Source: a virus. Taken from it: a stretch of DNA of 28,345 nucleotides. Below the pieces are notes generated by a model, which ran no database searches, had not been told where the DNA came from, and saw nothing but the letters and a program-made list of their open reading frames with translations. The DNA lies in IMG/VR virus record IMGVR_UViG_3300047297_000079, positions 1 to 28,345 of that record. One strand, written 5' to 3'. Shown here one piece after another: positions 1 to 28,345 of this stretch; the stretch's first letter is position 1; each line of letters opens with the position of its first letter. The position numbers and the translations under genes are program-made.

Positions 1-1
1 G

Positions 2-253
2 TCTTTATATGGGAAGATTGGAAATAGAACTACCGCTGTGGCGAAATATAACAGGCTTAATAAAAAGGATAAGGAAGCAATAGCAAATCACATACCTTTA
101 TACATAAAAAACCATAAGGATAATGACAAGCAAGATTATATTCCACATTTTACAACTTATTTAAATCAAAGAAGATGGGAAGATGCTTTGCCATATAAAA
201 CAAAAGAAGTAATTTCCGTTCCTAAAATTAATTACGCTCAATTAGATGATTGA
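2..253 (+). CDS. C-terminal part of a probable phage replication protein (5' end outside window)
   Basis: The reading frame is open from base 2 to the stop at 251-253, giving 83 visible residues. A GTG at 38 would give a 71-residue protein, but the sequence upstream of it is protein-like, so I read this as the tail of a longer gene cut by the window edge. The visible part is basic and helical and ends in a pattern (YIPHFTTYLNQRRWED) seen at the C-terminus of many phage winged-helix replication initiator proteins. It overlaps the DnaB-type helicase start by 8 bases, which fits a replication operon. The family call rests on the tail pattern and position only; the DNA-binding domain lies outside the window. 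Confidence 0.55.
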   Translation, partial: SLYGKIGNRTTAVAKYNRLNKKDKEAIANHIPLYIKNHKDNDKQDYIPHFTTYLNQRRWEDALPYKTKEVISVPKINYAQLDD

Positions 254-1478
254 AATAGAAAATAGCATAATCGGACAGATGTTTCTCTATCCAGATGCAC
301 ACAACTTTATAATGAAACTTAACCCAAATTGGTTTAGTTCATTTAGAAAAGACGTAGTAATTACTATGCAAGAATTTTACATGAGTAATCAACCTGTATC
401 ACTTTCCTCAATAGGTTTAAGACATCGTGAGCATATTAGAGAGATTGCAACGATGCAGAACTATGTTACTACGAATCTCCATTTAGAAAAAGAAATTCTT
501 CAGCTTGAGATTACTTACAAGAAAAACAACATCCAAAGTAAAGTTGCTCATTTAGATTTCTCGAAAGAACTAAACGAAATCATAGCGGACATAAATTTGA
601 TGGTTACCGAAAACACCGTTAATGTAAGCAGCAAGGCAACCGTAATTTCAGCAGTAGCAGGTAATGTGATTGACACTTTATACGATGCTGTAAATAGAGG
701 AACTAACATGACAGGTATCTCAACTGGGTGGAAGTACTTGGATAAGTACTTGGGTGGATGGAATAAGGGTAATATGGTTGTAATAGCAGGAAGACCTGGA
801 AGCGGTAAAACTGCAATAGCTTTATCACTTGCTATTGACTGCTGTCGACATGCAAAGGCTTTGTTTATTTCTCTTGAAATGTCCAAAGATGAATTAGCAA
901 AAAGATACCTTTCTTTTATTGCTAATGTAGAAAACTACAAAATTCGGAGTGCGAGAGTTACTGAAACGGATCTAAAAGAAATAACCGATAGGCTTTATGG
1001 AATGAACATGGACTTTTTTCTTGACGATGGTAGTAATAGCGACATAAACGACATTGCAGCAAAGATTAAACTACACAAGGCTAAACATGGTCTTGACATA
1101 GTTTTCATTGATTATATGCAGTTAATTAAAAGCCATCAAAAAGTAAGAGAGCAAGAGATAGCACACATCAGTAGAACGCTCAAACTATTGGCTAAAGAGT
1201 TAGGAATTACTTTAGTTGCACTTGCACAGCTATCACGAGAAACTGAAAAAAGAGCAGATAAAAGACCGATGCTTTCAGACTTAAGAGAAAGTGGTCAAAT
1301 AGAACAAGACAGCGATATTGTGCTATTTCCTTTTAGACCTGCTTACTACGCAGATGAAAAGCCAGAGATAGAATTGGATGCAGAGTTAATCATAGGGAAA
1401 AACAGACACGGACAATGCGTTGCAGTTCCGATGACTTTTGAAGGCAAATACACACGATACAAAGAACAAATTATATGA
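246..1478 (+). CDS. dnaB: Replicative DNA helicase, DnaB-like
   Basis: The 410-residue protein should unwind the phage replication fork as a hexameric 5'-3' helicase. Residues 1-110 resemble the short helical N-terminal DnaB domain and residues 155-405 are a RecA-type ATPase. Walker A is GRPGSGKT (182-189). Walker B is in VFIDYMQL (about 286-293), with D289 as the likely metal ligand. The conserved QLSRETEKR (328-336), DLRESGQIEQDSD (345-357) and GKNRHG (384-389) segments, which hold the sensor and arginine-finger residues of the family, are all intact. It is slightly shorter than the bacterial enzyme, as is usual for phages. The ATG at 246 overlaps the preceding gene by 8 bases and the stop overlaps the next start as ATGA. 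No separate loader gene is recognised in the window. Confidence 0.96.
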   Translation: MIEIENSIIGQMFLYPDAHNFIMKLNPNWFSSFRKDVVITMQEFYMSNQPVSLSSIGLRHREHIREIATMQNYVTTNLHLEKEILQLEITYKKNNIQSKVAHLDFSKELNEIIADINLMVTENTVNVSSKATVISAVAGNVIDTLYDAVNRGTNMTGISTGWKYLDKYLGGWNKGNMVVIAGRPGSGKTAIALSLAIDCCRHAKALFISLEMSKDELAKRYLSFIANVENYKIRSARVTETDLKEITDRLYGMNMDFFLDDGSNSDINDIAAKIKLHKAKHGLDIVFIDYMQLIKSHQKVREQEIAHISRTLKLLAKELGITLVALAQLSRETEKRADKRPMLSDLRESGQIEQDSDIVLFPFRPAYYADEKPEIELDAELIIGKNRHGQCVAVPMTFEGKYTRYKEQII

Positions 1479-1960
1479 ACTACCAAGCCGATTTAATCAC
1501 ACTAAAAGCACAACACTCAAGAATGAAAGCGAGATACGAGGCTTTGTTATCAAAAAAAAACCAAGAGATTAAAATGCTCAGAAATCTCATCATTAACCCT
1601 AAAATAATTGCAAAAGTCGAAGACAAAAGCCTTGACAACCTTATGAAGATTGTTTGTGATGTTTTAAATGTACTTCCATCTGAATTCTTCAGTAAATGCA
1701 GAAGGCAAGAGTATGTACTTGCAAGATTTTTTTTCTGTTACTTTGCTAACGTCTATATGAAGGAGGCAACAACTAAAATAGGGTTGTACATCAATCGTGA
1801 CCATAGCACCGTCATTCACGGCAGAAATATGATTGGCGATTTATTGCACATCGGAGCAAAGTACGAGATACAACTTTACAAACAAATAGAACAGCGATTA
1901 AATGCGATTCCTGACAATTACAATGAAGAGGTACTACGAATCAATCCATATTTGTCTTAA
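1475..1960 (+). CDS. DnaA domain IV-like DNA-binding protein with N-terminal coiled coil
   Basis: The 161-residue protein has a charged coiled-coil-like start (residues 8-38). Residues 52-125 then match the C-terminal DnaA-box-binding domain of DnaA: a basic helix with RRQEYVLAR (76-84), a hydrophobic helix, and the signature NRDHSTVIHG (107-116) in the helix-turn-helix. No AAA+ ATPase domain is present and the length leaves no room for one. A role in recognising the phage origin or recruiting the adjacent helicase is inferred from the domain and from the ATGA overlap with the helicase gene. It could instead bind host DnaA boxes as a regulator. Recognition of the domain is firm; its biological role is not. 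Confidence 0.85.
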   Translation: MNYQADLITLKAQHSRMKARYEALLSKKNQEIKMLRNLIINPKIIAKVEDKSLDNLMKIVCDVLNVLPSEFFSKCRRQEYVLARFFFCYFANVYMKEATTKIGLYINRDHSTVIHGRNMIGDLLHIGAKYEIQLYKQIEQRLNAIPDNYNEEVLRINPYLS

Positions 1961-2051
1961 CAATGATGAGGAGCTAATGTACTACTACAAAAAGTATAGT
2001 AAGCAAGGTTGGACTTTGTACTCAATAGACGATTCAGATAGAATTGTTTAA
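1923..2051 (+). CDS. Small protein of 42 residues, unknown function
   Basis: This short frame starts at ATG 1923 inside the end of the DnaA-domain gene (38-base overlap); an in-frame ATG at 1977 would give 24 residues. The peptide is rich in Tyr and Lys and ends with a soluble-looking stretch (SKQGWTLYSIDDSDRIV). It fills most of the space before the sigma-like gene, where no other gene explains the DNA. The composition looks protein-like rather than random, but I recognise no family and the overlap is long. It could be a spurious frame. Confidence 0.4.
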   Translation: MKRYYESIHICLNNDEELMYYYKKYSKQGWTLYSIDDSDRIV

Positions 2052-2083
2052 AATGTGTTTATAACTTGTTAAATAATAGGAAT

Positions 2084-2091
2084 TAACTTTG
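2084..2091 (+). promoter_or_regulatory. Possible Bacteroidota -7 promoter box (TAACTTTG)
   Basis: TAACTTTG matches the Bacteroidota -7 consensus TAnnTTTG. It lies 4 bases before the ATA codon at 2096 that opens the sigma-like frame, nearly the same distance as the two better-supported promoters at 25466 and 27522 have to their ATG codons. A good -33 TTG at 18-20 bases is missing; the nearest TTG (2066-2068) is only 15 bases upstream. This is suggestive, not firm. Confidence 0.35.
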
Positions 2092-2095
2092 ATGT

Positions 2096-2650
2096 ATAAA
2101 AAAGGCACAAATCATAAAAGACTTAACGACTCAAAAGTGGGTACGGGATTTCTGTCAAAAGATAGCAGGAGAGTTAGCTTCTGATTTATACCAAGAGTTA
2201 TTTCTTATCCTATGCGAAAAAGATGACAAGTGGATTGAGGAAAAGTACAGCAGCGGATATTGGGAAGGCTTTATCATTAGGATAGGCTTAAATCAATTCT
2301 ACGGCAAACGCACTAACTTTCAAAAAAACTACCTTTCACCCATTGGACTTTATGACATAGTAGAGGTTCAAGATATAACCACTTTTGACAGCCATTACAG
2401 AGAGATGCTACATTTAGCCATTGAAGAGGTTGTTGATAGCAGAGATTGGTACGAGCAGAAGATTTGGACCTTATACGCTGAAGGAGACAAGAGCAAAGAC
2501 ATTAAACCAAGAAGTGCCAGGAGCATCAGCAGAGCAACCGACATAAGCAGACAGGAAATCTTAAGAGTAATAAACACAATTAAAAAAGAAATAAATGCAA
2601 GACTTGTTAGTAATTTTAGGCATAGCATCGATGAGTTTGATTTTTGTTAG
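2096..2650 (+). CDS. Sigma-70-like / HTH transcription protein with no standard start codon
   Basis: From 2093 to the stop at 2648-2650 the frame encodes about 184 protein-like residues, but the first ATG is at 2405, in the middle. No ATG, GTG, TTG or CTG occurs between the upstream TGA (2090-2092) and 2405. The first half (ASDLYQELFLILCE, then GYWEGFIIRIGLNQF) resembles region 2 of small phage sigma-like proteins. The end has a helix-turn-helix (SISRATDISRQEILRVI, about residues 143-160) like region 4. I place the start at ATA 2096, which yields an ordinary N-terminus of Met-Lys-Lys-Ala type. Alternatives are an ATG at 2092 joined by a +1 slip in the six-A run (2098-2103), a base error in that run, or a truncated 81-residue product from 2405. 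The family call is moderate. Confidence 0.6.
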   Translation: MKKAQIIKDLTTQKWVRDFCQKIAGELASDLYQELFLILCEKDDKWIEEKYSSGYWEGFIIRIGLNQFYGKRTNFQKNYLSPIGLYDIVEVQDITTFDSHYREMLHLAIEEVVDSRDWYEQKIWTLYAEGDKSKDIKPRSARSISRATDISRQEILRVINTIKKEINARLVSNFRHSIDEFDFC

Positions 2651-2798
2651 GGAATTTGGTTATAAGTTTCCAAAGCCTTTTTCGTGTGAGCTGTGTATGG
2701 CTTTTTGGATCACTCTATTTTGGTATCACTCTCTAATCGGAATACCTTTCGCTTTCGCAGCAGGAACAACAGCAACACTTTTAAATAAATATATATGA
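2595..2798 (+). CDS. Small membrane protein with CxxC motif
   Basis: The 67-residue protein has two hydrophobic segments: residues 1-17, and 36-62 following the CELCMAFW motif (residues 31-38). A CxxCxxFW motif at the start of a membrane helix is typical of a widespread group of small phage inner-membrane proteins of unknown function. It starts 56 bases inside the end of the sigma-like gene and its stop overlaps the next start (ATGA). No enzymatic role can be assigned. Confidence 0.75.
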   Translation: MQDLLVILGIASMSLIFVREFGYKFPKPFSCELCMAFWITLFWYHSLIGIPFAFAAGTTATLLNKYI

Positions 2799-3088
2799 CA
2801 AAAGAAGAGATTTTGTACATTACAGGAGATGTCTATCAGAACTTTCTTAAGTGGAAATCCTCTGGAGTTTTCAGAGTAGCACCTGAAGACAACGTAAAAA
2901 TCAGAGACATCTATTTTAAAGAGATGGGAAGACCAATGCCAACTTGCTCTAATTGTTTTGTAGAGTCTTTGTACTCACTAATCGTAAGAGCAAACGCACA
3001 CCATGCCGAGTTAATGGAAAAGGAAAGACAACTTGAAGCAGCAACAATAGCAACCGATGAACAACCAAAAAGAAGAAGGCGTAAATAG
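2795..3088 (+). CDS. Hypothetical protein with CxxC and basic tail
   Basis: The 97-residue protein is soluble and mostly helical. It has a CSNC motif near residue 51 (PTCSNCFVESLYSLIVRAN) and a very basic C-terminus (PKRRRRK). The Cys pair alone is too little for a zinc-ribbon claim. The start overlaps the membrane-protein gene by 4 bases and the end overlaps the methyltransferase gene by 32 bases, so it belongs to the same coupled run. The basic tail could bind nucleic acid; this is inference only. Confidence 0.7.
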   Translation: MTKEEILYITGDVYQNFLKWKSSGVFRVAPEDNVKIRDIYFKEMGRPMPTCSNCFVESLYSLIVRANAHHAELMEKERQLEAATIATDEQPKRRRRK

Positions 3089-3641
3089 TTTCGGAGGTAA
3101 TTGGTCTGACATCCAGTGCTTCGATTGGGAAATGCGAAACGGCATTCATTTGGACAATCCCTCTTTTATCAATCTCTATAACGACACAACCGAACTAATA
3201 ACAAGTGAAATAGAATTTAGTTCATTCACAGATTTAGGTGGTGGCGTTGGTGCATATTGTCAGCAGATGAAAAAGGTAGGAAAGAAAGTAACTTACTACG
3301 ACCTTAACCCACACCACTTTGAGTATGCACATGAAAGAAATGTAGCAGACTCTTATCATTTGGGTGACTTCACCACTATGATGATAAAAGGCGATTTAGT
3401 ATCTTGCATAGAGGTTGCTGAACACATTACAGATGAAAAGCTTATTCCTTTCTTCTCAAGGCTTGAATGCAACTATTTACACTTCAGTTCTACTCCTTTT
3501 TACACAAAGTTTGATGAAGATTGGGGACACATAAATATAAAGCCCAAAGCACATTGGATTGAATTTTTTAGTAAATTTGGATATACGTTACACAAGGAAA
3601 TAGAAAAGCCAACAAAATGGTCACTCCTCCTAAAGAAATAG
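3057..3641 (+). CDS. Class I SAM-dependent methyltransferase-like protein
   Basis: The 194-residue protein has the core of a Rossmann-fold methyltransferase. Motif I is DLGGGVGAYC (residues 59-68), followed by an acidic motif II region (TYYDLNP, 79-85). The post-motif strand is DLVSCIEVAEHI (113-124), in which EVAEH is typical of small-molecule or sugar methyltransferases. Near the end HINIKPKAHWIEFF resembles the C-terminal part of the same group. It lacks the DPPY/NPPY motif of adenine or N4-cytosine DNA methylases, so DNA base methylation is less likely. The substrate is unknown; glycan or capsular modification would fit the phage's glycosyltransferase. ATG 3057 lies within the previous gene. 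Confidence 0.72.
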   Translation: MNNQKEEGVNSFGGNWSDIQCFDWEMRNGIHLDNPSFINLYNDTTELITSEIEFSSFTDLGGGVGAYCQQMKKVGKKVTYYDLNPHHFEYAHERNVADSYHLGDFTTMMIKGDLVSCIEVAEHITDEKLIPFFSRLECNYLHFSSTPFYTKFDEDWGHINIKPKAHWIEFFSKFGYTLHKEIEKPTKWSLLLKK

Positions 3642-3784
3642 GTAAATTCGTAAAGTGGTTACACGCTAACTACATTCTCTTCGACATTGTAAGAGGCAAA
3701 GAAATCTATAAAAAAGGGGCAGAGACTTATTCTATAGATCAACTGATAAAAATCTATGAAGAATCACACAAAGACATATCTTAA
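3617..3784 (+). CDS. Small conserved phage protein, 55 residues
   Basis: ATG 3617 begins inside the end of the methyltransferase gene (25-base overlap) and the frame runs to the stop at 3782-3784, overlapping the HNH gene start by 29 bases. The peptide has the pattern FVKWLHANYILFD, then YKKGAETYSIDQLIKIYEES. This resembles short Bacteroidota phage proteins of the type KW-x-Y ... (Y/T)-T-x-E-E-L-(F/I)-x-I-F. The gene fills a 115-base gap that otherwise has no explanation. Function unknown. Confidence 0.65.
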   Translation: MVTPPKEIGKFVKWLHANYILFDIVRGKEIYKKGAETYSIDQLIKIYEESHKDIS

Positions 3785-4013
3785 CTTTTTCGGCTATGAT
3801 ACATCAGATTTTATACCTTGTGAAATGTGCGGTCTTAAGGCTCAAGATATTCATCACATCGAAGCAAGAGGTATGGGTGGCTCTAAACACGCAGATACAA
3901 TCGAAAACCTAATGGCTCTATGCAGACAATGTCACATAGACTTCGGAGATAAAAAACAGCATAAAGAAATGCTAAAAGTCGTACACAAAGTAAAAATGAA
4001 CGAATGCAAGTAA
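3756..4013 (+). CDS. HNH endonuclease
   Basis: This 85-residue protein is a compact HNH domain with its zinc and metal ligands visible: C22-x2-C25, the catalytic pair in DIHHIEARG (H33, H34), N51 in IENLMALC, and C56-x2-C59 followed by H60. It is not truncated relative to free-standing phage HNH proteins. Small HNH proteins encoded beside terminase genes assist large-terminase DNA cleavage in HK97-like cos phages. Its place just ahead of the terminase block suggests that job here. A homing-endonuclease role cannot be excluded, but no intron or inserted context is visible. Confidence 0.88.
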   Translation: MKNHTKTYLNFFGYDTSDFIPCEMCGLKAQDIHHIEARGMGGSKHADTIENLMALCRQCHIDFGDKKQHKEMLKVVHKVKMNECK

Positions 4014-4225
4014 ACTACCAATTCAACGATGAAGATAGAACCGAATTAGAAATCTTCCAACAGGCTCGACAAATGTATTTAGCACTAACTGAAATAGAAG
4101 ACTATCTACGAACCAAGACTAGGTACAACGAAACTGATACAGGAGAGGTCATTGATACATACGGTAAAGTTAGAGAGCGAGTGCATGAAATAATTTGGGA
4201 AAATAAAATAGATTTACATCTGTGA
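4004..4225 (+). CDS. Hypothetical protein, 73 residues, helical
   Basis: The protein is acidic and predicted helical, with a central segment (ALTEIEDYLRTKTRY) typical of small phage proteins found next to replication or packaging genes, all of unknown function. It overlaps the end of the HNH gene by 10 bases. Its stop sits within a short tandem repeat (ATCTGTGA twice) just before the small terminase gene. Confidence 0.65.
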   Translation: MQVNYQFNDEDRTELEIFQQARQMYLALTEIEDYLRTKTRYNETDTGEVIDTYGKVRERVHEIIWENKIDLHL

Positions 4226-4242
4226 ATAATCTGTGAAATAAT

Positions 4243-4602
4243 ATGGCAAACGAACAGAATTTAAAACCGTTCAAAAAAGGCGAAGATGAACGCAGACATA
4301 TGGAAGGTAGACCAAAGAAATTCACTACTTTGATGAAGGAGAACGGCTACTCTTTGAGCGAAGTAAACGATTCGATTCAAGCTATTATGGCGATGGACGA
4401 AAAGAACATCAAAGAGGTTTTAAAGAACGAAGATGCAACTATGTTAGAAAAGACGGTAGCAAAAGCCATCATTAAAAGCTACGAGAAAGGCTCACTTTAT
4501 TCTATGGACACACTACTCTCAAGAGTATTCGGAAAGCCAAAGGAAAGCGTAGAAGCTACCGTAGAAGCGAAAGTAATAAACGTAACACTTAATTTAGAAT
4601 AA
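4243..4602 (+). CDS. Terminase small subunit-like protein
   Basis: The 119-residue protein begins with a disordered, basic stretch (NLKPFKKGEDERRHMEGRPKK, split by acidic residues) resembling the KPFKKGxxxNPxGRP start of small phage terminase or DUF5681-type proteins. A helical body follows with TLLSRVFGKPKESVEA near residues 86-101, the segment LLxRxxGKP that these proteins share. In phages the small subunit binds the packaging site and recruits the large subunit. The gene is the first of the packaging block; the next gene starts at its stop (TAATG overlap). The family match is by motif, so moderate certainty. Confidence 0.7.
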   Translation: MANEQNLKPFKKGEDERRHMEGRPKKFTTLMKENGYSLSEVNDSIQAIMAMDEKNIKEVLKNEDATMLEKTVAKAIIKSYEKGSLYSMDTLLSRVFGKPKESVEATVEAKVINVTLNLE

Positions 4603-4820
4603 TGACAACATATTTAGGAAATGCTTGGGAAGACCAGTACGGTCTTAACGTAACAATCAACATCGAAAAATTAAACGCTGCAATCAAAAGCGGTGAGTTA
4701 GAAATCAACAAGTATGGAGATGTAAAAGTAAGAGTAGGTAAACTCAAAACTCCAAACGAGAAGAGCAAGGCAACACACTATGTCGCTTTGCCAAAGCCAA
4801 AAAATGATCTACCTTTCTGA
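4602..4820 (+). CDS. Small protein with SSB-type C-terminal tip
   Basis: The 72-residue protein has a beta-rich pattern (LNVTINIEKL, then YGDVKVRVGKL, then THYVALPKP) and ends in KNDLPF. Bacterial single-stranded DNA-binding proteins end in an acidic-hydrophobic tip such as DDIPF or DDLPF that recruits partner enzymes; here the tip is partly kept. The length is well under a full SSB OB fold (about 110 residues), so it may be a reduced OB-fold ssDNA binder or a mimic of the SSB tail. It lies between the small terminase and glycosyltransferase genes with 1-base overlaps on both sides. The SSB link is inference. Confidence 0.5.
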   Translation: MTTYLGNAWEDQYGLNVTINIEKLNAAIKSGELEINKYGDVKVRVGKLKTPNEKSKATHYVALPKPKNDLPF

Positions 4821-5845
4821 TGAGAATTCTTTGTTTGTTTGACGGATATACGGGAGTGAGCTTCCATAGGTTGTACACTCCTTATGTTCGTATGCAATTA
4901 GATTTGGGAGTTGAAGTTGATGTAAGCCATGACCAGAATGATTGGGTTAACATGGACTATCAAAAGTACGATGTCGTTATCTTCAATCGATGGTTAGGCA
5001 GGTACCAATACAACATACTGCCGATTCTTGCAAAACTAAAAGTTCCTTACATTGTAGATTTAGATGATTATTGGGTACTACCAAAGTACAACCCTGCTTA
5101 TCAGTTTTACAGAGCCTACATTAAAGACGGAGTTAAAAACGCATTGACTTATGCTGACGGTGTAATGGTCACAACTCCACAACTTGCAGACAAGGTAACA
5201 GAGTTTTATAAAGGTGAAAATATCTGCATTGCACCCAACGCTTTAGACTTTACTCAAGAGCAATGGATGGCAACTGAAGAACACGATCTGACAATAGGCT
5301 GGATAGGTGGAATAAGCCACGTTGAAGACTTAAAACTATTAAGCGGACAGATAGCACCACTTTGCGAAAAATACGGCTATAGATTCTTGATGGGAGGTCA
5401 TCACGAGAATAGTAGACTATGGGCAACGATGGAAGAGGCAATAACAGGACGCAAACAAAAAGATAGACCAGATTGGTTTGTCAGAAGGGAAGGAACTAAC
5501 CCTGCTGCTTATGGAAAGTTTTACTCTGAAATTGACATTGCTTTAGCACCTTTAACGGCACAGCATTTCAATAGATACAAGTCAGAGCTTAAAATTGTTG
5601 AGGCTGCGGCTTATCGTTTGCCTATTCTCGTTTCATCGGTAGAACCATACACAAACCATCGTAACAATTTAGGTGTATTTTTTGTTAGCAACAACGATTG
5701 GAAAACACCACTTGAGCAGTTGATTAAGTCAGGCAAATCTAAAGAGGTAGGAAAGATTAACCACGTCTACTGCAACGAGCATCACAACATTCAGAGCATA
5801 AATAAAACACGTTTAGAGTTTATTCAAAAGGTAGTAGGTAAATAA
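4820..5845 (+). CDS. Glycosyltransferase, GT-B fold (GT1/GT4-like)
   Basis: The 341-residue protein starts with a Rossmann-type strand (MRILCLFDGYTGVSFHR) and has VIFNRW and IVDLDDYW in the N-terminal half. A second domain begins near residue 155 (LTIGWIGGISHVEDL). Near the C-terminus, SELKIVEAAAYRLPIL (about residues 255-270) resembles the E-x7-E nucleotide-sugar-binding segment of GT4 enzymes. It should transfer a sugar from an activated donor; the acceptor could be phage DNA, a virion protein or the host surface. It sits between the two terminase genes, coupled by TGATG upstream and 11 bases from the large terminase downstream. Acceptor unknown; fold call is fairly sure. Confidence 0.8.
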   Translation: MRILCLFDGYTGVSFHRLYTPYVRMQLDLGVEVDVSHDQNDWVNMDYQKYDVVIFNRWLGRYQYNILPILAKLKVPYIVDLDDYWVLPKYNPAYQFYRAYIKDGVKNALTYADGVMVTTPQLADKVTEFYKGENICIAPNALDFTQEQWMATEEHDLTIGWIGGISHVEDLKLLSGQIAPLCEKYGYRFLMGGHHENSRLWATMEEAITGRKQKDRPDWFVRREGTNPAAYGKFYSEIDIALAPLTAQHFNRYKSELKIVEAAAYRLPILVSSVEPYTNHRNNLGVFFVSNNDWKTPLEQLIKSGKSKEVGKINHVYCNEHHNIQSINKTRLEFIQKVVGK

Positions 5846-5856
5846 CGGAAAAATTC

Positions 5857-7044
5857 ATGCAGATAAACTACAAGCGACCATATTTGACCACATATCAAAA
5901 GGCAATCCTTGATAGTCCTGCACGTTATACAATTACTGCTGCCTCAACCAAAACAGGTAAAACTGCATCTCACATTATTTGGCTATTTGAACAAGCTTTA
6001 ACGCTAAAAGAAAACCAAGCGGTTTGGTGGGTTGCTCCTGTATACCAACAAGCGGAGATAGCATTCCGAAGGATGAAGGCTCAAGTCAACGAAAAAAACT
6101 TCTTTCACTCAAATGAATCTAAACTCGTTCTGACAACTCCTTTAGGCTCACGGATAGAATTTAAGTCAGCAGAAAAGCCTGACAATTTATACGGAGATGA
6201 TGTCTACGCTGCTGTGTTTGACGAAGCATCCAGAGCAAGAGAAGATTCCTGGTATGCACTACGCTCAACGCTAACTGCAACTCAAGGCAAGTGCAAACTA
6301 ATCGGTAACGTAAAAGGTAAAAAGAATTGGTTTTACAAATTAGGAGAGAGAGCCAAAGCAGGAGAGCCAAACCACGAGTATTTTAAAATCACAGCTTACG
6401 ATGCAGCTAAAGAAGGGATTATTGAACCTGAAGAGATAGAACAGGCAAAACGAGACCTGCCGTCACATATCTTCAAAGAATTGTACCTTGCTGAACCTGC
6501 TGACGACAATTCAAACCCTTTCGGGTACGATAACATCGAAAAGTGTATAATTCCTACCCTTTCGGGTACACCTGTAGCATACGGCATAGATTTAGCAAAG
6601 TACACGGATTGGACGGTTATTATCGGACTAAATGAACAAGGGCAAGTCTGCTACTTTGATAGGTTTCAAATGGATTGGAATCAGACATTGACAAAAATTG
6701 TCAAGACAATTGGAAATACTCCTGCTTATTGTGATAGTACTGGCGTTGGTGATCCGATAGTTGAGCAACTACAAAGAAACCATCCAAGAGTAAAAGGCTT
6801 TAAATTTACATCACAAAGCAAACAGCAACTTATCGAAGGCTTGGTTGTAGCAGTACAGCAGCAGCAGATATTTTTCCCTGACGGTAATATAACAGACGAA
6901 ATGCGTAACTTTGAATTTGAATATACCCGAACGGGAGTGAGATATACAGCACCACAAGGTTTACACGATGACTGCGTAATGTCTTTGGCTCTTGCTTGGG
7001 ATTGCAAACAACACAACAAAAAAGGAATATTTTTTTATGCTTAA
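5857..7044 (+). CDS. terL: Terminase large subunit
   Basis: This 395-residue protein is the DNA-packaging motor and nuclease. The ATPase domain has a Walker A-like loop, AASTKTGKT (residues 28-36), in the variant arrangement typical of large terminases. Walker B ends in AAVFDEAS (118-125) with D122 and E123. A coupling motif follows in KLIGNVKGK. The C-terminal RNase H-like nuclease has its acidic residues at GIDLAKYTDW (D245), YCDSTGVGD (D293) and LHDDCVMSLALAW (D371/D372). No frame break is seen, though it is on the short side for the family. A 14-base exact direct repeat lies inside the gene near 6515 and 6556. Confidence 0.95.
   Translation: MQINYKRPYLTTYQKAILDSPARYTITAASTKTGKTASHIIWLFEQALTLKENQAVWWVAPVYQQAEIAFRRMKAQVNEKNFFHSNESKLVLTTPLGSRIEFKSAEKPDNLYGDDVYAAVFDEASRAREDSWYALRSTLTATQGKCKLIGNVKGKKNWFYKLGERAKAGEPNHEYFKITAYDAAKEGIIEPEEIEQAKRDLPSHIFKELYLAEPADDNSNPFGYDNIEKCIIPTLSGTPVAYGIDLAKYTDWTVIIGLNEQGQVCYFDRFQMDWNQTLTKIVKTIGNTPAYCDSTGVGDPIVEQLQRNHPRVKGFKFTSQSKQQLIEGLVVAVQQQQIFFPDGNITDEMRNFEFEYTRTGVRYTAPQGLHDDCVMSLALAWDCKQHNKKGIFFYA
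6515..6569 (+). repeat. 14-base direct repeat pair inside terL
   Basis: ACCCTTTCGGGTAC occurs at 6515-6528 and again at 6556-6569. The offset of 41 bases is not a multiple of three, so the same bases are read in different frames (encoding parts of NPFGYD and TLSGTP). Each copy can form a small hairpin, ACCC-TTTC-GGGT. This could be a binding or packaging-related site or chance. Confidence 0.6.
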
Positions 7045-7582
7045 TTGGAACGACATAACAATAGAGAAACTGCAACTGATAAATAAAGTTGACACAAATA
7101 ACCCAATAGAACGCACGGCAGAGATTGTCAGCATTTTGATGGAGTTACCTTACGAACACGTTGAGACTTGGACCCTTGATGAATTGCGAAAAGTAGACCT
7201 AACCTTTTTAGAGAAGATTCCCAAGTCACCTTTGAAGTTTAAATTCAAGCATCAAGGGAAACGCTATAGATTAGTCAAGAACGCTCAAGAGATGAACGCT
7301 CATCATTTCATCGAACTGCAAGAGTTAAGTAAAAAGGATGTAATCGATGTGCTACCAGAGATTATTGGCTGCTTATCGTATCGTGTCAATATTTTTGGAC
7401 GCAGAGTAAAAGATGATTACGAATCAAAAGTAGAGGCATTTAAGACATTGCAATTTGTCAAGTTTTACAATTACGCTCTTTTTTTTTCGACTCTCTTTCC
7501 CAAGTTATTAGACGCTACCCTAACCTATTTGAAGGAGAAGGAGAAGGAACTGCAGACGCATTTGGATGGCTTACACTCATAG
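7037..7582 (+). CDS. Tail assembly chaperone (gpG-like), zero-frame product
   Basis: I choose ATG 7037, not the in-frame ATG at 6992 within terL, because it gives a normal N-terminus (MLNWNDITIEKLQLI) just upstream of the terL stop and avoids 15 residues that are only a shadow of terL. The product is 181 residues, mostly helical and charged. Near its end, at 7479-7487, is a run of nine T read CTT TTT TTT TCG. A -1 slip there enters a 92-codon open extension ending at 7764. A short chaperone plus a frameshifted longer form, just before tail genes and the tape measure, is the hallmark of siphovirus tail-assembly chaperones (lambda gpG/gpGT). The short product ends with a KEKEKE stretch. Sequence alone would not identify it; position and frameshift do. 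Confidence 0.75.
   Translation: MLNWNDITIEKLQLINKVDTNNPIERTAEIVSILMELPYEHVETWTLDELRKVDLTFLEKIPKSPLKFKFKHQGKRYRLVKNAQEMNAHHFIELQELSKKDVIDVLPEIIGCLSYRVNIFGRRVKDDYESKVEAFKTLQFVKFYNYALFFSTLFPKLLDATLTYLKEKEKELQTHLDGLHS
7480..7486 (+). promoter_or_regulatory. Predicted -1 ribosomal frameshift site, T TTT TTT
   Basis: The heptamer T TTT TTT fits the X XXY YYZ slippery pattern in register with the zero frame (CTT TTT TTT TCG). After slipping back one base, translation continues TTC GAC TCT in the overlapping frame, which is open from 7444 to the stop at 7762-7764. I did not find a clear stimulatory pseudoknot by eye. Confidence 0.7.
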
Positions 7583-7764
7583 ATAAGTTAGCAGGTGGTA
7601 GACGAGCAGAGTGGGATAAGATTCTTGAAATGCCATTGATTGAGTTTTTAAACACTTTAGCCTTTCATACGACAATCAAGAAAGAGCAGCAGAAGAGATT
7701 AGAGAAGGCAGCAGGGCAAGGATTTGAAGCTTATGTCTGTGCTTGTCTAAATGAGTTGATTTAG
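7486..7764 (+). CDS. Frameshift extension of the tail assembly chaperone (gpT-like)
   Basis: This segment fills the otherwise empty 215 bases before the next gene. It has no sensible start codon of its own near its beginning. Read as the -1 continuation of the chaperone it adds 92 residues, for a fusion of about 242. It contains a helical, soluble sequence (LTLIDKLAGGRRAEWDKIL, then TTIKKEQQKRLEKAAG) ending YVCACLNELI. In lambda-like phages the extended form binds the tape measure and the short form coats it. The frame also contains the same GAAGGA hexamer repeat as the zero frame, read here as Glu-Gly repeats. The coding nature is well supported by the long open frame; the ratio of products is unknown. 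Confidence 0.72.
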   Translation, partial: FDSLSQVIRRYPNLFEGEGEGTADAFGWLTLIDKLAGGRRAEWDKILEMPLIEFLNTLAFHTTIKKEQQKRLEKAAGQGFEAYVCACLNELI

Positions 7765-7796
7765 GACACTTTAGAACTATCGTTATTTATTAATGT

Positions 7797-8972
7797 ATGG
7801 CTTTATCATTTAAGCATCAACCTGCTTCAGGAATTAGTTTTTTACCTGCATATAACGATAACATCTATGTAGTTAGTGAGAGTGCTTCAGGTACTTACTC
7901 GCAGTTTAATTTTAAGTTTAACACGGTCATCGTTGACTCAAACGCTTCTGGCAACATCACCATGTTAAAAGCACCCATCTACTACGGTAGCACAAACAAG
8001 GGAGTATTTAACATCAGCAGAGTTTTAGAAAACTATGTGACTTACGATTGGAACTACTCTGATAGTGCAGCAAGTGGCTGTACAAATTCAGTCTTTAGAT
8101 ACCAAGCGAGATTCGGATACGAGTATAGCACAGGTGCAACTTCTGACATCATCTTGTCTACAGGAGTAACTTCTGAATCAGCAAGAAAAGTCTGGAACGC
8201 TGCCTTATCTCCTGAAGAGTTTTTGACATTTGCAGAAGGTAATTATTTAATGGGTACAGGCTCATCTGCTAAATTCCTAACACACAACTTTAATAAACGC
8301 ATACACATTGATCAAAAAGATTGGCTCTACGCTCTTCACGCTGGTACTCTTCATCATTTGGATGTTGTATTTTCTCCAAGCGGTAGTACTACAATTAATG
8401 GAACGGCTCAAGACATTACTCGTTTCCCTATTGGTTCTAACATTCCAAACGGTATTCCTGTCGGCACGAAGTCATATACCATTACACCAAAGAACAGCAG
8501 CAATGCCACAATTGGAACTGCCTATACAATAACAATAGACGACAGATGCTCAAAATATGGTGATGTCGATTTATACTTCTTAAATAAATTAGGCGGTGTT
8601 GAGTCTTTCAGATTCTCAATGCTGAAAAGACAAAACGTCACATACAATCGGAAGTCTTACAAACGCAATCCATACACGCTGAACAACACAGCAGTAGAAT
8701 ATCAAACGAGCAGTCAAGACCACCACAACACGGACTACTATACTGACTCTTCTACACGCTTTATTTTGAACTCTGACTTTATCACAGAGTCTGAAGCGGA
8801 TTGGTTAAAAGAGTTGATAGGCTCTGCTTACGTTTGGATGTATGACGGATCATTAAAGGCGGTTAACATTAAAACAAGCGAATACGAGAGAAGATACCAC
8901 GTCAATGACAAGGTGTTCAATTTGACTTTAGAAGTAGAAGTTTCTTACAACGATAAATCACAACGCAGATGA
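7797..8972 (+). CDS. Tail structural protein (hypothetical), 391 residues
   Basis: The protein is beta-rich with many Ser, Thr, Asn and Tyr and no signal peptide or membrane segment, as expected for a virion protein. It lies directly between the tail chaperone and the large 918-residue tail protein, and its stop overlaps the next start (ATGA). Similar-sized proteins occupy this place in Bacteroidota siphophages, where the distal tail (Dit-like) protein would be expected, but I see no diagnostic motif. Start ATG 7797 follows a short AT-rich spacer; an ATG 4 bases upstream is out of frame. Confidence 0.7.
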   Translation: MALSFKHQPASGISFLPAYNDNIYVVSESASGTYSQFNFKFNTVIVDSNASGNITMLKAPIYYGSTNKGVFNISRVLENYVTYDWNYSDSAASGCTNSVFRYQARFGYEYSTGATSDIILSTGVTSESARKVWNAALSPEEFLTFAEGNYLMGTGSSAKFLTHNFNKRIHIDQKDWLYALHAGTLHHLDVVFSPSGSTTINGTAQDITRFPIGSNIPNGIPVGTKSYTITPKNSSNATIGTAYTITIDDRCSKYGDVDLYFLNKLGGVESFRFSMLKRQNVTYNRKSYKRNPYTLNNTAVEYQTSSQDHHNTDYYTDSSTRFILNSDFITESEADWLKELIGSAYVWMYDGSLKAVNIKTSEYERRYHVNDKVFNLTLEVEVSYNDKSQRR

Positions 8973-11725
8973 TAGAAATAATAGCTGAAGGCTATCAGTT
9001 AGAGGTAAACGATGATTTAAATCTACTCATTAATCGTGAAATTTCCGATTTAAGGGAACCAGAGAAACGGTCATCCGATTGGAGTAAAACTTTTACACTT
9101 CCAGGTACCAAAGTAAACAACAAGTTCTTTAACGCTTTCTTTGAAGTAGGTAAAGTTACCATTGGAGGCAACATTCAGCAGATTTCTGACTTTAAGGTAA
9201 ACAAGAAAGCCAATTGCACAATAATTGCACACGGCATGGACCAACTTGTGGGATTCTTGCGATTGACCGAAGTTGTTTTAACTGACACGAATCAGATTGA
9301 GTATAATTGCACGGTTCACGGAGAGACTGCTGACCTGTTCACTAACATAAAAGATAAGAAACTATCAGAGTTAGACTTTAGCGAATACAACCACGTTTTA
9401 AACAAGACCAACATTATTAATAGTTGGGATACTTCTATATGGTATGACGGTGCAAGTGGTACAACTTTTGAGTTGGGTAGAGGCTATGTCTATTCTCAAA
9501 TGTTGCCCAAAAGAGCAACTAAAGGATATAACTCTAAAGAGTGGAGAGTAGATGACCATATTCCTTGTTTATACGCCAAGACGGTAATAGACAAGATTTT
9601 CTCGGACGCAGGTTACAGATACACTTCTGACTCTTTCTTTAATTTAGAGCGTTTCAAACGGCTTATTATACCTTTTACTAATTTAGGCTTTGAGATAAGC
9701 GATGCAGATTTAGAAGATAGACTATTTCAGGCTCAAGTTACAGGTGCTACAACTTTAACTTCAACAGGCTCCAACGCATTAGGTACAACTATACCTGCTG
9801 CTAATGATTCAACAGGTGGCAACTTTGACAACGGTGGGAATTATAACACATCAAATTATAAGTTTACTGCTCCTGCATCTGCTCTCTACGAATTTTATGT
9901 TCATTTAGAAGGCTCCTTTAATTTTACTGCTTCTGATGGGTTAGCAGCTTATGCAAACTTCGCAGTTGTTGTAGATGGTAATTATGAGGCTTCATTACAA
10001 GCCATTACAGATATTAACTCTAACCAAGCGGTCTTTGATACTGATTGTTCGGTTGGAGTGCAACTGCTGTCAGGTCAAGAGGTAGAAATCAAGTTTGTAT
10101 CTTGTTGGGTTGAGACTTCCGCAGGAGGTGCTTTGGCATATCAGCAAACTCTAGATATTACACCTGAAACCTACATTTATAACAAGTGCCTTTCTAATGG
10201 TTACGCTTATGGATCTATTTTAGATTTTGCTTCTTTCTTTACAGGGGAATATACACAGACAGAGTTATTGGCAAACTTTGTCAAGATGTTCAATTTGTAC
10301 ATTGAGCCAACTCAAAATTCAAGAGTCTTAAGAATACAAACACGAGATAACTTCTATGTCGGTTCTGTTGATTGGTCTCAAAAATTGGACTACTCACAGC
10401 CTTACGAGATAGTGCCATACGGAGAGATTCAAGGCAATCCGTATAAATTCAGCTATAAGGAAGGTCAAGACGAAGAAAACAAGCAATACAAGACATACCA
10501 TAACCAAGTATATGGAGAAAGAACGTACACTATTGACAACGATTTCATCAAGAATGAGAAAAAGATAGATGTGACCTTTGTACCTACGTTGATGGTAGAA
10601 GACCAACAGCAAAGACGCTACTATTCTCAAGCGACAAACGAAGATAGTAAGATAGGTGAGTTAAGGGTTATGTATTACGGTGGTTTGGTAACTTGCCCAT
10701 TGTACAGATTGTACGAGTTTGGTTCACCTGGTATCAGCGACAACAGAACAACTTATCCTTTAACTCTTCATATCGATGATCCTGCAAATATGCAGTTTGA
10801 CCTTAATTTTGGGATGCCTCGTGAAGTTCAGACAAAATTGGCTCTTGAGTATAGCAATCAGAATTTAGTAAATACTTATTACTATCAGACTTTAACCGAA
10901 ATTACAGACAGAGATAGCAAGATATTTAGAGGCTTTTTTAGAATTACTCCTAAAGATTGGCAGACGATGAAGATGTCAAACCTTTATTTCTTCGAGGGTC
11001 AATATTGGAGACTTCAAAAGGTCAGCGATTATAACCCATTAGTTGACGATGTGTTTGAGTGTGAGTTTTTATTGGTTAAATACTATAAGCCTTTTACATC
11101 TACGAAAAAGAGTTTAGGGTTTAACGATGTCGTTGACACAGGTGGAGGAGCAGAGACTATTCCAGCAGGTTACAAGAGTAGCACTACAGGAGGCTCAACG
11201 AAAGGAGTGTATGTTGGCAACAGCACAGGCAGAGGAGGGCAAAACGTAGTAGTTGGTAATCTTAACAACGTAGGCGGTGATTACAATGTAGTTACATCTT
11301 CAGAAAGAGTTGTAATACCTGACAATTACGACAGAGTGACTGCAATTAGGTGCAATGAGTACAACGTGCCATACAATGATAGGCTTTACGTTGAAAACTA
11401 CCCTTGTTTGGGAAGTTGGATGTCAGGCGGAAAGGTTACAACTATAACTAATGCAGATTCTCCTTATTTAGCCACTTCTGAAGATTGGTTAATTTTATGT
11501 AATACAAGTGGAGGCTCTATTACGGTGACTCTTCCAACTCCAACGGCAGCAAATAGTGGTAAAATGTACACCATTAAAAAGACGGCATCAAATCACTCTA
11601 TAACCATTAACGCAGGAGATGGCTCTATTTTGATAGATGACTCAATATCTCACACACAGAACGCAAAAAATAGCTTTCATCAATTCGTGTCAGACGGCAC
11701 ACAATATTGGATAATAACAGAATAA
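8969..11725 (+). CDS. Large tail protein (Tal/baseplate-like) with C-terminal fibre-type domain
   Basis: At 918 residues this is the largest protein of the window. The N-terminus (MIEIIAEGYQLEVNDDLNLLINREISDL, followed by SSDWSKTFTLPGT) resembles the start of large Bacteroidota phage tail proteins. Residues 245-410 are beta-rich and Gly/Ser/Thr-rich, possibly an inserted surface domain. The last 86 residues (833-918: SEDWLILCNTSGGSITVTLP, then YTIKKT and ITINAGDGSILIDD) match a beta domain often seen at the ends of phage tail fibres. It likely forms the tail tip and contacts the host. Upstream and downstream tail genes support this. Exact role, such as hub versus tail-associated protein, is inferred. 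Confidence 0.75.
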   Translation: MIEIIAEGYQLEVNDDLNLLINREISDLREPEKRSSDWSKTFTLPGTKVNNKFFNAFFEVGKVTIGGNIQQISDFKVNKKANCTIIAHGMDQLVGFLRLTEVVLTDTNQIEYNCTVHGETADLFTNIKDKKLSELDFSEYNHVLNKTNIINSWDTSIWYDGASGTTFELGRGYVYSQMLPKRATKGYNSKEWRVDDHIPCLYAKTVIDKIFSDAGYRYTSDSFFNLERFKRLIIPFTNLGFEISDADLEDRLFQAQVTGATTLTSTGSNALGTTIPAANDSTGGNFDNGGNYNTSNYKFTAPASALYEFYVHLEGSFNFTASDGLAAYANFAVVVDGNYEASLQAITDINSNQAVFDTDCSVGVQLLSGQEVEIKFVSCWVETSAGGALAYQQTLDITPETYIYNKCLSNGYAYGSILDFASFFTGEYTQTELLANFVKMFNLYIEPTQNSRVLRIQTRDNFYVGSVDWSQKLDYSQPYEIVPYGEIQGNPYKFSYKEGQDEENKQYKTYHNQVYGERTYTIDNDFIKNEKKIDVTFVPTLMVEDQQQRRYYSQATNEDSKIGELRVMYYGGLVTCPLYRLYEFGSPGISDNRTTYPLTLHIDDPANMQFDLNFGMPREVQTKLALEYSNQNLVNTYYYQTLTEITDRDSKIFRGFFRITPKDWQTMKMSNLYFFEGQYWRLQKVSDYNPLVDDVFECEFLLVKYYKPFTSTKKSLGFNDVVDTGGGAETIPAGYKSSTTGGSTKGVYVGNSTGRGGQNVVVGNLNNVGGDYNVVTSSERVVIPDNYDRVTAIRCNEYNVPYNDRLYVENYPCLGSWMSGGKVTTITNADSPYLATSEDWLILCNTSGGSITVTLPTPTAANSGKMYTIKKTASNHSITINAGDGSILIDDSISHTQNAKNSFHQFVSDGTQYWIITE

Positions 11726-11728
11726 AAA

Positions 11729-13360
11729 ATGGCGATAGAAACTTCAGTTAATATAGACGTAAACGTAGACGGAACGGCTACGGTCAAACAGGCAGCTCAA
11801 GGCTTTGAAGATTTAGGAGATGCGGTTGCGAAAACCCAACGAGAGGTTGAGGCTCTTGCTCTGCAATACGGAATTAATGACCAGAGAACACAAGAGGCAA
11901 TAAAAAGAGCAGGTCAGTATAAAGGGCAACTTGAACAATTAGATCAAGCCATTGACGCTAATAAAGGAGGAGTTGACCAATTATTTAGAGGTGTACAAGG
12001 ACTTGCAGCAGGTTTTGAAATTGCAGCAGGTTCTTTAGCTATTTTTGGGAGCGAAAGTCAAGAACTTGAAAAGATACTTATAAAGGTTCAAGGTGCTATG
12101 GTTTTAGCACAAGGATTAAAAGACTTTAAAGAGTTTGGTGGTGCTATCAAAGGACTTGTTACATTAGTAGGAGAAAGATTAGTAGCAGCATTTGCAACTT
12201 TAAGAACGGCTCTTATTTCAAGTGGTATTGGTGCGGCAGTAGTCGGTGTAGGTTTATTAGTTGCAAACTTTTTAAGACTTCGTGAAGAAACTGCACAAGC
12301 AGCAGAACAACAAAAGAAGTACAATGATGAACTTGAAAAATTAAGAAAAGAACGTGAGCAATTACAAAAGGGAGATGAACAATACACAAGAGATGAATTA
12401 AAAAGGGTTTCAGAAAGACTTGCAGCAGGGCAAAGAGAACTTAAAGAAAAAGTAGCAGCACGAAATAAGTATATAAATGATTTAAGAGTATTAGGAGTTG
12501 AAGAAGCAGATTCTGATAGAAAAAGAGCAGAAGCCAATCTCAAAGAAATTGCCTTAAATAATGAAAGACTTGTAAACGAAAAATTAAAACTTACAAATAA
12601 AGTTGCTGAACTTGACAAACAAGCAGCAGAAAAAGCGAAAGCACAAAGAGAAGTAAACACTAAAACTGAAAAAGAAGAAATAGATACTTTTGGTGCATAC
12701 ATTCAAAGAGAAAGAGAAAAGCGTGAGCGTGAATTAAGGACTTTTTCAAGTAAGCAACTTGAAGAAACCGACATAATTGCACAAGCACAATTAGAACAAG
12801 TTACTATAACTTTAGATGCTATTCAGCAAAAGCAAAAAACTACGCTTGAACAAAGTCAATTATTTATAAAAGCCTATGGCAGAGAATTATTAGACACTTT
12901 TGTCAATGTCTTTGGTGCTATTTCTGCTCTTCAAACTGCATTTGCAGGTGAAGATGAATCAAGGCAAAGAAAGGCTTTTGAAACAAGAAAAAAACTTGCT
13001 TTAGTTCAAGCTACTATTTCAACTATTGAAGGTACTATTGCAGCTTTTAAGTCTGCTCAAGAGTCACCATTGACTGCGGTTTTACCTGCTTACCCTTTTA
13101 TTCAGGCAGCAGCAGCAGCAGCATACGGATTAGCACAGATTCAACAAATAAGAAATCAAACTTTCTCTGGCGGTCAAGTAAGTACACCAAGTCCTAATCA
13201 AGGGACAAATGTACCAAGCGTTCAAGTGCGTTCTTCTTCACTTCCGCAAACAGAAGACATTTTAGCCACAAATAGAAAAGTGTTTGTACTCGAAGGCGAC
13301 ATAACAAGAACACAACGAAGAGTAGCATCTAATCAATCAGTAAGCGTGTTAGGTGGTTAA
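11729..13360 (+). CDS. Tail tape measure protein
   Basis: The 543-residue protein begins with a sequence typical of tape measures (VNIDVNVDGTATVKQAAQGFEDL). It has a hydrophobic helix at about residues 161-182 (ALISSGIGAAVVGVGLLVAN) and a long, highly charged coiled coil at about 186-345 rich in Glu, Lys, Gln and Arg. An Ala-rich helix (FIQAAAAAAYGLAQIQQIR, near residues 456-474) precedes a low-complexity tail. Tape measures set tail length at roughly 1.5 angstrom per residue, so this one would allow a tail of up to about 80 nm, fairly short for a siphovirus. A (GCA)n tract encodes the Ala run. The gene starts 4 bases after the large tail protein gene. Confidence 0.85.
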   Translation: MAIETSVNIDVNVDGTATVKQAAQGFEDLGDAVAKTQREVEALALQYGINDQRTQEAIKRAGQYKGQLEQLDQAIDANKGGVDQLFRGVQGLAAGFEIAAGSLAIFGSESQELEKILIKVQGAMVLAQGLKDFKEFGGAIKGLVTLVGERLVAAFATLRTALISSGIGAAVVGVGLLVANFLRLREETAQAAEQQKKYNDELEKLRKEREQLQKGDEQYTRDELKRVSERLAAGQRELKEKVAARNKYINDLRVLGVEEADSDRKRAEANLKEIALNNERLVNEKLKLTNKVAELDKQAAEKAKAQREVNTKTEKEEIDTFGAYIQREREKRERELRTFSSKQLEETDIIAQAQLEQVTITLDAIQQKQKTTLEQSQLFIKAYGRELLDTFVNVFGAISALQTAFAGEDESRQRKAFETRKKLALVQATISTIEGTIAAFKSAQESPLTAVLPAYPFIQAAAAAAYGLAQIQQIRNQTFSGGQVSTPSPNQGTNVPSVQVRSSSLPQTEDILATNRKVFVLEGDITRTQRRVASNQSVSVLGG

Positions 13361-13399
13361 AATTGAGCCAATTAAACTAAATCACTAATTATAATAGAA
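13361..13399 (+). repeat. 39-base leader element, copy A, possible late promoter
   Basis: The whole spacer between the tape measure stop and the protease ATG is 39 bases long and matches the 39 bases before the scaffold ATG at 32 of 39 positions. It contains TTG (13363-13365), 20 bases, then TAATTATAA, resembling a Bacteroidota -33/-7 arrangement with an altered -7 box. Confidence 0.6.
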
Positions 13400-14299
13400 A
13401 TGGAATTACCCGTTTACAAACTTGTTATAAATCCAGATGACGAAACAGGAGTAGAATTTGTATCTCTTGTGACCAACCCTGCAATAGAAAGATACTTTCA
13501 ATATTTTGACAAGCAACTATTTTTTAACGACTACCCAAAAGCAGCATCACAAAACGCACAGAGAGGAATAAACCTAAATGAGGCAGTAGGTAATGAATGT
13601 GCTACGTTGGTGGGAAAGAATAGAGCAAGGCAGTTAGTTGCTAACGAGAATCTCTCTATTGAGACAATCAAACGTACTTACTCTTATTTGTCAAGAGCAA
13701 AAGAATACTATAACCCACAAGACACTAAAGCGTGTGGTACCATTTCTTATCTTTTATGGGGTGGAGAAGAAATGTTGAGATGGACTGAACGCAAATTAGA
13801 AGAGTTGGAGTTAAGCAAAGCAAGAAAAGCACGTTTTGAGATTCAGAACGAAGAAAAGAGAATCATCTCTGGAGCTGCAATGATTGCGGATTTACCTATC
13901 TACCGTTATGACGAAATCAGAGGCGAATACTATGTAGTGTTTGATAAAGAAACAATCTTTGAAATTGCAAAGAAGTGGGCCAGAGGCGACAAGTACGATG
14001 CAGTTAATATCCATCACGACAAAGCAGTAAAAGGACTATCGCTATTTGAGTCTTTTATTGTTGACAGAGAAAGAGGTATAATGCCGCCAAAAGGTTACGA
14101 AGAAGTTGCTGACGGATCATGGTTCTTGTCTTACATAGTAAACGATGATGAAATATGGGCAAGAGTAAAAGAGGGCGAGTTTAAAGGCTTTTCAGTTGAG
14201 GGAATGTTTGACTTTCAAGAGTCCACAGAAGATAAAATCGCTAATGCTATGGTCAGCAAATTAAAACGCATCCTTGAGAAATGGGACGGTAAAAATTGA
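13400..14299 (+). CDS. XkdF-like prohead protease with an inserted helical domain
   Basis: The 299-residue protein starts with a strand region (LPVYKLVINPDDETGVEFVSLVTNPAIE) and resumes at about residue 150 with IISGAAMIADLPIYRYDE, IHHDKAV (H205/H206) and FKGFSVEGMF (S265). This order fits the XkdF-type putative serine protease family, with a His and a Ser as candidate catalytic residues. Between them, residues 43-137 form a separate domain (YPKAASQNAQRGINLNEA ... GKNRARQLVANENLSIETI ... CGTISYLLWGGEEMLRW) also seen attached to other phage proteins. The protease would mature the capsid and remove scaffold; the next two genes, scaffold-like and capsid, support that. The inserted domain's role is unknown. 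Confidence 0.8.
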   Translation: MELPVYKLVINPDDETGVEFVSLVTNPAIERYFQYFDKQLFFNDYPKAASQNAQRGINLNEAVGNECATLVGKNRARQLVANENLSIETIKRTYSYLSRAKEYYNPQDTKACGTISYLLWGGEEMLRWTERKLEELELSKARKARFEIQNEEKRIISGAAMIADLPIYRYDEIRGEYYVVFDKETIFEIAKKWARGDKYDAVNIHHDKAVKGLSLFESFIVDRERGIMPPKGYEEVADGSWFLSYIVNDDEIWARVKEGEFKGFSVEGMFDFQESTEDKIANAMVSKLKRILEKWDGKN

Positions 14300-14332
14300 G
14301 CCAAAAAAAGTAAACCACTAATTATAAATAAA
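14294..14332 (+). repeat. 39-base leader element, copy B, possible late promoter
   Basis: This copy begins inside the last codons of the protease gene (its TTG at 14296-14298 overlaps the TGA stop) and ends at the scaffold ATG 14333. TTG is followed by 20 bases and TAATTATAA, exactly as in copy A. The shared segments are AATTGAGCCAA at the start and CACTAATTATAA near the end. Confidence 0.6.
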
Positions 14333-14890
14333 ATGAATTCAAAAGAAGTAATCAGCGAAATCAGAACATTGTTGTTCGGTGCTGAAGAGCAAAAGGTAGA
14401 AATGGCTACCGCTACGCTCGTTGACGGCACTATCGTAGAATGGGAAGGAGAACTTGCAGTAGGTACTCCTTTATTTGTTCAAACTGGCGAAGGTCTTGTA
14501 CCTGCTCCTGACGCAACTCACGAAGTAGAAGGCGGAATGCTTGTAACTACTGAAGGCGGTATTGTTACCGAAATCGTTGAAACCGAAGCAGAGGTTGTAG
14601 TAGAATTAGAAGAAGTACCTGTTGAAGTACCTGAAGAGGTTAGTCCAATAGTTGCTGCTGAAGTATTGGAAGCAATCGCAGAAGCTATCGCACCTGTATT
14701 GGAAGAAGTTGAGGTAATCAGAGAAGAACTTAAGAAAATGAAAAAGTCTTTTTCTAAAACCGTTGACCTTGTAGAGAAAGTAGCAGACTTACCATCAGCA
14801 GAGCCTGTAAAAGCACCTGCAAAATTGAGCAAGAAAGAAGAGCAATTTGCAAACATTATCAAAATAGCACAAACCCTAAAAAATAAATAA
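14333..14890 (+). CDS. Scaffold-like acidic capsid assembly protein
   Basis: The 185-residue protein is extremely acidic from residue 75 to 135 (long Glu/Val/Ala runs such as EVVVELEEVPVEVPEE) and turns into a helical coiled coil (VIREELKKMKKSFSKTVDLV) with a Lys-rich end. The N-terminal half has repeated short beta units (VDGTIVEWEGELAVG, LVPAPDATHEVEGGMLVT). This architecture, between an XkdF-type protease and the major capsid gene, is that of scaffolding proteins in Bacteroidota phages. It would organise capsid subunits and then be digested. Assignment rests on composition and position. Confidence 0.72.
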   Translation: MNSKEVISEIRTLLFGAEEQKVEMATATLVDGTIVEWEGELAVGTPLFVQTGEGLVPAPDATHEVEGGMLVTTEGGIVTEIVETEAEVVVELEEVPVEVPEEVSPIVAAEVLEAIAEAIAPVLEEVEVIREELKKMKKSFSKTVDLVEKVADLPSAEPVKAPAKLSKKEEQFANIIKIAQTLKNK

Positions 14891-14893
14891 AAT

Positions 14894-15829
14894 ATGGCAT
14901 TTAACGTATCAGCATTAGCTAATTACACCAACGAGCAGTCTACAGAGTTAGTACTTAAGTCTTTGTTTGGTGGCAAGACCGCAGCAGTTTTACAAGCAGC
15001 AGGTCAAGTTCAAGTAGGTGTTAAGTCTGCGGAGGCTTTGAACATCTTGACTACTTCAGTATTCCTACAAGCTGACGGTTGTGGGTACAACCCAAGTGGA
15101 ACTACTACTTTCACACAGCGTACTATCACAGTAGGTGCAATGAAAGTTGAAGAGACTATGTGTCCAAAGACTTTGGAAGCAAAGTGGATGCAAACTCAAA
15201 TCGCTCCAGGTTCTGCAACTGAACTTCCTTTTGAAGAGCAAATCGGTAGAGACAAAGCAAACAACATCGCTAAATTGATTGAGGTTGCTATGTGGCAAGG
15301 TGATACTGCTACTTCTAACACTAACCCTAATACTAACCGTTTTGACGGATTTGTAAAAATCATCGATGCTGCTTCTGCTTCAACCGTAGCAGGTAACACT
15401 TCTTCTGCTACTGCAATCACTATTGCTAACGTAGAAGATTTGATTGACAATATGTACGCAGTAGTTCCTGCTGACATTTCAGATGCTGATGACTTGGTTC
15501 TTTGGGTAGGTATTGACACTTACAAGAAGTATACTACTGCTCTTCGCAATAGCAACTTGTTTCACTACGCTGCTGAAAGCGAAGGAATGGAAATTACTAT
15601 TCCTGCAACTAACATCAAGATGATTGCTGTAGGTGGTTTGAACGGTACTAACCGTATGTACTTGGGTAAATTGAGTAACTTCTACATGGGTACTGACCTT
15701 GCAAACGAGTACGAAAACTACCAAATCTTCTACTCTCGTGATAACGATGAAGTTCGTTTCCGTGCTGCATTGAAGACAGGTGTTCAGATTGCATTCCCTG
15801 ACCAAATCGTTCAGTTCAAATTAGCTTAA
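14894..15829 (+). CDS. Major capsid protein
   Basis: This 311-residue protein has the alternating alpha/beta pattern of an HK97-fold capsid subunit: a helical N-terminus (TNEQSTELVLKSLFGGKTAAVL), a central beta core, and an end rich in beta strands (VRFRAALKTGVQIAFPDQIV) that resembles the C-termini of Bacteroidota phage capsid proteins. No long N-terminal delta domain is present, consistent with a separate scaffold gene just upstream. Codon use differs from its neighbours, with far more CGT arginine, AAC, ATC and TTC, as expected for the most highly expressed gene. The start follows the scaffold stop by 3 bases. Confidence 0.88.
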   Translation: MAFNVSALANYTNEQSTELVLKSLFGGKTAAVLQAAGQVQVGVKSAEALNILTTSVFLQADGCGYNPSGTTTFTQRTITVGAMKVEETMCPKTLEAKWMQTQIAPGSATELPFEEQIGRDKANNIAKLIEVAMWQGDTATSNTNPNTNRFDGFVKIIDAASASTVAGNTSSATAITIANVEDLIDNMYAVVPADISDADDLVLWVGIDTYKKYTTALRNSNLFHYAAESEGMEITIPATNIKMIAVGGLNGTNRMYLGKLSNFYMGTDLANEYENYQIFYSRDNDEVRFRAALKTGVQIAFPDQIVQFKLA

Positions 15830-15840
15830 TTTCATAGAAT

Positions 15841-16347
15841 ATGAGCTGCTCTCTAACTTCGGGATTCGCATTAGACTGTAAAGATTCAGTAGGAGGCGTA
15901 AAAGCCATCCACTTGATTAACTTTGCAGCAACAGGGTTTACCGTTAGTGGTGGAGAGGTTACAGCAACCACCATCGCTTCTGGCAACGTATATACTTACG
16001 ATATGCCTAAAGGTGTGGGTTCTATGACTACCACTACTAACGTATCTCAAGAAAACGGAACTGTATTTAACCAAACTGACGTAGTTGCACGTTTACGCAA
16101 ATTGGCTACCACCAAGCGTAACGAGTTGAAACTTCTCGCTCAAAACAGAGTGTTTTGTGTAGTAGAAGACAACAACTCAATCTATTGGTTAGTTGGGAAA
16201 GAGTACGGATGTGACATCACAGCGATGACGCAAGAGACAGGAACTGCAATGGGTGATAACTACGGCTACAATTTCACTTTAAGTGCGATTGAGGCTGAAG
16301 CACCTTACAAATTGCAAACTGCTGTTGTGACTGCTTTGGGTATCTAA
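15841..16347 (+). CDS. Conserved structural protein after capsid gene
   Basis: The 168-residue protein starts MSCSLTSGFALDCKDSVGG and contains SQENGTVFNQTDVVARLRKL and CVVEDNNSIYWLVGKEYG. This pattern recurs in a Bacteroidota phage protein family encoded directly after the capsid gene. It is beta-rich, with no signal peptide. A role as tail tube or neck component would fit because no other tube candidate is obvious, but this is inference. Its codon use resembles the capsid gene, suggesting high expression. A strong terminator follows 19 bases downstream. Confidence 0.7.
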   Translation: MSCSLTSGFALDCKDSVGGVKAIHLINFAATGFTVSGGEVTATTIASGNVYTYDMPKGVGSMTTTTNVSQENGTVFNQTDVVARLRKLATTKRNELKLLAQNRVFCVVEDNNSIYWLVGKEYGCDITAMTQETGTAMGDNYGYNFTLSAIEAEAPYKLQTAVVTALGI

Positions 16348-16366
16348 TATAGTTTTCTTTCATCTC

Positions 16367-16394
16367 AAAGGGGAGGCTTCGGTCTCCCTTTTTT
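16367..16394 (+). terminator. Rho-independent terminator after the capsid operon
   Basis: AGGGGAGGC, the tetraloop TTCG, and GTCTCCCTT form a 9-pair stem (two wobble pairs), extended by A-T pairs, followed by a run of six T. UUCG caps are a common stabilising loop. It would end transcription of the highly expressed head genes. Confidence 0.92.
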
Positions 16395-16429
16395 GTTTGC
16401 CAAAAATGAACTTTTGCTAATTATATAAA
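16391..16429 (+). promoter_or_regulatory. Degenerate third copy of the leader element, possible promoter
   Basis: Just after the terminator, GCCAAAAA and CTAATTATA occur in the same order as in copies A and B, with TTG at 16397-16399 18 bases before TAATTATA. The position is right for a promoter restarting transcription for the fibre genes. Confidence 0.4.
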
Positions 16430-16780
16430 ATGATAAACGTAACAAAGCAGGATAGTGTATTTTGGTATCTCACTTTAACGGAGAAAACCACGATTGCAAA
16501 TCCTACTTATTTATTCTCAATGAAGTCCAGACAAACGGATAACATTAAGAATTTCATTTTAGCAGATGTCAGCAATTACAAGCATAGATACAATAAGTTT
16601 GAATTTAGTGAGGGTGACACAGATGCAAAAACTTTAGATGTTGGTGAGCATCTTTACACTATTTATGCTCAAGCAGATCTAAACAATTTAAACCCTGCAA
16701 ATGCTGATGAGGTTGTTGAAACAGGTATTCTTAAAGTAATACCTTTACGAAACGAAGAATTATTCTACGAAATTGCCTAA
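16430..16780 (+). CDS. Hypothetical virion-associated protein, 116 residues
   Basis: The protein is soluble and predicted mostly beta (SVFWYLTLTEKT, then YLFSMKSRQT and GEHLYTIYAQ). Similar small beta proteins lie ahead of fibre genes in Bacteroidota phages. It opens the fibre block after a terminator and its end overlaps the next gene by 8 bases. No catalytic motif is seen; a structural or fibre-base role is inferred from place only. Confidence 0.65.
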   Translation: MINVTKQDSVFWYLTLTEKTTIANPTYLFSMKSRQTDNIKNFILADVSNYKHRYNKFEFSEGDTDAKTLDVGEHLYTIYAQADLNNLNPANADEVVETGILKVIPLRNEELFYEIA

Positions 16781-17000
16781 AAAACTATACACCACAGAAA
16801 GACCATTGGGTAAACCTTACGAGCCAACGCTTGATAAGGAACTTTATACTACTGAAAGAGATTTAGGCTTTGAGAGATTTACGGATTTAACCAAAGAGAT
16901 ATACGATGTTGACGCTTTAAGGGCGTATTTTTTATTGACTGAAAGCGGAGATTTTTTAGCACTTGAGCAAGGAGGCAGGATAGTTAACTATTATGGCTAA
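16773..17000 (+). CDS. Small protein with duplicated LYTTER motif
   Basis: The likely start is TTG 16773, overlapping the previous gene by 8 bases; no ATG is available nearby. The 75-residue product repeats itself: KLYTTERPLG near residues 3-12 and ELYTTERDLG near 22-31. Only two units are seen. It ends 8 bases inside the tail fibre gene. Function unknown; perhaps a fibre adaptor. Confidence 0.6.
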   Translation: MPKKLYTTERPLGKPYEPTLDKELYTTERDLGFERFTDLTKEIYDVDALRAYFLLTESGDFLALEQGGRIVNYYG

Positions 17001-17796
17001 TCAGAAAATTTCACAACTTGAACCGATAGGAACTATTGACGTAAACCAAGATAGTATTCCAATAGTTGACTATAGCCAAAACCTTACTAAAAGAACAAAC
17101 CTTGCAAATATTGGTCAAAGGGTATTAGAGGCTAATACAACCGATAATTTAACTGAAGGCAGTACTAACCTTTATTTCACAAATACAAGAGTTTACACGA
17201 AGGTTAAAGCGTCTTTAATTGCAGGATCAAACGTATCTTTTACCTATAACGACAATGCTCAAACTATTACTATTTCATCACAAGGAAATGTTCAGAGCGT
17301 TAACGGTTTAACAGGAGCAGTTGTTTTAACTACTACTAACATCTCTGAAGGCACAAATGAGTATTTTACAGCAGCAAGAGTAAGAGCAGTTTTATTGACA
17401 GGTTTGTCATTAGTTATAAATGCGGTTATTTCTGCTACTGATTCGGTGTTGGTTGCCTTTGGTAAATTACAAGCTCAAATAACTGCTAATTTAACTACTT
17501 TAAACAACCACGTTGCAGATACAAACAACCCTCACGCAGTAACAAAGTCACAAGTTGGTTTAGACAATGTTGCAAACGTAGATACAACCAACGCATCAAA
17601 TATTTCAAGTGGGACTTTATCAGATAACAGATTATCAGCAAATGTCACCCTACAAGGCAATACTTTCAACGCAGCAAGTAAATTAGTGCAGTTAGACGCA
17701 AACGCTAAACTACCTGCTTTAGACGGAAGCAATTTAACAAATCTACCAATACCTCCAAGTACAGGAGGAAATTTATACTTATTTTATAACTACTAA
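16993..17796 (+). CDS. Tail fibre-like protein
   Basis: The 267-residue protein contains fibre-type sequences: NLTEGSTNLYFTNTRV (about residues 52-67) echoed by NISEGTNEYFTAARV (about 115-129), a VQSVNGLTGAVVLT segment between them, and HVADTNNPHAVTKSQVGLDNVANVD further on. This last is a very common motif of phage fibres. The C-terminal part (NISSGTLSDNRLSANV ... LDGSNLTNLP) is typical of fibre shafts. It should form a trimeric shaft linking the baseplate to receptor-binding parts. There is no C-terminal chaperone domain. The following two genes likely provide tips. Confidence 0.8.
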   Translation: MANQKISQLEPIGTIDVNQDSIPIVDYSQNLTKRTNLANIGQRVLEANTTDNLTEGSTNLYFTNTRVYTKVKASLIAGSNVSFTYNDNAQTITISSQGNVQSVNGLTGAVVLTTTNISEGTNEYFTAARVRAVLLTGLSLVINAVISATDSVLVAFGKLQAQITANLTTLNNHVADTNNPHAVTKSQVGLDNVANVDTTNASNISSGTLSDNRLSANVTLQGNTFNAASKLVQLDANAKLPALDGSNLTNLPIPPSTGGNLYLFYNY

Positions 17797-17798
17797 AA

Positions 17799-18203
17799 AT
17801 GGCAGCAAATACAAGTCCAATTTTCGCATTAACACCAGAGGCAAAGTTTGTCACGGTTACGGCTGCGACTACTGATAGAACAGGAGCAACTACAACCAAC
17901 CTTGCAGAGTTACTAACGGCTGCAACTGATGGCACAAAAATTACTCAAATAGGAGCAAAGGTTGCAGGTACTAACGTAGCTACAAGCGTCTTGATTTTCA
18001 TAACTAATACTAGCGGGACGAGTCCAAAGTTATTTGATGAAATTGCTTTACCTATGGTTACTGCATCAACTACAACAACATCCCAAAGACAAGTAACTGC
18101 ATACTCTGACTTACAACTAAAAAGCGGTCAAAAGGTTTTAGTAGGAATTACGGTCGCAATAACTGACGGAGTTAACATATTTGCAATAAAAGGAGATTAT
18201 TAA
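17799..18203 (+). CDS. Putative virion surface protein, beta-rich
   Basis: The 134-residue protein is rich in Thr, Ala, Val and Ser with predicted strands throughout (KFVTVTAATTDRTGATTTN, VLIFITNTSGTSPKLFDEI, GQKVLVGITVAITDGVNIFAI). This composition is that of small beta-sandwich virion proteins encoded among tail-fibre genes. It follows the fibre gene by 2 bases and its stop overlaps the next ATG by 1 base. Whether it decorates head or fibre is unknown. Confidence 0.6.
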   Translation: MAANTSPIFALTPEAKFVTVTAATTDRTGATTTNLAELLTAATDGTKITQIGAKVAGTNVATSVLIFITNTSGTSPKLFDEIALPMVTASTTTTSQRQVTAYSDLQLKSGQKVLVGITVAITDGVNIFAIKGDY

Positions 18204-19108
18204 TGCCTGATTTCGGGATTTTTAGAGGTTTTGGAAGTAAGTTATTCAGCGACAAGTTGTATGCTGGACAATTTCCAACGCAGTTGGGGACTATTGGAAG
18301 TATAAATTTTACGCCATTTTTATTGGATTTATACCCATCCGCTGCGGCTGCTTATTCATTAAGAAAATTAGAAACATCATATACGGGTTCTGCTATTCGT
18401 GTTCGTATAGATACAACGGGGCAGCCTGAATATAACATAGGGTTTGTCAATAATGAATTAGACGTTGCAACGCTTCAGGGATATTGTACAGGACATTTAA
18501 ATGCTTTTGTTACAACTTGGTATGACCAATCGGGTAACGGAAGAAATGCTACACAAAGTACCGCAGCAAATCAGCCGCAAATTGTTGATAGCGGAAGTGT
18601 TATTTTAGAAAATACAAAACCGACTATTAGTTGGTTATTTGGGCTTTCTGGTCTTGATTTTACAACATTTAGTGCATCATCTGTGACTATGTTTATGGTG
18701 ATTAAGGCAAAAAATGACCCTCCTTTAACTCAACAAGATTCAGGATTCGTAACATTTGGTACATCTGCATCATTGAATCATTATCCATTTATTGATTCTA
18801 ATATTTATGAAGGTTCTTTTTCAACTGTAAGACATACAATTGGAAACCCTACTACATCATTAGCACAATTAAATCTTTATAATGTTTTATCAAAAAGTGG
18901 TAACTATACATCGTACTTAAATGGAACGCAAATTTTCAATACATCCACAAATGCTGTTGGAATAAATTCCAACCCAAAAATTGGTTCAAAATCAGCAACT
19001 GCTGGAATGAATTCATTTTTAAGCGAATTAATAATTTATCCATCTGATGAATCTTCCAATAGGACAGGAATACAAATAAATATAAATTCCTATTATGCAC
19101 TATATTAA
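18203..19108 (+). CDS. Receptor-binding/tailspike-like protein with arabinofuranosidase-B-like lectin fold
   Basis: Residues 45-130 (AAYSLRKLETSYTGSAIRVR, then FVTTWYDQSGNGRNATQS at 102-119, and AANQPQIVDSG) match the characteristic start of the alpha-L-arabinofuranosidase B catalytic domain family, a concanavalin A-like jelly roll. The rest has strand-rich spacing consistent with a LamG/ConA-type sandwich (GFVTFGTSA, SYLNGTQIF, FLSELIIYPSDESS). The N-terminus (MPDFGIFRGFGSKL) would attach it to the virion. The protein probably binds, and perhaps cleaves, an arabinose-containing or other surface polysaccharide. Catalytic residues cannot be assigned by eye, so it may bind only. Confidence 0.75.
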   Translation: MPDFGIFRGFGSKLFSDKLYAGQFPTQLGTIGSINFTPFLLDLYPSAAAAYSLRKLETSYTGSAIRVRIDTTGQPEYNIGFVNNELDVATLQGYCTGHLNAFVTTWYDQSGNGRNATQSTAANQPQIVDSGSVILENTKPTISWLFGLSGLDFTTFSASSVTMFMVIKAKNDPPLTQQDSGFVTFGTSASLNHYPFIDSNIYEGSFSTVRHTIGNPTTSLAQLNLYNVLSKSGNYTSYLNGTQIFNTSTNAVGINSNPKIGSKSATAGMNSFLSELIIYPSDESSNRTGIQININSYYALY

Positions 19109-19346
19109 CGGCTATCAATATTTAACAAAACAAGACGCAATCGCAGCCCGTGAGGCGTGTAATGCTTACTACGGCATCCCTGTTTCGCCCGAGGATGTAA
19201 CTCAGAACTGGGTTGACTATCAGTTTGCAGAATTGAACACACCACAATTTTGGTACATATTATTTGACGAATCATTGCTGCCAATATTAGGCGAACCGAT
19301 TGAATTTGAAGTAACACAACCACCTTTCCCAAATGAAACTAACTGA
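19095..19346 (+). CDS. Hypothetical small protein of the fibre cluster
   Basis: The 83-residue soluble protein overlaps the end of the lectin-fold gene by 14 bases and contains FWYILFDESLLPILGEPIEF. Similar segments occur in small proteins encoded just after fibre genes in Bacteroidota phages. A fibre-associated or chaperone role is possible, but nothing diagnostic is visible. Confidence 0.6.
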   Translation: MHYINGYQYLTKQDAIAAREACNAYYGIPVSPEDVTQNWVDYQFAELNTPQFWYILFDESLLPILGEPIEFEVTQPPFPNETN

Positions 19347-19351
19347 TACAA

Positions 19352-19609
19352 ATGAAATTTCCAATAACTTTTCAAGAATTTAAATCAGACCCAAGTAAAG
19401 CAATTATGTTTCTTTTGCTTATCGTGGTCAGCGTGTTATATATCCGCACCGAAAACCAAGCCCACGACATCAACGATAGATGTGAAAAAAGACTTTTTGA
19501 GTGCGAGGCAAAATTGGAAAAGTTATCACGTCAACTAAAAACACAAGATTCATTGTGTTCAGCGTTAATTACGGAAATAACCCTTTACAAAAAACTCGGT
19601 AAAATATGA
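19352..19609 (+). CDS. Single-pass membrane protein with coiled coil (i-spanin-like candidate)
   Basis: Residues 1-17 are soluble, 18-31 (AIMFLLLIVVSVLY) form one membrane helix, and 32-85 are charged and coiled-coil-like (CEKRLFECEAKLEKLSRQL). This N-in, C-out layout is that of inner-membrane spanins such as Rz. Its stop overlaps the next gene by ATGA. It is somewhat short, and the endolysin gene is 5 kb away, so the lysis role is only a candidate. Confidence 0.55.
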   Translation: MKFPITFQEFKSDPSKAIMFLLLIVVSVLYIRTENQAHDINDRCEKRLFECEAKLEKLSRQLKTQDSLCSALITEITLYKKLGKI

Positions 19610-19806
19610 AATTTTTAGCAGCGTTGGGGCTACTGGTAATTATTTTAGCCTTAACAACAAGACCAACTATCGAAGAAAAAGTGGAAGAGCAGATACACGA
19701 AAGCCAAGAGATGCACGATAGTGCTATGCAAGTTTTGGTTGAGATTCACGAGGCTAACGACTCACTTTTAATAGAAAAGTACTTTGGCGAAGGTTCAGCA
19801 AAATAA
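19606..19806 (+). CDS. Small membrane-anchored protein
   Basis: A hydrophobic N-terminal segment (FLAALGLLVIILALTT, residues 3-18) is followed by an acidic helical tail (EEKVEEQIHESQEMHDSAM). It could be a signal anchor or a secreted protein. There is no Cys lipobox, which argues against a classic Rz1-type lipoprotein. It is coupled to the previous membrane protein by a 4-base overlap, so the two may act together at the envelope. Confidence 0.55.
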   Translation: MKFLAALGLLVIILALTTRPTIEEKVEEQIHESQEMHDSAMQVLVEIHEANDSLLIEKYFGEGSAK

Positions 19807-19891
19807 TGATAAAAGTAAGCCTAAAGTAAAATTAGGCAGACATAAAAAACATAAAAACAAGCACGAATCATTTAATCATATAAAGGACTAG
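19784..19891 (+). CDS. Tiny Lys/His-rich basic peptide, 35 residues
   Basis: The frame from TTG 19784 to the TAG at 19889-19891 encodes a strongly basic peptide (KPKVKLGRHKKHKNKHESFN). It fills the space before the portal gene, 4 bases upstream of that ATG, and overlaps the preceding gene by 23 bases. Short Lys/Arg-rich peptides encoded beside portal genes occur in Bacteroidota phages. The TTG start is the only canonical one in the frame. A nucleic-acid-binding role is inferred from charge. Confidence 0.45.
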   Translation: MAKVQQNNDKSKPKVKLGRHKKHKNKHESFNHIKD

Positions 19892-19895
19892 GAAA

Positions 19896-21650
19896 ATGAC
19901 TGAATTTTTAAGAATAAACTTTGCTGAAAGTAAAATCCCTTTATTCAAGGAGAATAAGGCAAAGAACTATATAACCTACGGAGCAGACAATCGCTACCCA
20001 AATATGCTTATTGACTTGTTCAATAGCTCACCAAAACACGGTGCTATCGTAACACAAAAGGCAGCGTACATAGCAGGGGACAAGACAGAGGTAGTAGCAA
20101 ACAACACAGAGCAACTAACTATAGCCAATGATAGACTTGCTTCCATTAACGCTTACGAGTCATTTGATGACGTTAAATCTAAAATCGCAGCGGACCTTGA
20201 ACTTTTTGACGGCTTCGCTTTGGAAGTTATTTGGAATAAGGCGAAAACCTCCGTAGCTGAAATATATCACTTGCCTTTTCAAAATGTTCGTCACTCACTT
20301 GACGGTCACTATTGGTACGCTGAAGATTGGAGCGATAGAAAAGTAGAGCCTATTTATTACTATTGTTGGAATCCATTGACTAGAGAAAATAAGCAACTTT
20401 ATTACTTTAAACTATACAAAGCAGGTCAAGGCGAATATCCTACTGCACCGTATCAGTCTGCTCTTAAATATATAGAGATTGACACGGAGATAGCAAACTT
20501 CCATTTAAACTCAATTAAGAGTGGTTTCTCTGCACAAACCTTACTTCAGTTATTCAAAGGCATTCCAACTCCTGAAGAAGCTCGTCAAACGATGAGACGC
20601 TTTAAGGAGAATTTTAGCGGAACGGATAATGCTGGTTCAATCATCATTCAGTTTAATGATCCAAACGAAACTCCGTCAATCGTCAACAACCTAACACCAT
20701 CCGACTTTGATAAGCAGTTTGACATACTAAATCAGACGGTGCAGCAAGAGATTTTAATGGCTCATAGAGTAACTTCTCCGATGTTATTTGGAATCAAGAC
20801 AGAAGGTCAGTTGGGCGGCAGAAGTGAAATCATTGAAGCTTATGAGGCTTTTCAAACGTCTTACATTGAGCCAAGACAAAATCAAATGGATAGAGCGTTA
20901 ACTTCTATCTTTAAATACATTACTCCTGTTAAACTCATAACCAAGAATAAACCTCCTATTGGACTTGACTACGTTCTTTTATTTGAAAAGGGCATTATCA
21001 CTCAAGCAGAGGCAAGAAAAGAAATGGGAATGACCGAGACCGTACAATTCTCAAAACAGAGTTGCTCTTGTGAAAACCCTTTTAATTGGGATGATGACAG
21101 AGATTTAGAAGTATTTTCAAAATATGGCGAATCTGCTGAAATGTTTGAGTCAGTACCAATGCAGTTCGCATCTGCTCTTGAGTTGATTATTTTGCAATTC
21201 TTACAAGGTAATAACCAACTTACTTTACAAGACCTTGCTAACAACATTAAAGAGGATCCTGCGTTAATCACTGAAGCGGTTGATAGAATGATTAATGACG
21301 GAAGAATAGTTCCTAACGATGCTGTTTTAAATATATCAGAAGAAGGTAGAACAGATTTGAGAAGGTCAGGACTTGACACGGAGTTGGTTGTGCGTTACAC
21401 ATACGAGAAAGCACCTGGTATCAGCGGTGGCGATGTTATCCCAACTTCAAGAGATTTTTGCAGAAGGCTAATCGCTTTAAATCGTGTATACTCAAGAGAA
21501 GACATTGACCAAATCTCAACTATTGTAGGTTATGACGCTTGGAAAAGAAGAGGAGGTTGGATGACCGTTAAAGGCTCTTCTCCTGCTGTTCACGTTCCTT
21601 ATTGCAGACATATTTGGAAATCACAACTATTAAGAAGAAAAAATGGCTAA
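19896..21650 (+). CDS. Portal protein with extra C-terminal domains
   Basis: The 584-residue protein begins like Bacteroidota phage portals (LFKENKAKNYITYGADNRYPNMLIDLFNSS, split around residue 26; KHGAIVTQKAAYIAGD) and keeps the portal pattern of a long helical core (HRVTSPMLFGIKTEGQLGGRSEI). About residues 430-485 form a winged-helix-like region (NNQLTLQDLANNIKEDP, then MINDGRIVP). Residues 512-584 (TSRDFCRRLIALNRVYSREDI ... PYCRHIWKSQLLRR, with C and H) match a C-terminal motif often found at the end of phage Mu F-like head-morphogenesis proteins. It would form the dodecameric DNA gateway. The terminase is 13 kb upstream, an unusual distance. Confidence 0.85.
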   Translation: MTEFLRINFAESKIPLFKENKAKNYITYGADNRYPNMLIDLFNSSPKHGAIVTQKAAYIAGDKTEVVANNTEQLTIANDRLASINAYESFDDVKSKIAADLELFDGFALEVIWNKAKTSVAEIYHLPFQNVRHSLDGHYWYAEDWSDRKVEPIYYYCWNPLTRENKQLYYFKLYKAGQGEYPTAPYQSALKYIEIDTEIANFHLNSIKSGFSAQTLLQLFKGIPTPEEARQTMRRFKENFSGTDNAGSIIIQFNDPNETPSIVNNLTPSDFDKQFDILNQTVQQEILMAHRVTSPMLFGIKTEGQLGGRSEIIEAYEAFQTSYIEPRQNQMDRALTSIFKYITPVKLITKNKPPIGLDYVLLFEKGIITQAEARKEMGMTETVQFSKQSCSCENPFNWDDDRDLEVFSKYGESAEMFESVPMQFASALELIILQFLQGNNQLTLQDLANNIKEDPALITEAVDRMINDGRIVPNDAVLNISEEGRTDLRRSGLDTELVVRYTYEKAPGISGGDVIPTSRDFCRRLIALNRVYSREDIDQISTIVGYDAWKRRGGWMTVKGSSPAVHVPYCRHIWKSQLLRRKNG

Positions 21651-22212
21651 TTTTGTTTACTTTATATCCGTTTCCTTTTTAAAGGACAATACACCAATCA
21701 ACGAAAATCTTGATGATAAACTTCTTAAGTCTGCTATCAAAGAGGCTCAAGAGGTTTATGTAAGAGATGTCATCGGCTCTGGCATTTACAATGAGTTGCA
21801 AGACCAAGCATTTAACGGAACTTTGACGGCTGATAACACAACGCTTTTAGACTCTTATATAGCACCTTGTCTAAAATACTACACATTGGTAGAGTCAATG
21901 CTTCCAATGACTTTTAAATTCTTAAATAAAAGCGTATCTTCGAGGACAGCAGACAATGCTAATCCAATCACACCAAGTGAATTGACTCTAATCGAACAGA
22001 GATATAGAGACAAGGCGGAATACTACGCAGAACGCTTAAGAGATTATCTCAAGGAAAATCCGACTCTTTATCCGTTGTACTTAAATCCAGGTAGTGGATT
22101 TGATGTTATCCATCCAAGTAACACGGCTTTCTTTGGAGGTATGTACTTACCAGGTACAGAAGATGAATGCTTTAAAAATTATGACTTCCCTCATGATTAC
22201 AGAAAAAAATAA
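21643..22212 (+). CDS. Head-tail connector/adaptor-like protein
   Basis: The 189-residue protein is helical (DDKLLKSAIKEAQEVYVRDV ... LKYYTLVESMLPMTFKF ... QRYRDKAEYYAERLRDYL) and ends with an extended, aromatic-rich tail. This helical bundle plus the place straight after the portal (8-base overlap) fits the gp6/gp15-like adaptor proteins that attach the neck to the portal. Similar proteins are found after the portal in Bacteroidota phages. Call by order and fold pattern. Confidence 0.65.
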   Translation: MANFVYFISVSFLKDNTPINENLDDKLLKSAIKEAQEVYVRDVIGSGIYNELQDQAFNGTLTADNTTLLDSYIAPCLKYYTLVESMLPMTFKFLNKSVSSRTADNANPITPSELTLIEQRYRDKAEYYAERLRDYLKENPTLYPLYLNPGSGFDVIHPSNTAFFGGMYLPGTEDECFKNYDFPHDYRKK

Positions 22213-22254
22213 ATGGCGGTTAAAAAACGAAAAGAAACTAATCAAGCTTTATGA
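22213..22254 (+). CDS. Possible 13-residue basic micro-gene
   Basis: ATG 22213 follows directly on the stop of the connector gene and the TGA at 22252-22254 overlaps the next ATG (22251). The peptide is MAVKKRKETNQAL. Perfect end-to-end coupling on both sides suggests translation, perhaps as a coupling leader; at 13 residues it may have no protein role. Chance is a real alternative. Confidence 0.25.
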   Translation: MAVKKRKETNQAL

Positions 22255-22688
22255 CATTAAACCAAATAATAACACACATTCAGACTCAAGCGGAAAGCCA
22301 CAAAATGGTGGGCAAGTTCGCAGTAGGAGCTGAATTTGACTTTGCTGTTGAAGAGGTTAAATACTACCCTTTAGTTTGGTTAGTGCCTAACGGCTTTACT
22401 TTTAACACAGAAGCAAGATTGGTTAGTTACAACTTTGCGATGCTTGTCATGGACAGGCAGTTTGAAAGTGGCTCTAACACCATTGAGGTGCTTTCTGACA
22501 CGGCAGGAATTATTTTAGATATTGTTACTTTAATTAAACGAAATGTTACGGATACAGACTTCGAGATTGTCGTTAGTGCAACGGCTGAACCTTTCTTTGA
22601 TAGCAAACTGGACGTTGTTGCTGGCCATGGTATTGATTTTGTGGTTAACACACCCTTCCTCGAAAGCTACTGCGACATCCCAACCTGA
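22251..22688 (+). CDS. Neck/tail-completion-like structural protein
   Basis: The 145-residue protein has an N-terminal helix (LNQIITHIQTQAESHKM) followed by strands (YPLVWLVPNGFTFN, LVSYNFAMLVMD, SNTIEVLSDTAGIILDIVTL). This pattern resembles tail terminator or minor neck proteins (gpU-like fold). Position after portal and connector supports that. No motif proves it. Its last 60 bases overlap a second, likely real frame encoding a membrane-anchored protein. Confidence 0.6.
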   Translation: MTLNQIITHIQTQAESHKMVGKFAVGAEFDFAVEEVKYYPLVWLVPNGFTFNTEARLVSYNFAMLVMDRQFESGSNTIEVLSDTAGIILDIVTLIKRNVTDTDFEIVVSATAEPFFDSKLDVVAGHGIDFVVNTPFLESYCDIPT

Positions 22689-22827
22689 TACGAGTAGAAT
22701 AGTAATAATCAGAGAAATATATGAGATTGAAAAAAAGCACGATAGCATTTACAAAGTATTTGCTGATTCTATCACTTCTGCTCACACCACGGAGTCTATT
22801 CTCTCAATTCTCCGACAGCACGATTAA
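22627..22827 (+). CDS. Small signal-anchored protein overlapping two genes (spanin-like candidate)
   Basis: This frame is open from 22543, but I choose ATG 22627 because upstream codons merely shadow the previous gene. The 66-residue product has a short hydrophobic start (MVLILWL) and then a protein-like, charged stretch (IVIIREIYEIEKKHDSIYKV ... DSITSAHTTESILSILRQHD). It overlaps the previous gene by 62 bases and the next by 107 bases. The region 22689-22720 belongs only to it. Such staggered membrane/coiled-coil genes recall Rz/Rz1-type spanin overlaps, though no lipobox is present. If an upstream start were used, a full membrane helix would result. Confidence 0.5.
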   Translation: MVLILWLTHPSSKATATSQPDTSRIVIIREIYEIEKKHDSIYKVFADSITSAHTTESILSILRQHD

Positions 22828-23044
22828 GGAAATTAATCTGCGTCTATTAGAACTACACAAATGTCGGCAAAAGCAGTCATTATACGTTAAATTGGCTATT
22901 AATGACTCAATTCTCATTCAAGAACAGCACACCGAAATCATCGAACTAAAAAACGCTAATTTTGATTTAAAAGGAGAGGTAAAAAAGTACAAGACTTTTG
23001 CTATCATCTCTTGGTCAATAATCATATTAGCACTAATTATATGA
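22721..23044 (+). CDS. Envelope protein with signal sequence, coiled coil and C-terminal membrane helix
   Basis: The 107-residue protein has a basic, hydrophobic start (MRLKKSTIAFTKYLLILSLLL) and a possible signal cleavage after SLFSQ. A charged helical middle follows (KEINLRLLELHKC ... HTEIIELKNANFDLKGEVKKY), and a C-terminal membrane helix (AIISWSIIILALII). It would span or bridge the envelope. Similar small proteins sit near lysis genes of Bacteroidota phages. Holin or spanin function is possible; two membrane ends with a coiled coil between favour a spanin-like role. Its end overlaps the phosphoesterase start by 4 bases. Confidence 0.6.
   Translation: MRLKKSTIAFTKYLLILSLLLTPRSLFSQFSDSTIKEINLRLLELHKCRQKQSLYVKLAINDSILIQEQHTEIIELKNANFDLKGEVKKYKTFAIISWSIIILALII
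23011..23043 (+). promoter_or_regulatory. Possible promoter/leader motif TTG-N20-TAATTATA
   Basis: TTG at 23011-23013 is followed after 20 bases by TAATTATATG, with CACTAATTATA identical to copies A and B. It lies inside the end of the preceding gene and runs into ATG 23041, so it may be partly coding coincidence. Confidence 0.35.
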
Positions 23045-23892
23045 AGAATAACGTCCATGTACTACGCAACAACTTCTCCCCTAAAAAGGTTTTACTCATC
23101 AGTGATGCTCACTGGGATAACCCAAAATGCGACAGAGGTTTGCTTAAACGTCACCTTGATCAAGCAAAAGAAATTGGAGCAGACATATTGCTTAATGGCG
23201 ATACCTTTTGTTTAATGCAAGGTGCATACGATCCACGAAAATCAAAGTCAGACATTAGACCTGAACACAACAAAAATAACTATTTAGACGCTGTTGTAGC
23301 TGATGCAGTAGATTGGTTTAGCCCTTATGCCCATTTGATAAAAGTAGTAGGTTATGGAAACCACGAGACGGCTATTTTAAAACGACAAGAGACCGATGTA
23401 ATTGAACGCTTTGTTTTTGGATTAAATAGCAAAAATAACACACAAGTTGAAATAGGCGGTTACGGTGGTTGGATAGTTTACTCTTTTAAAAGAGATAGTG
23501 GTCAAAGCTCTTGTGCATTTAAAATAAAGTATTATCATGGTAGCGGTGGCGGAGGACCAGTAACAAAAGGAGTCATTCAGTACAACCGTATGTCAACTAT
23601 GATAGAAGGTGCTGACATGATATGGATGGGACACGTTCACGAAGACCACGAGTTAACCTACACAGTTGAAAGAATAAACGAAAGTAATAAAGTGCATTTA
23701 AGAGACATTCTAATGGTTAGAACTGCAACATATAAAGAAGAGTATAATAATGGTAAGGGTGGATGGCACGTTGAAAGAGGAGGCACTCCGAAGCATTTAG
23801 GTGGCAGATGGTTAGAGTTGCATCCAAAAAGAAATCAAAAGGACGGCAAAGAAGAAATTAAAGTCACAGCATTTACATATAAAACATTATGA
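23041..23892 (+). CDS. Calcineurin-like metallophosphoesterase
   Basis: The 283-residue protein has the full metal-binding set of the family: SDAHWD (D22, H24), NGDTF (D54), GNHE (residues 106-109, N107 and H108), YYHGS (H166) and GHVHEDHE (H198, H200). It should hydrolyse a phosphodiester or phosphomonoester with two metal ions; Mre11/SbcD-like nucleic-acid cleavage or nucleotide hydrolysis are both possible. I take ATG 23041 because the alternative TTG 23011 adds ten residues that lie in the preceding gene. It is flanked by structural and lysis genes, so context does not settle the substrate. Confidence 0.88.
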   Translation: MKNNVHVLRNNFSPKKVLLISDAHWDNPKCDRGLLKRHLDQAKEIGADILLNGDTFCLMQGAYDPRKSKSDIRPEHNKNNYLDAVVADAVDWFSPYAHLIKVVGYGNHETAILKRQETDVIERFVFGLNSKNNTQVEIGGYGGWIVYSFKRDSGQSSCAFKIKYYHGSGGGGPVTKGVIQYNRMSTMIEGADMIWMGHVHEDHELTYTVERINESNKVHLRDILMVRTATYKEEYNNGKGGWHVERGGTPKHLGGRWLELHPKRNQKDGKEEIKVTAFTYKTL

Positions 23893-24122
23893 GAGTAAAA
23901 GTAAACTTTGTATTCCAAGAAGACAACATAGATCCAATCTACGAAAAATTAGGATTAGACATGGGCTCAGATGGAGTTGAGATAGTAGAAGAGGGATGGC
24001 TTGACCTTAATCATGTCATTGCAGCGTCAGAGTTTTATGAAATGACTCATGTTTATTGCACTGGTAATCATACTTTTTTAATAGATTTGCCACTTTACGA
24101 ATTTGAAGCACTATGGACGTAA
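23889..24122 (+). CDS. Hypothetical small acidic protein
   Basis: The 77-residue acidic protein starts with ATGA overlap on the phosphoesterase stop and ends 10 bases inside the DUF3310 gene. It has strand-like segments (RVKVNFVFQED, HTFLIDLPLYEF). Its coupling to a phosphoesterase may mean it works with it, but I recognise no family. Confidence 0.6.
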   Translation: MRVKVNFVFQEDNIDPIYEKLGLDMGSDGVEIVEEGWLDLNHVIAASEFYEMTHVYCTGNHTFLIDLPLYEFEALWT

Positions 24123-24337
24123 TAAACAAACCAGCACATTATCAGGGTAAAGTAGAGGCTATAGATGCTATCGAATCAGCAATGAGTTATGAAGCATTTA
24201 AAGGTTATTTACACGGTAACGCTATTAAGTATCTTATGCGTTGGACTAGAAAAAATGGGGTTGAAGACCTCCGCAAAGCTCAATGGTATTTACAAAAACT
24301 TATCACTATTGAAGATGGCAAAAATAGAACATTCTAA
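24113..24337 (+). CDS. DUF3310 family protein (T7 gp1.7-type)
   Basis: The 74-residue protein is almost nothing but the DUF3310 core: NKPAHYQGKVEAIDAIESA, then FKGYLHGNAIKYLMRWTRKNG and DLRKAQWYLQKLI. T7 gp1.7, a nucleotide kinase, contains this domain, but many small phage members have no tested activity. The His-Tyr pair (PAHY) and the GNxIKYLxRW motif are intact. It overlaps the endolysin gene by 23 bases. Confidence 0.9.
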   Translation: MDVINKPAHYQGKVEAIDAIESAMSYEAFKGYLHGNAIKYLMRWTRKNGVEDLRKAQWYLQKLITIEDGKNRTF

Positions 24338-24890
24338 CATCGACTATATTCTCAAGTGGGAAGGTGGTCTATCTAAACATAAGGCAGACACGGCTTCAAG
24401 ACATCCTGTACCTGACGGAAGCGGTTACCACACGAATAAAGGAATCACTTGGATGGTGTGGCGTACTATTCACGGCTCAACATCAGAGTCAATAGCACGT
24501 TTTTACAAGATGACGCATAATGACTTTTTAAGCGTTTACCAGAGATATTGGGATGGTGTTAACGCTACTGCTATAAACTCTCAAATCATCGCTGAATTTT
24601 GGGCCGACTTTGCTTGGGGTTCTGGTATAGGTGGTGCATCACGCCAAATGCAGCGTTTCCTTAACTCTCACGGATTTAAATTGAAAGTTGATGGTAAGAT
24701 AGGGCAACAGACAATTAATGCCTTAAACAGCCTTATTTCGCAAAAGTCAGAAAAGTGGGTGTTTGAGAGCTGCTACGCTTGGAGAGTTTCTTTTTTGCAG
24801 TCGCTTACTTCGTTCAAAGACTTCGGTAAAGGTTGGCTTAATCGTATGCAAGACTTTTACATTTACGCTAATCGTGAGTTGATGAAATGA
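24315..24890 (+). CDS. Endolysin, glycosyl hydrolase family 108-like with peptidoglycan-binding domain
   Basis: The 191-residue protein starts MAKIEHSNIDYILKWEGG, where E16 in KWEGG is the catalytic acid position of the GH108 muramidase family. YHTNKGITW (39-47) and FWADFAWGSG (95-104) continue the fold. Residues 125-175 (VDGKIGQQTINAL, RVSFLQSL) form the C-terminal PG_binding_3-type domain. The frame is open upstream to ATG 24189, but that stretch shadows the DUF3310 gene in another frame, so ATG 24315 is chosen. The enzyme has no signal peptide and would need a holin. It cuts glycan strands of peptidoglycan at the end of infection. Confidence 0.92.
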   Translation: MAKIEHSNIDYILKWEGGLSKHKADTASRHPVPDGSGYHTNKGITWMVWRTIHGSTSESIARFYKMTHNDFLSVYQRYWDGVNATAINSQIIAEFWADFAWGSGIGGASRQMQRFLNSHGFKLKVDGKIGQQTINALNSLISQKSEKWVFESCYAWRVSFLQSLTSFKDFGKGWLNRMQDFYIYANRELMK

Positions 24891-25408
24891 AGACCGTTGA
24901 TGATATAGGCAAAGAGTGGAGTAGTTACAATCCACCATCTGATGACGGCATTTTGCGTATCATTCAGAATTGGGGCAATGAGCTAATTTCCAACTTTCGT
25001 TCTAATCTTCAAAAAAACAAATCTCTTGCATCTCGTAACCTTTACCAACAGATTGAACCTGAAATAACAGGAACAAAAACAGGATATAATCTGAAAATAC
25101 AAATGTTGGACTATTGGAAATGGGTAGAAAACGGTAGACCACCAACACGAACCAACTCGCCAAGTAATCCAACTTTACAAAAATCTATTGAAGAGTGGAT
25201 ACTTAATAAAGGAATTCAAGTCAGAACATCCAAGAATCAAGATAGACGTACAGCAACTAAATCTCTTGCTTACGTTATTGCAAGAAAGATTCACAGAAAC
25301 GGCACAAAGGCAAGACCCTTTATATCACCTGCACTCACAAGAGAAATGCAGCAAGTTCTTTCTGACAGGATAGGCAAATACATCGCAGACACTTTAGCAG
25401 GGGAGTAA
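24887..25408 (+). CDS. HK97 gp10-like neck/tail-completion protein
   Basis: The 173-residue protein has the features of gp10-like proteins: helical start (GILRIIQNWGNELISNFRSNL), the central LDYWKWVENGRPPT and IARKIHRNGTKARPFISPAL near residues 133-152. These sites correspond to the Y-x-x-(Y/W)-V-E-x-G and R-P-F-(L/I)-x-P-A motifs of the family. It probably joins head to tail. Its place behind the endolysin, by ATGA overlap, and 9.6 kb from the capsid gene, is odd. A terminator hairpin includes its stop codon. Confidence 0.75.
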   Translation: MKTVDDIGKEWSSYNPPSDDGILRIIQNWGNELISNFRSNLQKNKSLASRNLYQQIEPEITGTKTGYNLKIQMLDYWKWVENGRPPTRTNSPSNPTLQKSIEEWILNKGIQVRTSKNQDRRTATKSLAYVIARKIHRNGTKARPFISPALTREMQQVLSDRIGKYIADTLAGE

Positions 25409-25423
25409 CATCCCCTTTTTTTT
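25400..25423 (+). terminator. Rho-independent terminator overlapping the stop of the neck gene
   Basis: GGGGA (25400-25404), a loop GTAACA holding the TAA stop codon, and TCCCC (25411-25415) form a GC-rich stem with a run of eight T after it. It separates the late block from the early HTH-led block. Confidence 0.9.
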
Positions 25424-25443
25424 GCTCTTATTTGTAAAATATT

Positions 25444-25473
25444 TTTGTAATATTAAAAATAATTGTATATTTG
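25444..25473 (+). promoter_or_regulatory. Bacteroidota-type promoter upstream of the HTH gene
   Basis: TTG at 25445-25447 and TATATTTG at 25466-25473 (match to TAnnTTTG), 18 bases apart. The start of transcription would fall near 25478, on or next to the ATG, so the mRNA may be leaderless. The sequence TTTTGYAATATTAAAAA is shared with the promoter at 27500. Confidence 0.75.
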
Positions 25474-25477
25474 TGGT

Positions 25478-25657
25478 ATGGAACTGAAAGAAATCATTGC
25501 AGTAATTAAGCTTCACAAGAAGCACGGCTTAATCAAGACCGTAAGCAAAAAGACAGGTGTATCAATGCCAACCGTTAAAAAGTATTTAAACGGTGATGTA
25601 ATTAACCCTAAAGCGATGCTTGTAATCAAAACAGCATTAGAGGAGGTGAACAAATGA
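25478..25657 (+). CDS. Small helix-turn-helix regulator, 59 residues
   Basis: ATG 25478 is chosen rather than TTG 25463 because it lies directly after the promoter's -7 box. The helix-turn-helix occupies residues 18-38 (LIKTVSKKTGVSMPTVKKYL), as in Cro-like or resolvase-type small regulators. It is the first gene after the terminator and is probably an early control protein. The protein is basic and has no other domain. Its stop overlaps the next gene by ATGA. Confidence 0.75.
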   Translation: MELKEIIAVIKLHKKHGLIKTVSKKTGVSMPTVKKYLNGDVINPKAMLVIKTALEEVNK

Positions 25658-25926
25658 AAGCAAGTGTATTTGTAGAAGTACTTGACGAAACTATCGTAGT
25701 GACTTACGATGATTTTATATCTGTTGAGTTTGATAGGTTTGAAATTCAAGACCTTATCCCAAAAAAACTATTTCACGAGTTTGCAGACCACATAGAAAAA
25801 ATTGAAGTAGACGAATATCCAGGATTTGATTATATGTTCAACTGCGATAATGTTGATCCTACTGTCGTTTACGATGCAATTTTAGAACTTACCCAATTCG
25901 GAATAAACCCTATAAAACTATTATGA
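25654..25926 (+). CDS. Hypothetical acidic protein
   Basis: The 90-residue protein is strongly acidic (VEVLDETIVVTYDDFISVEFD, EKIEVDEYPGFDYMFNCD) with helix-strand alternation and no membrane segment. Overlaps of 4 bases on both sides place it in the HTH-ERF operon. Acidic small proteins of this kind can mimic DNA, but nothing here shows that. Family not recognised. Confidence 0.65.
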   Translation: MKASVFVEVLDETIVVTYDDFISVEFDRFEIQDLIPKKLFHEFADHIEKIEVDEYPGFDYMFNCDNVDPTVVYDAILELTQFGINPIKLL

Positions 25927-26459
25927 TAACCAGCGAAAAAATTACCAACTTGACGAAGGCTATGTTTAGCTTTCAGACAAAAGTGAGCAGCGTTAAAAAG
26001 ACTGCAAAGAACCCACATTTTAAAAGTAGTTATGCCGACCTCACCAGCATCCTTGAAACAATAAATCCAATCTTGCAAGAGTGCGGTCTATTGGTTACAC
26101 AGCATCCAAATAACGAGTCGCTTGTAACTATTGTTTACCACGCAGAGAGTGGCGAATGGATGAAGAGTGAGCAGATATTGAGAATGAAAGATATCAATAA
26201 CCCACAGGCTCAAGGTAGTGCGATTACTTACGCAAGACGCTATGCTTTAGCATCTATTTTCAATCTTAACCAAGAAGATGATGACGGCAACGCTGCAAGT
26301 GGTCACAAAGTTACTGCTGTAAAAGAGCAACTTAACCCAAAGCACCCAATGTGGAGCAAGGCTCTTGAACACTTGTCAAAAGGTGGTAGTGTATCTGACA
26401 TTGAGGCAAAGTACGTTATAACTGACGAAGTAAAAGTATTATTGACGGCTACTAAATGA
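25923..26459 (+). CDS. erf: ERF-family single-strand annealing protein
   Basis: The 178-residue protein carries the ERF core: AKNPHFKSSYADLTSILETI (28-47), PILQECGLLV (49-58), then PQAQGSAITYARRYALASIF (94-113) and LNQEDDDGN (115-123). ERF proteins form rings that anneal complementary single strands for phage recombination and genome end repair. The C-terminal 40 residues are short and variable. With the YqaJ-type exonuclease 0.4 kb downstream it makes a two-component recombination pair, as in lambda Redβ/exo. Its stop is followed by an AT-rich spacer of 29 bases. Confidence 0.93.
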   Translation: MITSEKITNLTKAMFSFQTKVSSVKKTAKNPHFKSSYADLTSILETINPILQECGLLVTQHPNNESLVTIVYHAESGEWMKSEQILRMKDINNPQAQGSAITYARRYALASIFNLNQEDDDGNAASGHKVTAVKEQLNPKHPMWSKALEHLSKGGSVSDIEAKYVITDEVKVLLTATK

Positions 26460-26488
26460 ATGTTGAATAATAATTATAAACTAAAATA

Positions 26489-26887
26489 ATGCCTTGCCAA
26501 AGTACATTACCACCGTTTGATTCTCCTTACAGAGAATACCCAGAAAAGCCACATGAAATAAATTGGTTAGAAGGAACTATAAAAGATAACTATCAAGAAA
26601 AATACCCTATACAAATGGAAGAAATAAAACAACTATCAATGCTTAAAAAAGAAAACAACTTTTTAGAGGCGGCACTATGTGCAATACTAACGGAGTTGGA
26701 AAATAGAAAAGCATACAATCCAGTAATAAATGCAGCAAGTAAAAACGGTATGATTGACATAGATTCATTTTGGGAAAAGCATAAGAATAAAGACGAGCAA
26801 AGATTGTCTAATGAGTTAAGTAAATTCTCAGAACACGAAAAAGAAATACTTAAAAGATTATTAAATGATGCAAATAACAATAACTAA
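26489..26887 (+). CDS. Hypothetical protein between the recombination genes
   Basis: The 132-residue protein has a disordered N-terminus and a helical C-terminal half (FLEAALCAILTELENRK, FWEKHKNKDEQRLSNELSKF, KEILKRLL). The helical half resembles a frequent phage protein segment, FLEAALCAxLxxLE... then (D/E)xxxLxxxLxKxS, of unknown function. It is encoded between ERF and the exonuclease and overlaps the latter by 23 bases. An accessory role in recombination is inferred from place. Confidence 0.7.
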   Translation: MPCQSTLPPFDSPYREYPEKPHEINWLEGTIKDNYQEKYPIQMEEIKQLSMLKKENNFLEAALCAILTELENRKAYNPVINAASKNGMIDIDSFWEKHKNKDEQRLSNELSKFSEHEKEILKRLLNDANNNN

Positions 26888-27497
26888 ATCAGCAGAAAGA
26901 TGGCAAGAGGCGAGATTATCTCGCTTCACAGCCTCTGAAATTTATAAGTTAATGGGTAGCAGTCGCAATGGCTCTACCCTTTCTAAAACGGCAGAAACTT
27001 TCGTATATGAGAAAGCAGCAGAGATTCTCACCGGTCAGAAGAAACAAATATTCGGTCAGGCTCTCGATTGGGGAATAGAACACGAGTCACAAGGTTTTAG
27101 TAAATTCTCACGGATCACGTTTGAAGAGTTTACTTACTATGGTGGAGAAACATACGTTTTTATCCCTTACGGAGACTTTAGCGGCTATTCTCCTGACGGC
27201 TTGAGTAAAGATGCCATTCTTGAGATTAAATGCCCTTATAACTCCGCTATTCATCTAAAGAACTTTGAAATCTACGATGCAGATAGTTTAAAAGAGATTC
27301 ACCCAGAATACTATTGGCAGATGCAACTTGGCATGATAGCAAGTGGACTTGAAAAAGGTTACTTTGTTTCCTACGACTCACGAATGCCAATGGGCAAAGA
27401 AATCCATGTAGCAGAGATAGAATTGCATTTAGTAAAGGAAGAGATAGACGAGAAGTTAGAAGCAGCATCAGAACTTTTAACTAAAATTCTAAAATAA
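26865..27497 (+). CDS. YqaJ/lambda-exonuclease-like recombinase (PD-(D/E)XK)
   Basis: The 210-residue protein has the nuclease core: RFTASEIYKLMG (20-31), DWGIEHES (68-75), SPDGL (109-113; D111) and ILEIKCPY (118-125; E120, K122), then EYYWQMQLGM (148-157). These are the metal-binding D and E, the lysine, and the glutamine of the family's ExK nuclease. It should digest one strand at double-strand ends for the ERF partner. Two ATG codons in a row (26865, 26868) are equal candidates. A promoter lies in the last 20 bases after its end. Confidence 0.93.
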   Translation: MMQITITKSAERWQEARLSRFTASEIYKLMGSSRNGSTLSKTAETFVYEKAAEILTGQKKQIFGQALDWGIEHESQGFSKFSRITFEEFTYYGGETYVFIPYGDFSGYSPDGLSKDAILEIKCPYNSAIHLKNFEIYDADSLKEIHPEYYWQMQLGMIASGLEKGYFVSYDSRMPMGKEIHVAEIELHLVKEEIDEKLEAASELLTKILK

Positions 27498-27498
27498 T

Positions 27499-27529
27499 TT
27501 TGCAATATTAAAAAAATAGTTTAATTTTG
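27499..27529 (+). promoter_or_regulatory. Bacteroidota-type promoter upstream of the membrane protein gene
   Basis: TTG (27500-27502), 19 bases, TAATTTTG (27522-27529), then five bases to ATG 27535. The stretch TTTTGCAATATTAAAAA matches that of the promoter at 25444 almost exactly. Transcription probably starts at or next to the ATG. Confidence 0.75.
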
Positions 27530-27534
27530 AACCC

Positions 27535-27750
27535 ATGATAGACGTAGGATATTTATTAGCAGCATTAGTCATTGGTGGAATATCGGTGCTAATTAAGATT
27601 TATTTTGACTTCTTGAAGTTTCAAAAATGGTTTGAACAACAGGATGAGGCAACTCCTTACCAGTTAGAAAAGCCTGTAAGAGTTAGCAGACATCAATCAG
27701 AAGTTTTTAATCGTACTATGAGACGTATCAGAAGGGAGTTAAAAAAATGA
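27535..27750 (+). CDS. Small membrane protein with basic tail
   Basis: An N-terminal membrane helix (LLAALVIGGISVLIKIYF, residues 7-24) is followed by a soluble basic region ending RTMRRIRRELKK. It starts just behind the second promoter and its stop overlaps the next gene as ATGA. Function unknown; an early membrane-bound host-takeover protein is one possibility. Confidence 0.65.
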   Translation: MIDVGYLLAALVIGGISVLIKIYFDFLKFQKWFEQQDEATPYQLEKPVRVSRHQSEVFNRTMRRIRRELKK

Positions 27751-27938
27751 GCAGTTTAGAGTATCTAATAGAGCAAATCTTTTCAGGTCATCACAGACAA
27801 TGGGAAAAGGAAATTGCTAAAGCCAAAGAGTTATTCAAGCTTGAGAAAGAACAGGCTTATTTGGATGGCTACAATGAAGGCTTTAAAAAGGCAACTGAAA
27901 TAGTAAATAACTTTTTAAACGATGAACAAACTAATTGA
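27747..27938 (+). CDS. Hypothetical helical protein, 63 residues
   Basis: The protein is helical and charged (WEKEIAKAKELFKLEKEQA, then DGYNEGFKKATEIV). The segment AY-x-x-GYNEGF resembles small phage proteins of unknown function. It overlaps its neighbours by 4 and 17 bases. Confidence 0.6.
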   Translation: MSSLEYLIEQIFSGHHRQWEKEIAKAKELFKLEKEQAYLDGYNEGFKKATEIVNNFLNDEQTN

Positions 27939-28239
27939 AAGAAGAGTAACGGCTTGTTTGTTAAACAACCCACACGCAAGAGATAACGATAATATCTTAA
28001 TTGCTGACTACTGGGCAATGGAGATGAACGATAGTGGAATGAGACCTGAAAACGTACAAATGTTTTTAGATCTAATCAAAAACGGTGATCTTTGCAACGC
28101 TCAAAGTATCACAAGAATTAGACGTTTACTCCAGATGAAATATCCTTATTTAAGAGGTCAGATGTACCAAGAACGACACAACCAACAAGAAAAGGTGAAA
28201 GCTGATTTAGGTTATGCGGTGGACTCCAAAAAAGGTTAA
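27922..28239 (+). CDS. Hypothetical phage protein, 105 residues
   Basis: The 105-residue soluble protein has RVTACLLNNPHARDNDNILI (7-26), and AQSITRIRRLLQMKYPYLRG (about 70-89), then a helical basic end. This two-part pattern recurs in phages as a conserved early protein without known function. The central segment with R-x-RR-x-L resembles a DNA-binding helix, but I cannot name the fold. The gene ends 26 bases inside the last frame of the window. Confidence 0.65.
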   Translation: MNKLIERRVTACLLNNPHARDNDNILIADYWAMEMNDSGMRPENVQMFLDLIKNGDLCNAQSITRIRRLLQMKYPYLRGQMYQERHNQQEKVKADLGYAVDSKKG

Positions 28240-28345
28240 TTTATTAAAGTTATACTTTCCTACAATGTATAGAGATAACTTATGTAAAATTCTAAAATGC
28301 ACACCATCAGCTTTAGGAACAAAAGCATCTGCATTAGGCATTAAA
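28214..28345 (+). CDS. N-terminal part of a Myb/SANT-like or NUMOD-type HTH protein (cut by window end)
   Basis: From ATG 28214 the frame is open to the last base (44 codons). It reads MRWTPKKVNLLKLYFP followed by LCKILKCTPSALGTKASALG. The order W-T-x-x-x-(V/I)-x-x-L-K-x-x-(Y/F)-P, then (I/L)-L-x-x-(T/S)-P-S-A-(L/V)-x-x-K-A-x-x-L-G is that of small phage HTH proteins that read target DNA, sometimes fused to HNH nucleases. A later ATG at 28265 would omit the WT motif. The C-terminal part lies outside the window, so regulator versus nuclease cannot be decided. Confidence 0.65.
   Translation, partial: MRWTPKKVNLLKLYFPTMYRDNLCKILKCTPSALGTKASALGIK

Follow-up and report, generated by a model that had tools for sequence, protein, structure and literature searches.

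We found that a small gene in the tail module of a virus genome record has the layout of a -1 frameshift gene, and the conservation of this layout over more than 290 distinct relatives confirmed the observation at the level of sequence comparison. The best explanation is probably a -1 ribosomal frameshift that would yield a pair of tail assembly chaperone proteins. The DNA analyzed, referred to here as the window, comprises the 28,345 bases of one virus record in IMG/VR. According to the proposed mechanism, one gene would give rise to two proteins with their first 150 residues in common. Most translation would keep the zero frame and produce a 181-residue form, and some decoding events would slip one base back at a T TTT TTT heptamer, where both Phe tRNAs would re-pair in the -1 frame. 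The slip would lead to a 242-residue form with a 92-residue domain in place of the last 31 residues.

Reanalysis of the window reproduced the layout described in the initial annotation, including the in-register heptamer within nine T's, which was recovered to the base. The -1 frame, open from 7444, overlaps the zero frame by 139 bases and fills the space up to the next tail gene. As claimed, it has no useful start, since no ATG, GTG, or TTG occurs before an ATG at 7630 that would leave 44 residues only. The predicted fusion comes to 242 residues (150 + 92), would read ALFF|FDSL across its junction, and has zero-frame residues 151–181 replaced; the slip site lies far upstream of the zero-frame stop (93 nt). 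The ATG of the gene and the end of the terminase ORF overlap by 8 nt, and a run of seven T's (7030–7036) lies immediately 5′ of this ATG within the terminase ORF end. The only other A/T homopolymer of at least nine in the window is a nine-A run at 1552–1560, in the ORF at 1475–1960. A triplicate of GAAGGA in the overlap (7531–7548) does read KEKEKE in the zero frame and EGEGEG in the -1 frame; it was conserved in the nearest relatives only and was dropped as a feature. The coordinates are collected in Table 1.

Table 1. Features of the putative frameshift gene and of its neighbors in the window.
Feature	Coordinates	Strand	Basis or remark
Terminase large subunit	5857..7044	+	PHROG 2, E 2e-38
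Zero-frame ORF, predicted short product (gpG-like), 181 aa	7037..7582	+	ATG 7037, TAG 7580-7582
Predicted fusion CDS, 242 aa	7037..7764	+	join(7037..7486,7486..7764); 150 + 92 aa
Nine-T run holding the slip site	7479..7487	+	read from sequence
Slippery heptamer T TTT TTT	7480..7486	+	zero-frame register, codons CTT TTT TTT TCG
Predicted -1 C-terminal domain (gpT-like), 92 aa, read after the shift	7486..7764	+	synonymous-site pattern
Dual-coded overlap, slip site to zero-frame stop, 93 nt	7487..7579	+	both frames constrained
Tail protein, homologue of P12024S 25201-26625	7797..8972	+	blastp 1.5e-6
Large protein, probably tail tip; place of P12024S 26802-29066	8969..11725	+	position only
Probable tape measure protein	11729..13360	+	coiled coil, one hydrophobic segment; place of similar-looking P12024S 30239-32299
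Major capsid protein	14894..15829	+	homologous to P12024S
Probable tail tube protein	15841..16347	+	blastp 1e-19 to P12024S 2149-2694

Among the neighboring genes, the one that probably encodes the tail tip protein gave no informative family match, and the product of the gene after that of the major capsid protein is assigned as the probable tube protein from its fold. The order of the head genes was unusual: the protease and capsid genes (13400–14299 and 14894–15829) come after the tail module and the portal gene (19896–21650) further on. This protease-capsid-portal order matches that of phage P12024S in a circular sense.

We determined how often the features of the gene could arise by chance. 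When the gene was shuffled among synonymous codons, some in-register heptamer was present in 62% of the shuffles and an open -1 overlap in 27%. The features of the window are therefore weak by themselves, and the case rests on the comparison with relatives.

Close relatives, down to about 38% identity, were obtained from scans of IMG/VR, and profile searches of their frames located both halves at 275 loci, which represent 175 distinct regions. The two frames stood in the -1 relation in all 175. No relative found by sequence had the region in a single frame, and the -1 frame was present wherever the contig was long enough; either kind of homologue would have counted against the initial annotation. 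T TTT TTT was found at the slip site in 153 of the 175 distinct relatives, within a run of nine T's in 125 and of ten in 28. A further 19 distinct sequences (for example L026), referred to as the T6 clade, carry T TTT TTC in a run of six T's; the run is interrupted on both sides, yet the exact heptamer stays in register. One or the other heptamer was thus in register in 172 of the 175. The three remaining sequences (L278, L280, and L281, near position 3450) read GTT TTT TCT TTG, which leaves the non-canonical T TTT TCT, a slip site that is mismatched or fits in the P site only; their -1 layout is unbroken.

When 121 distinct sequences were aligned, the third base of codons 148 and 149 was T in every one, even though codon 148 encodes Leu, Val, or Ser across the alignment. 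Third bases were free just upstream, and the variation fell exactly at the slip site. Past the zero-frame stop, single-base codon differences were synonymous in 78.5% of cases when read in the -1 frame, 17.7% in the zero frame, and 5.9% in the +1 frame, and within the overlap change was slowed at all three codon positions. Taken together, the frame relation, the conservation of the slip site, and the synonymous pattern exclude both a sequencing error and an unused frame.

The comparison could be extended to a distant group of phages. A tblastn search with each half against a phage collection gave no match, and a homologue in the cultured Nonlabens phage P12024S was reached only through a fold search. 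In this search the AlphaFold model of the zero-frame product (pLDDT 86.6; the two halves were modelled separately) matched a P12024S protein with an E value of 2e-7 and a TM score of 0.61. Profile comparison by hhalign then related the window to the distant group in both the zero-frame halves (E 2.9e-10) and the -1 halves (E 5.6e-10), and the FF of the slip site was aligned between the window and the P12024S group. At the end of P12024S gene 38 a T TTT TTT lies in a T9 run, and the -1 frame contains gene 39. The two genomes have a gene order in common (terminase, gene 38, gene 39, tail genes, probable tape measure gene), and P12024S also has homologous capsid, portal, protease, tail, and probable tube proteins. 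P12024S and P12024L, which are Nonlabens/Persicivirga phages of the genus Inhavirus, thus have homologous halves (genes 38/39 and 40/41), the slip site, and the gene order of the window at about 15% identity. In both, the halves are annotated as two hypothetical proteins and the frameshift is unrecognised (RefSeq; PHROG 32199 and PHROG 38404).

In IMG/VR, 43 of 43 distinct relatives of P12024S had T TTT TTT, always in a run of at least nine T's, and all 77 distinct members of a further set of relatives of the -1 domain had a canonical poly-T heptamer in such a run. A first scan of bacterial genomes gave no relative. The nine matches of a second scan each carry a canonical poly-T heptamer within nine or more T's and all come from Bacteroidota (Winogradskyella, Flavobacterium, other Flavobacteriaceae, Galbibacter, and Dysgonomonas). 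The distant group thus includes Bacteroidota prophages, and integrated relatives are present in Galbibacter pacificus CAA-3 and Dysgonomonas sp. 25. The comparison of homologues proposed in the initial annotation thus shows that the heptamer is kept as far as distant relatives and cultured isolates. One motif of the -1 domain, searched alone, matched at least 600 stretches. A weak fold relative (E 0.007) was seen in Flavobacterium phage 6H (L192, minus strand, 10352–10927), where T TTT TTC lies near the zero-frame end with the -1 stop immediately after it, and a longer -1 frame occurs just downstream. Four viral proteins of 240–258 residues in BFVD (A0A516L611, A0A6J5N3F3, A0A6J5SVK3, and A0A385E737) matched the models of both halves. 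These may be relatives with both parts in one frame, as judged from model matches that were weak for the -1 half.

Frameshifted chaperone genes usually shift near their end, so that the fusion is an extended protein. This layout was not found here. The distance from the slip site to the zero-frame stop is 93 nt in the window, 72–132 nt among the close relatives counted, and 21–258 nt in the Inhavirus-like group (median 168), in which some -1 frames end just 2–12 codons beyond the zero-frame stop. Because the slip site lies far 5′ of the stop, the shift would swap the C-terminal region rather than extend it. The term gpGT-type in the initial annotation is apt in that the pair would work like gpG and gpGT, and it understates this difference. 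In one sequence (L388, near position 1618) the zero-frame stop comes 18 nt past the slip site, against about 165 nt in its neighbors, in a lambda-like arrangement. We also analyzed whether the zero frame of the overlap is constrained. In the Inhavirus-like group, zero-frame differences were synonymous in 29.6% of cases within the overlap and in 17.9% past the stop, showing constraint on the zero frame too, and when the -1 protein was resampled with synonymous codons the zero frame was open by chance in about 6% of the resamplings. These substitution patterns indicate that the overlap codes in both frames, the -1 frame being under the stronger constraint.

The gene most likely encodes a tail assembly chaperone, judging from its position, its synteny with P12024S, and its two-product recoding. 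By analogy with gpG and gpGT of lambda, the part common to both products would coat the tape measure protein and the -1 domain would recruit the tail tube subunit; lambda provides the precedent for the product ratio and for the roles of such a pair (PMC5009743). Searches of Pfam, PHROGs, and NCBIfam gave no significant match naming the protein, and a fold search of the PDB gave no match. In BFVD, the annotated tail assembly chaperones matched weakly (E 0.013 with a TM score of 0.40, and E 0.037). A profile match of the -1 domain to a designed PPR protein among the PDB sequences had no stretch passing alone and was discarded as an artefact. No family search supported the name and the fold support was weak, and we therefore treat the chaperone identity claimed in the initial annotation as a strong inference and not as demonstrated. 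It is also conceivable, though rather improbable, that the frameshift is real and the pair serves as something other than a chaperone, for example another virion assembly factor. The absence of a family match and the weak fold match would fit such a role, and so would the place of the gene, which is in the tail module, not adjacent to the probable tape measure gene and three genes ahead of it. Against this, P12024S has the gene at the same position in its tail cluster, and a small tail-module gene that yields two products by -1 recoding is the hallmark of the chaperone gene in lambda, P2, and HK97.

The frames and the conserved heptamer support the programmed -1 frameshift of the initial annotation, and the T9 run leaves room for slippage during transcription. 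Two other explanations do away with a shift altogether. A T9 run is a classic place for sequencing errors, and an error of sequencing or assembly there could have split one gene. This has a negligible chance of being correct, given that the same layout recurs in 175 distinct IMG/VR relatives, in P12024S and P12024L, and in nine bacterial genome records, and that both frames are constrained in the overlap. It is likewise very improbable that the -1 half is translated separately from a start of its own. Gene 39 of P12024S is annotated in this way, from an ATG at the zero-frame stop, and PHROG 38404 spans only the stretch from that ATG; however, conservation of the -1 frame sets in at the slip site, far 5′ of any start, and in the window this frame offers no ATG, GTG, or TTG ahead of the one at 7630. 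The alternative to be taken more seriously, unlikely as we consider it, is that RNA polymerase inserts one extra U, or skips two, at the nine- or ten-T run, so that a fraction of the mRNA encodes the fusion in a single frame; the heptamer would then be a bystander, unless the two mechanisms operate jointly. Nine or more consecutive T's are present in 153 of the 175 members of the close family, as well as in the 43 relatives of P12024S, the further set of 77, and the bacterial genome matches, even where the flanking codons differ. In many bacteria, selection against slippage acts at a homopolymer length of nine (PMC1088944). Over the 397 loci fetched (2.19 Mb, many of them overlapping), we counted 389 T runs of at least nine, as against 31 such A runs and 44 T runs of exactly eight.

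A stimulatory RNA structure downstream of the slip site is common in -1 ribosomal frameshifting and is not obligatory. None was found when the folding check suggested in the initial annotation was carried out, which also favors slippage by RNA polymerase: folding z-scores for the 50, 80, and 110 nt downstream averaged about zero in 25 relatives, and a consensus fold of this region showed no compensatory or covarying pairs. Rfam and tRNA scans were empty. On the other hand, the same frame layout exists with only six T's in 22 distinct sequences (the T6 clade and the three with T TTT TCT), and the flanking T's are largely accounted for by amino acid constraint in two frames. The seventh base of the heptamer, which is free in both frames, is T in 43 of 43 relatives of P12024S, although codon usage alone predicts mostly T there. 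Ribosomal slippage explains why the heptamer is conserved in register, in the T6 clade as well. From these comparisons the ribosome is likely the main slipping agent. Homologous dnaX genes are reportedly able to switch between the ribosomal and the transcriptional mechanism (Larsen et al., 2000). Tentatively, the run of nine or more T's could be a frame-choice site, widespread in this family of Bacteroidota phages, at which RNA polymerase and ribosome both slip. Some lineages would then have almost all of the -1 domain overprinted on a functional zero-frame tail, such that about 250 nt encode two alternative C-terminal domains of similar length, and the T6 clade, with its T TTT TTC, would have reverted to slippage by the ribosome only.

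That phage tail assembly genes conserve a -1 frameshift has been established knowledge since the work of Xu et al. (2004), which PMC3711429 and PMC5009743 cite. Our search of openly accessible literature gave no report of a frameshift in this Bacteroidota phage group, which does not prove that none exists. What is new here is the family, the swap architecture in which a long stretch codes twice, and the question whether ribosome or RNA polymerase slips. These results extend the chaperone frameshift to a large and mostly uncultured group of Bacteroidota phages, in which it has gone unannotated even in RefSeq isolates, with the halves divided over two PHROGs. The long dual-coded overlap further suggests that not every such gene follows the long/short product layout of lambda, since here one C-terminal region would be exchanged for another between the products. 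In addition, transcriptional and ribosomal slippage can be compared naturally between the T9 and T6 clades.

Among known systems, lambda G/GT resembles the window gene in being a small tail-module gene with a late -1 shift that adds an extra C-terminal domain to the fusion, and its low-efficiency two-product logic is the one proposed here (PMC5009743). The lambda slip site, GGGAAAG, is 15 nt ahead of the G stop, and the shift appends a 137-codon extension past that stop, whereas in the window a poly-T heptamer precedes the stop by 93 nt (by as much as 258 nt in relatives) and the C-terminus would be swapped; no sequence similarity was detected between the window gene and lambda G/GT. P2 E/E+E′ is likewise a tail gene with an annotated -1 shift, and its slip site, T TTT TTG, is of the poly-T type. 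The annotated site in P2 (19685) is about 20 nt from the E stop, and E lies directly upstream of the tape measure gene. The HK97 gp13/gp14 pair is also a -1 fusion, annotated as a join, with a -1 open frame overlap that, unlike that of the window, is at most 52 nt. Finally, dnaX of Thermus, tssM, and IS elements resemble the window in having a homopolymer of at least nine as the recoding site, in their case by transcriptional slippage (PMC1088944, PMC4256274). Such genes need no in-register heptamer, whereas the window gene has one.
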